From: Rhodospirillaceae bacterium
GTDB taxonomy: Bacteria; Pseudomonadota; Alphaproteobacteria; Rhodospirillales; Casp-alpha2
DNA: 64,000 nucleotides
Direction of reading: 5' to 3'
Assembly (NCBI GenBank): GCA_002686255.1
Contig: NZAZ01000116.1
Span: 1-64,000, forward strand
Below are positions 1 to 64,000 of the stretch, in pieces. The translations under genes and the position numbers were made by a program. Each line of letters starts with the position of its first letter. Position 1 is the first letter of the stretch. The notes below the pieces were generated by a model, which was not told where the DNA came from, did not search any database, and saw only the letters and a program-made list of their open reading frames with translations.

Positions 1-185
1 CCCGAAAGGGCCTGTCGCCTTAGGCATGCCAGTCGGCGGGCGTCCGCTGCGTTGTCCCGCTCGCCCCCGGGGTTTCCGGGGGACACCCCCGTGCCCCCAG
101 GGTGCCGCATCGCGCTTCGCGTGACGCCTGACGGTCCGCCTCGCCGACCGGACATCAGAGCGGGTTAATCTGGGTGGAGAGTACT
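1..185. other. Gene-free GC-rich tail downstream of pnp
   Basis: No coding region is supported here. Seen directly: a perfect 7-bp GC hairpin at 64-82 (arms 64-70 and 76-82, 5-nt loop), followed by more short C/G runs, and a small palindrome overlapping the pnp stop codon. There is no T-run after the hairpin in the direction of pnp transcription, so it does not look like a classical intrinsic terminator. It could protect the mRNA 3' end or be a short palindromic repeat. Confidence 0.35.
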
Positions 186-2330
186 CTAGCGCGCGGCCCG
201 CCTGCCCGAAGACTGGCCCGGGATTTCCTCGCCGGTTTCCTGATTGACGGCTTTCATCGACAATTTGACCTTGCCGCGGTCGTCGATGCCGATCAGCTTG
301 ACCTTAACCTCGTCGCCGACGTTGACGACATCGGTGGTCTTGCCGACCCTTTCGGGCGCCAGTTCGGATATGTGAACCAGGCCGTCCTTCGACCCCATGA
401 AGTTGACGAAGGCGCCGAAGTCCATGGTCTTCACCACCTTGCCCGTGTAAAGGGCGCCGACTTCGGGCTCGGCGGTGATGCTGCGGATCCATTTGATGGC
501 GGCTTCCGTCGCTTTCTGGTCGACGGCGGCGACCTTCACGGTGCCGTCGTCATCGAGGTCGATCTTGGTGCCAGTGACCTCGCAGATTTCGCGGATCATC
601 TTGCCGCCCGGTCCGATGACTTCGCGGATCTTGTCCTTATTGATCTTGATCATCGTGATCCGGGGCGCGTTTTCGCTGATGTCCTGGCGGGCCGAACCCA
701 GCCCCTTGGCCATCTCGCCCAGGATATGCAGACGGCCGTCGCGGGCCTGGGACAGCGCCACCTTCATGATCTCCTCGGTGATCGAGGTGATCTTGATGTC
801 CATCTGCAGGGACGTGATCCCGTTCTCGGTGCCGGCGACCTTGAAGTCCATGTCGCCCAGATGGTCTTCGTCGCCGAGGATGTCCGACAGCACGGCGAAG
901 TCGTCGTCCTTGATCAGGCCCATGGCGATGCCGGCCACCGGCTTGGCCAGCGGAACGCCCGCGTCCATCAACGACAGCGACGCGCCGCACACGGTGGCCA
1001 TCGAGGACGACCCGTTGGATTCGGTGATCTCGGACACTACGCGGATGGTGTAGGGGAAGTCTTCCTTCGACGGCAGCAACGGACGGATTGCCCGCCACGC
1101 CAGCTTTCCGTGACCGACCTCGCGCCGCCCGGTAAAGCCGAAGCGACCGGCCTCGCCCACCGAATAGGGCGGGAAATTGTAATGCAGCATGAAGTGTTCG
1201 CGGTAATCCTCGGCCAAGCCGTCGATGATCTGTTCGTCCTGTCCGGTGCCCAGCGTCGTCACCACTATGGCCTGGGTCTCGCCGCGGGTAAACAGTGCCG
1301 AGCCGTGGGTCCGGGGCAGGCTTCCGACCTCGACCGAGATCGGCCGCACGGTCTTGGTGTCGCGGCCGTCGATGCGTTGGCCGGTCTTCAGGATATCCTT
1401 GCGGACGATGTTCTTTTCCAGGTCCTTCAGGATATCGCCGAGGGTATCGGCGACCAGTTCCCCGTCCAGGCTTTCGTCCGCCGCCAGCTCTTCGCCGACG
1501 CGGTCCTTGGCGGCGTTGAGTTTCTCGACACGGTCGGTTTTCACGGTTTCCTTGTAGGCGGCCCGCAAATCGGCCTCGACGGAAGCCTTGACCCTTTCGG
1601 CCAGGGCCGCCTTGCCCTCGGGATCTTTCGGCAATTCGCGGGGTTCCTTGGCGCAGGCTTCGGCCAGATCGATGATGGCGTCGATGACCGGCTGCATGTT
1701 CTGGTGGCCGAACATCACGGCGCCCAGCATCACCTCTTCCGATAACTGGGAAGCCTCGGATTCCACCATCAGCACGCCTTCGCGGGTGCCGGCGACGATC
1801 AGGTCCAACTCGGTGATGGACATCTCGTCGACTTGCGGGTTCAGCACGTATTCGCCGGCGATGTATCCGACCCGGGCGCCGCCGATGGGGCCCATGAACG
1901 GCAGCCCCGAAATGGTCAGCGCCGCCGACGTGCCGACCATGGCGACGATGTCGGGATCGTTTTCCAGATCGTGGGTCAACACCGTGCAGATGACCTGGGT
2001 TTCGTTGCTGAAACCCTTGGCGAACAACGGCCGGATGGGCCGGTCGATCAGGCGAGAGGTCAATGTCTCCTTCTCGCTGGGCCGGCCTTCGCGTTTGAAA
2101 AAGCCGCCCGGAATCTTGCCGGCGGCAAAGGTCTTCTCCTGGTAGTGGACCGCCAACGGGAAAAAGTCGAGTCCCGGCCTCGGCGATGTTTCCCCGACCA
2201 CGGTGCACAGCACCTTGGTGTCGCCGTACGTCGCCATCACGGCGCCGTCGGCCTGACGGGCGATTTTTCCGGTCTCCAGGATCAGGGGCCGGCCGCCCCA
2301 TTCGATTTCTTTTCTGTATTCCTTAAACAT
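186..2330 (-). CDS. pnp: Polyribonucleotide nucleotidyltransferase (PNPase)
   Basis: This cytoplasmic 3'-5' exoribonuclease degrades RNA phosphorolytically and works in mRNA turnover. The 714-aa protein has the expected length and order: two RNase PH-like halves joined by an alpha-helical linker, then a KH domain with the GxxG loop IGPGGKMI near residue 565, then an S1 domain over about the last 90 residues ([18 protein letters not shown]). The second RNase PH half carries the catalytic acidic stretch [13 protein letters not shown]. It is the last gene of the rimP-nusA-infB-rpsO cluster, 131 nt after rpsO, as in many Proteobacteria. The leader holds short tandem repeats. The start is the ATG of [13 protein letters not shown]. 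Confidence 0.98.
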
Positions 2331-2349
2331 CTATTTCATTCCTTCCTAC

Positions 2350-2438
2350 GGACAACAAGCTCTCTCATCCCAACGGACATCAAGTTCTCTCATCCTTCGT
2401 ACATACCAACTTCAGGCCAACTTCCGGCCAACTTCGGG
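2350..2438. repeat. Two short tandem repeats in the rpsO-pnp intergenic leader
   Basis: Two near-identical 21-bp units at 2350-2370 and 2375-2395 (period 25, two differences) are followed by three 11-bp units of the form CCAACTTCnGG at 2406-2416, 2417-2427 and 2428-2438. They fill most of the 131-nt gap upstream of pnp. In E. coli the pnp leader is the site of RNase III/PNPase autocontrol; whether these repeats matter for that is unknown. Confidence 0.7.
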
Positions 2439-2461
2439 CAATCATCGGGCCGCCGGGGTCA

Positions 2462-2731
2462 TCACCGGCGCAGGCCGAGGCGTTTGACCAGATCCTCATA
2501 GCGTGAGACCTGTTTCGATTTAACGTAATCGAGCAGCCGACGGCGCAGGCCCACCATCATCAGCAGGCCGCGGCGCGAGTGAAAATCTTTCTTGTGAATT
2601 TTCAAATGTTCGGTGAGGTTGACAATGCGTTCCGAAAGAATCGCCACCTGCACCTCCGGCGAACCGGTATCGTCCTTCTTGACAGCGAACTCCTTGATGA
2701 GTTCCTGCTTCCGCTCTGCGGTTACCGACAT
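2462..2731 (-). CDS. rpsO: 30S ribosomal protein S15
   Basis: This primary 16S rRNA-binding protein of the small subunit platform sits at the three-way junction of helices 20-22 and takes part in a bridge to the 50S subunit. The 89-aa length is exactly that of the family. The conserved features are visible: TGSPEVQVA in the first third, [19 protein letters not shown] in the middle and the basic end LVKRLGLRR. It lies 15 nt after truB and ahead of pnp, the conserved truB-rpsO-pnp order, so cotranscription from the nusA operon is likely. Confidence 0.98.
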
Positions 2732-2746
2732 CGTGTACTCCGAACG

Positions 2747-3673
2747 TCAAAGGTTCATAACGCGGAAGGGACGGATTTCCCCCCCATTGATTTTTGCCAA
2801 CGCCACCAGCCTGCCCTCCGCCATAGCGCGAACGACATCGCCCTGGCTGATGTTCTTGAGAGGAGACCGGCTGGCCACCGGCAGCACCGGAATGGCCTGA
2901 CCGCGGCTTAGCTTCCGGGCCTCTGTTTCCGTCAGGGCCAGTGCCGGGATGTCGTCCAGCGCGGTCTCGACGGACAGCAGGTGCTCCGAGAGCGGCGCAC
3001 TATGCCTGAGCGTTTCCAGTTTATCCAGCGAAATCGCCTGTTTTTCGTCAAAAGGCCCGACCGCGGTTCGGCGCAATTGGGCGATATGGCCGACGGTGCC
3101 GAGCGCCGCCGCCATGTCGCGGGCCAGGCTGCGCATGTAGGCGCCCTTACCCGAAACCGCCTCGAACTCGGCGTGGTCCCCGTCGGGCAGACCCAGGAGC
3201 CGTAAGTCCTCGATATGGATCGTCCGCGGTTTCATCTCGGGCGCCCGGTTGGCCCGGGCCAACTCATAGGCCCGCTTGCCGTCAATCTTGATTGCCGAGA
3301 ACACCGGCGGCACCTGCTCGATATCGCCTATAAAGTTCCCGAGGACGGCAAGGATTTGTTCCTTTGTCGGCCTGACGTCGCTTGTCTTAACGATGGTTCC
3401 CTCGGCGTCGTCGGTGTCGCGCTGTTCCCCCCAGCGGACGGTGAACCGGTACGCCTTGGCACCATCCATCAGGTAGGACGCGGTCTTCGTCGCCTCGCCC
3501 AGCGCCATCGGCAGGACCCCCGTCGCCAGGGGGTCCAGGGTGCCGGCGTGGCCGACCTTGGCGGCGCCGGTCAGCCGGCGGACGCGGCCGACGACGGCGC
3601 TGGAGCTGAGCCCCTTAGGCTTGTCGATAATGATCCAGCCGTGGATCGCCTTGCCGCGGCGCTTACGTCCCAT
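2747..3673 (-). CDS. truB: tRNA pseudouridine(55) synthase TruB
   Basis: TruB converts U55 in the T-loop of tRNAs to pseudouridine and also helps tRNA folding. The 308-aa protein shows the N-terminal IIDKPKGLSS motif and the catalytic loop GHAGTLDPLATGVLP with the nucleophilic Asp at residue 47. The end of the protein matches the TruB C-terminal (PUA-like) region. Its start overlaps the end of rbfA by 11 nt, which indicates translational coupling in the infB-rbfA-truB-rpsO segment. Confidence 0.97.
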   Translation of the reverse strand: MGRKRRGKAIHGWIIIDKPKGLSSSAVVGRVRRLTGAAKVGHAGTLDPLATGVLPMALGEATKTASYLMDGAKAYRFTVRWGEQRDTDDAEGTIVKTSDVRPTKEQILAVLGNFIGDIEQVPPVFSAIKIDGKRAYELARANRAPEMKPRTIHIEDLRLLGLPDGDHAEFEAVSGKGAYMRSLARDMAAALGTVGHIAQLRRTAVGPFDEKQAISLDKLETLRHSAPLSEHLLSVETALDDIPALALTETEARKLSRGQAIPVLPVASRSPLKNISQGDVVRAMAEGRLVALAKINGGEIRPFRVMNL

Positions 3674-4082
3674 CGTTTTCGTTCCCGGTTTCGTTTCCCG
3701 AGGCCAGATCGCGGGCCACGGACGGATCCTTCAACAGGTCGTGGATGCGCCCGGCCTGATCGAAGGACTTATCGGCGATGAAATTGAGCCCGGGCAGGTA
3801 TTTCAATTTAACCGCCTTGCCCATCTGTCGGCGCAGGAAGGGCGCGGCCCGGTTGAGCGCCGCCACCACGTCCTCGATTTCGCCGCCGCCGAGCGGCATC
3901 ACGAAAGCCCTGGCGTTGCGGAGGTCCGGCGAAACCCGGACCTCGGTAACGGTCACGGCAACGCCGGCCAGCCCCGGGTCGCGGATGTCGCCGCGTTTCA
4001 AGATCCACGCCAATGCATGGCGCAGTTCCTCGCCGACCCGGAGTTGGCGCTGGCTGGGGGCCTTGGCGTCCCCTTTGCTCAT
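3663..4082 (-). CDS. rbfA: 30S ribosome-binding factor A
   Basis: RbfA is a KH-fold assembly factor that binds the 30S subunit near helix 1 of 16S rRNA and acts late in maturation and in cold adaptation. The 139-aa protein has the family features: a basic N-terminus (SQRQLRVGEELRHALAWIL), the central strand block VTEVRVSPDLRNARAFV and the terminal motif LKYLPGLNFIADKSFDQA. It lies 80 nt downstream of infB and overlaps truB by 11 nt. The low-complexity acidic C-terminus ends NETGNENDGT. Confidence 0.96.
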   Translation of the reverse strand: MSKGDAKAPSQRQLRVGEELRHALAWILKRGDIRDPGLAGVAVTVTEVRVSPDLRNARAFVMPLGGGEIEDVVAALNRAAPFLRRQMGKAVKLKYLPGLNFIADKSFDQAGRIHDLLKDPSVARDLASGNETGNENDGT

Positions 4083-4162
4083 GTGAGTCCTCGAATAGCT
4101 TAAAGGCGGTTTAGTGGATGGCGGCTCAGTGGATGGAGTCCACTAGGGCGCGGGTTGGGCGC

Positions 4163-6688
4163 CTATAGTTGACGGGCGATTTCTTCGGTCTCGAAGCATT
4201 CGATCATGTCGCCCTGCTGGATGTCCTGGTAATTGGCGAACGCCATGCCGCACTCCGAGCCGTCCTTGACTTCCTTGGCGTCGTCCTTGAAGCGCTTGAG
4301 CTGGCTGAGTTCGCCCTCATGGATGACCACGTCGTCGCGGACCAGCCGCACGAGGGCGCCGCGCTTGACCAGGCCTTCCGTCACCATGCAGCCGGCGATC
4401 TTGCCGACCTTGGAGACATGGAAGACCTCTCGGATTTCAGCATAGCCCAGCAGGTTTTCCTTGATCGTCGGCGCCAACATCCCGGAAAGCGCTTTCTTCA
4501 GGTCGTCGATGAGGTCGTAAATGACCGAATAGTAACGGATTTCAATGTTTTCCTGGCGCGCCATTTCGCGGGCCTGGGGATTGGCGCGGACATTGAAGCC
4601 GATGATCAAGGCGCCGGACGCCTTGGAAAGGGTGATGTCGGATTCGTTGATGCCGCCGACCGCCGAATGCAGCGCCTGGATCTTGACTTCCTCGGTGGCG
4701 AGTTTTTCCAGGGCCCCAAAAATCGCCTCGACGGAGCCGTGAACGTCGGCCTTGATGACCACCGGCAGCGCCTGGATTTCGCTGCCATTCATGATATTTT
4801 CGAACATCTGCTCGAGCGTCCCGCGGCCGCCGGCGGCGGCCTTGTCGTCGCGCAGCCGGCGTTGGCGGAAATCGACGACTTCGCGGGCCCGGGCTTCGTT
4901 TTCGACGACGGCAACCTCGTCGCCGGCGGCTGGCGTGCCGTTCAGCCCCAGAACCTCCACCGGCACGGAGGGGCCCGCTTCTTCAAGGTTCTCGCCGTTG
5001 GCGTCGATCAAGGCCCGGACACGCCCCCATTCCGAGCCGGCGACGAAGATGTCGCCGAGCCTCAGGGTGCCGCGCTGCACCAGGACGGTCGCCACCGAAC
5101 CCCGGCCCTGTTCCATCTTGGCTTCGACGACGACGCCTTCGGCCGGCCGGCCGGGGTTGGACTTGAGGTCCAGAAGCTCCGTCTGCAAAAGGATCGCTTC
5201 TTCAAGCTTGTCGAGATTGATTTTTTCCTTCGCTGAAATCTCGACCGTCAGGATATCGCCGCCCATTTCCTCAACCACCATTTCATGCTGCAACAGCTCG
5301 TTGCGGACGCGGTTGGCGTCGGCTTCGGGTTTGTCGATTTTGTTGATGGCGACGATGATCGGCACCCCGGCGGCCTTGGCGTGGTCGATGGCTTCAACGG
5401 TCTGCGGCATAACGCCGTCGTCGGCGGCGACGCACAGGACAACGATATCGGTGACCGAAGCGCCGCGGGCGCGCATATCGGTAAAGGCCTCGTGGCCCGG
5501 CGTGTCGATAAAGGTGATTTTGTCCCCAGTCGCCATAACAACTTGGTAGGCGCCGATGTGCTGGGTAATACCGCCGGCTTCGTGGGCCGCCATGTCGGTT
5601 TTGCGGAGCGCGTCCAACAGCGACGTCTTGCCGTGGTCCACATGGCCCATCACCGTAACAACCGGCGCCCGGGGAACCAGAGCCGAATCCTTGTCCTCCT
5701 CGCCCTTGAGGCCGAGTTCCACATCGGCTTCGGAGACGCGTTTCAGTTTGTGGCCGAATTCGGCGACCACCAATTCCGCCGTGTCGGCATCGATGGTTTG
5801 GTTGATGGTCGCCATCACGTCCATTTTCATCAACGCCTTGATGACGTCGGCGGCCCGTTCGGCCATGCGGTTGGACAGTTCCTGAACGGTGATGGATTCG
5901 GGAATGACGACCTCGCGGATGACCTTTTGTCCCTCGGAAAGAAGCTGCTGCTGTTGCTGTTTTTCCTTCTCCCGGGCGCGCTTGATGGAGGCCAGGCTGC
6001 GGGTGCGCTTTTCGTTGTCGCCAAGCGCCTCGGCGATGGTCAATTTTCCGGACCGCCGGCGGCGTTCGGTCCGTCTCGTCGGCGGCGGCCGCCGGCCGTC
6101 GCGGCCGGGTCCCCACTTGGCGCGGCCTTTCGCCTCGCCCTCATCATCGCCTTCCAACGCCTCCAGCTTGGCGGCGGCTACGGCGGCCGCCGCCTTGGCC
6201 TGTTCCTCGCGGCGGCGTTCTTCTTTTTCGTCGGCCAGACGGGCTTTTTCCTTTTCGGCCCGTTGGCCTTTTTCGTCCTCGGGCGCGGCATCCGTTTCGG
6301 AAGGGACCGGTTCCGGTGAAGCGATTTCCTCTGTCTTCCTGGCATCTTCAAGGGCGCGGGCGCGGGCGGCTTTTTCCTCGACCGTCAGATTGGGGCCGCC
6401 GCCTGGCGACAGGGCTTCCTCGGCGGTTTTGCCGATCGGGACCTTGAAATCCTCAGGGGTCTGCTCCTCGACTTCCTGTTCCAGCTCACCCGTTACTTCG
6501 GTCATGTGGCCGCCGTCATCGGGGGCAAAGGTGCGCTTCTTGCGCACTTCGACGGTGACCATCTTGGAGCGGCCGTGCGAGAAGCTCTGCCGGACCTGCC
6601 CGGTCTTGACGGTCTTTTTGAGCTCAAGCTTGCCCGGCCGGGACAAGCTCAGCTTTTCGCCTTTATCTTGCTCTTCGGTCTCAGCCAT
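4163..6688 (-). CDS. infB: Translation initiation factor IF-2
   Basis: IF-2 is the GTPase that brings fMet-tRNA to the 30S initiation complex and promotes subunit joining. The 841-aa protein has a long charged N-terminal region (about 1-250, rich in E, K and A, with a Q tract at 244-248), an IF2_N module around 258-310, then the G domain with G1 GHVDHGKT (348-355), G3 DTPGHEAF and G4 NKID, followed by the beta-barrel and C-terminal fMet-tRNA-binding domains. The ylxR stop codon directly abuts its ATG. It is part of the nusA-infB operon. Confidence 0.98.
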
Positions 6689-7321
6689 TCACTTAACGGT
6701 CCTTACTAGCGCCTTGGTATAAGCCGTCAGACGACCGGCCTCGGCAATCAGGCTTTCGGCCAACCGGCCCTCGGCCATCACCACATGGACGGCGCTGTCC
6801 CGGCCCAGGGCCCGGCCCAGTTCCCGGGCCTCAAACAGGTCCACCGTCGCCAAGCCCGGAGCCAACGCCTTGATTTTTTCCCGGCCGTCGGTGGCCCCGT
6901 TCCGGGCCTGCAGAAGGACCCCGCCCTTGCCTTCCCTGAGCCAAGCCCGAGCCTTTTCGAATCCGGCCACCGCTTCGCCGGCCCGCCGGGCAAGGCCCAG
7001 CAAATCCAGGCAACGACGCACCATCAGGCCTTCCAGTTGCTCGGCTAAATCGGTGGAAACCTCGACCCGATGCCGGGCAGCCCGCGAAAAAAGACCCTTG
7101 GCGCAGGCTGTATTTACCATATCGCGCTCCGCACTCAACCATAATCCCCGCCCTGGCAGGCATCCGTCCAGGTCGGGAACGAGGCTTCCGTCCGGGCCGA
7201 CGACAAAACGCAGCATTTCGTCCTTGGGCCTCAAGGCGCCGGTGGCAATGCATTTGCGGAGCGGCGATGCCCCGCCGGACCGGTTTTTGCCGCCGTTAAT
7301 GCTGTTCCGCCTTTTGCTCAT
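6689..7321 (-). CDS. YlxR-type RNA-binding protein with L7Ae-like C-terminal domain
   Basis: The first ~90 residues are a YlxR (DUF448) domain: PLRKCIATGALRPKDEMLRF, then the GRGLWLS turn. The remaining ~110 residues (CLDLLGLARRAGEAVAGFEK onward) look like an L7Ae/YlxQ-type RNA-binding domain. This fusion is usual in Alphaproteobacteria, where the gene lies between nusA and infB. A role in RNA binding linked to transcription or translation is inferred from family and position; the exact function is not settled. It is 15 nt after nusA and its TGA directly precedes the infB ATG, so tight coupling is likely. Confidence 0.92.
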   Translation of the reverse strand: MSKRRNSINGGKNRSGGASPLRKCIATGALRPKDEMLRFVVGPDGSLVPDLDGCLPGRGLWLSAERDMVNTACAKGLFSRAARHRVEVSTDLAEQLEGLMVRRCLDLLGLARRAGEAVAGFEKARAWLREGKGGVLLQARNGATDGREKIKALAPGLATVDLFEARELGRALGRDSAVHVVMAEGRLAESLIAEAGRLTAYTKALVRTVK

Positions 7322-7336
7322 GCGGGTCCGGCCTCC

Positions 7337-8959
7337 TTAGCCGCTTTCCGGTTTTTCACCGCCGGCGGCGTCCTCGGCTTTTTCCTCGGCCGTTTCTTCC
7401 GCTTCCTCGGCGTCTTCGGCTTTTTCCGCGTCCTCGGCCTCGAACCAATGGGCGCGCGCGGCCATGATGATTTCGTTGGCCTTGCTTTCGGTCAACAATC
7501 CGGCGGGGGCGAGCTCCAGCAGCTCCTCGGTCGCCAGATCCGCCAGGTCGTCACGGGTCTTGAGGCCGTTTTCTCCCAGCCCCACCAACAGGGCCGGGGT
7601 GACGCCCTCGACCTCGGCCAGATCGTCGCTGACATCTAAGTCCTTGCGGCGCTGTGTCAGTTCCTCTTCCTGCTGAGCCAGGTAGGCGCGCGCCCGTTCG
7701 CGCAGTTCCTCGGAAACCTCTTCATCAAACCCCTCGATACCGACAATATCCTCGACCGGAACGAAGGCCACTTCCTCGACCGTGGAAAAACCCTCGGTCA
7801 CCAGCAGATGGGCGATGACGTCGTCAACGTCCAGGGAGTCCACGAACATCTGCGAGCAGATCTTAAATTCCTCCGTCCGGCGGTCGGATTCCTCGGCTTC
7901 GGTCAGAATGTCGATGTCCCAGCCGGAAAGCTGCGAGGCCAGGCGAACGTTTTGACCCCGCCGGCCGATGGCCAGGCTGAGCTGTTCGTCGGGGACCACG
8001 ACCTCGATGCGGTTGGTCTCTTCGTCGAGGACGACCTTGGCCACCTCGGCCGGGGCCAGGGCATTGACGATGAAGGCGGCCGGATCGGGGGACCATTGGA
8101 TGATGTCGATTTTTTCGCCCTGGAGCTCGCCGACGACGGCCTGAACGCGCGAGCCCCGCATGCCGATGCACGGGCCGACCGGGTCGATGCTGGAATCGTT
8201 GGAAATCACCGCGATCTTGGCCCGCGACCCCGAATCCCGGGCCACCGCCTTGATCTCGATGATACCGTCGTAGATTTCCGGCACTTCCTGGGCAAACAGC
8301 TTGGCCATGAATTGCGGGTGGGTGCGCGACAGGAAGATCTGCGGGCCGCGGGTTTCCTCTCGGACATCGACAATATAGGAGCGCACCCGATCGCCGGTGT
8401 TGAAGTGTTCACGGGGGATCGTTTCGTCTCGCCTGAGAAGGGCTTCGGCGCGGCCCAAGTCGACGATAACGTTGCCATATTCGATGCGCTTGACCAGGCC
8501 GTTAACAATTTCGCCGGTACGGTCCTTGTATTCCTCGTACTGGCGGCTGCGTTCGGCGTCGCGGACTCGCTGAACGATCACCTGCTTCGCCGTCTGCGCG
8601 GCGATGCGCCCGAAATCGATGGGCGGCAGGGCGTCGACCAAAAAATCGCCGGGCTCGGCATTGTTGTCTCTCTTTTTCGCCGCCTCGAGGTCGATCTGGG
8701 CGGTCTCGTTCTCGATGTCGTCCGCCGATTCCACGACCTCGACGTAGCGGACCAGCGAGATTTCACCCGTCTGGCGGTCGATGGTGGCGCGAATGTCGTG
8801 TTCATGGCCGTATTTCGAGCGCCCGGCTTTCTGGATCGCCTGCTCCATGGCTTCCAAAACCTCTTCGCGTTCGATTCCCTTGTCGCGGGCAACGGTTTCC
8901 GCCACTTCGATCAGTTCGGGGCGCGACTGAGCGGCGCCCGCTTCCATGGATTCGCTCAT
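7337..8959 (-). CDS. nusA: Transcription termination/antitermination protein NusA
   Basis: NusA binds RNA polymerase and nascent RNA and modulates pausing, intrinsic and Rho termination and rRNA antitermination. The 540-aa protein has the N-terminal RNAP-binding domain, an S1 domain (around GEIVNGLVKRIEYGNVIVDLG), two KH domains (including GPCIGMRGSRVQAV and LAIGRRGQNVRLAS), and two C-terminal helix-hairpin-helix acidic repeats (VDDVIAHLLVTEGFSTVEEV and VEGVTPALLVGLGENGL). The tail is almost wholly Glu/Ala/Asp. Its start overlaps the rimP stop by 4 nt (ATGA). Confidence 0.98.
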   Translation of the reverse strand: MSESMEAGAAQSRPELIEVAETVARDKGIEREEVLEAMEQAIQKAGRSKYGHEHDIRATIDRQTGEISLVRYVEVVESADDIENETAQIDLEAAKKRDNNAEPGDFLVDALPPIDFGRIAAQTAKQVIVQRVRDAERSRQYEEYKDRTGEIVNGLVKRIEYGNVIVDLGRAEALLRRDETIPREHFNTGDRVRSYIVDVREETRGPQIFLSRTHPQFMAKLFAQEVPEIYDGIIEIKAVARDSGSRAKIAVISNDSSIDPVGPCIGMRGSRVQAVVGELQGEKIDIIQWSPDPAAFIVNALAPAEVAKVVLDEETNRIEVVVPDEQLSLAIGRRGQNVRLASQLSGWDIDILTEAEESDRRTEEFKICSQMFVDSLDVDDVIAHLLVTEGFSTVEEVAFVPVEDIVGIEGFDEEVSEELRERARAYLAQQEEELTQRRKDLDVSDDLAEVEGVTPALLVGLGENGLKTRDDLADLATEELLELAPAGLLTESKANEIIMAARAHWFEAEDAEKAEDAEEAEETAEEKAEDAAGGEKPESG

Positions 8960-9447
8960 AACCTCTTGCTCTCCTCCGCTGCCGCGATCAAATCGTCGGT
9001 CATGACCAGCTTCGCCTTGTGAATGTCCGGGTGGTGAAAGTCCACTTCTTCGCCGTCAACCATCATCCGCACCGTATCGCCGTCGACGCCCAGCAAAACC
9101 CCCTTGAAACGGCGCCGGCCGTCAACCGGCCGGGTGGTCTCGATCTTCGCCTGAAACCCCTGAAATCGCTGGAAATCACCGACCCTGAGCAGGGGCCGGT
9201 CGATCCCCGGCGACGAGACTTCAAGCGTATAGGGGTCGTTGATCGGATCTTCGACGTCAAGCAGCGCCGAAATGGCGCGGCTGACGGCGGCGCAGTCGTC
9301 TACCGTCATTCCCTGGCCATCTTGGTGTTCCACCATAACCTGCATCGACAGTTTCCTTTTGCCGGAAATCCGTACCCGGACGATGTCAAAGCCCATTTCG
9401 CCGATGGCCGGCTCAATCAAATGCTGAACGCGCTCGGACAGTTCCAT
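8956..9447 (-). CDS. rimP: Ribosome maturation factor RimP
   Basis: RimP assists 30S subunit assembly, acting on the S12 region and the central pseudoknot. The 163-aa length fits the family. Motifs seen: VQHLIEPAIGEMGFDIVRVR near the N-terminus, DDCAAVSRAISALLDVEDPI and the typical YTLEVSSPGIDRPL. It is the first gene of the rimP-nusA-ylxR-infB operon. A promoter and a terminator-like hairpin lie in the 130-140 nt upstream. Confidence 0.97.
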   Translation of the reverse strand: MELSERVQHLIEPAIGEMGFDIVRVRISGKRKLSMQVMVEHQDGQGMTVDDCAAVSRAISALLDVEDPINDPYTLEVSSPGIDRPLLRVGDFQRFQGFQAKIETTRPVDGRRRFKGVLLGVDGDTVRMMVDGEEVDFHHPDIHKAKLVMTDDLIAAAEESKRL

Positions 9448-9501
9448 CCGATAAATCCGTTTTTTACCGGCGCTCCCTTAGCGCCAACCGGGGGAAATTC
9501 C

Positions 9502-9531
9502 AAAAATAAAAGGCGGGCCCCCGGGCCCACC
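9502..9531 (-). terminator. Intrinsic terminator-like hairpin in the rimP-nusA leader
   Basis: Minus-strand hairpin with arms 9523-9531 and 9512-9520 (GGTGGGCCC / GGGCCCGCC, one G-T type mismatch, 2-nt loop), followed by the T-rich stretch TTTTATTTTT at 9511-9502. It lies after trmB but also downstream of a good promoter (9590-9618) and before the rimP start at 9447. It could end trmB transcription, attenuate the nusA operon, or both. Confidence 0.75.
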
Positions 9532-9589
9532 CATCAATTCCACTAAATTTTTGGACTTAACGAGTACGTTCGCTCATGAACGCAAGGCG

Positions 9590-9618
9590 TATATATACCC
9601 GTGATCCGGTGAATTCAA
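9590..9618 (-). promoter_or_regulatory. Candidate sigma-70 promoter for rimP-nusA-infB operon
   Basis: Read on the minus strand: -35 TTGAAT (9618-9613), 17-bp spacer, -10 TATATA (9595-9590). The predicted start near 9583 gives a leader of roughly 135 nt that contains the terminator-like hairpin at 9502-9531 and a small stem at 9568-9583 (CGTTC/GAACG). Confidence 0.6.
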
Positions 9619-9643
9619 GGGTTTCGGAAATTCTGCCAGGGTC

Positions 9644-10354
9644 TTAGGAGTTTCTGGGGCGGCGCAGGAAACGGAGATAAACCGGCTTCAAGCCTTGTTT
9701 TTTGGCCTTGTGTTCATAACGGGTTCCGACCCAATCGGCGGGCGGATCGGTCCAGTCGCGCTTGCCCGGCGCCGGCCAGGAAAAATCCGGGTGGCGGGCC
9801 ACGCGTTCCAGCATCCATTCGACATAACCCCCATGGTCGCTGGCCAGCCGGAGTTCGCCGCCGTCGGCCAGCGCCCGGGCCAGTTCGCCGACGGTTTCAT
9901 CGGAAATGAAGCGCCGCCGGTGGTGCCTTTTTTTCGGCCATGGATCGGTAAAAAGGGCATAGATCCTGCTGATGGAAGCCTCGGGCAGACGGGGAAGAAG
10001 CTTTCTCGCGTCATCGTCGAAAACGCGAACGTTGGTCAGGCCTTCGCTTTCGATCCGGCTCAGCAAGCCGGCAACGCCATTGACGAAGGGCTCGCAGCCG
10101 ATGAACCCGATGTCGGGACGGGCCCGGGCCTGGGCCGCCAGGTGTTCCCCGGCGCCGAAGCCGACCTCGAGCCAGACATCGGAAACGGAGGATTCGAAGG
10201 CGCCCGCAAGGTCCAGGGTTCCGCCCGCGGGCGGGAGTTCCAGGCGCAAACGGGGTAGAAGGGTGTTCATCAGCGCCCGGCGGCCGGGACGCAGTTTGTG
10301 GCCGCGGCGCCGGCCGTACCAGCGCAACGTCTGGTCTTTGGTGTTGCCCGTCAA
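9644..10354 (-). CDS. trmB: tRNA (guanine-N7-)-methyltransferase TrmB
   Basis: TrmB methylates G46 in the variable loop of tRNAs using S-adenosylmethionine. Motifs: [16 protein letters not shown] at the N-terminus, the SAM-binding motif [13 protein letters not shown], and the [15 protein letters not shown] signature, with DWTDPP and TRYEHKA near the end. The start given is a TTG whose last bases overlap the metK stop (TTGA), with GGAG just upstream; an in-frame ATG at 10405 would extend the protein by 17 residues but overlap metK by 55 nt. It is transcribed with metK, which makes its cofactor. Confidence 0.93.
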
Positions 10355-11526
10355 GAGGCTCCGAAGGCCGACTTCAGATCGTCGACCAGATCCGTGCGTT
10401 CCCATGAGAACCCGCCATCCGCATCGGGAGCCCGTCCGAAGTGGCCGTAGGCGGCGGTGCGGGCGTAGATCGGCCGGCTCAGCTCCAGATGCTCACGAAT
10501 GCCCCGGGGCGACAAGTCGACCATTTCCTGGATAACCGCCGACAGTTTTTCCTCGTCCACCCGGCCCGTCCCGTTGGTGTTGATATAGACCGACAACGGT
10601 TTCGATACGCCGATGGCGTAGGCGACCTGGATGGTGCAGTTGTCGGCTAGGCTGGCGGCGACCACGTTCTTTGCGACATAGCGCGCCGCGTAGGCGGCCG
10701 ACCGGTCGACCTTGGTCGGGTCCTTGCCGGAAAAGGCGCCGCCGCCGTGCGGCGCGGTCCCGCCGTAAGTGTCGACAATGATCTTGCGGCCGGTCAGGCC
10801 GACGTCCCCGTCGGGTCCGCCAATGACGAAACGTCCCGTCGGATTGACGTAGAATTCGTCCTCGTCGCACATCCAGCCTTCCGGCAGGACTGACAAAACA
10901 TGAGGCCGGACGATTTCCCGCACCTGGTCCTGGTCCAGGTCCTCGGAATGCTGGGTCGAGACGACAACCGACGTCGCCCGGACGGGCTTGCCCGCGACAT
11001 ATTCCAGGGTCACCTGGCTTTTCGAATCCGGGCCCAGGCCCGGCTCGGCGCCGGAATGGCGGGCTTCGGCCAGGGAACGCAGAATAGCGTGGGAAAAATG
11101 GATCGGCGCCGGCATCAGGACGTCGGTCTCGGTGCAGGCATAGCCGAACATCAACCCCTGGTCGCCGGCGCCTTCGTCCTTGTTGCCCGAGGCGTCTACC
11201 CCTTGGGCGATATCGGGCGATTGGTTATGGACGTGGATTTCAACGTTCGCGTTTTTCCAGTGAAAGCGGTCCTGTTCGTAGCCGATTTCCCTTACGCAGG
11301 CCCGGGCGACTTCTTCCAGGACGTCATGGGTGATCCGATCGGGACCCCTGACTTCGCCGGCAAGGATGATCTGGTTGGTGGTGCAAAGGGTTTCCACCGC
11401 GACACGGGAAAGCGGATCGGCGGCAAGGTATTTATCGACCACGGCGTCGGAAATCCGGTCGCAGATTTTATCCGGGTGACCTTCCGAGACTGATTCGCTG
11501 GTGAAAAGGAAATTCCGTTTGCCCAC
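10351..11526 (-). CDS. metK: S-adenosylmethionine synthetase
   Basis: MetK makes S-adenosylmethionine from ATP and methionine, the methyl donor for many enzymes including neighbours TrmB and RsmI. The 391-aa protein has the family signatures: [20 protein letters not shown] at the N-terminus with the ATP-binding [17 protein letters not shown] in the middle, and the glycine-rich [19 protein letters not shown]. An SD-like GGAGG precedes the start codon. It follows the XRE regulator after a 305-nt gap and its stop overlaps the probable trmB start. Confidence 0.98.
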
Positions 11527-11831
11527 AGTCGATCCCTCCGATCAATGTTTTGTCCCGTTGGACCGAGGGCTGCAACAGCTTGAGTAAAATTTGAGCCCAC
11601 TTAGCGCCTTTTTTTACGTGGTGGCAAGTAGTCCAAATCCTTCCACGCTACCGCATCCGTTAGATACGGGGGTGGCCCTTTTCGCAAGCTTTTTGGTAGT
11701 CGTCAAGGCCTTTTCCAAGGCCGTCAAAACGGCGAGGCGGCCGCTTTCAGTCTCCGGTTTCGACAATATCACCACCCGGTCCCCAAGGGGATCGGGAAAT
11801 CCATCCCCTGGAGCCCGAGGCGGCCCTGGAT
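11527..11831. other. 305-nt gap between xre and metK
   Basis: No gene is supported here. Seen: an SD-like GGAGG just upstream of metK, an A-rich run near 11611-11617 on the metK strand and several short inverted repeats such as AAGGCCTTTTCCAAGG on the complementary strand. Because the downstream gene is metK, the leader was read for SAM-II, SAM-V and SAH riboswitch patterns; none fits on the metK strand. No convincing metK promoter was found, so metK may be transcribed from the promoter upstream of xre. Confidence 0.5.
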
Positions 11832-12314
11832 TTATTTGCCGCTGGAAGTGTTGGCCAGGGATTTCGTCAATTCAAACAGGCGCTTGCGCACCTTGGGGTC
11901 GGAAATCCGGTAGTAAGCACGCACCAGTTCCAGCGTCTCCCGGCGGGCCAGCGGGTCGGGCTCAATTGTTCTTTGCTCCTGCTCGCGGAGGCCCATGGCG
12001 ACTTGACCTTCGGTGGTTCTCAAGCCGGCCGGGATGTCGTCGAAGAAAAACGAGATCGGCACGTCCAGGATACGGCTGAGCTGAAACAGGCGCGAAGCGC
12101 CAATACGGTTGGCGCCGCGTTCGTATTTCTGAATCTGCTGGAAGGTCAGGCCTACGGCGTCTCCAAGTTTCTCCTGGCTGAGGCCCAGCAATGTCCGGCG
12201 AAGACGCACCCGGCCGCCGACATGAATGTCCACGGGGTTTGGCACCCCCGGCGGCAGGCGTCTCTTTTTCATCCGGCGTTTCTTAGCAGTGTGAGAGATG
12301 GCTGGTTTTTTCAT
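11832..12314 (-). CDS. XRE-family helix-turn-helix transcriptional regulator
   Basis: The 160-aa protein has a basic N-terminal extension (1-30), then a Cro/C1-type helix-turn-helix at about 31-90: VRLRRTLLGLSQEKLGDAVGLTFQQIQKYERGANRIGASRL in overview, with the usual FFFDDIP after it. The C-terminal part is helical and rich in charged residues. This regulator between lnt and metK is conserved in many Alphaproteobacteria; its targets are not known from the sequence. A promoter with an embedded 7-bp palindrome about 110 nt upstream could be its own operator (inference). Confidence 0.9.
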   Translation of the reverse strand: MKKPAISHTAKKRRMKKRRLPPGVPNPVDIHVGGRVRLRRTLLGLSQEKLGDAVGLTFQQIQKYERGANRIGASRLFQLSRILDVPISFFFDDIPAGLRTTEGQVAMGLREQEQRTIEPDPLARRETLELVRAYYRISDPKVRKRLFELTKSLANTSSGK

Positions 12315-12412
12315 TTTGTTCCGTTTGTTCTATGATTAGGTCGAGTCAAAAACGATTTTCATTCATTTCCTGTGAGGCGAATCCTTCAGGTGGAAACGTC
12401 CCGCACTCAGAC

Positions 12413-12441
12413 AATATACGCGTGCATACGATAGTATGCAA
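12413..12441 (-). promoter_or_regulatory. Candidate promoter and palindromic operator of the XRE gene
   Basis: Minus strand: -35 TTGCAT (12441-12436), 17-bp spacer, -10 TATATT (12418-12413). The palindrome TGCATAC-N4-GTATGCA (12423-12440) overlaps the -35 box and spacer, a position suited to repression. The leader to the xre start at 12314 is about 90 nt. Confidence 0.6.
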
Positions 12442-12488
12442 GCCAAAACAGCGGTCCGGGCAATATTTCCCGTTACCCGGCTTGCCGG

Positions 12489-12596
12489 TCTTCCCCTAAA
12501 GAGCCTAGGTTTTCCCCTAATCTTCCCCTAAAGAGTCTAGGTATTCCTCTAATCTTCCCCTAAAGAGTCTAGGTCTTCCCCTAAAGGGCCTATAGG
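12489..12596. repeat. Degenerate tandem repeat at the 3' end of lnt
   Basis: Two 32-bp units (12489-12520, 12521-12552), one 21-bp truncated unit (12553-12573) and one 23-bp variant (12574-12596), all beginning TCTTCCCCTAAAG. The lnt stop codon (12549-12551) lies inside the second unit, so the repeat codes for the last residues of Lnt and continues beyond the gene. Confidence 0.9.
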
Positions 12597-14198
12597 TGTT
12601 AGCAGAAATCCAAACCCAAAGGCCATGATAAAAATCAACCCCGTCATCCAAGGGCCCAGTCTGGAAAACGGCGGATTATAAGCGGTTTCAACCGGTAGTG
12701 GACTGTCGATTATACCCTCCTGACCAAGGCCCAGTCGCCACACAACACGCCCGTATGGGTCGATAACCCCCGAAATGCCCGTGTTGGCAACCCTAACCAG
12801 GGGCAGGCCTTCCTCGACGGCGCGCAAACGGGCGGCGGCGAAATGCTGGTAAGGCCCGGATGAGAATCCGAACCAGGCGTCATTGGTGAGGTTTAACAAC
12901 CATTGCGGTGGATTATTTTTTTCGGCGACCCGGCCCGGAAAAATGACCTCGTAACAGATCAGCGGCGAAAATGGCGGCAGTCCGTCCAGGACCAGGGTTC
13001 GGATTCCGGGGCCAGGGGAAAAGTCCTGGCGCCCCGCCGTCAGCTTCCCGACCGGCAGGACGGAACGCAGGGGAACGTATTCGCCGAACGGCACCAGATG
13101 GTGCTTGTCGTAAACGTCCTTGATCCGGCCCTGGGAATCGATGGCCAGCACGCTGTTGAACAATTCTTTCGATGCCTCCCCAGAGCCAGCCGTCCGTGGA
13201 GCGCCGACTATGACCATGCCTCCCGGCGGGGCCGCCCGGCCCACGGCCCGGGTCAGTTGGGAGGGACCGGAAATGACAAAAGGCACCGCCGTTTCGGCCC
13301 AGATGACGTGGGTCGGAGACCGGCCCGGCGGCGCCGGCCTGTTGCTCATCTCCAACTGCTTGAGCACATGGCCCCAGCGGAGTTCCCGCTTCCATTTCTG
13401 GTTCTGCGGGATGTTCGGCTGCACGAGCCTGAGGCGCACCCCGGGGACGGTATCATTGCCGGCCCCGGCCAGGCGCCATTCCCCGCCGGCCCAGACCAGC
13501 GCCAGCACTCCGGCCGCGGCCAGTACCGGCATCCATCGGTTCCGTTCCCCGCCGCCGCCGGAAACCGGTTCCGCCAGCACCGCCGGCATTGCCGCCGCAA
13601 CCACGGCAAGCAGGCTCAGGCCATAAACGCCGGTCAGCGCCGCCAACTGGATCATGGCGTCGGAAAAAACCCAGACGGTGCCGAGAAGATTCCAAGGAAA
13701 CCCGGTCAACACCCATCCCCGCACCCATTCCGTAAGCATCCACATGGCGCCGAAGACGAGGACCCGGCCCAGGGCGGTGAGCCGCCTTTCGAAAACCAAA
13801 TAGCCGAGAATGGCGGCGGCGGCCGGGAACAGCGCCATGCCGGCGGCCATGCCGGCGACGGCAAAAGGCGCCATCCAGCCGTATCTGGGCGCATCGACAA
13901 GAAAGGCGAAGGAAATCCAGGCCAGCCCGGCGGCGAAGTGTCCGACCCCGAACCACCAGCCGGCCGAAAAGGCCCGGCCCGGACCGGGGCTGGTTTCCAC
14001 CGCCCACAACAGGCCGACGAAGGCGGGAATCAAAAGCGGCAGCCCATAGACCGGGGGCAGGGCCATGGCCGCCGCCACGCCCAGTCCGACCAACAGCGCC
14101 GAGCGCCGCCACCCCGTCAAGCCGGCCAAGCGTATTTTCAGATGGGTCCAACGATGTTTCGGCGAAGCCGCCGTCCCGGCCTCCCCCTTTGTCGCCAT
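12549..14198 (-). CDS. lnt: Apolipoprotein N-acyltransferase
   Basis: Lnt is the inner-membrane enzyme that adds the third acyl chain to the N-terminal cysteine of lipoproteins, completing their maturation. The 549-aa protein has several N-terminal membrane helices (about 30-235) and a periplasmic carbon-nitrogen hydrolase domain with the Glu of IWAETAVPF, the Lys of YDKHHLVPFGEYVPL and the Cys of PLICYEVIFP as catalytic triad. The last ~15 residues (PLGEDLDSLGED) are encoded by a tandem repeat and are unlikely to be ancestral. Its start overlaps the upstream corC-like gene by 1-4 nt (ATGA). Confidence 0.97.
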   Translation of the reverse strand: MATKGEAGTAASPKHRWTHLKIRLAGLTGWRRSALLVGLGVAAAMALPPVYGLPLLIPAFVGLLWAVETSPGPGRAFSAGWWFGVGHFAAGLAWISFAFLVDAPRYGWMAPFAVAGMAAGMALFPAAAAILGYLVFERRLTALGRVLVFGAMWMLTEWVRGWVLTGFPWNLLGTVWVFSDAMIQLAALTGVYGLSLLAVVAAAMPAVLAEPVSGGGGERNRWMPVLAAAGVLALVWAGGEWRLAGAGNDTVPGVRLRLVQPNIPQNQKWKRELRWGHVLKQLEMSNRPAPPGRSPTHVIWAETAVPFVISGPSQLTRAVGRAAPPGGMVIVGAPRTAGSGEASKELFNSVLAIDSQGRIKDVYDKHHLVPFGEYVPLRSVLPVGKLTAGRQDFSPGPGIRTLVLDGLPPFSPLICYEVIFPGRVAEKNNPPQWLLNLTNDAWFGFSSGPYQHFAAARLRAVEEGLPLVRVANTGISGVIDPYGRVVWRLGLGQEGIIDSPLPVETAYNPPFSRLGPWMTGLIFIMAFGFGFLLTPIGPLGEDLDSLGED

Positions 14199-15115
14199 CA
14201 GGCGCTTTTATCCCGGGGGCGCGACGACGCCGGCTTGAGCACCCGCAAGGACTTGATCCGGCGGGGATCGGCTTCCAGGACCTCGAACTCAAGGCCGGAG
14301 GAATGACGGACCAGTTCGCCGCGGATCGGCACGCGTCCGGCGATGAAAAAAACGAGCCCGCCCAAGGTATCGAGATCTTCGGAATCCCCTTCGGTGACTT
14401 CGGTTCCGGTCATTTCCTCCAGGGTGTCGATGGTGACGCGGGCATCGGCGGTGAAGCTGCCGTCGGGATGGCTGGTCATTTTCGGGTTGTCGTCAAGGTC
14501 GTGTTCGTCCTCGATTTCCCCGACGATCTCCTCGACCAGGTCCTCGATGGTCACCAAGCCGTCAACGCCCCCGAATTCATCGACCACCAGCGCCATATGA
14601 GAGCGTTCGGCCCGCATTTCCAACAGCAGCTCCAACACCTGCATGGAAGGGGATACGAACAATATCTTGCGTTGGATATTGGAAAGGGAGAAGTCCTCGT
14701 CCCGCCCGCGCCAGGCCAAAACGTCCTTGATATGGACCATGCCGGCCGCATCGTCGAGGGTTTCGCCGTAAACCGGCAGCCGGGAGTGGCTTTCCTTGGT
14801 CAGGAGGTCGATCAACTCCGACAATGAACTGTCGCGGCTAACGGCGGCGATATCGGCCCGGGGCACCATGACGTCGTGGATGGTGCGGCCGCGGAGTTCC
14901 AGGATATTGGCCAGCAGGATGCGTTCATCTTCATCGATGGGGACTTCCGCTTCCTCGCGTTCCTCGATCAATTCCTCCAGGGCGTCGCGCACCGAATCTT
15001 CGCCGTTTCGGTCGTGGCCGACACCGCGTATCCAGCCCCAAAGGCCACTAAAGAGGGAAGTTTCGTTTTCGGCCCCGTTGTCGCGGGGCTTGGGACTCGA
15101 AGGGTGGTCGTTCAT
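14198..15115 (-). CDS. CorC/HlyC-family CBS-domain protein
   Basis: A 305-aa cytosolic or peripheral protein with a tandem CBS domain pair (about 65-185; starts DVMVPRADIAAVSRDSSLSEL and LFVSPSMQVLELLLEMRAER) and a C-terminal CorC_HlyC domain (ADARVTIDTLEEMTG onward). There is no DUF21 membrane domain, so it is the short CorC/YbeX form, linked in E. coli to magnesium/cobalt efflux and ribosome function. It sits in the conserved phoH-ybeY-corC-lnt run. The stop overlaps the lnt start (ATGA) and it starts 4 nt after ybeY. The first 30 residues are low complexity. Confidence 0.93.
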   Translation of the reverse strand: MNDHPSSPKPRDNGAENETSLFSGLWGWIRGVGHDRNGEDSVRDALEELIEEREEAEVPIDEDERILLANILELRGRTIHDVMVPRADIAAVSRDSSLSELIDLLTKESHSRLPVYGETLDDAAGMVHIKDVLAWRGRDEDFSLSNIQRKILFVSPSMQVLELLLEMRAERSHMALVVDEFGGVDGLVTIEDLVEEIVGEIEDEHDLDDNPKMTSHPDGSFTADARVTIDTLEEMTGTEVTEGDSEDLDTLGGLVFFIAGRVPIRGELVRHSSGLEFEVLEADPRRIKSLRVLKPASSRPRDKSA

Positions 15116-15119
15116 CGGT

Positions 15120-15692
15120 TTAATTAACCGCCGGATGGCCGTCTCCGTAGGGGTTGGCGATATCTAGGCCGGCAAGAACGTCGACTTCAAGTTTTTCCAT
15201 GGCTTCCGCCGCCGCCGGCGTCTGATGGTCATGGCCGAGCAGATGAAGCATACCATGGACGACCAGATGGCATAAATGATCGCCGAGGGTCTTGCCCTCC
15301 TCAATTGCTTCGGCGGCGGCGGTTTCATAGGCGACGACGACGTCCCCCAGCATGACCGGCATACCGGTAAGCGTTTCACCACGGGCCGGAATTTCCTGGT
15401 CCGGCTCTTGGACGGGGAAGGACAAGACGTTGGTGGGCCGGTCCCGGTCCCGGTAGTCCCGGTTGAGGCCCCGAACGAAAGCGTCGTCGGCAAGGACGAT
15501 GCCGGCTTCGACATGGGCCAGGTCCGGCCCGTGTGCCCGCACCTGTGCCCATCCACGGGCCCGAAGAACCGCCTGGGCCGCGTTCCGGGACAGGGCCCGG
15601 GCATCGGGCAGCGCCTCTTCCCACAGCCGGCAGGACACGGAAATGTCGATTTCCGGTTCTCGGGGGCCTGTCATGGAAGCGGCTTCAGTCAT
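15120..15692 (-). CDS. ybeY: Endoribonuclease YbeY (rRNA maturation factor)
   Basis: YbeY is a zinc-dependent single-strand endoribonuclease involved in 16S rRNA 3'-end processing and 70S quality control. The 190-aa protein carries the zinc motif HGMLHLLGHDH near residues 145-155, and the family stretch LNRDYRDRDRPTNVLSFPV. It overlaps the end of the phoH-like gene by 8 nt, the usual PhoH-YbeY pairing, which suggests joint action on RNA. Confidence 0.96.
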   Translation of the reverse strand: MTEAASMTGPREPEIDISVSCRLWEEALPDARALSRNAAQAVLRARGWAQVRAHGPDLAHVEAGIVLADDAFVRGLNRDYRDRDRPTNVLSFPVQEPDQEIPARGETLTGMPVMLGDVVVAYETAAAEAIEEGKTLGDHLCHLVVHGMLHLLGHDHQTPAAAEAMEKLEVDVLAGLDIANPYGDGHPAVN

Positions 15693-16740
15693 CTTCGGCC
15701 GCTTCCGCCTCGGTTCCGGCGTTTTTTTTCTTTTCGTAGCGCGCCCCTAACTTTCGCCGGTTTTCGACCTTGCCGTAGGCGCGGACGATGCGGCTGACAA
15801 GAGGATGGCGGACCACGTCGGTTACGGTGAAGGTGATGAAGGAGACGCCATCGACGCCGGTCAATGTTTCCATGGCATCGCGAAGCCCGGACCGAACGCC
15901 GCTGGGCAGGTCGACCTGGCTCAAGTCCCCGGTGATGACCATGGAGGAATTTTCGCCGAGCCGGGTCAGAAACATTTTCATCTGAATGGCGGTCGTGTTT
16001 TGGGCCTCGTCCAGGATCACGAAGGCGTTGGACAGGGTCCGGCCGCGCATGAAGGCCAGGGGCGCCACCTCGATCTCCCCCTTCTCCAGGCGCTTGGCCA
16101 CCTGTGTCTCCGGCAGCATGTCGAACAGCGCGTCATAAAGCGGCCTTAGGTACGGGTCCACTTTCTCGCGCATGTCGCCGGGCAGGAATCCCAATTGCTC
16201 ACCCGCTTCGACCGCCGGGCGCGACAGGATGATACGGTCGACGGAACCCTTGATCAGCCACTCGACCCCCTTGGCTACCGCCAGATAGGTCTTGCCGGTG
16301 CCGGCCGGGCCCTCGCCGAATACCAGTTCGGCGTTATCGATGGCGCGAAGGTAGTCGGCCTGCCCCGAAGAGCGCGGAGAAATGTGGCGTTTTCGGGTGC
16401 GGATCGTCAGGTCGGCGTCGGCGATATCGCCGCCCGGGGCCTGGGCCATGCGCAGGACCGCCTCGACTTCCTCGCCGTTGATTTCGTAGCCCTTCTCAAG
16501 GCGGGCATACAGCCCGTCCAGGACCCGCGCCGCCGCGTCGACGGCGTCGGCTTCACCGGAGATGGTCACCTGGTTGCCGCGGGCGTTGATGGCCACACCC
16601 ATCACCTGTTCGACGCGGGCCAGGTTCTGATGATGGGAGCCGAACAGTTCCATGGCCAGGCGGTTGTCGGCAAAGGCCCTTTCCGCGGTTTCGGGAGCGC
16701 CGGAGTCGTTGACGGTTTTTTGTTTCACTGTCCGGGTCAA
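15685..16740 (-). CDS. ybeZ: PhoH-like ATPase (YbeZ)
   Basis: A 351-aa predicted P-loop ATPase/helicase-like protein. The N-terminal ~110 residues include a KH-like module ([20 protein letters not shown]), then Walker [16 protein letters not shown] and Walker [12 protein letters not shown], with [11 protein letters not shown] following. It is the partner of YbeY in RNA metabolism in many bacteria. Its start overlaps the miaB stop by 4 nt and its end overlaps ybeY. Cytoplasmic. Confidence 0.96.
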
Positions 16741-18164
16741 GCGGTCGCCCTCTCCTCGACGGTATCGGCGCCGGCCTTTTGTCCCTCGACGCCGCCCTTG
16801 AGGCTGTTGGCGTGGGCGGCGGTGATGGCGAGGCGAACGATGGCGCCGGGTTCTTCAATGGGGTCGTCCACATGAACGGCCTGCATATAGGGGCTGCGCC
16901 CGACCAACTGTCCCGGCTTGCGGCCCGGACGGTCCAACAGCACCGGCAGGACCCGGCCCACGCAGGAACGGTTGAAGGCCAATTGTTGGGCGTTCAAAAC
17001 GTCCCGCAGGGCCTCCAGGCGTTCGCTTTTGACCGTGTCGGGGACCTGGCCGTCCATGGCCGCGGCAGGAGTTCCCGGCCGCGGGCTGTATTTGAATGAA
17101 TAGGCCTGAACGAAACCGATCTCTTCCACCAGCCCCAAGGTGGCGTCGAAATCGGCATCGGTTTCACCCGGGAAGCCGACAATGAAGTCCGATGATAGCC
17201 CGATGTCGGGCCGGGCTTCCCGGAGGAGGCCGGCCAGGCGGTGGTAATCGTCCGCAGTGTGGCGCCGGTTCATGGCCTTCAGCACGGTATCGGACCCCGA
17301 TTGCACGGGCAAATGCAAAAACGGCATCAGTTCCGGCACGTCCCTGTGGGCGGCGATCAACTCATCGTTCATGTCGGCGGGATAGGACGTGGTATAGCGA
17401 ATGCGCTCGATGCCGCCGATCTTGCCGAGTTCCCGGATCAGCCGCCCGAAGCCCCGGGTTTCGTTCCCGGGTGATCCGGCCCCGGCGGGCCCGGCGCCGT
17501 GGTAATTGTTGACGTTTTGCCCCAACAGCGTGATTTCACGGACCCCGGCGGCGGCCAGCCGGCCGGCCTCGGCGATCACGTCCTCGGCGGGACGGGAATA
17601 TTCGGCGCCGCGGGTATAGGGAACGACACAGAAGGTGCAGAACTTGTCGCACCCTTCCTGGACGGTCAAAAAGGCCGACGTTCCGGCGGCCCCGGGGTCG
17701 AGGGCGTTTTTTGGTAGATGGTCGAACTTGGGCTCGGGCGGAAAATCGGTGTCCAGCACCGCTTTTCCGGCGCCCTCGAGGCCGGCCAATAGTTCCGGCA
17801 GCCGGTGATAGGCCTGGGGACCGAAGACCATGTCGACGAAGGGCGCCCGGTCGAAGATTTCCTCGCTTTCGGCCTGCGCAACGCAACCGGCGACGGCCAG
17901 AATCATGTGCCCGCCTTGTTTTTCCCTGGTGGTTTTCAGGCGCTTGAGGCGGCCGAGTTCCGAATAGACCTTCTCCGCCGCCTTTTCCCGGATATGGCAA
18001 GTATTGAGGATCACCATATCGGCGCCTTCCGGCGAATCGGCAAGGGCATAGCCCAAGGGCGCCAGGACGTCCGCCATGCGCCCGGAGTCATAGACGTTCA
18101 TCTGGCAGCCATAGGTTTTGATATAAAGCTTTTGTGCCAATTGTCCCAATTGCCTATTTTTCAT
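16737..18164 (-). CDS. miaB: tRNA-2-methylthio-N6-dimethylallyladenosine synthase MiaB
   Basis: MiaB is a radical-SAM methylthiotransferase that adds a methylthio group to i6A37 of tRNAs. The 475-aa protein has the UPF0004 N-terminal domain with three cluster cysteines ([30 protein letters not shown]), the radical-SAM motif CDKFCTFC at about residue 170, and a C-terminal TRAM domain ([20 protein letters not shown]). It is coupled to fur upstream and phoH downstream by 4-nt overlaps. Iron-sulfur clusters in this enzyme and the adjacent fur make a link to iron supply plausible. Confidence 0.97.
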
Positions 18165-18592
18165 TCCTTGTTATCCCCGGATGGGTCCAGGGGCACGCCG
18201 TAGAGATCAAGGCGGTGTCCGACGAGTTTCATGCCGTGTTTTTCGGCGATCTTTTCCTGTAGGGCCTCGATTTCCCGGTCTTGAAATTCGATAACCTTGC
18301 CGGACTGGATGTCGATCAGATGATCGTGGTGTTCATCGGTGGCTTCTTCATAACGGGACCGCCCGTCGCCGAAATCATGCCGTTCGATTATATTCACCTC
18401 TTCGAAAAGGCGCACCGTCCGATAGACGGTGGCAATGGATATTTTGGGGTCCATTTCGCTGGCCCGCCGGTAGACTTCCTCGACGTCCGGATGGTCATCG
18501 GCCGCGGACAGCACCCGGGCGATGATCCGGCGCTGCCCGGTCATTTTCATGCCTTTATCTATGCAGATGCGCTCGATTCTGTTTTCCGGCAT
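18161..18592 (-). CDS. fur: Fur-family ferric uptake regulator
   Basis: A 143-aa metal-responsive repressor of the Fur family. An N-terminal winged helix (about 1-80, with [21 protein letters not shown]) is followed by the metal-binding dimer domain with [18 protein letters not shown]. The C-terminal CxxC structural zinc pairs seen in some Fur proteins are absent, as in many alphaproteobacterial Fur/Mur proteins, so iron or manganese specificity cannot be told from sequence. In related genomes a rimI acetyltransferase often sits between tsaB and fur; here no such gene is seen. Confidence 0.93.
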
Positions 18593-18749
18593 GGCTGTTC
18601 ACTAATAGGGAAAATATTATATCGGATCGCCGTCAACTCATTTAAAGCCCGGACCCGGATAACCCGGTTTCGTCGTGCGGATTGCGTTCGCCCGGGCCGC
18701 CGGCAAGGCCCTGACGGCCGAACTCCGTAGGGCGGAAAAGTTCCGCGAG

Positions 18750-19163
18750 TTAGCGGCGGCGCTTTCGGGGTTTTGTGCCAAGGCCGATCTTCTTGGCCAG
18801 ATTGGAACGATGCTTGGCGTAATTCGGCGCCACCATGGGGTAATCGGAAGGCAGGCCCCAGCGTTCCCGGTATTCCGCAGGCGACAGGTTGTAGGCCGTC
18901 TTTAGGTGGCGTTTGAGCATTTTCAGCTTCTTGCCGTCCTCGAGACAAATAATGTAATCAGGAAAAATGGATTTCTTAACGGCAACGGCGGGACGCGGGC
19001 GCTCGGGCGAAATGGGTGTCGTTCCGACCATCACCAGGGGTTTAAAGACATCCTGAATCAATTGCGGCAGATCGCCGGGCGTAACGGAGTTGTTGCCCGC
19101 GTGCGCGGCGACGATTTCGGTCGTTAGTTCCAGCAGCTCGCTTACATTGGGTTTGTCGGTCAT
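18750..19163 (-). CDS. MucR/Ros-family transcriptional regulator
   Basis: A 137-aa regulator of the alphaproteobacterial Ros/MucR family, which controls exopolysaccharide, motility, virulence or cell-cycle genes and binds AT-rich DNA. The domain YIICLEDGKKLKMLKRHLKT followed by YNLSPAEYRERWGLPSDYPMVAPNYA is diagnostic. The prokaryotic zinc-finger ligands are altered: Cys-x2-Asp-x9-His is present but the last His (His+4 or +5) is Ala/Tyr. The tail is basic (KKIGLGTKPRKRRR). The divergent, AT-rich promoter region shared with the tusA-like gene is a likely autoregulatory site (inference). Confidence 0.94.
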   Translation of the reverse strand: MTDKPNVSELLELTTEIVAAHAGNNSVTPGDLPQLIQDVFKPLVMVGTTPISPERPRPAVAVKKSIFPDYIICLEDGKKLKMLKRHLKTAYNLSPAEYRERWGLPSDYPMVAPNYAKHRSNLAKKIGLGTKPRKRRR

Positions 19164-19297
19164 GTACGATTGATCCTCACTGATATGATTCCCCGGGTCG
19201 GCGAGGAAACTTTTTTATCGCCTGGTTTTTATTATAAGGCGCTATTTTAATAAGAGTCTTATATAATAAACATATTCATCCCGGGCAAGTAAGAACA
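19164..19297. promoter_or_regulatory. AT-rich divergent promoter region, mucR-like / tusA-like
   Basis: A 134-nt divergent gap, strongly AT-rich between about 19211 and 19275 in an otherwise GC-rich region, with many TA steps and the arms CGCCT/AGGCG at 19218-19240. MucR/Ros proteins are known to prefer AT-rich targets with T-A steps, so this is a candidate autoregulatory site. Exact -35/-10 boxes were not assigned. Confidence 0.4.
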
Positions 19298-19573
19298 ATG
19301 AATAATGCCGTGAAAGACAACAAGGGCCATAAGACGGACTTCTATATCGATATTACCAATGAAGTCTGCCCACTTACTTTCGTCAAAACAAAACTTCTGA
19401 TCGAAAGCATGCAGCCGGGACAGACCGCCGAAGTCCGCCTTCGGGGCCGCGAACCCCTTGAAAACATCCCCCGTTCCGTCAAGGACCACGGCCACGGCAT
19501 TCTCAGCCTGGAACCCGAGGACCCGTCGCAGCCGCCCGACGGCATCCATCGCCTCATTCTCAAAAAAGCCTAG
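19298..19573 (+). CDS. TusA-family sulfur carrier protein
   Basis: A 91-aa protein of the TusA/SirA fold: YIDITNEVCPLTFVKTKLLI with the family Cys-Pro at residues 24-25, then ESMQPGQTAEVRLRGREPLENIPRSV. TusA proteins relay persulfide sulfur, for example to tRNA 2-thiolation or molybdopterin enzymes. It stands alone here, divergent from the MucR-like gene, so its pathway cannot be told from neighbours. Its end converges with tsaB (32 nt apart). Confidence 0.88.
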   Translation: MNNAVKDNKGHKTDFYIDITNEVCPLTFVKTKLLIESMQPGQTAEVRLRGREPLENIPRSVKDHGHGILSLEPEDPSQPPDGIHRLILKKA

Positions 19574-19605
19574 CCGAAGACCGTCCCTCAAGGGCCGGGG
19601 TCTTT

Positions 19606-20322
19606 TCAGGGCCGGATTCTGCCGCCGTTTTCGGATGCTTTCGCGTCGGGAGGTCTTAGGTACAAGGGCCGGAGCGGCTCCGCCGGTTGATCCGGGGACC
19701 ACCGCCGGGCGGCGATCGCGGCGACGGTTGCCGCGTCGGGGACACCCGGGGCGGTGCTGAGAACGGCCTCTATTCCCTTATCCTTAAGCGCCTCCACGGC
19801 CTGGCCGGCGCCATCGCCGGCGACCACCACGGGATCGCCGTACCCTTCGCCGTTTGCCGTCAAGGCGGCCAAATCAGTGGGCATAAGGGCTTGCGGCCCG
19901 GACAAGGGCCGAAGGTCGGGCCGAAAGGCCTGGGCGTAGACCTCGGCGCGTTTGGAATCGAGCACCACCAGCACACTTGCCTTCTTCCGCTCGTGCTCCG
20001 AAACCCCGGCGGCGACGGCGTCCAGGGTGGTGACGCCGAAACAGGCCAAGTCCCCCGCCAACGCCATCCCCCGGGCGGCGGCAAGGCCGATCCTGAGCCC
20101 GGTAAAAGCGCCGGGTCCGGTGGTTACGGCTAGCAGGTCGAGGTCCGGAAAATCGACCCCGGTTTCCGACAGAACCTCCCGGACCATGGGCATCAGGCGT
20201 TCCGATTGGCCCCGGGACATGGGCTCGAACCGCCGGGCGGCGATGCGCCCGTCTTCCCAAACGGCCGCCGAACAAGCGGATGTCGCCGTGTCAAAACCCA
20301 GAATTCGCATTGTTTTTCGCAT
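19606..20322 (-). CDS. tsaB: tRNA threonylcarbamoyladenosine biosynthesis protein TsaB
   Basis: TsaB is the non-catalytic partner of TsaD in the complex that makes t6A37 in tRNA. The 238-aa protein starts MRILGFDTATSACSAAV (ASKHA-like fold), has LLAVTTGPGAFTGLRIGLAAARGMA in the first half and no metal-binding HxxxH motif, which separates it from TsaD. An alternative start MRIL lies four codons in. It follows the nitroreductase by 21 nt. The gene usually precedes rimI and fur in related genomes; here the tusA-like and mucR-like genes intervene. Confidence 0.95.
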   Translation of the reverse strand: MRKTMRILGFDTATSACSAAVWEDGRIAARRFEPMSRGQSERLMPMVREVLSETGVDFPDLDLLAVTTGPGAFTGLRIGLAAARGMALAGDLACFGVTTLDAVAAGVSEHERKKASVLVVLDSKRAEVYAQAFRPDLRPLSGPQALMPTDLAALTANGEGYGDPVVVAGDGAGQAVEALKDKGIEAVLSTAPGVPDAATVAAIAARRWSPDQPAEPLRPLYLRPPDAKASENGGRIRP

Positions 20323-20343
20323 TCCTGTCGGGCCGGACGGGAT

Positions 20344-20934
20344 CTAAACGACCGAGCAGGCGTCGTCGAAATCAAGCCTCGGGCTCCTTGGAAACATGTC
20401 CTCGCCGCTGCCGTAACCGATGTTGCAAAGGAAATTGGACTTTATGGTGGTGCCGGCAAAGAAGGCTTCATCGACGGCGTCATTGTCAAATCCCGACATC
20501 GGCCCGCAATCGAGGCCCAACGCCCGGGCGGCAAGGATGAAATAGGCCCCTTGCAGGGTCGAGTTGCGGAAAGCGGTGGTCTGGATCAGGGGCTCGTTTC
20601 CCTCGAACCATGATTTGGCGTCGGTATGGGGAAAAAGCTCGGGCAGGCGGTCATGGAATTTCTGATCCGACCCGATGATGGCGGTGACGGGCGCGGCCAT
20701 GGTTTTGTCCACATTGCCTTCGATCAGGAAGGATTTCAGGCGCTTCTTGGCTTCGGCGGAAATCACGAAGACGATCCTGGCGGGGCTGCAATTGGCGCTG
20801 GTCGGGCCCATCTTGGTCAGGTCCCAGACGGCGCGGAGAAGGTCTTCTTCCACCGGCTTGTCCAGCCAGCCGTTATGGGTGCGGGCGTTGTTGAAGAGTT
20901 GGTCGAGGGCGTCTTGATTGAGGGTGCCTGTCAT
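20344..20934 (-). CDS. Nitroreductase-family protein, probable malonic semialdehyde reductase RutE
   Basis: A 196-aa FMN-dependent nitroreductase-like protein: [18 protein letters not shown] in the flavin-binding N-terminal part, [21 protein letters not shown] in the middle, and [21 protein letters not shown] near the end. The closest family known to me is RutE/HadB-type 3-hydroxypropionate dehydrogenase/malonic semialdehyde reductase, but no rut genes are nearby, so it may act as a general NAD(P)H reductase. It may be cotranscribed with tsaB. Confidence 0.85.
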
Positions 20935-21036
20935 TTATGCCTCCCGGCATGCATAATCCGATATTTCAGTATGGCACTTGTGCTGGCGCTTGGAAGCGGG
21001 AAAAATCAGGGCTTATCATCGAGGCCGGAAAAAACC

Positions 21037-22146
21037 ATGACCCCTCGCCGTATGTTACGCATTGCGATTACCGTCGCCTTTTCGCCCCCCCGGGTCGCCA
21101 GGGCCGCCCGGGCCGCCCTGGCCGGGGTCTGTCTGGCGGTCCTGGCGGGGGCCGGCGGCGTCCTTATCGGCGGGGCCGCCCCGGCGGCGGCCGAAACCAG
21201 GGCCGTGGTCATCATGTATCACCGGTTCGGGGAATCCCGATACCCATCCACCAACATCACCCTTGAACAGTTCGAGGCCCATCTCCGGGAATTGCGCTCG
21301 GGAGGCTATCGCGTCCTGGCGTTGGCGGACATCGTCGACGCCCTTCTTGGCGGCAAGGCGCTTCCCGACCGCACCGTGGGCCTGAGCATCGACGACGCCT
21401 TTCTTTCCGTCTACACGGAAGCCTGGCCGCGGCTGAAGAAAGCCGGTTTTCCTTTTACCCTTTTCGTCGCCACCGGCGCCGTCGACCGCAAACAGTCCGG
21501 CTACATGAGCTGGGACCAGATCAGGGAGATGGCGCGGGCCGGGGTCGCCATCGGCAGCCATACGGAGACGCACCTGCATATGCCCGACGCCGATGGCGCC
21601 CGGAACCGGGGCGAACTTGAGCGTTCGAACAAACGATTCGAGGAAGAACTCGGCCAGCGGCCGTCGCTGATCGCCTATCCTTACGGCGAATCCTCTTTGG
21701 CCGTTCAAGCGGTGGTCAAGGAGGCCGGGTTTGCCGCCGCCTTAGGCCAGCATTCGGGCGCTATCGGAAGCGGCGGCAACATTTTCGAACTGCCCCGTTT
21801 CGCCATGAACGAAAATTACGGCGGTTTGGCGCGTTTCAAGCTCGTCGCCAACGCCCTGCCGCTGCCCGTTGCCGACATTACCCCCGCCGACCCGATGATC
21901 GGCGCCAACAATCCTCCGGTCATGGGATTCACGATCACCGGCCCGGTCAAGGGGCTGAACAGGCTTTCGTGTTTTTCATCCCACGAAGGCCGGGCAAGGC
22001 TGGAACGCCTGGGCGAACGGCGGATCGAAATCAGGGTCAAACAGACGTTCCCCAAGGGCCGCACTAGGGTGAACTGCACGCTGCACGCCGGCGACGGCCG
22101 GTGGTACTGGTTCGGCCGCCAGTTCTATAGAAGTCCAAAAGGATAA
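21037..22146 (+). CDS. Polysaccharide deacetylase (NodB domain), exported
   Basis: The 369-aa protein starts at MTPRRMLRIAITVAF; a hydrophobic signal segment (about 25-52) ends at the AAA site, so it is likely periplasmic. The NodB domain covers about 55-260: VVIMYHRFG, the motif-1 pair LSIDDAF (Asp119-Asp120), and SHTETH with metal-binding His175 and His179. Motif 1 has Ala where most relatives have Gly. The last ~110 residues are an unassigned extension. Frame continues upstream of this start but runs opposite the nitroreductase gene, so the later ATG with the signal peptide is preferred. Substrate unknown. Confidence 0.88.
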   Translation: MTPRRMLRIAITVAFSPPRVARAARAALAGVCLAVLAGAGGVLIGGAAPAAAETRAVVIMYHRFGESRYPSTNITLEQFEAHLRELRSGGYRVLALADIVDALLGGKALPDRTVGLSIDDAFLSVYTEAWPRLKKAGFPFTLFVATGAVDRKQSGYMSWDQIREMARAGVAIGSHTETHLHMPDADGARNRGELERSNKRFEEELGQRPSLIAYPYGESSLAVQAVVKEAGFAAALGQHSGAIGSGGNIFELPRFAMNENYGGLARFKLVANALPLPVADITPADPMIGANNPPVMGFTITGPVKGLNRLSCFSSHEGRARLERLGERRIEIRVKQTFPKGRTRVNCTLHAGDGRWYWFGRQFYRSPKG

Positions 22147-22173
22147 AAACGCCGGACCCGTCAGCCGGACCCC

Positions 22174-23274
22174 TCAGATGAGCGGGCCTTCGTCGCCCAG
22201 CCGGGCGTCGTCGAAGCGTTGCAGGTTATTGGCCTCGATGAGGGTCTTGATGGTTTCGACGTATTTCTCGCCCCGCACGGAATAATTTTTCAGGTCGCCG
22301 ACCATCAACAGGCCCTCCAACGGCGCCCCCTTGATCCGGAACCCGTCGCGGATCCGTCTCATTTGCCGGTAGGCAGGATGGGTGTTGAGGTTGCGGGCAT
22401 AAGCGCGGACGGATTCCAGCAGGCTCGGAAAGGCCCTGATTTTATGGGTCTTGTCTTCGTCGCGCCGGGCCGGCAACAGATTTCCGGTATCGGAGAACGT
22501 CCACTGCCCGAAAACGGCGTTACCCTCGCGCACGAAACGCGACGTCCCCCAGCCGCTTTCCTCCGCCGCCTGGGCGAGCGCCAGCGACGGCGGGACGATG
22601 TCGACCCGCTTCAGAAGATTGTCGATGGTGGCGTTCTTCAGGTTGTAGCGCTCAGCCATGACCATCAGCCACAGCCGGTCAGCGGGTCCGAATTTTAGAC
22701 CGAGGCCGCGTTGAAAATGGAGCCTCCACAGCCGCCGGCGGTCACGCAGGATTTCCTCGTTGATCTGCAGTATAAGGGGCAAAACGGTCTTGAAGAAAAG
22801 CGTCTTGCGGACCCGGGTTTCACGGATGTCCTTGAGGTCGCCCGGTAGGCTGGCCAGAAACAGGCGCGGCACATTGGCCTTGCCGGAACGGACAAGATCG
22901 AGGTCGTAGCCCAATTGGTTAAACGTTTCCGACAACGCTTGCGTCGTTTTCAAAGACCGTTCGCGGCTGGTGCGGTCGACATCGTCGACGGACATAAAGC
23001 CGGTCAAGGTATCGATTCCGGCCATTCTGGGACTAATTACCGGCTTATTGCGCCCCCTTGCGGACGGGGCGAGGACAAGCATCACATCTTCGGCCGGATG
23101 GGTGAAAACCGGGCTAAAAACAGGCGCCGGGACGGGTTGGGATACCGTGAGCCTGAGCGACGCCTTGGGCGCCACCGTCGCTTTTTCAAGCGGGCTGAGG
23201 ATGACCACGGCGATGAGCCCGGCGACAAGACCGGCGACGGCGATCAACGCGCCACGTTCAAAACGTATCGTCAT
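22174..23274 (-). CDS. Bax-like glucosaminidase-domain protein, membrane anchored
   Basis: A 366-aa protein with one N-terminal membrane segment (about 9-28, LIAVAGLVAGLIAVVIL) and a periplasmic C-terminal domain of the mannosyl-glycoprotein endo-beta-N-acetylglucosaminidase family (as in E. coli Bax). The likely catalytic Glu is in LAQAAEESGWGTSRFVREGN, followed by AVFGQWTF. The domain RRLWRLHFQRGLGLKFGPADRLWLMVMAERYN precedes it. It probably cleaves peptidoglycan glycan strands. It converges with the deacetylase gene (27 nt apart), another envelope polysaccharide enzyme. Confidence 0.88.
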   Translation of the reverse strand: MTIRFERGALIAVAGLVAGLIAVVILSPLEKATVAPKASLRLTVSQPVPAPVFSPVFTHPAEDVMLVLAPSARGRNKPVISPRMAGIDTLTGFMSVDDVDRTSRERSLKTTQALSETFNQLGYDLDLVRSGKANVPRLFLASLPGDLKDIRETRVRKTLFFKTVLPLILQINEEILRDRRRLWRLHFQRGLGLKFGPADRLWLMVMAERYNLKNATIDNLLKRVDIVPPSLALAQAAEESGWGTSRFVREGNAVFGQWTFSDTGNLLPARRDEDKTHKIRAFPSLLESVRAYARNLNTHPAYRQMRRIRDGFRIKGAPLEGLLMVGDLKNYSVRGEKYVETIKTLIEANNLQRFDDARLGDEGPLI

Positions 23275-23449
23275 CGGTGAATGAAAATGGAGCGGCAGAC
23301 GCCCGCCGCTTCAACCCCTCAATTGCACAAACCATCTTGGCTATCTAGGCCTTCCGTTTTGTTTCCCCCTCACGAGTCTTAAACGGAGCCAATGGCCAGC
23401 AGAATCGGGACGCTGTCTACCACATCCCGGATTTTAATGCTAGCCTTTG

Positions 23450-23478
23450 TGCGTTGCAATAAAAAATATTGCAACGCA
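23450..23478. promoter_or_regulatory. Perfect 12-bp palindrome between nfu-like and bax-like genes
   Basis: Arms TGCGTTGCAATA (23450-23461) and TATTGCAACGCA (23467-23478) with a 5-A loop. It lies in the 265-nt gap downstream of the NifU-type gene and about 175 nt upstream of the bax-like start. There is no immediate T-run on the minus strand, so an operator is at least as likely as a terminator. Confidence 0.55.
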
Positions 23479-23539
23479 GCATTGCCGTTTTTTGGGATTT
23501 TCCTAATAAGGGCCGGAAAAGACGGTCTTTTTCAATGCC

Positions 23540-24094
23540 CTAATCGATGGCCCTGACTTCCGTTACTTCCGGGATGTAATGCCTGAGCATGTTCTCGATG
23601 CCGTGTTTCAGAGTCGCGGTCGAACTGGGACAGCCGGCGCAGGCGCCTTGCATGTGAAGATAAACGATCCCGTCCTCGAACCCCTTGTAGATGATGTCGC
23701 CACCGTCCTGGGCCACCGCCGGGCGCACCCGGGTGTCGATCAGTTCCTTGATCTGCTTGCCGATGGAGTCTTCGGCTTCCGATTCTTCCGCACCGCCGTG
23801 GGCGGCGGCTTCGGTCATCACCGCCTTGCCGGATTGAAAATGTTCCATGATGGCGCCGAGAATCTGGGGTTTGAGTATTTCCCAGTCCTTGTCGTCCGTT
23901 TTGGTGACGGTGATGAAGTCGAAGCCCAGGAAAATGCCGCTCACCCCGTCGACGCCGAAAAGCCCCATCGCCAACGGCGAATTCTGGGCTTCGCCGGAAG
24001 AAGTGAAATTGGCGGTGCCCGATTCCATGACCGGACAGCCAGGCAAAAACTTCAATGTCGCCGGATTGGGCGTGTGTTCGGTCTGAATGAACAT
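23540..24094 (-). CDS. NifU-family Fe-S scaffold/carrier protein
   Basis: A 184-aa protein with an N-terminal Nfu_N domain (MFIQTEHTPNPATLKFLPG, GVSGIFLGFDFITVTKTD) and a C-terminal NifU-like domain carrying the cluster-binding CxxC in GACAGCPSSTATLKHGIENML. Such proteins receive [4Fe-4S] clusters and hand them to target enzymes. The same arrangement near tsaB and trpS is common in Alphaproteobacteria. Nearby clients include MiaB, HemW and Nth (inference). Confidence 0.95.
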   Translation of the reverse strand: MFIQTEHTPNPATLKFLPGCPVMESGTANFTSSGEAQNSPLAMGLFGVDGVSGIFLGFDFITVTKTDDKDWEILKPQILGAIMEHFQSGKAVMTEAAAHGGAEESEAEDSIGKQIKELIDTRVRPAVAQDGGDIIYKGFEDGIVYLHMQGACAGCPSSTATLKHGIENMLRHYIPEVTEVRAID

Positions 24095-24257
24095 GGCTCA
24101 AAATTTCCTTCTTTGGACGCCGTTCCTTAACATGGGCCTTGCGGCCCCCGTTATCAAGGCCCGGCCGGGACGGCTATGCCCATTAACGTTCATGCCCATT
24201 ATAGGGCAAGGCGGCGCTTGCCGGGCAGCTTCTTTTTCCCTCGTTCCGTCACCTTAC

Positions 24258-24296
24258 GTTGATTTGGGCCGTTGATTTGGGCCGTTGATTTGGGCG
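24258..24296. repeat. Three 13-bp direct repeats after trpS
   Basis: Three tandem copies of GTTGATTTGGGCC (24258-24270, 24271-24283, 24284-24296; the last differs in its final base) end just before the trpS stop codon. No function is apparent. Confidence 0.8.
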
Positions 24297-24297
24297 T

Positions 24298-25305
24298 TCA
24301 GCCCCGGCCGGGACGCAGGAAACCCAAGATATCATGGACCTCGGCCAGGATCGGCTCGGCGAGGGCCCGGGCGCGTTCCGCGCCGCCGGCGATGACCCCG
24401 TCCACATGCGCCGGATCGTCCATCAGGCGGCGCATTTCGCCCTGCATGGGAGCCAATTTATCCACTGCCAGGTCGGTCAGGCCCTGTTTGAAGTCGGAAA
24501 ACTGCTGGCCGCCGAATTTTTTGCAGACGTCTTCGATCCCGAGGTCGGCGAGCGCCGCGTAGATGCCCATCAAGTTGGCGGCTTCGGGCCGGCCGTCGAA
24601 TTCCTTCGGGCTCGAGGGCAACGAATCGGGATCGGTTTTTGCCTTGCGGATTTTTTTGGCGATGAGCTCGGCGTCATCGGTCATGGCGATACGGGACATG
24701 TCCGACGGGTCCGACTTGCTCATTTTGGCCGTGCCGTCACGGAGCGACATCACCCTTGCCGCGGCGCCGAAGATCAGCGGCTCGACGATAGGGAAGAAAT
24801 CGACGCCGAAATCGTTGTTGAACTTTTGTGCGATGTCGCGGACCAGTTCAAGGTGCTGTTTCTGGTCTTCGCCGACGGGCACGTGGGTGCTTTTGTACAG
24901 CAGGATGTCGGCGGCCATCAGGTTCGGGTAGGCATAGAGGCCGACGGAGGCGTTTTCCTTGTTCTTGCCGGCCTTTTCCTTGAACTGGGTCATGCGGTTG
25001 AGCCACCCCAGGCGGGCCACGCAATTGAAGATCCAGGCCAACTCCGCGTGGCCGGGCACCTGGCTCTGGTTGAAGATGATGTGGCGCTCGGCGTCGATGC
25101 CGGCGGCCAGCATCGCGGCGGCGACGTGCCGGGTGTTGGCTTTCAGCTCTTCCGGGTCCTGCCAGACGGTGACGGCGTGCAGGTCGACGACGCAGAACAG
25201 GCATTCGTAATCGTCCTGCAGCCGCACCCAGTTGCGAATGGCGCCCAGGTAATTGCCGAGATGCAAATTACCCGTCGGTTGCACGCCGGAAAAAATACGC
25301 TGCAT
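24298..25305 (-). CDS. trpS: Tryptophanyl-tRNA synthetase
   Basis: A class I aminoacyl-tRNA synthetase that charges tRNA-Trp. The 335-aa protein has the HIGH-like motif in [18 protein letters not shown] near the N-terminus and the KMSKS loop in [12 protein letters not shown] at about residue 195, with the C-terminal anticodon-binding helices. Length is typical. It follows murJ, as in the alphaproteobacterial order mutS-glnD-murJ-trpS. Confidence 0.98.
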
Positions 25306-25379
25306 GGACCCCGATTCCCTGTCGTCCGCTTTCTTTGGAAGGCGCCGGAGTTATCGCCCCTCCAGTCGCCGTGGTCAAG

Positions 25380-26933
25380 TTAGCCGGCGCCGCGATAAAG
25401 GCTTTTCAGGTCTCGGGGCCGCGCCGCGCCGGTAACCCAAACCAAGGCCCCGAACACCGCCATGCCGCCGACCACCAGCATGACCAGCGCCCCGATGCGT
25501 TCCACCACCGGCCCGGCCAGGGCCCCGCCCAGGGGCGTCAGCGCCAATGCCAACGCCAACGCCGCCGTCATGCCGGCGCTGGCCAAAAGGATGCGCGGCA
25601 GCCGGCGGCCGAGCCTCCTGTCGAGGGCGAAATGGCCGCGTTTATGGAGGACGTAGGCCAACAGGCCGGCGTTGAGCCAGCTTGAGACCACCGTCGCCAT
25701 GGCGATGCCGACGTGCTTGAACGGACCCATCAAAATAAGGTTGAGACCTAAGTTGACCAACAGGCAGACGACGGAAATCTTGACCGGCGTCGCCGTGTCC
25801 TGGCGGGCGAAGAAGCCCGGCGCCAGCACCTTGACGGCGACGTAAGCCGGCAGGCCGACGGCATAAACGGCCAACGCCGCCGCCGTCGCCGCCGTCTCGG
25901 CGGGACCAAAAGCGCCGCGTTCGAACAGCACCCGGACCACCGGCCCGGCGATGACCATCAAGGCCGCCGCCGCCGGCAGGGTCAGCAGAAACGAGAATTC
26001 CAGGGCCCGGTTCTGGCTGTGCAGCGCCGCCGCCTCCTCGCCGGCCCGGACCTGGCGGGACAACAGCGGCAGCAACGCCGTGCCGACGGCGACGCCAATG
26101 ACGCCCAGCGGCAGTTGATTGACCCGATCGGCGAAAAACAGGTACGAGATCGACCCGGACGGCAGAAACGAGGCGATCACCGTGTCGATGACCAGGTTGA
26201 TCTGGTAGACGCCGGCGCCGACGGCAACCGGGGCCATGCGTTTCATCAGGATCTTGACGTCGCCGGTCAGCCGGGGAAACCCCAGGCGAATCCACACGCC
26301 TTCCCTAACGCAAGCCGCGTACAGCCAAATGAACTGAACCCCACCCGCCGCCGCCACGCCCCAGGCCAGGGCATGGCCTGGGGTTTCGGTGAAATTCGCC
26401 AGCCCGAGGATAGCGCCGATCAGGCACAGGTTGAGTAGGATCGGCGTCGCCGCGGCGGCGGCGAACCGGCCGAGCGAATTCAAGACCCCGGCCATCAGCG
26501 AGACCAGGGCAACAAACAACAAATACGGAAACGTGATCCGGGTCAGTTCCACGGCCAGGTCGAACTTGGCCGCGTCGCCTATGAAACCAGGCGCGAAGCC
26601 CAGCATCACCAGCGGCATGGCCAGTTCAATAACCGTCACGAAAATCAACAGGGTCCAGAAAAGGACGCCGAAGGCGGCCTCGGCGAACGCCTTGGCCGCC
26701 TTGACCCCATCCGCTTCGACACGGCCCGCGAACATCGGCACGAAAGCCATCGAGAACGCGCCCTCGGCGAACAGGCGGCGGAACAGGTTGGGGAGCTTGA
26801 AGGCGACGAAAAAGACATCGGCCCCGGCGCCGGCGCCGAGCACGGCGGCAATCAGGATATCGCGCAGGAAGCCGAGCACCCGGCTGATCAGGGTAAAGCC
26901 GCCGACGGTGGCAATGGAACGCAAAAGCACCAT
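25380..26933 (-). CDS. murJ: Lipid II flippase MurJ
   Basis: A 517-aa polytopic membrane protein of the MOP superfamily that moves lipid II across the inner membrane for peptidoglycan synthesis. About 14 hydrophobic segments are visible along the sequence. Family motifs include the N-terminal SRVLGFLRDILIAAVLGAGAG, NLFRRLFAEGAFSMAFVP and FFARQDTATPVKIS. It sits between glnD and trpS, the conserved order. Confidence 0.97.
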   Translation of the reverse strand: MVLLRSIATVGGFTLISRVLGFLRDILIAAVLGAGAGADVFFVAFKLPNLFRRLFAEGAFSMAFVPMFAGRVEADGVKAAKAFAEAAFGVLFWTLLIFVTVIELAMPLVMLGFAPGFIGDAAKFDLAVELTRITFPYLLFVALVSLMAGVLNSLGRFAAAAATPILLNLCLIGAILGLANFTETPGHALAWGVAAAGGVQFIWLYAACVREGVWIRLGFPRLTGDVKILMKRMAPVAVGAGVYQINLVIDTVIASFLPSGSISYLFFADRVNQLPLGVIGVAVGTALLPLLSRQVRAGEEAAALHSQNRALEFSFLLTLPAAAALMVIAGPVVRVLFERGAFGPAETAATAAALAVYAVGLPAYVAVKVLAPGFFARQDTATPVKISVVCLLVNLGLNLILMGPFKHVGIAMATVVSSWLNAGLLAYVLHKRGHFALDRRLGRRLPRILLASAGMTAALALALALTPLGGALAGPVVERIGALVMLVVGGMAVFGALVWVTGAARPRDLKSLYRGAG

Positions 26934-26999
26934 GGGCGCCTCAATAAAGGTTTTTTGTGGCGGCGAAAAGGCAGCTAGCCCGGGAATAGAGCGAGCCCC

Positions 27000-29861
27000 C
27001 TACCCTGCCGCCTCGATGCCTTCGGCGGCCGAGGTTTTCTTGCCCTTGGCCCGCTTCGCCTTGGCGGCTGGTTTCCTGGCCTTGTCCTTGGCGGATTTCC
27101 TTTTCCCCGGCTCCCCGGCCCCGGACCCCGGGGAAACGGCATCGAGCAGGCGTTGGCGGAGGACGGCGATTTTTTCCTCCTGCTCAACCTTCAGGCCGAA
27201 AATGTCCTTGACGTAGAACACGTCCACCACGCGCACCCCGTAGGTGGAGATATGGGCGCTTGATATCTGCAGGCCCGAAACGGTCAGGGCCTGAGTGAGG
27301 TCGCGAAGCAGGCCGGGGCGGTCGCGGCCGTTGATTTCGATCACCGTCAGGCGGTTCGACGCCTTGTTGTCGATCAGCACCCGGGGCGCCACCTTGAACG
27401 CGCCGGCCCGCCCGGGTGCCATTTTTTCCTGCGCCGCGGCCAGTTCCCGGGCCGGGTGCAGGCGGCCGGTAAGGGCGCCCTTGATGCGCCCGCAAAGCCG
27501 TTTCAGCCTGTCCTTGACGGCAAAGGCGTGGTTTTTGTCGTCCTGGATCCAAAACGTATCGAGCGCCATACCGTTGGTCAGGGTCATGATCTTGGCGTCA
27601 ACGACCGACGCGCCGGACAACGCCATGGCGCCGGCGATGGCGGCGAAAAGGCCCGGATGGTCCTGGGCGTAAATGACGATTTCCGTCACGTCACGGGCCG
27701 CATCGACCCGGGTTTCGATGTGCAGTTTCTTGTCCCCGGCTTCGGCCTCGCGGACCAGGTGGGCGTGACGGGAAAGGGTTTCGGCATCGAAGGACAGCCA
27801 GTAATCGCCGAAGCCGCGGGCGAAATGGGTCTCGATCTCGCCGGGCGGCCAATCCGACAGTTTTTCCGTCAACGCGGCCTTCGACTGCTCGACCCTTTCC
27901 GGGAGCCGGTCGGCCAGGGCGCCGACGGAAAGCTCCTCCTGGGCGCGGTAATAAAGCTCGCGCAGAAGCCCGGCCTTCCATTCGTTCCAGACGTTGGGAC
28001 CGACCGCCCTGATATCGGCGACGGTCAGGATCAAGAGCAGCCTGAGGCGTTCCGGCGACTGCACCACGGCGGCGAAATCGGTGACGGTCTTGGGGTCGTA
28101 GACGTCGCGCTTGAGCGCCGTGTGGCTCATCAAAAGGTGATAGCGCACCAGCCAGGATACGGTTTCGGTTTCCCATTCGTTGAGGCCGAGCCGGGGTCCC
28201 AGTTTGGTGGCGATATCGGCGCCGAGCTCGGAATGGTCGTCGCCCCGGCCCTTGGCGATATCGTGCAACAGGACGGCAAGGTAAAGCGCCCGCAGCGACT
28301 GCACCTCGCCGATCACCGAACACGCCGCGGGGTGTTCTTGGCTAAGCCGGCCGTCCTCGATGCCCTTGAGGACGCCGATGGCGCGGATGGTGTGCTCGTC
28401 CACGGTGTAGACGTGATACATGTCGTATTGCATCTGCGCGACGACGCGGCCGAAATCGGGCAGGAAACGGCCGAATACCCCCGCTTCGTTGAGCCGCATC
28501 AGGGTAACCTCCGGGTTCTTGCCGGTCAGCATCTCCATGAACAGGCGGTTGGCCTCCGGGTCCTTTTGCAGCTTGGCGTCGATGAGCTTCAGGTTCTGGG
28601 TCACCCGGCGGAGCGCGTCGGGATGGATGTCGGCGTCGTGCTTCTGGGCAAGACGGAAGAGCCGCAGCATTTTCACCGGGTCTTTCTTGAACGCGCCTTT
28701 TTCTTCGACCGTCAGGCGGTCGCCGTCGAGAACGAAACCGTCGATCTGGCGCTTTTTGAAGACGAAACCGGGCAGCCGGAAACGCCGCCGGCTTTTCTTT
28801 TGCTGTTCCTCGAGAACGGCGCACAGAATCCGGGTCAGGTCGCCGACGTCCTTGGCGATCAGGAAGTAATGCTTCATGAACCGTTCGACGCCCTGGACGC
28901 CGGCGCGATCGGTATATTTCATCCGTGCGCCGATCTCGTTCTGGATGTAGAAGGTCAGGCGTTCCTCGGCCCGTTCGCTCAGGTAATGCAGGTGGCAGCG
29001 GACGTTCCACAGGAACTTCTCGGCCTTGGCGAACAGGCGCACGTCCGTGGCCGTCAGCACGCCCCGTTCCTGGAGCTCTTTTACGTCGTCGACCCGGTAG
29101 AGGTACTTGGCGATCCAGAACAGCGTCTGCAGGTCGCGAAGCCCCCCCTTGCCTTCCTTGATGTTGGGCTCCAGCACATAACGGGTGTCGCCCATACGGT
29201 CATGGCGGGCGTCCCGCTCCGCCAGCTTGGCCTCGACAAAGGCCAGTCCGGTGTCGGCGACCACGTCCGAGAGAAAGCGGTTCTTGAATTGCTTGAACAT
29301 TTCCCGATCGCCCCAAACCCAGCGCGCCTCCAACAGGGACGTGCGGATGGTCATGTCGTCTTTGGCGAGGCGGATGGCCTCGTTGATGGAACGGGTGGCG
29401 TGGCCGACCTTGAGGCCCATATCCCAAAGCGTATAGAGGATGTATTCGACCACCTGCTCCGAATGGGCGGTCAGCTTGTAGGGCAGCAGGAACATCAAAT
29501 CGACGTCCGAGAACGGCGCCAGTTCGCCGCGCCCGTAACCGCCGGTGGCGGTAATGCTCAGAAGCTCCCCCGTCGTCGGGTTGGCGGCGGGATAGACGCT
29601 GGAAAGGGCGAAGTCGTAAACGCAGCGGACCAATTGATCGATCAGATAGGCGTTGGCGCGCAGCACGTCGCCGCTCGACGCCTCGTCGTCCTCGAAGCGC
29701 CGGCGGACTTCCGACCAGCCCTGCCTATGGGCGGTTTTGAAGATGTCGAGGACCTGGCCTTGCGTTTTCGGGCTATAGCCGGACCACCCGACAAGATCCT
29801 CCAGTTCGGCAAGGAGTGTCTTGCGGTCGATGATGTCGCGCGGTTTGGTTATGTTGGCCAT
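27000..29861 (-). CDS. glnD: [Protein-PII] uridylyltransferase / uridylyl-removing enzyme
   Basis: GlnD senses glutamine and uridylylates or de-uridylylates PII proteins, controlling nitrogen metabolism. The 953-aa protein has the nucleotidyltransferase signature TGGYGRGELAPFSDVDLMF in the first 130 residues, an HD hydrolase domain around AVLLHDIAKGRGDDHSELG, and two C-terminal ACT domains (DHPGLFAAIAGAMALSGASV and RPGLLRDLTQALTVSGLQIS). The last ~45 residues are a Lys/Ala-rich tail. A promoter lies immediately upstream, giving a very short leader. Confidence 0.97.
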   Translation of the reverse strand: MANITKPRDIIDRKTLLAELEDLVGWSGYSPKTQGQVLDIFKTAHRQGWSEVRRRFEDDEASSGDVLRANAYLIDQLVRCVYDFALSSVYPAANPTTGELLSITATGGYGRGELAPFSDVDLMFLLPYKLTAHSEQVVEYILYTLWDMGLKVGHATRSINEAIRLAKDDMTIRTSLLEARWVWGDREMFKQFKNRFLSDVVADTGLAFVEAKLAERDARHDRMGDTRYVLEPNIKEGKGGLRDLQTLFWIAKYLYRVDDVKELQERGVLTATDVRLFAKAEKFLWNVRCHLHYLSERAEERLTFYIQNEIGARMKYTDRAGVQGVERFMKHYFLIAKDVGDLTRILCAVLEEQQKKSRRRFRLPGFVFKKRQIDGFVLDGDRLTVEEKGAFKKDPVKMLRLFRLAQKHDADIHPDALRRVTQNLKLIDAKLQKDPEANRLFMEMLTGKNPEVTLMRLNEAGVFGRFLPDFGRVVAQMQYDMYHVYTVDEHTIRAIGVLKGIEDGRLSQEHPAACSVIGEVQSLRALYLAVLLHDIAKGRGDDHSELGADIATKLGPRLGLNEWETETVSWLVRYHLLMSHTALKRDVYDPKTVTDFAAVVQSPERLRLLLILTVADIRAVGPNVWNEWKAGLLRELYYRAQEELSVGALADRLPERVEQSKAALTEKLSDWPPGEIETHFARGFGDYWLSFDAETLSRHAHLVREAEAGDKKLHIETRVDAARDVTEIVIYAQDHPGLFAAIAGAMALSGASVVDAKIMTLTNGMALDTFWIQDDKNHAFAVKDRLKRLCGRIKGALTGRLHPARELAAAQEKMAPGRAGAFKVAPRVLIDNKASNRLTVIEINGRDRPGLLRDLTQALTVSGLQISSAHISTYGVRVVDVFYVKDIFGLKVEQEEKIAVLRQRLLDAVSPGSGAGEPGKRKSAKDKARKPAAKAKRAKGKKTSAAEGIEAAG

Positions 29862-29871
29862 GGTCCTGATA

Positions 29872-29901
29872 ATTATATACCGACGCCGGGGAACCCGTTA
29901 A
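29872..29901 (-). promoter_or_regulatory. Candidate glnD promoter
   Basis: Minus strand: -35 TTAACG (29901-29896), 18-bp spacer, a perfect -10 TATAAT (29877-29872). Only 10 nt separate the -10 from the glnD ATG, so the leader would be a few nucleotides long. Confidence 0.55.
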
Positions 29902-29976
29902 AGGACGAAAGGCCAGGCCCCGGGGTTATCCTTCCTTGGGGCGATCCTTGTTTCGGCCGGGCCTTGTTTCGGCCGG

Positions 29977-30010
29977 AGGCGCGAAGGCGCCTATTTTATT
30001 TTTTATTTCA
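29977..30010 (+). terminator. Intrinsic terminator-like hairpin on the plus strand
   Basis: Stem AGGCGC / GCGCCT (29977-29982, 29987-29992) with GAAG loop, followed by TATTTTATTTTTTATTTC. The form is that of a plus-strand terminator, but both flanking genes lie on the minus strand, so it would end an antisense or unannotated transcript. Confidence 0.5.
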
Positions 30011-30417
30011 TTTTCGAAACAAATCCGTTGCGAAACCGGAATCTCCCCGGAATCTCCGTTGCCGCGAAGCCCCGGACTACTATTTTAAAGTCTCCTCCCG
30101 GCCTTTTTCAAAAAGTGGGACGAAAGACCTTCCAGCCAGCAGGAATTAACATAATATATTGATTTTACTTGATTAAATTTATTAGAGATAAAAGATAAAG
30201 CTTATTAAGGAAAGCGCCGGAAGGTTTTACTGCCGTTTTTGGAAACAACACGTTCCAAGCTGGGTTTATAAATAATAACTATTATTTATCAATAAGTTAA
30301 ATGGCCCCTTCCGGGGAAGAAAAAATAAGAGCATCTTACAACCCTTATTATTAAGCTCTTCCGGCCGATTTGCCTTCGGCCCCCCTTGGCGGCGGCGGAA
30401 ATCGGATCGCGGCCGAA

Positions 30418-33261
30418 TCAATCCGCCGCCTGGAGAAGCCGCTTCAGGCGGTAGATCAACTCCAGGGCGTCTCGGGGCGTCAAGCTGTCGGCATCGATTT
30501 CGTTCACGGCTTCTTCGACCGGCGAAGGACCGGCGGGGCCCGGACCCCTATCATCCTCTTCCAGGGCCTGGAACAGCGGCAGGTCGTCGGCCAGCCGCGT
30601 CATGGCCGAGGACTGCTGGCCCTTCTCCAGGGTCTCCAATACGTCCGACGCCCGCCTGACGACGCTTTTCGGCAGCCCCGCCAGTTCGCCGACATGAATG
30701 CCGTAGGACCGGTCGGCGGCGCCGGGCGCCACTTCGTGCAGGAAAACCACGTCGCCCTGCCATTCCTTGACCCGCATGGTATGGCACCGAAGACCCGGGA
30801 GCTTCGCCGCCAGGACCGTAAGCTCATGGTAATGGGTGGCGAACAGGACCCGGCAGCGGTTGACCTCGTGCAGGTGCTCGACCACCGCCCAGGCAATGGA
30901 CAGGCCATCGAAAGTGGCGGTGCCGCGGCCGATCTCGTCCAGGATTACCAGCCCTTTCGGTCCGGCCTGGTTTAGGATGGCCGCCGTTTCGACCATTTCG
31001 ACCATGAAGGTGGAGCGCCCCCGGGCCAGGTCGTCGGCCGCCCCGACGCGCGAAAACAAACGATCGACGACGCCGATATGGGCCTCGTCGGCGGGAACGA
31101 AGGACCCCATTTGCGCCAGCACCGCGATCAACGCGTTCTGTCGCAGAAAGGTGCTCTTGCCGGCCATGTTGGGGCCGGTCAGGAGCCACAGGCTTCCTTC
31201 ATCTCCCCCGGCCCCGGCCCCACCACCGTCGCCGATGCCCGAAAGCCGGCAACCATTGGCGACGAAGACGCCGTCGCCGGTTTCCTCCAAAGCCGCCTCG
31301 ACCACCGGATGGCGGCCGCTAGAGATATGAAAACCGGTGCCGTCGTCGATCCGCGGCCGGACATAGCGGCGCTCCCGGGCCAGGGAAGCCAGGCCCTGGG
31401 CCACGTCCAGCCGCGCCAGCGCCCGGGCGGCGAGCGCAATGGCCTCGGCCCGGCCGGCGACTTCGCCGACCAGGTCTTCGAACAGGTTAAGCTCAAGCGC
31501 CAGGGCCTGGTCGGCGGCCTTGGCAATGCGGTTTTCGAGTTCGCTCAGCTCCACCGTCGAAAAGCGGATCGCGTTGGCCATGGTCTGGCGATGAATGAAG
31601 GGTGCGGCGTCCCCGCCGTTATCGAGAGGGATTTTGTCGGCCTGCTTGGCCGGTACTTCGATGAAATACCCCAAAACGTTGTTGTGCTTGATCTTCAGGG
31701 CCTGAATGGCGGTTTCTTCGGCGTAGCGGCTCTGCAGGCCGACGATCAGGCGGCGGCTTTCGTCTCTCAGCGTGCGGAATTCATCCAATTCCGGCGAATA
31801 GTCCTTGCCGATAAAGCCGCCGTCGCGGGCGCAAAGGGGCAGTTCCCCGGCCAACGCGCGGCGCAAGCGGCCGATGATCTCGTCATGGCGGCCGAGGTCC
31901 TGGACGGCGCCGGAAATCCCTCCCGGCGCGCTTTCCGGCGCTTCCCTGGCGGCCGCTTCGAGGCCTGAGCGAAGCTCCACCGCCGCCGCCAGCCCGTCGC
32001 GCACCGCCGCCAGGTCGCGGGGGCCGCCGCGCCCGATAGTCAGCCGCGTCAAGGCGCGTTCGATATCGGGGCAGCGTTTCAGGATTCCCCGGAGCGTTTC
32101 CGCGAGCCGCTCGCCGTCGACGAAATACTGGACCATGTCGAGACGCCCGTCGATGGCCTTCGGGTCGATCAGCGGCGCCGCCAGATGCGAACCCAGGAGC
32201 CGGGCCCCGGCGCCGGTGACGGTTTGGTCGATGACACCCAAAAGAGACCCTTTCAGCGTTCCCGACAGGCTCTGGGTCAACTCAAGGTTACGCCGCGTGG
32301 CGGCGTCGATTTCCATCACCTGGCCTTCGGTGATCCGCCTTGGCTGGGCGAGGCGCGGCAGCCGGCCCTTTTGCGTCATTTCGACGTAGTCCACCAGGGC
32401 CCCGGCGGCGGCCAGTTCGGCGCGGGAAAAATCGCCGAAGGCATCGAGGGTCTTGACCCCGAAAAGGGCCTGCAGGCGTTTTTCGCCGTTGACGCTGTCG
32501 AAGCGGGACCGCGGCAGCGGGCTCAGGCGGTCCTTCCAATCGGCGAAAGTCTCATAGAGCGCCTGGTTTTGCAGGAATCCTTCGGCGATGAGCAGTTCGC
32601 CGGGGGTAATGCGGGCCACGGCGGCGTCGAAATCGCCAATCCCCAGGGCCTGGGTCAGGAAGTCGCCGGTCGACATATCGATCCAGGCCATGCCGAGGCC
32701 GCCGGACGCTTCCGCCGCGGCGGCCAGGTAATTGTGCCGACGCGCTTCCAAGAGCGTGTCTTCCGTCAGCGTTCCCGGCGTCACCACCCTCGTCACCTGG
32801 CGCCGGACGATCGCCTTGGGGCCCCGTTTCCTGGCTTCCGCCGGGTCTTCGGTCTGCTCACAGACGGCGACCTTAAAGCCCTTTTTAATCAGCCGGTTGA
32901 GGTATGTTTCGTGGCTGTGCACGGGCACCCCGCACATCGGAATGTCGTCGCCCAGATGCTTGCCGCGCTTGGTCAGCGCGATATCCAGCGCCCCGGCCGC
33001 GGCCACGGCGTCATCGAAGAAAAGCTCGTAGAAATCCCCCATCCGGTAAAACAGCAGGCAATCGGCGCAATCCTCCTTGATCGCCAGGTACTGGACCATC
33101 ATCGGGGTGACGGTGTCTGGGGACCTGTTCGGTTTTGGTTTCGCCCTCGGGGAGGGGTTCTTGCCGGCCGCATCCGGGGGGAATCCGCCGTCGGCGTTTT
33201 TTTCGGCCTCGGGGGCGTTAACGACGGGCGTTGTGGGCATGGTCAAACAATCGAAGATCAT
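30418..33261 (-). CDS. mutS: DNA mismatch repair protein MutS
   Basis: MutS recognises mismatches and small loops and starts methyl- or nick-directed repair with MutL. The 947-aa protein has the mismatch-reading motif [15 protein letters not shown] near residue 70, connector, lever and clamp regions, and the C-terminal ABC-type ATPase with Walker [25 protein letters not shown]-type signature ([12 protein letters not shown]), and Walker [17 protein letters not shown]. The first ~50 residues are variable; a later ATG seven codons in is possible. It is divergent from maeB, the usual alphaproteobacterial order. Confidence 0.98.
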
Positions 33262-33391
33262 GACGGACGCCCAACCATATCACAGGGTTAGCAATCGCGC
33301 TTTCATTTTCGGCCATCCTTGGGGCACAATGGAGGCAGCCTTGGGCAGGGGATTGAGTGGCCCGGGCCGGTAAAACTGGGATTTAAAAACA

Positions 33392-35698
33392 ATGGACGAT
33401 CCATCAAACGAGGCCCTTGGCCAGGAAGCGCTTCGCATGCACGCCAGCGGACGGCCGGGGAAGCTCGAAATCAGGGCGACCAAGCCGCTGACGACGCAGC
33501 GCGACCTGACGCTGGCCTATTCGCCGGGCGTCGCCACGCCGTGTCTTGAAATCCAACGCGACCCGACCCTCGCCTATGACTACACGGCCAAGGGCAACAT
33601 CGTCGGCGTCATTACCAACGGCACCGCGGTCCTTGGCCTCGGCAACATCGGCGCACTGGCGGCGAAGCCGGTGATGGAAGGCAAGTCGGTGCTGTTCAAG
33701 CGCTTCGCCGATATCGACGGCATCAATATCGAGATCGACACCGAAGACGTGGATGAGTTCGTCAACTGTGTCCGTTACCTGGGCAGGGCCTTCGGCGGCA
33801 TCAACCTGGAAGACATCAAGGCGCCCGAGTGTTTCATCATCGAACAGCGCCTGCGCGAAATCATGGATATCCCGGTTTTCCACGACGACCAGCACGGCAC
33901 CGCCGTGATTACCGCCGCCGGGCTGATCAATGCACTGGAACTGACCGGGCGCGCCATTCACCAGGTCAAGATGGTCGTCAACGGGGCCGGCGCCGCCTCC
34001 ATCGCTTGCGTTGAACTGTTCAAGGCCATGGGGCTGCCCGGCAAGAATGTCATCATGTGCGATTCCAAGGGGGTCATCTACAAAAACCGAACCGAAGGCA
34101 TGAACCAGTGGAAATCGGCCCATGCCAACGAGACAACGGCCCGCACCCTGGCCGACGCCATGGTCGGCGCCGACGTTTTCATCGGCCTTTCGGTCAAGGG
34201 CGCGGTCAGCCAGGACATGGTCAAATCCATGAATTCCCGGCCGATTATTTTCGCCATGGCCAACCCGGACCCCGAGATCACGCCGGAAGAGATCAAGGCT
34301 GTTTGCGATGACGCCATTATCGCCACCGGGCGTTCGGACTATCCGAACCAGATCAACAATGTCCTGGGCTTCCCCTATATTTTCCGCGGCGCACTCGACG
34401 TTCGGGCGCGGACCATCAACGAAGAGATGAAGATCGCCGCCGCCAACGCCCTGGCCAAACTGGCACGGGAAGACGTCCCCGACGAGGTCAACGCCGCCTA
34501 TGCCGGGACGCATCTCAAGTACGGCCCCGACTACCTGATTCCGGCGCCGTTCGATCCGCGCCTGATTGCCGCCGTGCCCAAGGCGGTCGCCCAGGCGGCC
34601 ATGGACTCCGGCGCCGCCCAGAAACCCATTATCGACATGGCCGCCTACGAAGCCGAACTGGCGGCGCGGCTCAATCCGACGGCTGGAATTTTGCAGGCCA
34701 TTTTCGATAGCGTGCGTTCCAACCCGCGGCGCGTTGTGTTCGCCGAGGGGGAAGAGGAAAAAAGCATCCGCGCGGCGCATGCGTTCCTCAACGCTGGCTA
34801 CGGCACGCCGATTCTGGTCGGGCGCGAGGACCGCGTGCGCGTCAAAATGGAGAAGCTTGGCCTGCCGCCCGTCGACGGCATCGAAATTCATAATGCAAAG
34901 CTGAGCACGGAAACCGAAAGCTATATGGATTTCCTTTACGAGCGGCTGCAACGCAAGGGCATTCTCAGGCGCGACTGTCAGCGCATGGTCAACCAGGACC
35001 GCAACGTTTTTGCCGCCTGCATGGTCGCCGCCGGCGATGTCGACGCCATGGTCACCGGACTGACCCGCAATTATCACGTCGCCCTCGACGAAATCACCCG
35101 GGTCCTGGACCCGGACCGGGATTCCCACGTCTTCGGGCTGTCCCTGGTGCTCGGTCGGGATAAAACCCTTTTCGTATCGGATACCGCGGTCACCGAACTT
35201 CCGAATTCCGAGCAGTTGGCCGACATCGCCCAGCAGACGGCCGCCGTCGCCCGCCAGATGGGGCACGAGCCCCGCGTCGCCCTGATTTCGTTTTCCAATT
35301 TCGGCAATCCGGCGCTGCCGCGTTCGGAACTGGTCAGCAACGCGGTCAAGATCCTGGACCAGCGCCAGGCGGATTTCGAATACGACGGCGAAATGGGAAT
35401 CGATGTCGCGCTCAACCCCGAACTGATGGTGCATTATCCGTTTTGCCGGCTGGCGGGGCCGGCCAACGTGTTGATCATGCCGGGGCTGCATTCGGCGCAA
35501 ATCTCGACCAAGCTGGTATATGAACTCGGTGGGACCACCGTGTTGGGGCCGTTGCTGATCGGGCTGTCCAAGCCGGCGCAGATCGTCCCCATGGGTTCGA
35601 CCGTCGCCGACATGGTCAACATGGCGACCTGGGTGGCCCATGCCGCGGAACGCGCCGAGACGCCCGAACGCCGGTCGTTCTTCAGCCGATTCCGCTGA
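33392..35698 (+). CDS. maeB: NADP-dependent malic enzyme (MaeB type)
   Basis: Oxidatively decarboxylates malate to pyruvate with NADP reduction. The 768-aa protein is the large form: an N-terminal malic enzyme part (about 1-430, with [27 protein letters not shown] and the dinucleotide-binding [16 protein letters not shown]) and a C-terminal phosphotransacetylase-like part (about 440-768, [17 protein letters not shown]), which in this family is regulatory rather than a known transacetylase. The first in-frame ATG follows an A-rich leader. Its 3' end overlaps the convergent macrodomain gene by 17 nt. Confidence 0.96.
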
Positions 35699-36212
35699 GC
35701 GCCGCCCGGTGGGCGTCCGTCGAGGCCTCACCGAAGCAGTAGAAAATCACTTCTTCGAGGACCGTATCCTCTGTCAGGAACGCACAAACAGTGGCAACGG
35801 CGATCCCGGCCGCCCAGTCCGGCGGAAACCGGTAGACCCCGGTGCTGATGGCCGGAAAGGCGACGGAGCTTAAGTCCTTTTCTTGCGCCAACGCCAAAGA
35901 GGAGCGGTAACAACCGGCGAGCAAGTCTTCCTCGCCGTTGCCGCCGCCCTGCCAGACCGGCCCGACGGTATGGATGACATGGCGGGCGGGAAGCAGATAT
36001 CCCTTCGTGATCCGGGCCTCGCCGGTGGGACAGCCGCCGAGGCCCCGGCATTCCTCCAACAGTTCCGGCCCGGCGGCGGCGTGGATGGCGCCGTCGACGC
36101 CGCCGCCGCCCAAAAGGGATTCATTGGCGGCGTTGACGATGGCATCGACCTCGAGGCGGGTGATATCGCCTTCGACGATGGACATTCGTTCCAAAACGCC
36201 GGGATGGATCAT
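35682..36212 (-). CDS. Macrodomain protein, probable O-acetyl-ADP-ribose deacetylase
   Basis: A 176-aa single macrodomain of the YmdB/MacroD type, which hydrolyses O-acetyl-ADP-ribose or removes ADP-ribose from proteins. The signature is VDAIVNAANESLLGGGGVDGAIHAAAG (read in two pieces: VDAIVNAANESLLGGGG and VDGAIHAAAG), then GEARITKGYLLPARHVIHTVGP and the loop FPAISTGVYRFP. It converges on maeB with a 17-nt overlap. Its natural substrate here is unknown. Confidence 0.94.
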   Translation of the reverse strand: MIHPGVLERMSIVEGDITRLEVDAIVNAANESLLGGGGVDGAIHAAAGPELLEECRGLGGCPTGEARITKGYLLPARHVIHTVGPVWQGGGNGEEDLLAGCYRSSLALAQEKDLSSVAFPAISTGVYRFPPDWAAGIAVATVCAFLTEDTVLEEVIFYCFGEASTDAHRAALSGIG

Positions 36213-36292
36213 GGAATTTTCCTTTTCCGTCCGCGTCCCGGGGACACTTTATCAACTTTCGCCCCCGGCTTCACCTGTGCTAACCGATAGGG

Positions 36293-37315
36293 ATGACGTC
36301 TAAACCCCCAGACAGCGTCTTGGTCTACGTCGGTTTCGACCGCATCGGCGACGGGTTTCTCAAACTGCCTTTTGTCAGGGGGCTTCGCGCCGCTTTTCCC
36401 GACGCCCGGATCACTTGGCTGGCCGGGCGTGAAGACAGCGTCTATGCCGGCGTTCTGGCCGATTTGGCGCACGGGCTGATCGACGAAATCATCGAAAACG
36501 CCGGTATCGGCCTCAATTTCGGTGAGCTTTTCCAAGGCCTGTCGAAGGGTCCTTTAAGCGGCCGGCGATTCGATCTCATTATCGATACCCAGCGGATTTT
36601 CTGGACCAGCCTGTCGTTGAAGCGGGTGCCTCATGACGCTTTCATTTCTCCCGCCGCCCGGTTCCTGCTTTCATCCAAAAAGCCGGAAAAAGGCTACCGG
36701 TTCCCGAAAACCATGCAGCGCCAGTTGCTGGACCTGTTGGAGCTGGCCAGCGGCCGGGACTTTCCGACGCCCCAAACCCTGGACTTGGACCTCAAGAAAG
36801 ACCTTCGCGCCGACGCCGAAAGGCTGTTGCCGGAAGGGCAGGATTACATCGGATTGGCGCCCGGATCCGGCGGGCCGCCGAAATGCTGGCCGCTGGAAAA
36901 CTTCATCGAACTGGCCCGCCACCAGGAATCCCAAGGGCGGGTGCCGGTGTTTTTCCTGGGCCCCAAGGAAACCGGGTGGATTGACGAAATCCGCAACCCT
37001 TTGCCGGAGGCGCGGTTCCCCCTGCAGGAGGAAGGCGTCGTGCAAAACCACGGCTTTTCGCCGCTGCTCACCGTCGCCCTCTCGGAAAGGGTGCGGGCCT
37101 CGGTTTCCAACGATTCCGGCGCCGGCCACATGTTCGCCGGCGGCGGCCGGCCGCTGGTCGTCCTATACGGCGTCACGGCGCCGAAAAAATTCATGCCGAT
37201 GACGGACAAGCTGACCATCGTCCGGGCCCAGGATTTCGGCGGCCCTGAAATGCGCCATATTCCCCTCGACGCCGTCGAGGGGGCGCTAGAGAAGGCGATC
37301 AAGTCTCACCCTTAA
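36293..37315 (+). CDS. Glycosyltransferase family 9 protein (heptosyltransferase-like)
   Basis: A 340-aa GT-B-fold transferase of the family that includes LPS heptosyltransferases. The N-terminal half has GFDRIGDGFLKLPFVRGLRAAFP, and the C-terminal donor-binding half has IGLAPGSGGPPKCWPLENFIEL and VSNDSGAGHMFAGGGRPLVVLYG. It probably transfers a sugar during lipopolysaccharide core or related glycan synthesis at the inner membrane face. A second, distinct GT9 gene lies 1.4 kb further on. Acceptor and donor cannot be told from sequence. Confidence 0.9.
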   Translation: MTSKPPDSVLVYVGFDRIGDGFLKLPFVRGLRAAFPDARITWLAGREDSVYAGVLADLAHGLIDEIIENAGIGLNFGELFQGLSKGPLSGRRFDLIIDTQRIFWTSLSLKRVPHDAFISPAARFLLSSKKPEKGYRFPKTMQRQLLDLLELASGRDFPTPQTLDLDLKKDLRADAERLLPEGQDYIGLAPGSGGPPKCWPLENFIELARHQESQGRVPVFFLGPKETGWIDEIRNPLPEARFPLQEEGVVQNHGFSPLLTVALSERVRASVSNDSGAGHMFAGGGRPLVVLYGVTAPKKFMPMTDKLTIVRAQDFGGPEMRHIPLDAVEGALEKAIKSHP

Positions 37316-37333
37316 CGGCCGGGGAGGGGGCGC

Positions 37334-38689
37334 TCAGGCGGCGGCCGTTTCCGCATCACGGTCGTCGTTCTCGGGCGCCGGATAACGCCGCATCATCCAT
37401 AGAAGCAACGCCAGCCCCGGCGCCGCGGCAATGGTGGTGATGACGAAAAACGTCACCCAATCGACCTGATCGGCGAGCCATCCGGCCCCCGACGACATCA
37501 CCGTCCGCGAAAACGCCATCAGCGACGTCAACAGCGCGTATTGAGTCGCCGTGTAGGCGACGTTGCAGAGGCTGGAGAGATAGGCGATGAACGCCGTCGT
37601 GCCGAGCCCGGTGGTGACGTTTTCGACGGAGATGGTCAGCACCAGCATCCACGGGTCGTTTCCGGCCCAGGCCTGGGCCACGAATATCAGGTTGGAAAGC
37701 GCCATCAGCACGCCGGAAATCAACAGCCCGCGCATGATTCCGACACGCACCAGAAGGATGCCGCCCAGAAGGCCGCCGGCGATGATGGCGGTAACGCCGA
37801 AAATCTTGGCGATTTCGGCGATTTGGGTCTTGGTGAAGCCGATCTCCAGGAAAAACGGCACCTTCATCACTGCCAGCACCGCGTCGCCGAACTTATACAA
37901 GAGGATAAACAGCAACACCGCGGCCCAGCCCCGGCGGCCCAGGAATTCCTTAAACGGGCAGATGACGGCGCCGTAGAGCCAAGCCAGGGAGCGCCGGAGA
38001 GCCGATGGCAAATATCGTTTATCGGCGGCGAAGTCCCGGGCCCGGCGCTCAAGTTCCCGGACCTCGGCGTTCAGGGGCCTGGAGGGCTCGGGGTTGATGA
38101 GGATGGCGGCGATTCCGATCAGCACCAGCGCCGCCATGGCGGCGTAAACGGCGGACCACGGGAAGATGTCGGCAAGGATCAGGCCGCCGGCGGCGGCGCC
38201 GACCTGGCCCGCGCGCCAGCCGAATGTCGCCATGGCGGCGCCGGCGGCAAGCTGGTGAGTTTCGAGGATTTCCACCCGGTAGGCGTCGATGACGATGTCC
38301 TGGCTGGCCGACGCAAAGGCCACGGCAAGGGCGAACACCGCCGTCCACCAAAGGTCCCGTGCCGGGTCGGTCTGGCCGATGGCGAAGATGACGCCGAGCA
38401 GCGCAAACTGGGTCAATAGCGCCCAGCCTCGCCGGCGGCCGAACCGCCGGGACAAAACAGGAAGCGGCACCCGGTCCATCAGCGGCGCCCAAAGAAACTT
38501 CAGGGAATAGGGGATGCTGACCAGGGCGAACAAGCCGATGGCGGTCTTGCTGATCTGGGAATCGGCCAGCCAGGCGGTCAGCGGATCGGCCAGCACCCCG
38601 AAGGGAAGGCCGCTTGAAAAGCCCAAAAACAATAGCGAAAGGACGCGGCGGTCACGGTAAACGGAAGCCGATTGGAGCCATGTTCTCAT
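37334..38689 (-). CDS. AmpG-like MFS permease
   Basis: A multi-spanning membrane protein (about 12-14 hydrophobic segments) of the AmpG type, which imports GlcNAc-anhydromuropeptides for peptidoglycan recycling. Typical N-terminal block: VLSLLFLGFSSGLPFGVL, then the AWLADSQISKTAIGLFALVS stretch. The start chosen is the ATG of MRTWLQSASVYRD at 38689; it overlaps the stop of the upstream GT9 gene by 4 nt (ATGA), which indicates coupling. An ATG 15 codons upstream is in frame but would overlap that gene by 49 nt. Confidence 0.92.
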   Translation of the reverse strand: MRTWLQSASVYRDRRVLSLLFLGFSSGLPFGVLADPLTAWLADSQISKTAIGLFALVSIPYSLKFLWAPLMDRVPLPVLSRRFGRRRGWALLTQFALLGVIFAIGQTDPARDLWWTAVFALAVAFASASQDIVIDAYRVEILETHQLAAGAAMATFGWRAGQVGAAAGGLILADIFPWSAVYAAMAALVLIGIAAILINPEPSRPLNAEVRELERRARDFAADKRYLPSALRRSLAWLYGAVICPFKEFLGRRGWAAVLLFILLYKFGDAVLAVMKVPFFLEIGFTKTQIAEIAKIFGVTAIIAGGLLGGILLVRVGIMRGLLISGVLMALSNLIFVAQAWAGNDPWMLVLTISVENVTTGLGTTAFIAYLSSLCNVAYTATQYALLTSLMAFSRTVMSSGAGWLADQVDWVTFFVITTIAAAPGLALLLWMMRRYPAPENDDRDAETAAA

Positions 38690-39972
38690 GGCGCCTCGGG
38701 GCCGGCCCCCAGAAGCGCCTCGCAGGCGTCCCAAACGCGCTCTTCACCGATAGCGCCGATACAGGGGAATATCTGATATTTGTCGGTCCGCCGGTGGCAG
38801 CGCCAGAAGCAGTGGTAGCATTCCATTTCCTCATAGACGAAGCGGGCCGTCGGCGGCGTGATTTCCTTGGGGTAGGGCACGAAGCTGCCGAAGTGGCCGC
38901 CGCCGACAATGACCACCGTCGGCCGACCCAGGGCGATGGAAAGGTGCGCCGGCCCGGTATCGTTGCTGACGACGAGCTGGGCATGGTTCATCAGGTCCAG
39001 AAGCTGTGCCAAGTCGGTGCGTCCCCTCTGGTCGATGATGCCTTCCTCCTTGGCGATACCGTCGATCACCGGATCTTCGCCCCTGTCGCCTGGCTGCCCG
39101 ACGAAGACCACCCGAAGGCCCCGGTCCAGGAGCCGCCGGGCCAGGCCCGCATAACCCGCCAACGGCCAACGCCGGCCGGGTTCGTTACTGCCGGGGTTGA
39201 GGACCGCGTAAGCGCCACCGGGATCAGGAGGCGGGTCCGTGTCGCGCCAAGGGATTCGGGGCGTTTCGGGCTCTATGGTCCGCCCGGCAACGGCCGAGAT
39301 GAACCTGAAATGGCGAATGACCTCGTGGGTAGGGTAGGGGCCGGTGTCGACAATCTCGTCGACCTGGCTGATGTAATAGCCGAATTCGGACCGGGTCCGT
39401 TCGCTGACGTAAGGCGCCGAAACCACTGTTCTCGGGGCGGCGGAAACCCATACCAGGCTGTCGGACATCAACGCCCGGCGCATATAGGAATCGCAAACCG
39501 CGACCGCCGGCGCCAGGCCGCGGACCCAAAGGGATATCTTGAACCGGTAAAAAGGCCGCCGGGCAAAAGCGTGTTCGTCGATGACGTAAACCCTGTAGCC
39601 CTCGAAAACCACATCGGCGATGTTTGCCCAACTGGCGCAGCCCAAGATGGTGATCTCGGATTTATCGACCCCGAAGACCTCGGCGTAGCGCTCAAGGGTG
39701 CGGCGGAACAGCACCATATCGCCGATGCCGTCCATGCGCACGACCAGGACGCCCCGGGGTTTCTTGAAAACCGGCCAATGACGGGCGATCAGGTCCAGGG
39801 GCCTGAACATCCACCAGCGCCGCCGCATCCCGCCGGGCAGCGCCCGCCAAAAGGACGTCGTCCGGAACCGGCGCGACAGCCCGGAGCCGGAAGGCGGGGG
39901 CGTTTCGCCCGGGTTGGCGTGGAAACGTGGGGGGAAATCGTTCATGGGGCACCAGCGTATCCCTCGCGGCAT
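38686..39972 (-). CDS. Glycosyltransferase family 9 protein
   Basis: A 428-aa GT9-like protein. The N-terminal ~70 residues are basic and aromatic, followed by RGVLVVRMDGIGDMVLFRRTLE; the C-terminal donor site has VLNPGSNEPGRRWPLAGYAGLA and VVSNDTGPAHLSIALGRPTVVIVG. Near the end there is an unusual Cys cluster, ECYHCFWRCHRR, and a further Cys in IFPCIGA, which might hold a metal (inference). It is coupled by overlap to the AmpG-like permease, hinting at a cell-wall glycan context, but acceptor and sugar are unknown. Confidence 0.88.
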   Translation of the reverse strand: MPRGIRWCPMNDFPPRFHANPGETPPPSGSGLSRRFRTTSFWRALPGGMRRRWWMFRPLDLIARHWPVFKKPRGVLVVRMDGIGDMVLFRRTLERYAEVFGVDKSEITILGCASWANIADVVFEGYRVYVIDEHAFARRPFYRFKISLWVRGLAPAVAVCDSYMRRALMSDSLVWVSAAPRTVVSAPYVSERTRSEFGYYISQVDEIVDTGPYPTHEVIRHFRFISAVAGRTIEPETPRIPWRDTDPPPDPGGAYAVLNPGSNEPGRRWPLAGYAGLARRLLDRGLRVVFVGQPGDRGEDPVIDGIAKEEGIIDQRGRTDLAQLLDLMNHAQLVVSNDTGPAHLSIALGRPTVVIVGGGHFGSFVPYPKEITPPTARFVYEEMECYHCFWRCHRRTDKYQIFPCIGAIGEERVWDACEALLGAGPEAP

Positions 39973-40007
39973 CGGCGCTCAACCTTATGCCGCGGCTACA
40001 AGAAGGG

Positions 40008-41000
40008 TCAGCCCAGCTTTTCCTCGATCAGATTCTTCAGCGAAACATCCGGGCGGGCGCCCATATGAGAGATCACCTCGGCCGCGGCAATGCCGCCGAT
40101 TCGCGCGCTGGTGGCGAGGTCCCGGCCCGACACGAGGCCAAAAAGGAACCCCGCCGCATAGGCGTCGCCGGCGCCGGTGGTGTCGGCCGGTTTGCTGACC
40201 GGCTCGGCGTCGACGATATGGACTTCGTCGCCGGAAACGATGACCGAACCTTTTGCGCTCCGGGTCAAGGCGGCGATTTCGCAATGGCCGCGGACGGCTT
40301 GCAGGGAATCATCGAAGCTCGAAACCTGGTAAAGGGACATGATTTCCTGCTCGTTGGCGAACAGGATGTCGACATGGTGTTCGGCCAAATCGAGAAAATC
40401 GTCCCGGTGGCGGTCGACGCAGAAAGGGTCCGACAGGCTGAGCGACACTTTGCGGCCGGTCTGATGCGCCGCATCGGCGGCCTTGACGAAGGCCTCCTTA
40501 GCGCCGGGTGGGTCCCAGAGGTAGCCTTCCAGGTAGGTGATTTTGGCGTCGGCGATCCTTTCCGGGTCGATGTCGTCCGCGCCTAAGTCGACGCAGGCGC
40601 CGAGAAAGGTCTGCATCGTCCGCTGGGCGTCGGGAGTCACCAGGATCATCGACGTCGCCGTCGGCGGTCCGGAATCGTTCGGCGGGGTGTCGAAGGTGAC
40701 GCCCAGGGCGCGGATGTCGTGACGGAAGATCTCGCCCAGATGATCGTCATGGACCTTGCCGATGAAGGCGCCTTCGCCGCCGAGGGACGCCAGCCCGGCG
40801 ATGGTATTGGCGGCCGAACCGCCCGAACATTCGACCGCCGGCCCGATTTTTTCGTAAAGCCGCTTGCCCTCCTCGGCGTCGATCAGGGTCATGGCGCCCT
40901 TGGTCAGGCCCTCGGCGGCCAGGAACTCGTCGTCGGCATGAGCCAGCACGTCAACGATAGCATTGCCGATGCCGATAACGTCAAATTGAGGGCCGGTCAT
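40008..41000 (-). CDS. PfkB-family carbohydrate/nucleoside kinase (adenosine kinase-like)
   Basis: A 330-aa ribokinase-fold kinase. The start used is the ATG of MTGPQFDVIGIGNAIVDVL at 41000, preceded by GGAGG at a good distance; an upstream in-frame ATG lacks this. The signature DTTGAGDAYAAGFLFGLVSGRD supplies the catalytic Asp and anion hole; CSGGSAANTIAGLASLGGEGAFIGKV is the N-terminal sugar-binding part. Alphaproteobacterial relatives are usually called adenosine kinase, but PfkB specificity is hard to read from sequence. Confidence 0.9.
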   Translation of the reverse strand: MTGPQFDVIGIGNAIVDVLAHADDEFLAAEGLTKGAMTLIDAEEGKRLYEKIGPAVECSGGSAANTIAGLASLGGEGAFIGKVHDDHLGEIFRHDIRALGVTFDTPPNDSGPPTATSMILVTPDAQRTMQTFLGACVDLGADDIDPERIADAKITYLEGYLWDPPGAKEAFVKAADAAHQTGRKVSLSLSDPFCVDRHRDDFLDLAEHHVDILFANEQEIMSLYQVSSFDDSLQAVRGHCEIAALTRSAKGSVIVSGDEVHIVDAEPVSKPADTTGAGDAYAAGFLFGLVSGRDLATSARIGGIAAAEVISHMGARPDVSLKNLIEEKLG

Positions 41001-41301
41001 GGGTTCCTCCCGGGCCGGGGGCGATGAAGGCCGTTGAAAGCCCCCTGGCGAGTATAGCGGCGGCTTGGCAAGCGACAACATCGAGTTGCCGGAAAAGAAA
41101 ATCGCCGGGCCAATGGGTTATTGGGGCTGTTAACAGGCATTAGGAAGCAAGGCCCCGGCACCTTATGACAAAAGGCTTATTTTTAGATCGAAGCGGGTTC
41201 CGGCAGCCACGGCCCGGCCCTTGCGCCGTTTTCCGCCGGTGTTTAAATAAAGGTCCCTGACCGGAAAATTATTCAACCGCTCCCTTTCTTCCTCATCCAA
41301 T

Positions 41302-41973
41302 ATGTTCAACGCCTTTTCCAAAGCCATATCTCAGCTCAACGATCCCCGCACCCGCAAGGTGCTTTGGCTCAGTATCGGCGCCGCCATGGCCGTGTTCGCC
41401 GTCCTGTGGCTGGTGATCGGCTATCTGCTGACGTCAACGTCCTTTTTCGCCATCGGCTGGCTGGAATGGGCGGTCGACCTGTTGGGGGGACTGGCGACAC
41501 TGGTGATGACGTGGTTCTTGTTCCCAGGCGTCATCAGCGCCGTCATTGGTCTTTTCCTCGAAGACATCGCCGCCGCCGTCGAGGCCCGCCATTACCCGGA
41601 ACTTCCCCCGGCCGAAGGCCTGTCGATGCCGGCGGCGCTGTTGACGATTTTTCGCTACCTCGGGGTCATGATCGTCCTTAACCTGGCGTTACTGGTCTTC
41701 CTGTTTTTTCCGCCATTATTCCCTTTTGTTTTCTACGCCGTAAACGGCTATCTTCTGAGCCGGGAGTATTTCGAATTGGTGGCTTCGCGCCGGGCCGGTG
41801 CCGGTGAAATACGGAAACTGAAAAAGGCCCACCGGGGGCGGCTTTTCGTGGCCGGCGTGATCGTGGCGCTGCTGTTGACCATACCGGGAGTCAATCTGCT
41901 GGCGCCCGTTGTCGCCACCGCCGCCATGGTTCACTTGTTCGAAAAATGGCGCCATGAAGCGTCCCCGGTTTGA
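41302..41973 (+). CDS. EI24/CysZ-like integral membrane protein
   Basis: A 223-aa protein with about five or six membrane segments (for example VLWLSIGAAMAVFAVLWLVI, FAIGWLEWAVDLLGGLATLV and MIVLNLALLVFLFFPPLFPF) and the family stretch NGYLLSREYFELVASRR. EI24-domain proteins include the sulfate permease CysZ; no cysteine-biosynthesis gene is adjacent, so sulfate transport is only a possibility. It is 22 nt upstream of the bactofilin gene and likely cotranscribed. Confidence 0.85.
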   Translation: MFNAFSKAISQLNDPRTRKVLWLSIGAAMAVFAVLWLVIGYLLTSTSFFAIGWLEWAVDLLGGLATLVMTWFLFPGVISAVIGLFLEDIAAAVEARHYPELPPAEGLSMPAALLTIFRYLGVMIVLNLALLVFLFFPPLFPFVFYAVNGYLLSREYFELVASRRAGAGEIRKLKKAHRGRLFVAGVIVALLLTIPGVNLLAPVVATAAMVHLFEKWRHEASPV

Positions 41974-41995
41974 ACCATAAAAAAGGTGACAGATC

Positions 41996-42658
41996 ATGTT
42001 CAAGAATAAAAAAGACGATTCGCCCCAGGCCGAAGGCGCGTCCACGGGCGAAAGCGGCGCCGACAATTTGTCCGCGCCGCCCATGAAACCCTTTTCCCGA
42101 AAGGGCTCCCACGCGCCCGTCAAACCGCCGACGTCGCCGACGTTTCATCCCGAAATTCCCCGCCACTCGCCGCCTGAAATCCCTGGCATCGCCGCCCGGG
42201 GGCCCGATCGCAGCACGGCCGACGACAGCGACACCAAACGGCTTTTCGTCGCCCGCGACATCTGCCTCAGCGGCGAAATCACGTCCTGTGACCGGCTTGT
42301 CGTCGAGGGCCGCACGGAAGTGTCATTGCCCTATGCGCGCATCATCGAAATCGGCCCCAGCGGTTTTTTCAAAGGCTCGGTCGACGTCGAGGAAGCCGGC
42401 ATCAGCGGCCGCTTCGAAGGCGAGTTGATCGTCCGCGACCGGCTGGTGGTCCGTGCCGGCGGGCGGATCAACGGCACCATCCGCTATAGCCGCATCGTCA
42501 TCGAATCCGGCGGCGAGATTTCAGGCGACATGCAGACCCTGGAAAGCCCCTTCGAGGCGGAGACCCCCGAGGAGGGAGGAAAAAAACCCGAAGCCGCCCT
42601 TCCGGAAGCATCGAAACGAAACCGCGGCGGAAATAAATCGCCGGCGGAAATAAAGTGA
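41996..42658 (+). CDS. Bactofilin (polymer-forming cytoskeletal protein)
   Basis: A 220-aa bactofilin: a Pro/Ser-rich N-terminal tail (1-75), the central beta-helix DUF583 domain (about 80-180: LFVARDICLSGEITSCDRLVVEG, GFFKGSVDVEEAGISGRFEGELIV), and a charged C-terminal tail. Bactofilins assemble into membrane-linked filaments that place cell-wall or stalk enzymes. It is preceded by an SD-like AAGGTGA and its stop overlaps the GTG of the next gene (GTGA). M23 peptidase genes often accompany bactofilins; none is seen here. Confidence 0.93.
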   Translation: MFKNKKDDSPQAEGASTGESGADNLSAPPMKPFSRKGSHAPVKPPTSPTFHPEIPRHSPPEIPGIAARGPDRSTADDSDTKRLFVARDICLSGEITSCDRLVVEGRTEVSLPYARIIEIGPSGFFKGSVDVEEAGISGRFEGELIVRDRLVVRAGGRINGTIRYSRIVIESGGEISGDMQTLESPFEAETPEEGGKKPEAALPEASKRNRGGNKSPAEIK

Positions 42659-43143
42659 CGGAACCCGCCGGCCTTCGGCATCGTCCCCGGCGCCCGTTCA
42701 TAAATCCTGAAATCACGCTCATTGCCGCCGTCATCCTGGCGCCGTTGGGGCTTTCGGCTTGCGGTCTGACCCCGGCCCCGACGCCAACCACGGCACCACC
42801 CCCTTCCGCTTCGCCCCCTGCCGCCCGCACCGGACCCGTCCTCGCGGCAAAGCCTCCGTCCGCCCCGAAAAGGGAATACCCGGCCTTGTCCACCCTGTCG
42901 GGAATGACCCCGGTTCAGGTGATCGGGCTTCTCGGCCCGCCTCGGTTCAAGCGCCGCGACAATCCGGCGCAGATCTGGCAATACCGGAACAAGGCCTGCG
43001 CGCTCGACCTGTTCCTTTACCAGGCCGGAAACGGGACCAATTACAAAGTCCGCCATTTCGAGACCCGCGGCGGCGGGGGAATCACCGGCACGGCGTGTTT
43101 CACGGGCCTTTTGCAAGAGCACGAAAACCGCCGCCCCGGATAA
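42655..43143 (+). CDS. Hypothetical lipoprotein
   Basis: A 162-aa protein starting with GTG, overlapping the bactofilin stop by 4 nt. A basic start is followed by a hydrophobic segment and a lipobox (LGLSACGL, Cys about residue 36), then a Pro/Ala/Thr-rich linker (about 40-70) and a small domain (about 75-155: LSGMTPVQVIGLLGPPRFKRRDN, ACALDLFLYQAGNGTNYKVRHFE) that resembles small outer-membrane-assembly-type lipoprotein domains of the SmpA/BamE kind only in outline. Function unknown; coupling to bactofilin suggests a cell-envelope role. Confidence 0.8.
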   Translation: MTEPAGLRHRPRRPFINPEITLIAAVILAPLGLSACGLTPAPTPTTAPPPSASPPAARTGPVLAAKPPSAPKREYPALSTLSGMTPVQVIGLLGPPRFKRRDNPAQIWQYRNKACALDLFLYQAGNGTNYKVRHFETRGGGGITGTACFTGLLQEHENRRPG

Positions 43144-43161
43144 ACCGGCCGGTTTTTGGCG

Positions 43162-43797
43162 TTAGCCCATTTCCTTGGCCTTGAAACGGCACAGATCGTT
43201 GACCACGCATTCCCCGCACAAAGGCTTTCGGGCCTTGCACAGGTAACGCCCGTGCAGGATCAGCCAATGGTGGGCGTGGCGTTTCCAATGATCGGGGGTT
43301 CGCTTTTCGAGCCCCTTTTCGACCTCCAACGGCGTCTTTCCCGGGGCCAGGCCGGTGCGGTTGGAAACCCGGAAGATATGGGTGTCGACGGCCATGGTCG
43401 GCTCGCCGAAGGCCACGTTGAGCACCACGTTGGCGGTCTTGCGGCCGACCCCCGGCAGCGCCTCCAGCGCCTCGCGGTCGCGGGGAACCTGGCCCCCGTG
43501 CCCGTCGATCAGGATCTGGCTAAGGCGTAAGACGTTCCTGGCCTTGGTGTTGAAAAGGCCGATGGTCTTGATGAAATCCTTGAGCCTGGCTTCGCCCAGG
43601 GCGACCATTTTCTCCGGGTTGTCGGCGGCCTTGAACAAAGGCCCCGTTGCCTTGTTGACGCCGACGTCGGTGGCCTGGGCCGACAGCACCACCGCCACCA
43701 GCAGGGTATAGGGGTTCTTCCAGCGAAGCTCGCTCGCCGGCTCGGGGTTTCGTTCGGCCAGACGGCGGTAGAATTCGTCGATGTCGGCTTTTTTCAT
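43162..43797 (-). CDS. nth: Endonuclease III
   Basis: A DNA glycosylase/AP lyase that removes oxidised pyrimidines in base-excision repair. The 211-aa protein (start MKKADIDEFYRRLAERN at 43797) has the helix-hairpin-helix LPGVGRKTANVVLNVAFG, the catalytic Lys/Asp region (AVDTHIFRVSNR) and the [4Fe-4S] cluster loop C-x6-C-x2-C-x5-C (CKARKPLCGECVVNDLC). An in-frame upstream start would add 22 residues overlapping dapB and is less likely. It follows dapB by 5 nt and is likely in the same transcript. Confidence 0.97.
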   Translation of the reverse strand: MKKADIDEFYRRLAERNPEPASELRWKNPYTLLVAVVLSAQATDVGVNKATGPLFKAADNPEKMVALGEARLKDFIKTIGLFNTKARNVLRLSQILIDGHGGQVPRDREALEALPGVGRKTANVVLNVAFGEPTMAVDTHIFRVSNRTGLAPGKTPLEVEKGLEKRTPDHWKRHAHHWLILHGRYLCKARKPLCGECVVNDLCRFKAKEMG

Positions 43798-43802
43798 CGC
43801 CC

Positions 43803-44603
43803 TCAGTCGAGGCCCAGCACGTCGCGCATGGAATAGAGCCCCGGCGCCCGGCCCTCGGTCCACAGCGCCGCGCGGAGAGCGCCGCGGGCAAAAATTTCCC
43901 GCGACCCGGCCTTGTGGGTCAGCTCCACCCTTTCGCCGGGGCCGGCGAAAACCACCCAGTGATCGCCGGCCACGTCGCCGCCGCGGATGACCGAAAACCC
44001 GATGTCGCCGGCCTTGCGGGGGCCGGTTTCGCCGTCGCGGCCGCGATCGGAAACTTCGTTGAGATCGACCCCGCGTCCCTTTGCCGCCGCCGCGCCCAGC
44101 GCCAGCGCCGTTCCCGACGGCGCATCAACCTTGTGGCGGTGGTGCATTTCGGCGATTTCGATGTCGTAGTCCTCGCCCAAGGCGTTTGCGACCTGTTCGG
44201 TCAGGCCGAGCAGCAGATTGACGCCGACGCTCATGTTGGCGGCCTGGACGACGGCGGCCTTGGCCGCGGCCCGGCCCAAGGCTTCCATGTGCGGGGCCTC
44301 GAGCCCGGTGGTGCCGACGATCAAGGCCACCCCTGTTTCGCCGGAAAGCGCCGCGTGTCCCATTGTCGCCTCGGGCTGGGTGAAGTCGACGACGGCGTCC
44401 GAGGCCTCGAACAGCGCCCGCGCGTCGTCGCCGATGCTGAGGCCCTGTTCGTCGGCGCCGATAAGGACGCCTAAGTCCTGGCCGATGGCATCGCTGCCCG
44501 GTTGCTCGGTGCCGCCGGCCAGTTGGCAGCCGCCGGTTCCGAGAACCTCGGCGATCAGCATCCGGCCCATGCGCCCGGCGGCGCCGACGATTCCGATCTT
44601 CAT
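43803..44603 (-). CDS. dapB: 4-hydroxy-tetrahydrodipicolinate reductase
   Basis: DapB makes tetrahydrodipicolinate with NAD(P)H in the diaminopimelate and lysine pathway. The 266-aa protein has the dinucleotide-binding start KIGIVGAAGRMGRMLI and the catalytic/substrate motif EMHHRHKVDAPSGTALALG near residues 155-175, followed by GFSVIRGGDVAGDH. In related alphaproteobacteria dapB lies close to dnaJ; here about 4.5 kb of accessory DNA separates them, with dnaJ on the same strand upstream. Confidence 0.97.
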   Translation of the reverse strand: MKIGIVGAAGRMGRMLIAEVLGTGGCQLAGGTEQPGSDAIGQDLGVLIGADEQGLSIGDDARALFEASDAVVDFTQPEATMGHAALSGETGVALIVGTTGLEAPHMEALGRAAAKAAVVQAANMSVGVNLLLGLTEQVANALGEDYDIEIAEMHHRHKVDAPSGTALALGAAAAKGRGVDLNEVSDRGRDGETGPRKAGDIGFSVIRGGDVAGDHWVVFAGPGERVELTHKAGSREIFARGALRAALWTEGRAPGLYSMRDVLGLD

Positions 44604-44692
44604 CCGTCTTGTCCTGTTTTCAATCGGTTCAAATCCCCGCCCTCTTTAGGCGAGGCGGCGCCGGATTGCCAGCCTTACTTATTAGCGTGTCA

Positions 44693-44748
44693 GGGTTGAT
44701 CGCAATCACACGATCAACCCCGCGTTCAGACGCCCGTTCATGCGCCAC
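44693..44748. repeat. Dispersed palindromic module, copy 1
   Basis: Stem GGGTTGATCG (44693-44702) / CGATCAACCC (44711-44720), 8-nt loop, followed by the shared tail CGCCCGTTCATGCG. A second copy lies at 60601-60653 with stem GGTTTGATCGT / ACGATCAAACC and tail CGCCCGTTTATGCG. Both sit in intergenic DNA on the same strand. This looks like a REP-type family. Confidence 0.7.
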
Positions 44749-44754
44749 GGTGGC

Positions 44755-45759
44755 TCAAGGCCCGGCCAAGTTCTCGACCGCCAGGTTCAGGCTCCGCACC
44801 AGCTCCGCCATGAAGGCGTAATCGAGGGTGTCGGCGCGGTCGCCGGGGCCGTGGTAGTCCGGGTTGCGGAAATAGGCCGTGTCGGTGACCATCAACGCCG
44901 GCCAGCCCTTGTCCCAGAACGGCGCATGGTCGCTCAAGCGGGTATCGGCGAGAATCCAGCCGTTGAACCAGACGAACAACGATTCAACCGGCAGCGCCGG
45001 GTTTTGCCGCATGGCGGTCAGCACCCTCTCTCCGAAGGCCCGCGAGGGACGGTTGCCGACGACGCCGATGAAGTCGCCAGCCTTGGGATAGCCGGCCCAT
45101 TGCAGGAAAAAGGGGTATTCCTGTTTCGGCGTCGTTCTGCCGACCATTTCGAGGATGATGGCGCCGGCGACGCTTTCGCCCGATTCCCGGAGTCTCCGGA
45201 CAAAGATGCGGCTCCCCTGGTGGCGGGTGGCGTGGGTGGGCGGCTCTTCGAGGGTGAAGGCGACGAACCGGAACGGCGGCGGCGGCCTGCTGGAGGCGGC
45301 CAGGCGCGCCAGTTCGAGCATGACGGCGACGGCGCTGGCGTTGTCGTCGGCCCCGGGGGTGCCGAGGACCGTATCGTAATGGGCGCCAACGATGTAAGGC
45401 CTGGGCCCGGCCGGCGCGCCGGGAAGTTCGGCGATCAGATTGGCGACCCGCTTGCCGCCGTACTGGTAGGTCTGTTCGCGAACGGTAAGCCCCGCCGCCT
45501 CGAAGGCCCGGCGCACGTAGTCCTCGGCCCTCTCCAGCCCGTCACCCCGGAGCACCGAGCGTTCGCCGATGTCCGAGCTGAGAATCCGGACATGGCGGCG
45601 AAGCGCCTCGATCAACGTCGTCTTCGCTGTTGCCTCCGGGGTCATGGTCCGCGTCTCCTCCGCCGTTGCCGCCCATCTGGCATGCGGGGCGGCATATGTT
45701 ACACCAAAGGCGAAGACGGCGGCCAAGACCCCGAGGCAGGACACCGGCGACATGGACAC
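44755..45759 (-). CDS. M28-family zinc metallopeptidase, exported
   Basis: A 334-aa secreted aminopeptidase-like protein. A signal peptide (MSPVSCLGVLAAVFAFGVTYAAPHA) is followed by the M28 catalytic domain with zinc-ligand motifs YIVGAHYDTV (His-Asp), GADDNASAVAVMLELAR (Asp), FVAFTLEEPP (Glu-Glu), VGRT... and the late LSDHAPFWDKGWPALMVTDTAYFRNPDYHGPGD. The GTG at 45759 or the ATG two codons in can serve as start. It is the first accessory gene between dapB and dnaJ; its own substrate is unknown. Confidence 0.88.
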   Translation of the reverse strand: MSMSPVSCLGVLAAVFAFGVTYAAPHARWAATAEETRTMTPEATAKTTLIEALRRHVRILSSDIGERSVLRGDGLERAEDYVRRAFEAAGLTVREQTYQYGGKRVANLIAELPGAPAGPRPYIVGAHYDTVLGTPGADDNASAVAVMLELARLAASSRPPPPFRFVAFTLEEPPTHATRHQGSRIFVRRLRESGESVAGAIILEMVGRTTPKQEYPFFLQWAGYPKAGDFIGVVGNRPSRAFGERVLTAMRQNPALPVESLFVWFNGWILADTRLSDHAPFWDKGWPALMVTDTAYFRNPDYHGPGDRADTLDYAFMAELVRSLNLAVENLAGP

Positions 45760-46187
45760 GCGGGCACCTCCTTATACCAAGGAGCAGTGGGAAGGAAAAC
45801 GCCGGTTTGAAACCATTGCCTTGGCAGAGACCTTAACACGGGATTGGCGGCCGCGACCATCGGCCGGCGCCATCGGCCGGCGATGGCCGGCCTTCCCGGT
45901 GTTATGGAAAATCCTCGCCGGAATGTAGGCTTATGTCGGCTTATGTAGGCTTCTGTCGGCATTTTCCGGTGTTATGGAAAATCCCCACCGAAAAGTAGAC
46001 AAAGGTGGACATTTCGCCAGGTGCGTTTAGGGAAGCGGGCGCACACCGGCACCGCCTCACAGGGCGTGCGGCCCCGGAAAGGGGAGAGGTTTTGCCGCCT
46101 GATCGCATCCCATCCTTGATAGCGGACGAAACAGTCACCGGACCCATATTCACCATGTCAAAGAGCGATGTTCTTTAAACTTGAAAA

Positions 46188-46202
46188 GAACATATAGAGA
46201 AC
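46188..46202. promoter_or_regulatory. Alphaproteobacterial LexA (SOS) box
   Basis: GAACATATAGAGAAC, i.e. GAAC-N7-GAAC, the reverse complement of the established alphaproteobacterial LexA motif GTTC-N7-GTTC. An additional GTTC at 46170-46173 forms the palindrome GTTCTTT..AAAAGAAC with it. The nearest minus-strand reading frame is a short unrecognised ORF (45941-46156); hicA lies 85 nt away on the plus strand. Confidence 0.6.
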
Positions 46203-46240
46203 ATATGCTGGTTGGCAAGGGAAGTCAAGGGACACCTTGC

Positions 46241-46269
46241 TTGTAATTGATATCATTTTTTGATATCAC
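46241..46269 (+). promoter_or_regulatory. hicA promoter with double palindromic operator
   Basis: -35 TTGTAA (46241-46246), 17-bp spacer, -10 TATCAC (46264-46269). Two copies of the palindrome TGATATCA (46248-46255 and 46261-46268), 13 bp centre to centre, overlie the spacer and -10. This is a plausible autoregulatory operator for the HicB RHH domain. hicA starts at 46287. Confidence 0.6.
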
Positions 46270-46286
46270 TAACCCCATGAGGCATC

Positions 46287-46553
46287 ATGAGGAAAAAGCA
46301 CAAGGCCACGTTGAGCGCCGTTTTCTCCGATCCGGTTTCGGCGTCGATCCCGTGGCGGGATGTCGAGAGAATGTTGGTGGCCGCCGGGGCCGAGGTCACC
46401 GAGGGTCGGGGCTCCAGGGTGCGGGTGTATCTGAACGGGGTCAGGGCGGTTTTCCACCGCCCGCACCCGGAAAAGGAAACCGATAAGGGGGCCGTCAAAT
46501 CCGTCCGCCGGTTTTTATTTGCGACGGGCGTCACGCCCGCAAAGGAGAGCTGA
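46287..46553 (+). CDS. hicA: HicA-family toxin (type II TA), variant
   Basis: An 88-aa HicA-like protein (dsRBD-like mRNA interferase fold). Helix-forming PWRDVERMLVAAGAEV is followed by GRGSRVRVYLNGVRAVFHRPHP. In classical HicA the loop has Gly-Ser-His with the catalytic His; here it reads GSR, and the only nearby His are in HRPHP, so catalytic activity is uncertain. It precedes the HicB-like gene by 3 nt. In known HicAB pairs HicA cleaves mRNA and HicB neutralises it. Confidence 0.82.
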   Translation: MRKKHKATLSAVFSDPVSASIPWRDVERMLVAAGAEVTEGRGSRVRVYLNGVRAVFHRPHPEKETDKGAVKSVRRFLFATGVTPAKES

Positions 46554-46556
46554 GGA

Positions 46557-46889
46557 ATGCTGAAATACAAGGGCTATACCGCCAGGGTGGAGCTCGACGA
46601 AGAGGCCGGCGTGCTGCACGGCGAGGTCATCGGCACGCGGGACGTCATCACCTTTCAGGCCGACAGCGCCAAGAACGCCATTGCCGAGTTCCGCGCTTCC
46701 GTGGACGACTACCTGGACTTTTGCGCCGAACGGGGCGAAGCGCCGGAGAAGCCACTGAGCGGCCAGTTCCTGGTCCGCGCGACGCCAGAGCTTCACCGCC
46801 GCGTCCACGTCGCCGCCAACGCCGAAGGCATAAGCGTCAACGCCTGGCTGACGAGGACGCTGGAAGAGGATACGAAGGAGTTTGGGTGA
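46557..46889 (+). CDS. hicB: HicB-family antitoxin
   Basis: A 110-aa protein with the HicB partial RNase-H-like domain at the N-terminus (LKYKGYTARVELDEEAGVLHGEVIG) and a ribbon-helix-helix DNA-binding end (FLVRATPELHRRVHVAANAEGISVNAWLTRTLEED). The start is ATG after an AGGA-like SD 5-10 nt upstream. It completes the hicAB pair and probably binds the palindromic operator ahead of hicA. Confidence 0.85.
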   Translation: MLKYKGYTARVELDEEAGVLHGEVIGTRDVITFQADSAKNAIAEFRASVDDYLDFCAERGEAPEKPLSGQFLVRATPELHRRVHVAANAEGISVNAWLTRTLEEDTKEFG

Positions 46890-46910
46890 AGTGTGTGGCA
46901 GCTAATGACC

Positions 46911-47058
46911 GATACTGTTGATAAAGTCGGTCGGAGACGGTGTTCGCGCAACAAAAGAATATAGATCAATGTTTCAGTGAAACATTATTGCCGTGACGGG
47001 GTAATTCGCGAATCAATCTTTCGTCCGAACGGCTCGAAAATACTTTATCAACAGTATA
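46911..47058. mobile_element. 147-bp inverted-repeat element between hicB and the SEC-C gene
   Basis: Perfect 16-bp terminal inverted repeats at 46912-46927 and 47042-47057 (ATACTGTTGATAAAGT and its complement) enclose a central palindrome AATGTTTC-AGT-GAAACATT near 46968-46986. It has no gene. It lies in the 210-nt gap between two convergent genes and may be a small MITE-like element or a bidirectional hairpin. No target duplication was resolved. Confidence 0.6.
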
Positions 47059-47099
47059 GACCCAAAACTCGTAAATTCTTGGGCTTTGCGTGTTTTGGG

Positions 47100-48284
47100 T
47101 CAGTCGTCGAATTTGCCTGGCACCTTCGAGTGGTTCAACACGGAGAACCAAAGCTGGCTGATCTCGGGGTGCTGCCGCATAACGGCTTTCGAATCATCTG
47201 GGCTGGCAAACTCTGGTCGGTTAATCGCAGTTAAGTATGAAGTTTGACCGGGTTCTACATCGTCATTTCCGACGTAGTGATTCGGGTTGTTAGTAAGAAC
47301 GATAAAAGCAGGCGGATAGGGGTTATCCGAAGACTGGTCTTCTTCAACTTTCCGAATGGTTTTAGCAGCGGTCTTGAACCAATCTTTATCAAATACCTCT
47401 TTGTCATCGGGTGGCATATTCACATCGATAAAAATGATCCGATCATGTTCCGCATCCTTCAACAGTGCCCGTTGAAGCTGGCGATAAATGTTGGCTTTGG
47501 CTTCATCTGGTTTCTGACGTTCGCCTTCTTTCCCCAACAGACCTGGTCGTCCACATGTTTTAGCCTCAACTGAGAACTTGCAGTCATGCTTTTTATGAAA
47601 TGCCGTAAGTTCAGTATGCGTCCGTGAACCGTCGCGCTCGTCTTCCAATTCGACTTCAAACCCAGCACGCAACAAGGTTGCGATAACATAAAGCTCGTAA
47701 CGTGCTCCCTGGAATTGATCTGCATTTTTAAGGCGTTCGAGCATCGTCGGATGGAGTGCGGACAGATGTTCTAACGCGTATAAATCATAGGCAATCGAGA
47801 GATACGCTTTCGCAGAGCCAGTTACGATACCGCTGAACAGGCCGTCAGCATTTCTTTCCTTGCTGTTCTCTTGCTGCCAATCACAAAAATCATGATACCA
47901 CTGGAGGATCGGGTGACGCTCCTCATAAGGCTTTGCGATCTCGGCATTTCCCCATTCGCCACTGAGTGTTTCTTTGAGATAGTCGGTTAGAAAATCAATG
48001 GGAGTTTTCCAGTTCTTGTTCCACTTCAAAGTGGTTCCGATGGCAATTACTCTATATCCATTCATCTCAGCAGAAACCAACGGGGGAACATGACCGAAAT
48101 TGCGTCTTTCCTCCTCATTCTTCAATTGAGCATTAAGAAACGCTTTCCGTGTTTCCTCAGGGAGGTCAAGGAATTGAACGCGTTTAGGCTCGCGGCGTTG
48201 CGCGTCGCATGTCGCTCCACAACAATGTTTAAATTTATGACCGCTGCCACAGGGACATCGTGCATTACGGCTGACTTTTGTCAT
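47100..48284 (-). CDS. SEC-C zinc-motif protein with possible PD-(D/E)XK nuclease core
   Basis: A 394-aa protein not recognised by name. Residues 9-23 are a SEC-C zinc motif, RCPCGSGHKFKHCCG (Cys10, Cys12, Cys21, Cys22). Residues 190-245 hold FQGARYELYVIATLLRAGFE, then HTELTAF, then KFSVEAKT, with Glu197, Glu225 and Glu240-Ala-Lys242 in the order expected for a PD-(D/E)XK nuclease fold (Glu on a helix, acidic residue on a strand, ExK on the next strand). The rest is helical and charged. The gene is visibly AT-richer than its neighbours, and follows the dnaJ remnant and the RelE/NadS pair, with which it may be cotranscribed. A DNA- or RNA-targeting defence role is inferred, not shown. Confidence 0.6.
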   Translation of the reverse strand: MTKVSRNARCPCGSGHKFKHCCGATCDAQRREPKRVQFLDLPEETRKAFLNAQLKNEEERRNFGHVPPLVSAEMNGYRVIAIGTTLKWNKNWKTPIDFLTDYLKETLSGEWGNAEIAKPYEERHPILQWYHDFCDWQQENSKERNADGLFSGIVTGSAKAYLSIAYDLYALEHLSALHPTMLERLKNADQFQGARYELYVIATLLRAGFEVELEDERDGSRTHTELTAFHKKHDCKFSVEAKTCGRPGLLGKEGERQKPDEAKANIYRQLQRALLKDAEHDRIIFIDVNMPPDDKEVFDKDWFKTAAKTIRKVEEDQSSDNPYPPAFIVLTNNPNHYVGNDDVEPGQTSYLTAINRPEFASPDDSKAVMRQHPEISQLWFSVLNHSKVPGKFDD

Positions 48285-48324
48285 CCATCAACCTCAATAT
48301 GCGGAATTCCCCCTACGCCTGAAG

Positions 48325-48399
48325 CCTACTCCTCCAAGTCCTCCCACAACTCCATCATCTTGTTTAAGAAGCCCGCCGCCTGGGGGCCGTGGGTTTCGG
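48325..48399 (-). pseudogene. Remnant of a dnaJ 3' end (75 bp)
   Basis: About 60 of 75 positions match the end of the intact dnaJ (49122-49196) with no gaps. In the dnaJ frame it reads [15 protein letters not shown] and then a TAG stop, against [15 protein letters not shown] in the intact gene; many differences are conservative, so it was under coding selection in its source. It lies at the other side of the RelE/NadS pair and supplies the last ~11 codons and stop of the NadS-like gene in another frame. Confidence 0.8.
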
Positions 48400-48708
48400 T
48401 TCCGGGCGCCTATCTGTGGCGGGAACGGAGAGTGCGCGCCGCACCGCCTCGGGCTCCCGGTCGATGACCATGAGGAAGGCGCGCGCCGCCACGTCCGGTT
48501 GACGGCGGCCCTGCTCCCAGTTCCTGACCGCGTCGAGGGCGAATCCGAACCTGTTGGCGAATTTCGCCTGGGATAGGCCGAGGCGTTGGCGGACCGCCTT
48601 GACATCGACACGTTCCGGAACGTGCACGACAAATCCCTCCCGTTCGCCCCGGGCATAGGCCAGGGCCTCCCTAGCGCCGCCGAGAATCGTCTCACCCGCT
48701 TTCGACAT
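48364..48708 (-). CDS. NadS-family helix-turn-helix antitoxin
   Basis: A 114-aa XRE-type protein of the NadS family: [44 protein letters not shown] is the typical HTH core. Such proteins pair with RelE/HigB-type toxins and repress the operon. The last ~11 residues (APRRRAS end) are read from the dnaJ remnant in a different frame, so the original C-terminus was probably lost or lay elsewhere. It follows the toxin gene by 6 nt. Confidence 0.85.
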
Positions 48709-48714
48709 CGTGTT

Positions 48715-49065
48715 TCACTCCTTTCCATACTCCGCCACCAGGCCACGCAACACCTTGCGGAGTTGGTTACGCTCGGCCTTGGTGAGATTAACCTTTTCGC
48801 CCTTGCCGAACGCCGTGAGCAGGAACACCGGCACCCCGGCGCCACCGTAAAACGTAATGACGCGTATTCCTCCGCTCTTGCCGCGGCCCTTGATCGCCCA
48901 CCGGAACTTTCTGGCGCCACCCGTCCCAACCATCAACTCCCCGGCGTTGGGATTGGCGGCAACATAATCCACAAGGGCGCTTAGCCCGTCGGTTGTTAAT
49001 AGGTTCCGTGTTCGACGTTGAAATTCCGGTGTCTCGACGACCGTTTGCAATGGGTGGTCCGGCAT
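48715..49065 (-). CDS. RelE/HigB-family toxin
   Basis: A 116-aa RelE/ParE-like toxin: TPEFQRRTRNLLTTDGLSALVDYVAANPNAG, then FRWAIKGRGKSGGIRVITFYGGAGVPVFLLTAFGKGEKVNLTKAERNQL. RelE/HigB toxins cleave mRNA on the ribosome; family members with NadS antitoxins are common in Proteobacteria. Toxin-first order as in higBA. The start codon lies 5 nt after the predicted -10 box, so the mRNA is probably leaderless. It begins 57 nt downstream of the dnaJ stop. Confidence 0.85.
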   Translation of the reverse strand: MPDHPLQTVVETPEFQRRTRNLLTTDGLSALVDYVAANPNAGELMVGTGGARKFRWAIKGRGKSGGIRVITFYGGAGVPVFLLTAFGKGEKVNLTKAERNQLRKVLRGLVAEYGKE

Positions 49066-49070
49066 GGGTA

Positions 49071-49106
49071 AATGTACGCCATTGGCTTAGATGCGTCAAT
49101 GGCGTA
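49071..49106 (-). promoter_or_regulatory. Promoter and operator of the RelE/NadS pair
   Basis: Minus strand: -35 TTGACG (49099-49094), 17-bp spacer, -10 TACATT (49076-49071). The perfect 10-bp inverted repeat TACGCCATTG / CAATGGCGTA (49075-49084, 49097-49106) covers both boxes, a typical antitoxin operator. The toxin ATG is 5 nt downstream of the -10. Confidence 0.7.
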
Positions 49107-49122
49107 GTCCAGGGAGAACCCC

Positions 49123-50265
49123 CTACTCCTTCAAATCCTCCCAAAGCTCACGCACCTTGCCGAAGAAGCCGTGCGCCTGGGGGCTGTGGGTTTCGGCGGC
49201 ACTTTCGGAGTCGAATTCCTTCAAGAGCTCCTTTTGCCGGGGCGTCAGGTTGACCGGCGTCTCGACCATCGCCTGCACGAACATGTCGCCCCGGGCGCCG
49301 GAGCGCAAAATCGTCATGCCCTTGTTCTTGAGCCGCAACTGGTGTCCCGTCGGCGTGCCGGCGGGAAGGGTGACCCTGGCCAGCTTGCCGTCGACGGTCG
49401 GCACCTCGATGGCGCCGCCCAGGGCCGCCGTGGTCATCGAGATCGGCACCCGGCAGTAGATGTCGGCGCCGTCGCGCTGAAACAGCCGGTGCGCCTTGAG
49501 GCTGAGGAAAATATAAAGGTCGCCCGGCGGCGCGCCCCGGAGCCCGGCCTCGCCCTCGCCGGCCAAACGGATGCGGGTGCCGTCCTCGACCCCCTCGGGG
49601 ATGTTGACGGACAGCTTCTTTTCCTTGTTGACCCGGCCCTGGCCGCCGCAGTTCCGGCACGGGTCCTTGATCACCTCGCCGCGGCCGCCGCACGACGGAC
49701 ACGTGCGCTCGACGGTGAAGAACCCCGATTGCGTGCGCACCCGGCCGTGGCCGCCGCAGGTGCCGCACGACGTCAGACTGGCGCCGGCGGCGGAGCCTGT
49801 GCCCTTGCAGTCCCCGCACGCCACCGACGAGGGGACGCGGATATCGGCCTGTTTGCCCTCGAACGCCTCTTCGAGGGAGACTTCCATGTTGAAACGGAGG
49901 TCGGCGCCCTTGCCGGCGGCGGCCGTCTCCTGGGCCCGGTGGCCGCTGAAATCGCCGAACATTTCGTCGAAGATGTCGGCGAACCCGGAGGCGAAGTCGC
50001 CGCCGAATCCACCTGGACCGCCGCCGGCGCCGGCGGCTTGTTCGAAGGCGGCGTGGCCGAAACGGTCGTAGGCGGCCCGTTTCTGGTCGTCCTTGAGAAC
50101 CTCATAGGCTTCGGAAAGGTTCTGGAATTTCTTTTCGGCCTGCTTGTCTCCGGGGTTTTTGTCCGGATGGTATTTTACCGCCAGCTTGCGGTAGGACTTC
50201 TTGATGTCCTCCGGCCCGGCGTCGCGGCCGACCCCGAGTGTCGCGTAATAGTCCTCTTTAGCCAT
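49123..50265 (-). CDS. dnaJ: Chaperone protein DnaJ
   Basis: The 380-aa co-chaperone of DnaK (stimulates its ATPase and delivers unfolded clients). J domain with HPDKNPGD (residues about 33-40), Gly/Phe region ([17 protein letters not shown]), four CxxCxGxG zinc repeats ([32 protein letters not shown]) and the C-terminal peptide-binding domain. The ATG is 1 nt from a MITE-like element and no SD of its own remains; the start overlaps the stop of a short ORF within that element (TAATG). Its 3' end is partly duplicated at 48325-48399. Confidence 0.98.
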
Positions 50266-50456
50266 TAGGTCATGGACTCATAAATGGCGGCGAACTGTGA
50301 TCGGCAGATGTCCCGATTCGGCAGGAAGGGGCGCGAAAGCGGGGCCAGAGCCCCGGTGAGGGCGCATGACGCACTGAAACGGGCCATATGCCGACCCCTC
50401 TCGGGGCGCGGTTCTTTTGTCCACTGGGCATCGTCGTGTCGTCGGTCATGATGCAT
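50265..50456 (-). CDS. Possible 63-aa leader ORF within the element upstream of dnaJ
   Basis: A 63-aa frame ([16 protein letters not shown]...) begins 11 nt after TTAGGAGGG, a strong SD-like sequence, and its TAA overlaps the dnaJ ATG (TAATG). No protein family is recognised and the composition is that of repeat-derived DNA. Its likely value is translational coupling to dnaJ. Low certainty that the peptide itself matters. Confidence 0.25.
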
Positions 50457-50538
50457 TTGGCATCAATCCCTCCTAACTCCTTGCCAGTGGACAAAATAAC
50501 ACGCGTCACAGTCGTCTCCATTTATGAGTTCATGACCT
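50267..50538. mobile_element. 272-bp MITE-like element between dnaK and dnaJ
   Basis: Terminal inverted repeats of 21 bp at 50267-50287 and 50518-50538 (20 of 21 match; they begin AGGTCATG). Inside, 13-bp arms TTTTGTCCACTGG (50415-50427) and CCAGTGGACAAAA (50484-50496) enclose a TGATGC-N5-GCATCA hairpin (50449-50465). It has no transposase and fills most of the dnaK-dnaJ gap. No clear target duplication was seen. The remaining gap (50539-50596) shows nothing further. Confidence 0.75.
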
Positions 50539-50596
50539 GAAGGGGGCCCTCAAGGAATTGACCATGAAACAGGAGACGCCAGCCTGAAGTCCAAAC

Positions 50597-52654
<2,058 letters not shown>

Positions 52655-52761
52655 TTCATCCTCTTTAATTTTCGGCGGCTTTTGATCCGGCCCTTTCGGC
52701 ACCGCGCTTCAAGCCCCTTGTTAATCACTTAAAACCCGCGCTTGAGCGGGTGTTCCGGCGA

Positions 52762-52790
52762 TATATATGTGTGGAAACGGGGGTCCGCAA
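52762..52790 (-). promoter_or_regulatory. Candidate dnaK promoter with leader hairpin
   Basis: Minus strand: -35 TTGCGG (52790-52785), 17-bp spacer, -10 TATATA (52767-52762). Downstream in the leader, CCCGC / GCGGG followed by TTTT (near 52733-52750) could be a weak terminator or attenuator. A clear sigma-32 consensus was not found. Confidence 0.45.
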
Positions 52791-52845
52791 CCGTGTCTGT
52801 GCTTTTTCCATAAAAACGGTTTCGCGGAGCCTGGTGAATAGGCCC

Positions 52846-53622
52846 TCAAAGTTCCTCGTCCAACTGGGCGCCCGGCTCCTTGCCCTTGCCCTTGCCCTTG
52901 TACGCCGTCTGGCCGTCCTTGAGCGCCTGGCCGGCCGGAGCGGGGGTGGCGCCTTTGGCGGCGCCGGTTTTTTTCTTGTTGTCCCGATTTTTGTCCGCGG
53001 GGCCGCCCTTGCAAACGCCGACCTTGGCCGGGCGCAGCAGCCGGTCGTTCAGCACGTAGCCGGCCTCGACCACCTGGACCACGGTGCCGGCGGGTTTCGA
53101 GGCGTCGTCAAGCTCGAACATCGCTTCGTGCAGGTTGTGGTCGAATTTTTCGCCCATGGCCCCGATCGGCTTGATGCCGAAACGCTCGAAGGTGCTCAGC
53201 ATCTCAGCTTCGGTCATTTCCAGGCCGACCATGAGCTGTTCGAGGGCGGGATCCTCCTTGCGGGCGTCGGCATCGACGCTGGCCATGGCCCGGTGCATGT
53301 TGTCGGCGACGCCGAGCACCTGGCGGGCGAAATTGGCGATCGCGTACTTGGCGGCGTCCGATTTGTCCCGCTCGGCCCGGCGGCGGACATTTTCGGCCTC
53401 GGCCAGGGCGCGCAACAGCTTGTCGTTTAGCTCTTCCACCTGCTGTTCGGGGGTCGACTCCCCGCCCGCCTCCCCGGGGGCCGATTCGGTTTCCGCGTCC
53501 TCCCCGGCGGCGGCGGGGACGCCATCTTCGGCCGCCGTTTCTTTTGCCGCTTCGGAATCGGGCGCGGCGTCTTTGTTTTTGGTGGTTTCGGCTTTTGTCT
53601 GGTTTTTTTTGTTTTTGGTCAT
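52846..53622 (-). CDS. grpE: Nucleotide exchange factor GrpE
   Basis: GrpE releases ADP from DnaK. The 258-aa protein has an acidic/Ala-rich N-terminal extension (about 1-65), a long coiled-coil helix (EQQVEELNDKLLRALAEAENVRRRAERD) and the C-terminal beta domain (EAMFELDDASKPAGTVVQVVEAGYVLNDRLLRPAKVGV). After that it has an extra ~40-residue Lys/Ala/Gly tail including KGKGKGKEPG, encoded by a TTGCCC hexamer repeat (52878-52900). It follows hrcA by 8 nt and is probably cotranscribed with it. Confidence 0.96.
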   Translation of the reverse strand: MTKNKKNQTKAETTKNKDAAPDSEAAKETAAEDGVPAAAGEDAETESAPGEAGGESTPEQQVEELNDKLLRALAEAENVRRRAERDKSDAAKYAIANFARQVLGVADNMHRAMASVDADARKEDPALEQLMVGLEMTEAEMLSTFERFGIKPIGAMGEKFDHNLHEAMFELDDASKPAGTVVQVVEAGYVLNDRLLRPAKVGVCKGGPADKNRDNKKKTGAAKGATPAPAGQALKDGQTAYKGKGKGKEPGAQLDEEL

Positions 53623-53630
53623 GGTCCGGT

Positions 53631-54686
53631 TCAGCTTTGTTGGCCCAGAAGGCGGCCGATCAGTTTCGAGGTGTAGTCGACCATCGGAATGATGTGGGCG
53701 TAGTTCATGCGGGTGGGGCCGATGACGCCGATGGCGCCGATGATGGTTTCCTTGGCGTTCTTGTAGGGGCCGACGATCATTGAACAGCCGGCCAGGTTGA
53801 ACAGGTTGTTGTCGGCGCCGATGAAGATCTGCACCCCTTCGGCGGTGTCGGTCAGCGACAGCAGCTTCAGCATTTCCTCCTTGGTTTCGAGGGCCGTGAA
53901 AAGGGCGCGGATTTTCTCCAGGTCGGCCATCGCGGTCACGTCCTCCAAAAGGTGCGCCTGGCCGCGGATGATCAACAATCCTTGCTGGCCGCCGCCGGCC
54001 TCATCACCGGCCCACATGGCGAGCCCGCTTTCGACCGCCCGGGTCGTCAAATCGTCCAGTTCGGCGCGGTGGCTGTCCAGTTCGGCCATGATCTCTTCGT
54101 AGGCTTCGGACAGGGTGCGGCCGACCAGCCGCGCGCTCAGGTAATTGGTCGCCTCCACCAGGCCCGACGGGGGCATGCCCGGGGGCGTCTGGATGACCCT
54201 GTTCTCGATGATGCCGCTTTCGGTGACCAGCACCACCAGCGCCCGGCCCGGGGAAAGGTTGACGAATTCGATGTGACGCAGCGGACTCCCCGCCTTCGGC
54301 GCCAACACCAGGGAAGCGCACCGGGACAGGCCAGAAAGCGCCGACGTCGCGTCTTCCAGCAGGCCTTCGAGGCTGTTGGGCGATCCCGCGCATTGAACGT
54401 CGATGCTCTGGCGTTCGTTTTCGGTCAGGTTGCCGATTTCGAGGATTCCATCGACGAACAGCCTGAGTCCCGCATCCGTCGGCAGCCGCCCGGCCGACGT
54501 GTGGGGCGAGAACAATAACCCGGCGTCTTCCAGGTCCGCCATCACGTTGCGGATGGTGGCCGGCGACAGGTTGACGTTCAGACGCTTCGACAGCGTCCTC
54601 GACCCGATGGGCTCGCCCGATTCGACGTAACTATCGACGACATGGCGCAAAATCTCACGAGAGCGGTCGTTGAGTTCGGTAATCAT
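53631..54686 (-). CDS. hrcA: Heat-inducible transcription repressor HrcA
   Basis: A 351-aa repressor that binds CIRCE operators at groE-type genes and is refolded by GroEL. N-terminal winged helix (LNDRSREILRHVVDSYVESGEPIGSRTLSKRLN, SPATIRNVMADLEDAGLLFSPHTSAGRLPTDAG), then the inserted and GAF-like dimer domains (GVQIFIGADNNLFNLAGCSMIVGPY). No CIRCE repeat is seen in this window. It is divergent from rph, as usual in Alphaproteobacteria. Confidence 0.97.
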   Translation of the reverse strand: MITELNDRSREILRHVVDSYVESGEPIGSRTLSKRLNVNLSPATIRNVMADLEDAGLLFSPHTSAGRLPTDAGLRLFVDGILEIGNLTENERQSIDVQCAGSPNSLEGLLEDATSALSGLSRCASLVLAPKAGSPLRHIEFVNLSPGRALVVLVTESGIIENRVIQTPPGMPPSGLVEATNYLSARLVGRTLSEAYEEIMAELDSHRAELDDLTTRAVESGLAMWAGDEAGGGQQGLLIIRGQAHLLEDVTAMADLEKIRALFTALETKEEMLKLLSLTDTAEGVQIFIGADNNLFNLAGCSMIVGPYKNAKETIIGAIGVIGPTRMNYAHIIPMVDYTSKLIGRLLGQQS

Positions 54687-54720
54687 GGATATCCCGCGTT
54701 TAAAGCCGGAAGTGAGGGGA

Positions 54721-54748
54721 ATTTAAGTGCGCCGGGGGCCAGCGTCAA
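54721..54748 (-). promoter_or_regulatory. Candidate hrcA-grpE promoter
   Basis: Minus strand: -35 TTGACG (54748-54743), 16-bp spacer, -10 TTAAAT (54726-54721). It fits a housekeeping sigma-70 promoter about 35-40 nt before the hrcA start. Confidence 0.5.
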
Positions 54749-54848
54749 CGGAGCGCAAGCAAATTCTTTATCATTGATCCTTGGTATAAGGCGGCCGCCG
54801 GGGTAGTAATCCCCCTTAATCCTGCGGCATTTAAAGGGACCCCGGGTC

Positions 54849-55598
54849 ATGAACGACGCCCCTAAAAAAGGACCGTTTCAAAGGCCTTCCGGACGCCGGG
54901 CCGACGAGATGCGCGCGGTTGCGCTTGAACCCGACTTCGCCAAGCACGCCGAAGGGTCGTGCATCGCCGGTTTCGGCGACACCAGGGTATTCATCACCGC
55001 CACCATCGAGGAACGGGTTCCGCCGTGGCTGAGGAATTCCGGCCACGGCTGGGTGACGGCCGAATACGGCATGCTGCCCCGGGCCACCAACACGCGCACC
55101 GGCCGCGAGGCGCGCCAGGGCGGCCAATCGGGCCGCAGCCATGAAATCCAGCGCCTGATCGGCCGCAGCCTCCGCGCCGTCACCGACTTGGAGGCCATGG
55201 GTGAAATGTCAATCAGGCTCGATTGCGACGTCATCCAGGCCGACGGCGGCACCCGCACGGCGGCCATTACCGGCGCCTACGTGGCGCTGAGGAGGGCATT
55301 CGAGAAGTGCGTCGGGCTCGGCGTTCTTGGCGCCGTTCCCCTGAACGACCACGTCGCCGCCGTTTCCTGCGGCCTTTACCAAGGCAAGCCGATCCTCGAC
55401 CTGGACTACGAAGAAGACTCCTCCGCCGACGCCGACGCCAATTTCGTCCTCACCGGGTCCGGCGACATCGTCGAAATCCAGGGCACGGCGGAAACCGGGC
55501 CGTTTTCCGAGAAGTCTTTCCAGGCGATGTTGAAGCTCGCCGGCAAGGGCGTCGGCGAGCTGGTGGCGTTGCAGAAAAAGGCGCTCGGCGAAAAATAA
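54849..55598 (+). CDS. rph: Ribonuclease PH
   Basis: A 3'-5' phosphorolytic exoribonuclease that trims tRNA 3' ends. The 249-aa protein has the family motifs: [62 protein letters not shown] and the catalytic acidic stretch [27 protein letters not shown] well-placed ATG follows GACCCCGGGTC. It is divergent from hrcA and 9 nt upstream of rdgB. Confidence 0.97.
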
Positions 55599-55607
55599 CC
55601 ACCGCCC

Positions 55608-56216
55608 ATGAACGTCCGCAACCATCGCCGTCTCAAAGGCGGCCCGCTGGTCATCGCCAGCCATAACCCGGGCAAGGTGAGGGAAATCGCCGATCTTTTG
55701 CAACCCTTCGGGGCCGAGGTGATGTCGGCGGCCGACCTCAACTTGGCCGAACCCATTGAGACCGGCGCCACGTTTGCGGAAAATGCGGAGTTGAAGGCCC
55801 GGGCCGCGGCCGAAGCCTCGGGAGTGCCCGCATTGGCCGATGATTCAGGGCTCGTGGTTGCGGCGTTGGCGGGCCAGCCCGGCATTCATTCGGCGCGCTG
55901 GGCCGGGCCGGACAAGGACTTCCGGGCGGCGATGCAAAAGGTCGAAGACGAACTTCAAGGGCAGGACGACCGCCGCGCCCATTTTGTCTGTGCCTTGGCG
56001 CTTTGCTGGCCCGACGGGCACATGGAGGCTTTCGAAGGCGCCGTCCACGGAACCCTGGTGTGGCCGCCCCGGGGGACCGGGGGTTTCGGTTACGATCCGG
56101 TATTCGTCGCCGACGGCCATGACGTCACTTTCGGCGAGATGGCGGCGGCGGAAAAACACCGGATCAGCCATCGCGCCAGGGCCTTCCGGAAGCTCGTCGA
56201 TGCCTGTTTCAGGTAA
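55608..56216 (+). CDS. rdgB: dITP/XTP pyrophosphatase (RdgB/HAM1 family)
   Basis: Removes non-canonical purine triphosphates (dITP, XTP) from the nucleotide pool. The 202-aa protein has the HAM1 motifs [48 protein letters not shown] and [12 protein letters not shown], ending with [13 protein letters not shown]. It lies 9 nt after rph and overlaps hemW by 17 nt; all three are likely cotranscribed. Confidence 0.96.
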
Positions 56217-57381
56217 CAACCCCGGCCCGGATGAAGGGTTCGGCGTCTACATCCACTGGCCCTTCTGCGCCTCGAAGTGTCCGTATTGCGATTTCAACAG
56301 CCACGTCTGGGATTCCATCGACCACCGCCGCTGGCGGACGGCGCTGCTGTCGGAGCTCAATCATTTCGCTTTGGAAACGAGCGCCCGGACGGTCACCAGC
56401 GTCTTCTTCGGCGGCGGCACGCCGTCGTTGATGGCGCCCGAGACGGCGGCCGCCCTGATCGACGCCGTCGGCAATCGTTGGGACACGGCCGGCGACCTGG
56501 AAATCACCCTGGAGGCCAACCCGTCGACAGCCGAGGCGGGGTGGTTCCGGGCCTTCCGCGATGCCGGGGTCAACCGGCTGTCAATCGGCGTGCAGTCGTT
56601 CCGGGACGAAAATCTGTCCTTTCTCGGGCGCGGCCATTCGGTTGCCGAGGCCAGGGACGCCCTGGCCCTGGCGGCGGACGTCTTTCCGCGCTTCTCCTTC
56701 GATTTGATCCATGGCCTTGCCGGCCAATCGCCGGAGGACTGGGGCCGGGAACTCGACGAGGCGCTTGAGTACGCCAAATCCCTCGGGGCCGGGCATCTGT
56801 CGCTTTACCAGTTGACCATCGAGCCCGGCACGCCTTTTCACCGTGACGGCGTCGAAGCCGCCGGCGGCGATGAAGGGGCGCGTCTATACGCGATCACCCA
56901 GGAAAAACTTATCGAGGCTGGCCTGCCGGCTTACGAAATCTCGAACCACGCGCGGCCGGGGAGCGAATGCCGCCATAACTTACAAATTTGGCGGGGCGGC
57001 GCCTACGCCGGCGTCGGGCCCGGCGCCCACGGGCGGCTGCCGGCCCCGAGGCGGACCGAGGCGCTTTACCAGATCCACGATCCCGGGCGATGGCTGGCGG
57101 CGGTCGAATCGAAAGGCCACGGCACCGCCAAGCGCCGGGCCCTGCCCAGAAGGGCCAGGGCCGAGGAACTGCTGATGACCGGGCTTAGATTGATCGAGGG
57201 CGTCGGGTGGGCGCGGTTCCAATCCCTGACCGGGCGCGGGATCGAGGATTTAATCGACGGCGACGGGCTGAAGCGGATGACCGGCGGCGGGTTCGTCGAG
57301 GCGGACGATAGGGGCCTCCGCGCCACCGCCTCGGGCTGGTTGTGCCTGAACGAGGTTTTGCGCCATTTGCTGGCTTCCTAA
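56200..57381 (+). CDS. hemW: HemW-like radical SAM heme chaperone
   Basis: A 393-aa radical-SAM protein of the HemW (formerly HemN-like) group, thought to deliver heme to respiratory proteins. Start ATG of [14 protein letters not shown] at 56200 overlaps rdgB by 17 nt. The cluster motif is [10 protein letters not shown] (C-x3-C-x2-C) near residue 25, followed by [10 protein letters not shown] and RLSIGVQSF. It lacks the extra features of true coproporphyrinogen oxidase HemN. Its stop overlaps that of the convergent lpoA-like gene. Confidence 0.94.
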
Positions 57382-58970
57382 TTGGTTTTAAAGGTGTAAG
57401 GCGCGCGGCTGATGATCTTGGCCCCCTGGTGGCCTACCTTCATCACCGCCAGCCCCCGTTCGGCGATGCCTTCGGGCAGGAACCGGAAAATACCGTCGCG
57501 GCCCCAGAAGCCGCTCGGCGCGGTGAGCGCGCGGGCCGAGAAATCGGGCCCGTATTTGCCCCGGGCCAGTACCGCGGCCAGGGCGGCGGCGTCATAGGCG
57601 AGCGTCGCCAGGCGCGGCGGGGCGGCGCCATAGGTCTCGCGGTAGGCGGCGACGAAATCGGCCCGGGCCGCCGGCGACGGGGCGGCGAACCAGCCGCCGA
57701 TCAGCGCCGGCTCGGCACCGAGGCCGGGCATGTCCCATTGCCCGGTGCCCAACATTCGCACTTTCTTGGGGTCGATGTCATAGAACGGCAACAGGGCGGC
57801 GACGGATTGCAGCCGCTTGCCCCCGTCGGCGACCAACAGCGCATCGAACGGCAGTTCGCCGATAGTCTGCAGCCGCCCCAGCCTTTTCAGGGCGCGCAGC
57901 GAGACTTCGTCCTCGCGGCCTTCCAGTTCGCTGCGCTGAGCCAGGAGCGCCAGGCGGCGAATCCCGTAATTGGCCAGGGCGCGGACGGCGTCATCGAAGC
58001 TTTCGGCTTGGGGATCATAGAACTGCACCCGGGCCACGGTGCCGCCGTTGGCGACGACCGCGTCCTCGAAGGCGGTGACCACGGTTTTCCCATAGACGTT
58101 GTCGGGCGCCAGGGCGGCGAACCGGCGCACGCCCTTGGACCGGGCGAAGGCGACGATGCGTTTGATTTCGGCGCTCGGCAGGAAGCCTAGGGTGTAGGTG
58201 CCGCCGCCGGCGACGGAGCGGTCGGACGAAAAGGCCATCACCGGCACGTTGGCGGCTTGCGCTACCGGACCGACGGCGCGGGTCGAGGCCGACAGCAGGG
58301 GGCCCAGGATCATTGACGCGCCGTCGCCGACGGCAAGGGTGGCGGCCCGAACCGCGCCTTGCGGCGTGCCCTTGGTATCCTGGGTCAACAGTTCGAAGCG
58401 CTTGTCGGCGAAATGAAACATCGCCATTTGCGCCGCGTTCAACATCGCCTTGCCCAATTCCGCGTTGGCCCCGGACAACGGCAGCAGCAAGCCCACCCTG
58501 ACGGTATCGCCGGAAGTGGCGGGCGGCACCGTCGAGCGGATGGGGGCCGCCGGCTTGCCCTGTTCCGGGGGCCGGGCCGGATAAAGGGTGAACAGGGGCG
58601 GATTCGGTTCCGCCCCCGGAGAGGCGGACGCCAGCGCGGACGAAGGAGCGGCCGAGGGAGTTGACGGAGGAGGAACAGGCAACGACGCCGAAAACGGATA
58701 AGGGGAATAAAGGAACCCTTGGTTAACCGGGGGCGGGGGCGGCGCCGGTTGCGCGGCGGGCGGCGAAGCCGTCGTTCGGGGAGTGAGGGATTTGGGGGCC
58801 GGGGCCTTAGCCGCTTCCGACGGCGGCGCCGTGGCCCGGGGCTGGGGTGCGGTCTCTCCTTGCAAGAAGGACCCTAATTGGGAAGACTGGCACCCGGCAA
58901 GCAACAACATCACGGCGATCGACCATGGCTGGGCGCGGAGACGCGAAAGGCAAGCGAAAGAAGCGGTCAT
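57378..58970 (-). CDS. Penicillin-binding protein activator LpoA-like lipoprotein
   Basis: A 530-aa outer-membrane lipoprotein candidate. The start at 58970 (MTASFACLSRLRAQ) gives a signal peptide with the lipobox AVMLLLAGCQ. A Pro/Ala/Ser-rich linker (about 30-150) precedes a type I periplasmic-binding-protein fold (about 165-520, with VRVGLLLPLSGANAELGKAMLNAAQ and GPLLSASTRAVGPVAQAANVPVMAFSS) as in LpoA, which activates PBP1A. Often next to rsmI and yraN, as here. An in-frame extension upstream would delete the signal peptide logic and is less likely. Confidence 0.9.
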   Translation of the reverse strand: MTASFACLSRLRAQPWSIAVMLLLAGCQSSQLGSFLQGETAPQPRATAPPSEAAKAPAPKSLTPRTTASPPAAQPAPPPPPVNQGFLYSPYPFSASLPVPPPSTPSAAPSSALASASPGAEPNPPLFTLYPARPPEQGKPAAPIRSTVPPATSGDTVRVGLLLPLSGANAELGKAMLNAAQMAMFHFADKRFELLTQDTKGTPQGAVRAATLAVGDGASMILGPLLSASTRAVGPVAQAANVPVMAFSSDRSVAGGGTYTLGFLPSAEIKRIVAFARSKGVRRFAALAPDNVYGKTVVTAFEDAVVANGGTVARVQFYDPQAESFDDAVRALANYGIRRLALLAQRSELEGREDEVSLRALKRLGRLQTIGELPFDALLVADGGKRLQSVAALLPFYDIDPKKVRMLGTGQWDMPGLGAEPALIGGWFAAPSPAARADFVAAYRETYGAAPPRLATLAYDAAALAAVLARGKYGPDFSARALTAPSGFWGRDGIFRFLPEGIAERGLAVMKVGHQGAKIISRAPYTFKTN

Positions 58971-59074
58971 CGGCGGCGTCGACTCCTTCTGATAAAATTG
59001 GTTCCGAAACCGGAGATCCCACCGGAACCCCCATTGGACTCCCCGGCCACACAAAGCCTAGCCACGGCGGCGGC

Positions 59075-59932
59075 GTGAGTAAACCGTCGGCTGGCCTGGC
59101 TTCCGGGCTTCACCTCGTCGCCACCCCCATCGGCAATGCCCGCGACATTACCCTTCGCGCGCTCGACACCTTGGGCCGGGCCGATGTCATCGCCTGCGAG
59201 GACACCCGCTTCACGGCCAAGCTGTTGGCCATTCACGGGATATCCCGGCCGCTGACGGCCTATCACGAACACAACGCCGAAAAGGCGAGGCCAAGGCTGA
59301 TCAAACGCCTGAAAAAAGGCGAAACCGTGGCCTTGGTGTCGGACGCCGGCACGCCCCTGGTGTCCGACCCCGGATACAAGCTGGTCCGCGCCTGCCTGAA
59401 CGAAGGTATTGCCATAACGCCTGTTCCCGGCGCGTCCTCGGTGCTGACGGCGCTGGTGGTCTCGGGAATGCCGACGGACCGGTTTTTCTTCGCCGGCTTC
59501 CTGCCGCCGAAATCCGCCGCCCGGCGCAAGGTTCTGGCCGGTATCGCCGAAATCCCCGCCACCCTGGTGATCATGGAATCGGCGAAGCGGCTGCCGGCGT
59601 CCCTGGCCGACATGGCGGACGTCCTGGGCGACCGGCGGGCCGCCGTCACCCGCGAGATGACGAAGAAGTTCGAAGAAACCCGGCGCGGGACTTTGTCCGG
59701 GCTGGCCGGATATTACCGGGAATCCGGCCCGCCCAAGGGCGAGGTCACCCTGGTCATCGAAGCCGGGGCCGGAAAGGCGGCCGACGGAGCGGAGCTTGAC
59801 CGCCGCCTCATCGAGGCCCTTAAAAGCGAAACTGTGCGCGACGCCGCGAATCTCGTTTCGGTGTCCATGGGGTTGGGGAAACGGCGGGTTTACACCCGGG
59901 CGCTTGAGCTCAAGCAAGTGGATAAAATCTGA
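59075..59932 (+). CDS. rsmI: 16S rRNA 2'-O-ribose C1402 methyltransferase RsmI
   Basis: RsmI 2'-O-methylates C1402 in the decoding centre of 16S rRNA. The tetrapyrrole-methylase-like fold shows LHLVATPIGNARDITLRALDTL, DAGTPLVSDPGYKLV and FFAGFLPPKSAARRK. The proposed start is the GTG at 59075 (VSKPSAGL...), as the open frame upstream runs into the divergent lpoA-like gene; an ATG at 58925 is possible. The last four codons (VDKI, TGA) come from the terminal repeat of the element at 59921-60212. Confidence 0.9.
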   Translation: MSKPSAGLASGLHLVATPIGNARDITLRALDTLGRADVIACEDTRFTAKLLAIHGISRPLTAYHEHNAEKARPRLIKRLKKGETVALVSDAGTPLVSDPGYKLVRACLNEGIAITPVPGASSVLTALVVSGMPTDRFFFAGFLPPKSAARRKVLAGIAEIPATLVIMESAKRLPASLADMADVLGDRRAAVTREMTKKFEETRRGTLSGLAGYYRESGPPKGEVTLVIEAGAGKAADGAELDRRLIEALKSETVRDAANLVSVSMGLGKRRVYTRALELKQVDKI

Positions 59933-60212
59933 CATATGGTCCTCATACGATCCCCTATCCCGGTTTCTCGGCAGGAGAGCGCCCGCCGGCGATGCTGGAG
60001 CATCGTCAAGGGAACTCGACGCCCCGAGAAGCCGGGAAAGGGGACCCGCAAAGCACCCCAAGGCGTCCCCCAAAACATCCAGAGGGGCGGCTTCCCAAGC
60101 CCACCGGACGCGTTGCCCAATGCTTGTGATGCGCCAGCATCACTACGCATCGCGCGCCTTTCCGGACGAACTTGGGAAGCCGTCGTATGGGGACCATATG
60201 TCAGATTCTATC
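59921..60212. mobile_element. 292-bp MITE-like element between rsmI and yraN
   Basis: Terminal inverted repeats of 30 bp at 59921-59950 and 60183-60212 (28 of 30 match; core CTGACATATGGTCC). Internal stems such as GGCTTCCCAAG (about 60092-60102) with CTTGGGAAGCC (about 60168-60178), and paired GATGC..GCATC hairpins, make it strongly structured. No transposase is present. Its left end provides the end of rsmI, and it separates rsmI from yraN, which are normally adjacent. Confidence 0.75.
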
Positions 60213-60225
60213 CACCGAGCCGGAA

Positions 60226-60591
60226 ATGAGCCAAAAAAAACAACAGGCCTGGAAATTCGGCCGTTTCGCCGAAGGACTGGCGGCTTGGCATTTGCGGTTC
60301 AGGGGATACCGAATCGTCGCCAGGGGGTTTCGTTCGCCGGTCGGCGAGATCGACATCGTCGCCCGGCGCGGCCCGGTGCTCGCCTTCGTCGAGGTCAAGG
60401 CCCGGGGAGACCTCGGCGTGGCGGCACAATCCCTCCGGCCCCGCCAAGCGGGCCGCATCGTCCGCGCCGCCGGAGCCTTTATGCAGTCGCGGCCTGCCTT
60501 AAGCGCCCTGGATCAACGTTTCGACGTCATCTTGGTCGTCCCATGGAAACTGCCCGTCCACCTTGTCGACGCTTGGCGTCCGGAACTTTAG
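60226..60591 (+). CDS. yraN: YraN-family protein (UPF0102)
   Basis: A 121-aa protein of the UPF0102/YraN family, an endonuclease-like fold whose function is not settled. Start ATG of MSQKKQQAWKFGRFAEGLAAWHL at 60226, just past the end of the MITE-like element. Motifs: GYRIVARGFRSPVGEIDIVARRGPVLAFVEVKAR (the VExK of the nuclease-like fold). The rsmI-yraN-(LpoA) neighbourhood is widely conserved. Confidence 0.93.
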   Translation: MSQKKQQAWKFGRFAEGLAAWHLRFRGYRIVARGFRSPVGEIDIVARRGPVLAFVEVKARGDLGVAAQSLRPRQAGRIVRAAGAFMQSRPALSALDQRFDVILVVPWKLPVHLVDAWRPEL

Positions 60592-60600
60592 GGCGTTCCG

Positions 60601-60653
60601 GGTTTGATCGTGCCCGGACGATCAAACCTGCTTCGGGCGCCCGTTTATGCGTC
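60601..60653. repeat. Dispersed palindromic module, copy 2
   Basis: Stem GGTTTGATCGT (60601-60611) / ACGATCAAACC (60618-60628), 6-nt loop, then CGCCCGTTTATGCG. It matches copy 1 at 44693-44748 in both the hairpin core and the tail. It lies between yraN and the BON-domain gene. Confidence 0.7.
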
Positions 60654-60791
60654 AATGGGGCCGGCGCCCGCCGCGCGGCGGGTTGCCGCATGCACCGCAA
60701 CCAGGGCCCATCAAGTCCGAATGATTCCATTCAAACTTGATGTGCTCTAGAATAGCGATTCGCGGACTACAGTTGATCAAGGCCGATCCCA

Positions 60792-61403
60792 ATGATCTAC
60801 GCTGTTTCATTTTCATGTTTCCGCCGCGCCGCGACCGTGGTTTGCGTTGTTGTCCTGGCCGCCGGGGCCCTTGGCGGTTGCGCGGGTGTCGTTGCCGGCG
60901 GCGGCGCCGTGGTCGGCACGGCGGCCTATCAGGAGCGGGGCGTGCGGAGCGTGGCCCGGGATTTGGCGACGGCGACGAAGTTGCGCACCAAATTGCTCGA
61001 TGCCGGCGAAGTCTACGTCACCGGCGTCGGGATCGAGGTCTACGAGGGCCGGGTGCTGCTGACCGGCACCCTGGAAAAAGAGGCCATGCGGGCGGCGGCG
61101 GTGAACCTGGCGTGGAAGACCGACGGCGTCAGGGACGTCATCAACGAGATTCAGATCGGCCAGTTGTCGCTCAGGGACATGGCCAAGGACTCCTGGATCA
61201 CCGCCCAGTTGAAAACCAAGATCACCTTCGACAAGAAGATCCTGGCCATCAATTATTCCATCGAAACGGTGAACGGAGTCGTTTACCTGATCGGCATCGC
61301 CCAGGACCAGGGTGAGCTCGACCGCATCATCGCCCATGGCCGGGTCATCGATTACGTGCGCCGGATCATCAGCCACGTGCGCGTGAAAAAGGGCCGGTCT
61401 TGA
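60792..61403 (+). CDS. BON-domain lipoprotein (OsmY-like)
   Basis: A 203-aa exported lipoprotein: hydrophobic signal segment and lipobox AGALGGCAG, then two BON domains (about 65-135 and 140-200; LLDAGEVYVTGVGIEVYEGRVLLTG and ITFDKKILAINYSIETVNGVVYLIGIA). BON domains bind membranes or phospholipids, as in OsmY and DolP. The stop overlaps the TTG start of the next gene. It is in the conserved yraN-BON-sirB1-gshB-comM order. Confidence 0.9.
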   Translation: MIYAVSFSCFRRAATVVCVVVLAAGALGGCAGVVAGGGAVVGTAAYQERGVRSVARDLATATKLRTKLLDAGEVYVTGVGIEVYEGRVLLTGTLEKEAMRAAAVNLAWKTDGVRDVINEIQIGQLSLRDMAKDSWITAQLKTKITFDKKILAINYSIETVNGVVYLIGIAQDQGELDRIIAHGRVIDYVRRIISHVRVKKGRS

Positions 61404-62239
61404 GGCTGCCCCCCGATATCCGGGCCCGGTTGACCGAAATCGGCGGCGCCGGAGATGGCGCCATCGACCTGTTCGAATCGGCCCTGGTCCTGGCCGCCGC
61501 GGACCGGCCCGGGGCCCGGCTCAAACCCTACCGGCGGCACATGGAACGCATCATTTCAGAGGTCCGCGCCTATGTCGGCGACACCGAGCCCACGGTCCCG
61601 CTCGGCCTCCGCGTCGAAGGGCTGGTCCAGGTGATCGTCAAGCGATACGGCTACGGCGGCACGGATGAGGTTTTCGACGATCTTGACGCCGCCAACATGA
61701 TGCGGGTGATCGACAGCCGTTCGGGCATGCCCATCGTCATCGGCATTCTTTTCATGCAAACGGCCCGGACCCTGGGATGGGACATTTCCGGGCTCGATTT
61801 TCCCGGCCGTTTCCTGGTCCGCCTGGAAGCCGGCGGCGAGCGCAGAATCCTGGACCCCTTCGCCGGCGGCGCGGTTGTCGAGCCCAGGGACATGCGCGGC
61901 ATGTTCAAGGCCATCGCCGGCAATCATGTCGAGCTAAGGCCGGAGCACTACCGCGACATGGGAAACCGGGACATCCTGCTGCGCCTTCAGGGCAACATAA
62001 AGACCGGCCTTCTTCGCCAGGAGCGTTTCGACGACGCCCTGGAGACGCTGGAGACGATGCTGCTGTTCGCCCCCAACAGGCCGGAACTGTGGCGCGAAAC
62101 GGGGCTTCTCCACGCCCGCCTCGACCATATCGAGGACGCGGTCCGGGCGCTTGAGGAATACCTGCGCCGGTGCGGCGCGGAAAAGGCCCGGTACAATGCG
62201 TCCATGCTCTTGCAGGAACTGCGCGCCCGGCTTAACTAG
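61400..62239 (+). CDS. SirB1-family transglutaminase-like/TPR protein
   Basis: A 279-aa protein of the SirB1 type: a transglutaminase-like N-terminal part (AANMMRVIDSRSGMPIVIGILFMQTARTLGWDISGLDFPGRFLV) and a TPR-like C-terminal part (ALETLETMLLFAPNRPELWRETGLLHARLDHIEDAV). The catalytic Cys of true transglutaminases is not evident. Start is TTG at 61400, overlapping the BON gene stop (TTGA), so translation is coupled. Function unknown. Its last residues are duplicated in the tandem repeat that follows. Confidence 0.85.
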   Translation: MRLPPDIRARLTEIGGAGDGAIDLFESALVLAAADRPGARLKPYRRHMERIISEVRAYVGDTEPTVPLGLRVEGLVQVIVKRYGYGGTDEVFDDLDAANMMRVIDSRSGMPIVIGILFMQTARTLGWDISGLDFPGRFLVRLEAGGERRILDPFAGGAVVEPRDMRGMFKAIAGNHVELRPEHYRDMGNRDILLRLQGNIKTGLLRQERFDDALETLETMLLFAPNRPELWRETGLLHARLDHIEDAVRALEEYLRRCGAEKARYNASMLLQELRARLN

Positions 62240-62519
62240 TTTCTGGTTGGAACTGGTAAATTCACCACCAAGACACTAAGACAGAAAGGGCTTTTATTGG
62301 CTCCTGGCGGTTTTGTGCCTTGGTGGTTAAATGTTTTGCCTATGGGAATAGACAAAGTAATTCCCCCAGGAATTGCGCGCCCGGCTTAGTTGGTTTCTGG
62401 TTGGAACTGGTAAATTCACCACCAAGACACTAAGACAGAAAGGCTTTTATTGGCTCCTGGCGGCTTTGTGCCTTGGTGGTTAAATGTTTTGCCTATGGGA
62501 ATAGACAAAGTAATTCCCC
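62213..62519. repeat. 154-bp tandem duplication after the SirB1-like gene
   Basis: Two copies, 62213-62366 (154 bp) and 62367-62519 (153 bp), nearly identical; the first includes the last codons and stop of the SirB1-like gene. Each unit contains the inverted pair CACCAAGACAC / GTGCCTTGGTGG, a short palindromic sequence that is seen widely in environmental bacterial genomes. This fills the 304-nt gap before gshB; nothing else is seen in it. Confidence 0.9.
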
Positions 62520-62543
62520 GGTGAAATTTGGTGGAGACTGTTC

Positions 62544-63485
62544 ATGGCGTTAAAAGTGGCCATCCAGATGGACCACATCGAGACCGTCGACATCGACGCC
62601 GACAGCACCTTCGTGCTGGCGCTGGAGGCCGAGGGGCGCGGGCACGCCCTTTATCACTATCCGCCGGACCAGCTTTCGTTCGCCGGCGGCCGGGTGCTGG
62701 CCCAGGCCCAGCCCTTGAGCGTCAAGCGGCAAAAGGACGGCCATTACGATCTGGGCCCATCCGAAACCATCGACTTGGGCCAACTCGACGTGGTGCTGAT
62801 GCGCCAGGACCCGCCCTTCGACATGGCCTACATCACCACCACGCACCTGCTGGAGCACATCCACCCGGAGACCCTCGTCGTCAACGACCCGGCCGAGGTC
62901 CGGAACGCGCCCGAGAAGCTCTGCGTCACCCGGTTCCCGGACCTGATGCCGCCGACGTTGATCTCAAGCGACCACGACCGAATCACGGCGTTCAGGGCCG
63001 AACACAAGGACATCATCCTGAAGCCCCTTTACGGCAACGGCGGTTTCGGCGTCTTCCACGTCACGCCCGGAGACGAAAACCTGAACGCGCTATTGGAGAT
63101 GTTCAGCGAAATCTACCGCGAGCCCATCATCGCCCAGAAACACCTGACCGAAGTGCGCGGCGGCGACAGGCGCATCATCCTCATCGACGGCGAGGCGGCG
63201 GGCGCCGTCAACCGCATCCCGGCCAAGGGCGAGGCCCGGGCCAACATGCACGTCGGCGCCGAGCCGGTGAAATGCGAGTTGTCGCCGAGGGACAGGGAAA
63301 TCTGCGCCGCCATCGGCCCCGACCTGAAGGCGCGCGGCCTGATCTTCGTCGGCATCGACGTCATCGGCGGCTATCTCACCGAAATCAACGTCACCTCGCC
63401 GACCGGCATTCAGGAGATCAACCGCTTCGACGGGGTCAAGCTGGAAGCGTGGATCTGGGACGTCATCGAGGCCAGGGTAAAATAG
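62544..63485 (+). CDS. gshB: Glutathione synthetase
   Basis: The ATP-grasp enzyme that joins glycine to gamma-glutamylcysteine. The 313-aa protein has the prokaryotic GshB layout: [30 protein letters not shown] at the N-terminus, [20 protein letters not shown], the ATP-grasp loop [17 protein letters not shown], and [24 protein letters not shown] near the end. The gshB-comM order with the upstream yraN-BON-sirB1 genes is conserved. Confidence 0.97.
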
Positions 63486-63577
63486 ACCCCGGAAATAAGA
63501 CTCCGGCAAATAAAGCTGGCGTTCTCTTTTCGTTCCCGCTACACTCGTTCCCCGGATATAAGGGGGCGCAACATCTC

Positions 63578-64000
63578 ATGGTGGCGCGGGTTTCGACGGT
63601 CGCCTTTCAGGGCATCCAGACGCTCGACGTGGACGTGCAGGTGCAGACGTCCGCCGGGCTGCCGACGTTTACCATCGTCGGCCTGGCCGACAAGGCGGTG
63701 GGCGAAAGCCGCGAACGGGTCAGGGGCGCGCTTCACGCCATGGGCCTGGCGCTGCCCAACAAGCGCATTACCGTCAATCTGGCGCCCGCCGATCTGCTGA
63801 AAGAAGGCTCCCACTTCGACCTTCCCATCGCCATCGGCCTGTTGGCGGCCATGGAGGTGCTGCCGATGGACGAAATCGGCGCCTATATGGCCTTGGGCGA
63901 ACTGGCGCTCGACGGCGGCCTGGCCCGGGTCGCCGGCGTGCTGCCGGCGGCCATTCACGCCAACGCGTCGGGCCTGGGTCTGATCTGCCCCGGCGTCCAG
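63578..64000 (+). CDS. comM: ComM/YifB-family Mg-chelatase-like ATPase (partial, 5' end)
   Basis: The first 141 residues of a YifB/ComM-like AAA+ protein, cut by the window edge. N-terminal motifs match the family: VAFQGIQTLDVDVQVQTSAGLPTFTIVGLADKAVGESRERVRGAL and NLAPADLLKEGSHFDLPIAIGLLAAM. In naturally competent bacteria ComM is a helicase that aids branch migration during recombination; in others its role is less clear. It follows gshB by 92 nt. Confidence 0.92.
   Translation, partial: MVARVSTVAFQGIQTLDVDVQVQTSAGLPTFTIVGLADKAVGESRERVRGALHAMGLALPNKRITVNLAPADLLKEGSHFDLPIAIGLLAAMEVLPMDEIGAYMALGELALDGGLARVAGVLPAAIHANASGLGLICPGVQ

What the first reader, a model, noticed from the sequence alone, without database searches (positions are those of the whole stretch)
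47100..48284. SEC-C zinc motif joined to a possible PD-(D/E)XK nuclease in an AT-rich island gene
Seen: SEC-C motif at residues 9-23 and a Glu197 / Glu225 / Glu240-x-Lys242 pattern in a predicted alpha-beta core (ELYVIATLLRAGFE ... KFSVEAKT). The gene is AT-richer than its neighbours and lies in a region of TA modules, repeats and a dnaJ remnant. Known: SEC-C motifs occur in SecA and in many proteins of unknown role; PD-(D/E)XK cores are frequent in restriction and defence. Inference: an uncharacterised defence-type nuclease or effector, possibly cotranscribed with RelE/NadS.
Basis: partly seen in the sequence, partly recalled or inferred. Interest (0 to 1): 0.7.

Follow-up and report, generated by a model that had tools for sequence, protein, structure and literature searches.

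The report
SEC-C nuclease family, shortened copy
The gene encodes a probable nucleic-acid-cutting protein carrying a small SecA-type metal-binding motif; it belongs to a rare, unnamed family that travels between bacteria, and this copy has lost the family's tail domains, so a phage-defence role is plausible but unproven.

Summary
The ORF is real. Residues 5-22 are a SEC-C motif. Glu197, Glu225, Glu240 and Lys242 are identical in 39 of 39 aligned members, and the predicted fold has the element order of a PD-(D/E)XK core. A profile comparison with Mrr-type nucleases scores 35.7, against at most 15.8 for 20 shuffles and 10 unrelated families. The nuclease inference is supported, with limits: spatial convergence of the residues was not measured, the top structural matches (Z 7.9) are acetyl-CoA carboxylase domains, and nine canonical Mrr sequences alone give only 9.3%.

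The window copy is 394 aa, against 471-594 in the other 38; it lacks the helical tail and the Tudor-like barrel most members have. It keeps the catalytic and metal-binding residues. It is AT-rich cargo in a variable dnaJ-dapB island; congener G001 has relE-nadS there without it, so RelE/NadS is no fixed partner. The family is rare, on plasmids, in a prophage-like contig and beside recombinases. Some neighbours are defence genes, but pooled counts do not clearly exceed a random control. Defence is the best guess, not shown.

The parts
47100..48284 (-). SEC-C / PD-(D/E)XK protein gene, 394 aa
   Evidence: ORF; relatives found by translated searches
48219..48272 (-). SEC-C metal-binding motif, residues 5-22 (C10, C12, C21, C22; ligand role recalled)
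   Evidence: Pfam PF02810, 35.5 bits; CxC-x8-[CH][CH] found by pattern in 36 of 39 rows
47715..48095 (-). conserved alpha/beta region before the nuclease core, residues 64-190, no family match
   Evidence: invariant G64, H124, H173 among others; predicted secondary structure
47289..47714 (-). PD-(D/E)XK-like core, residues 191-332: H191-206, E209-213, E226-230, E235-243, H259-275, E281-287, H301-315, E326-332
   Evidence: AlphaFold2 model, mean pLDDT 83.6, pTM 0.83; profile match to Mrr
47694..47696 (-). codon of Glu197 (motif I helix)
   Evidence: E in 39 of 39
47610..47612 (-). codon of Glu225 (motif II)
   Evidence: E in 39 of 39
47559..47567 (-). codons of Glu240-Ala-Lys242 (ExK, motif III)
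   Evidence: E and K in 39 of 39
47103..47288 (-). end of the protein, residues 333-394, stopping where relatives run on for 80-201 residues
   Evidence: alignments; full-length model of L009
48325..48399 (-). second copy of the dnaJ 3' end, upstream of the gene
   Evidence: direct repeat D2, 80% identical to 49122-49196; also in congener G001
46912..47057 (.). 146-bp hairpin-like element with perfect 16-nt inverted ends, 3' of the gene
   Evidence: repeat I3; one copy found in the held genome; RNA fold of 46905-47110 z -4.2

Best explanation
The gene is a horizontally acquired, C-terminally shortened and diverged member of an unnamed family of stand-alone, mobile-element-borne nucleases. Shown: a SEC-C metal-binding motif at the N-terminus and an invariant E / E / E-x-K set. 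Well supported: a PD-(D/E)XK core related to Mrr-type restriction nucleases. Inferred: it cuts DNA with a divalent metal; the SEC-C knuckle and, in full-length relatives, the Tudor-like barrel and helical tail hold or license the nuclease on its target or on a partner protein; and the net effect is to restrict incoming DNA (phage or plasmid) much as a self-sufficient type IV enzyme does, since no partner gene recurs beside it. The window copy lacks the barrel and tail and may be a minimal version or a gene on the way out.
For: E197, E225, E240, K242 identical in 39 of 39. AlphaFold2 order alpha-beta-beta-beta-alpha-beta around them; block pLDDT 93 at motif I (191-200), 80 at motif II (221-230), 95 at 231-240. 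Mrr_cat hits 4 of 39 members (best E 0.0019) and PDDEXK_9 1 of 39 (0.0032); in the opened cases over residues 191-248 and 162-246. hhalign of the core versus 18 Mrr segments: probability 66.9, score 35.7; 20 shuffles at most 15.74; 10 unrelated families at most 15.83; VEAK lies on the Mrr V-Q-A-K motif. Structural matches include PaqCI, CdiA-CT, BsmI, HindIII, NucC, McrBC, Hjc, Can2 and XisH (that these are PD-(D/E)XK proteins is recalled); BsmI reaches Z 7.0, 3.2 A over 136 residues, with the full-length relative. Rarity: 5 of 317 genomes of the order, 4 of 385 of the class, 6 of 398 of the phylum, own genome counted each time and some matches partial. Gene absent from the dnaJ side of 8 congeners opened; GC3 47% against 69-87%. 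Relatives on plasmids, one beside a type I restriction operon; on two viral-collection contigs, one behind ORFs that read like tail genes; beside serine recombinases in 7 of 50 loci; one 4 nt after HmaC.
Against: Foldseek gave no match at E <= 0.001, and the top VIA rows are yeast and human acetyl-CoA carboxylase domains, Z up to 7.9, above the nucleases and within the range the tool calls common. With only nine canonical Mrr sequences the hhalign probability falls to 9.3, and motif II is two columns out of register in the 18-sequence alignment. The window protein itself has no Mrr or PDDEXK hit. The block holding K242 (241-250) has mean pLDDT 67. Pooled PADLOC hits near relatives (102 and 17 families) bracket a random control (35). 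No partner gene recurs among ORFs of 70 aa or more. The Hma-linked relative lacks SEC-C. The window copy keeps 33 of 40 otherwise conserved positions, the lowest score (L017 next with 34 of 41), though its losses are mostly conservative.
Confidence: 0.5

Rival explanations
1. The protein is a PD-(D/E)XK nuclease that serves the mobile element itself (plasmid or prophage upkeep, transfer, recombination, or attack on competing elements) rather than defending the cell.
For: Relatives lie on plasmids typed as conjugative, beside integrases and serine recombinases, and behind tail-like genes. No fixed partner.
Against: Also found next to defence operons: Hma and type I restriction. Of the six ORFs around the window gene scanned with Pfam none is an integrase.
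Confidence: 0.2
2. A suicidal or toxin-like nuclease directed to the ribosome or to RNA by the SEC-C motif, acting by abortive infection.
For: The SecA metal-binding domain, which carries this motif, interacts with 70S ribosomes (PMC6620043, abstract and passages read). SEC-C is N-terminal in nearly all members and the window gene sits among toxin-antitoxin genes.
Against: Two of 39 members (L017, L030) lack the motif in the frame read. Mrr-type enzymes are DNA nucleases (recalled). No small partner recurs, though ORFs under 70 aa were not compared.
Confidence: 0.15
3. Not a nuclease: an alpha/beta domain of another kind (for instance like the acetyl-CoA carboxylase AC4-AC5 domains) with a conserved acidic and lysine patch that serves another purpose.
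For: Highest structural Z-scores go to acetyl-CoA carboxylase domains, 7.9 at 4.2 A over 157 residues.
Against: Invariant E / E / E-x-K with the right order of elements and a specific profile match to Mrr; several PD-(D/E)XK enzymes in the same list.
Confidence: 0.1
4. The window copy, unlike its relatives, is a decaying remnant without activity (compatible with any of the above for the family).
For: It ends at 394 aa where 38 of 38 aligned others run on for 80-201 residues, has the second-longest end branch, 1.22, keeps fewest conserved positions, and no convincing trace of the missing domains remains nearby.
Against: The frame is open for 394 codons, the stop falls at the domain boundary, and the four catalytic residues and the CxC/CC residues are kept.
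Confidence: 0.35

Closest known systems
Mrr / Mrr_cat (PF04471), restriction nucleases of the PD-(D/E)XK superfamily
   Same: Helix with FE/YE, then strands ending in a V-E/Q-x-K motif; weak but specific profile match
   Different: Motif II Glu instead of Asp and two columns out of register; added SEC-C, N-terminal region and, in most members, Tudor-like barrel; in the opened example below the Pfam cut-off
PD-(D/E)XK type II restriction enzymes (BsmI, PaqCI, HindIII)
   Same: Core fold matched at Z 4.5-7.0
   Different: No recurrent methyltransferase partner seen; sequence matches to PDB chains are confined to SEC-C stretches
SEC-C motif proteins (SecA C-terminus, YchJ, CBASS E2-type models of PADLOC)
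   Same: CxC-x8-C[CH] knuckle
   Different: In 7 of 8 NCBIfam models and in SecA the motif sits at the C-terminus by profile or chain position; here it is N-terminal to a nuclease-like core
Hma system (helicase, methylase, ATPase; PMC8565338, passages read)
   Same: One family member (L030) follows HmaC by 4 nt, with HmaB before it
   Different: The published Hma is a three-gene operon; this member lacks SEC-C; no Hma gene was seen near the window gene

Membership tests
PD-(D/E)XK superfamily | acidic / acidic / (D/E)xK catalytic set conserved in the family | tested here: met
   E197, E225, E240, K242 in 39 of 39
PD-(D/E)XK superfamily | alpha-beta-beta-beta-alpha-beta core carrying those residues | tested here: met
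   order of elements in the AlphaFold2 model
PD-(D/E)XK superfamily | catalytic residues converge in one site | not testable with these tools
   no model coordinates are given out
PD-(D/E)XK superfamily | structural match clearly above unrelated folds | tested here: inconclusive
   nucleases Z about 4-7, but acetyl-CoA carboxylase domains up to 7.9
Mrr_cat (PF04471) | score above the curated cut-off | tested here: not met
   no hit for the window protein; opened member L026 18 bits against 21; best of 39 members E 0.0019, bits not opened
Mrr_cat (PF04471) | profile-profile relation | tested here: inconclusive
   score 35.7 versus controls at most 15.8, probability 66.9, but 9.3 with nine canonical members only
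SEC-C motif | CxC-x8-C[CH] knuckle above the Pfam cut-off | tested here: met
   35.5 bits against 20.4
Known anti-phage defence protein (PADLOC) | match to a model outside the SEC-C motif | tested here: not met
   five models matched, all within residues 2-29
Anti-phage defence, role | protection of the cell from phage | not testable with these tools
   needs an experiment
RelE/NadS toxin-antitoxin module | gene travels with the module | tested here: not met
   congener G001 has the relE-nadS stretch without the gene

The most novel reading that the evidence does not exclude
A new single-protein restriction or defence system: a zinc-knuckle-tethered Mrr-like nuclease whose Tudor-like barrel reads modified DNA or a partner, spread on plasmids and prophages and able to plug into other systems such as Hma; the window copy is a natural minimal version that works without the reader domain.
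Probability: 0.2. Interest if true: 0.65.

Novelty: new variant of a known kind. Interest (0 to 1): 0.42.

Why it matters
Proteins labelled only 'SEC-C domain-containing protein' in plasmid records turn out to carry an invariant nuclease-type residue set and, in most full-length members, a Tudor-like barrel. If they restrict foreign DNA, this adds a compact, partner-free nuclease family, gives the SEC-C motif a role outside protein export, and offers a clean test: active-site mutant against wild type in a laboratory strain.

Tried and rejected
Phage records gave no match. The first scan of viral contigs with the single protein found nothing; the alignment found 2 loci. PHROGs matched three families without a description (the one opened lies on the SEC-C motif). 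Foldseek against PDB and BFVD gave no match at E <= 0.001. Absence of a particular fold from those lists is not used as evidence.

Rejected: RelE/NadS as fixed partner. Rejected: pooled PADLOC counts as proof of defence (against 87; each table shows at most 25 families). Rejected: a frameshifted C-terminal domain nearby; tblastn of 38 C-terminal pieces over 44.0-49.3 kb gave only short scattered matches, best E 0.054. Left open: the 146-bp hairpin element as cause of the truncation.

Paper searches for SEC-C with defence, endonuclease, REase, PDDEXK, nuclease/phage, zinc/MBD and restriction endonuclease showed no title or abstract start on this family in the held library. Passages of three listed papers were opened: PMC4619425 mentions a sec-C metal-binding protein beside tnpT of a Tn3-type transposon on a Xanthomonas plasmid (whether it is of this family was not checked), PMC6344862 uses SEC for chromatography, PMC8875376 names YchJ. 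The other listed papers were not opened. This says nothing about papers outside the library.

Dropped rows: six of the 44 genome loci were left out of the 39-row alignment: L012, L029, L046, L051, L052 (frames broken or in pieces) and L047 (no start codon found). For neighbour scans 189 of 221 selected ORFs were given (32 left out: 27 of L003-L008, three long ones, two pieces of relatives); for the control 98 of 103 ORFs, from the 17 of 20 requested stretches that exist. For the Mrr profile 18 of the 30 fetched loci were used.

Full report
Observation. The ORF at 47100-48284 on the minus strand encodes 394 aa. Pfam finds SEC-C at residues 5-22 with 35.5 bits and nothing else above its cut-off. 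The NCBIfam and PADLOC matches lie in residues 2-33, over the SEC-C motif. Gene GC is 47.5%, GC3 47.3%, while the eight neighbouring genes computed have GC3 of 69-87%. HicA/HicB lie downstream on the plus strand; RelE and a NadS-like regulator lie upstream on the same strand.

Relatives. Searching without the SEC-C motif found, own genome aside, one match (G009, same genus, 41%) among 61 near genomes, eight plasmid records, no phage record and, with an alignment, 44 loci in genome contigs. Their titles name Alpha-, Beta- and Gammaproteobacteria, Planctomycetota, Nitrospira, Nitrospinota, Spartobacteria, Kiritimatiellae, Desulfovibrio and Obscuribacterales. L009 and L002 are the same gene by length and score. 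Profile searches of whole genomes gave 5 of 317 in the order, 4 of 385 in the class and 6 of 398 in the phylum, own genome included and some matches partial or weak. The family is rare and patchy.

Active-site pattern. In the 39-row alignment (window plus 38 of the 44 loci) E197, E225, E240 and K242 are identical in 39 of 39, as are H124, H173 and K276. A first seven-row set agrees. The knuckle pattern was found in 36 of 39 rows; L019 was cut by my choice of start (its match begins before it), and L017 and L030 lack the motif in the frame read. Pfam likewise finds SEC-C in 36 of 39.

Fold. The window protein modelled with mean pLDDT 83.6 and pTM 0.83. Helix 191-206 bears E197, strand 226-230 follows E225, strand 235-243 bears E240 and K242, then come helix 259-275 and strand 281-287: the order of a PD-(D/E)XK core (recalled). 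Confidence is uneven: block means are 93-95 for 191-210 and 231-240, 80 for 221-230, and 58-67 for 241-260. VIA-align ranks acetyl-CoA carboxylase domains first (Z up to 7.9, 4.2 A over 157), then PaqCI 5.5, CdiA-CT 5.4, BsmI 5.1, XisH family 4.6, HindIII 4.6, NucC 4.1, McrBC 4.0, Hjc 4.0, Can2 3.8. With the full-length relative BsmI reaches 7.0 at 3.2 A over 136 residues, beside acetyl-CoA carboxylase rows up to 7.6. Fold comparison alone is therefore inconclusive. Sequence profiles decide more: Mrr_cat hits 4 and PDDEXK_9 1 of 39 members, in the opened cases over residues 191-248 and 162-246. hhalign of the core against 18 Mrr segments gives score 35.7 and probability 66.9, with 20 shuffled versions at most 15.74 and 10 unrelated families at most 15.83. 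Against it: nine canonical Mrr sequences alone give 9.3%, and motif II is two columns off.

What the window copy lacks. The other 38 proteins are 471-594 aa and run on for 80-88 residues (four: L033, L034, L035, L039) or 147-201 residues (34) past the window protein's end. The model of the 546-aa relative (pLDDT 87.5) shows a barrel at about 406-459, matched mostly by Tudor domains (Z 5.2-6.1, rmsd 1.2-2.8 A), and a helical tail. L035, L039 and the plasmid members L004-L006 lack the barrel but keep the tail. The window protein stops at the boundary. It keeps 33 of 40 positions conserved elsewhere, the lowest score, with mostly mild changes, and has the second-longest end branch (1.22). It may be a working minimal form or a decaying gene.

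Island. Eight congeners were opened on the dnaJ side (G001-G007, G009). None matches the window over 47100-48284, and the protein and profile searches found no match in G001-G008; G009's relative lies on another contig. In six (G002, G003, G005, G006, G007, G009) dapB-side sequence follows dnaJ within about 0.15-3.5 kb; G004's stretch shows no dapB match. G001, the closest by dnaJ (91%), has dnaJ, the relE-nadS stretch and the dnaJ 3' copy, then dapB about 0.45 kb on, without the SEC-C gene. There nadS is open while relE reads across two frames. Most simply, the gene entered apart from relE-nadS; loss in G001 is not excluded.

Context elsewhere. Among ORFs of 70 aa or more within about 6 kb in 50 loci, the largest recurrent cluster is serine recombinases (7 loci), then ABC transporter ATPases (4), an RHE_PE00001-type protein (3) and response regulators (3); no partner recurs. 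Relatives sit next to a type I restriction operon on a Caballeronia plasmid, on plasmids typed as conjugative, behind ORFs that read like phage tail genes in Labrenzia (L049) and a viral-collection contig with ORFs of the same lengths (L118, the tail label being my reading), and, without SEC-C, 4 nt after HmaC with HmaB before it (the 1170-aa ORF in the HmaA position was not scanned). PADLOC scans of 91 and 98 neighbours named HmaC, CBASS cyclase and phospholipase, reverse transcriptases, SoFic, mad3 and methylases. Of ten chosen neighbours scanned singly, six had no PADLOC match at 1e-5. The random control of 98 ORFs gave 35 families, including mad3 twice, methylases and look-alikes of housekeeping genes. 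Defence linkage is thus suggestive in single loci, not proven overall.

Mechanism. I take the family to be self-sufficient nucleases of the type IV kind. The SecA metal-binding domain interacts with ribosomes and is needed for SecB binding (PMC6620043, abstract and passages), so here SEC-C could dock the nuclease to a protein or ribosome; Tudor-like barrels bind peptides or nucleic acids (recalled). These steps are inference.

Noticed in passing
window 48325-48399 and 49122-49196: The dnaJ 3' end is duplicated (75 nt, 80% identical) on both sides of relE-nadS; congener G001 has the same arrangement, suggesting a small element that inserts at the dnaJ 3' end and brings its own copy.
   Followed up: partly
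window 46912-47057: 146-bp element with perfect 16-nt inverted ends that folds into one long hairpin (z -4.2 for 46905-47110), one copy found in the held genome, 42 bp past the stop codon of the SEC-C gene.
   Followed up: partly
window 46557-46889; L113 2870-3202: A hicB homologue (81% DNA identity) occupies the same dnaJ-dapB interval in congener G007, so this interval looks like a repeated landing place.
   Followed up: no
L004 7070-7897 and L005 7041-7844: A conserved protein of about 270 aa with CxxC and SHxxPK motifs lies directly upstream of the SEC-C nuclease on an Agrobacterium and a Rhizobium plasmid.
   Followed up: no
L030 4211-11530: A SEC-C-less relative follows HmaB-HmaC by 4 nt, a possible added gene of an Hma-type operon.
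   Followed up: partly
model mb761e2d1b621, residues 177-379: The core resembles a central domain region of eukaryotic acetyl-CoA carboxylase (Z up to 7.9); whether that region is of PD-(D/E)XK descent was not examined.
   Followed up: no
L108 about 1650-2480: In congener G001 relE reads across two frames beside an open nadS (real or assembly error not known).
   Followed up: no
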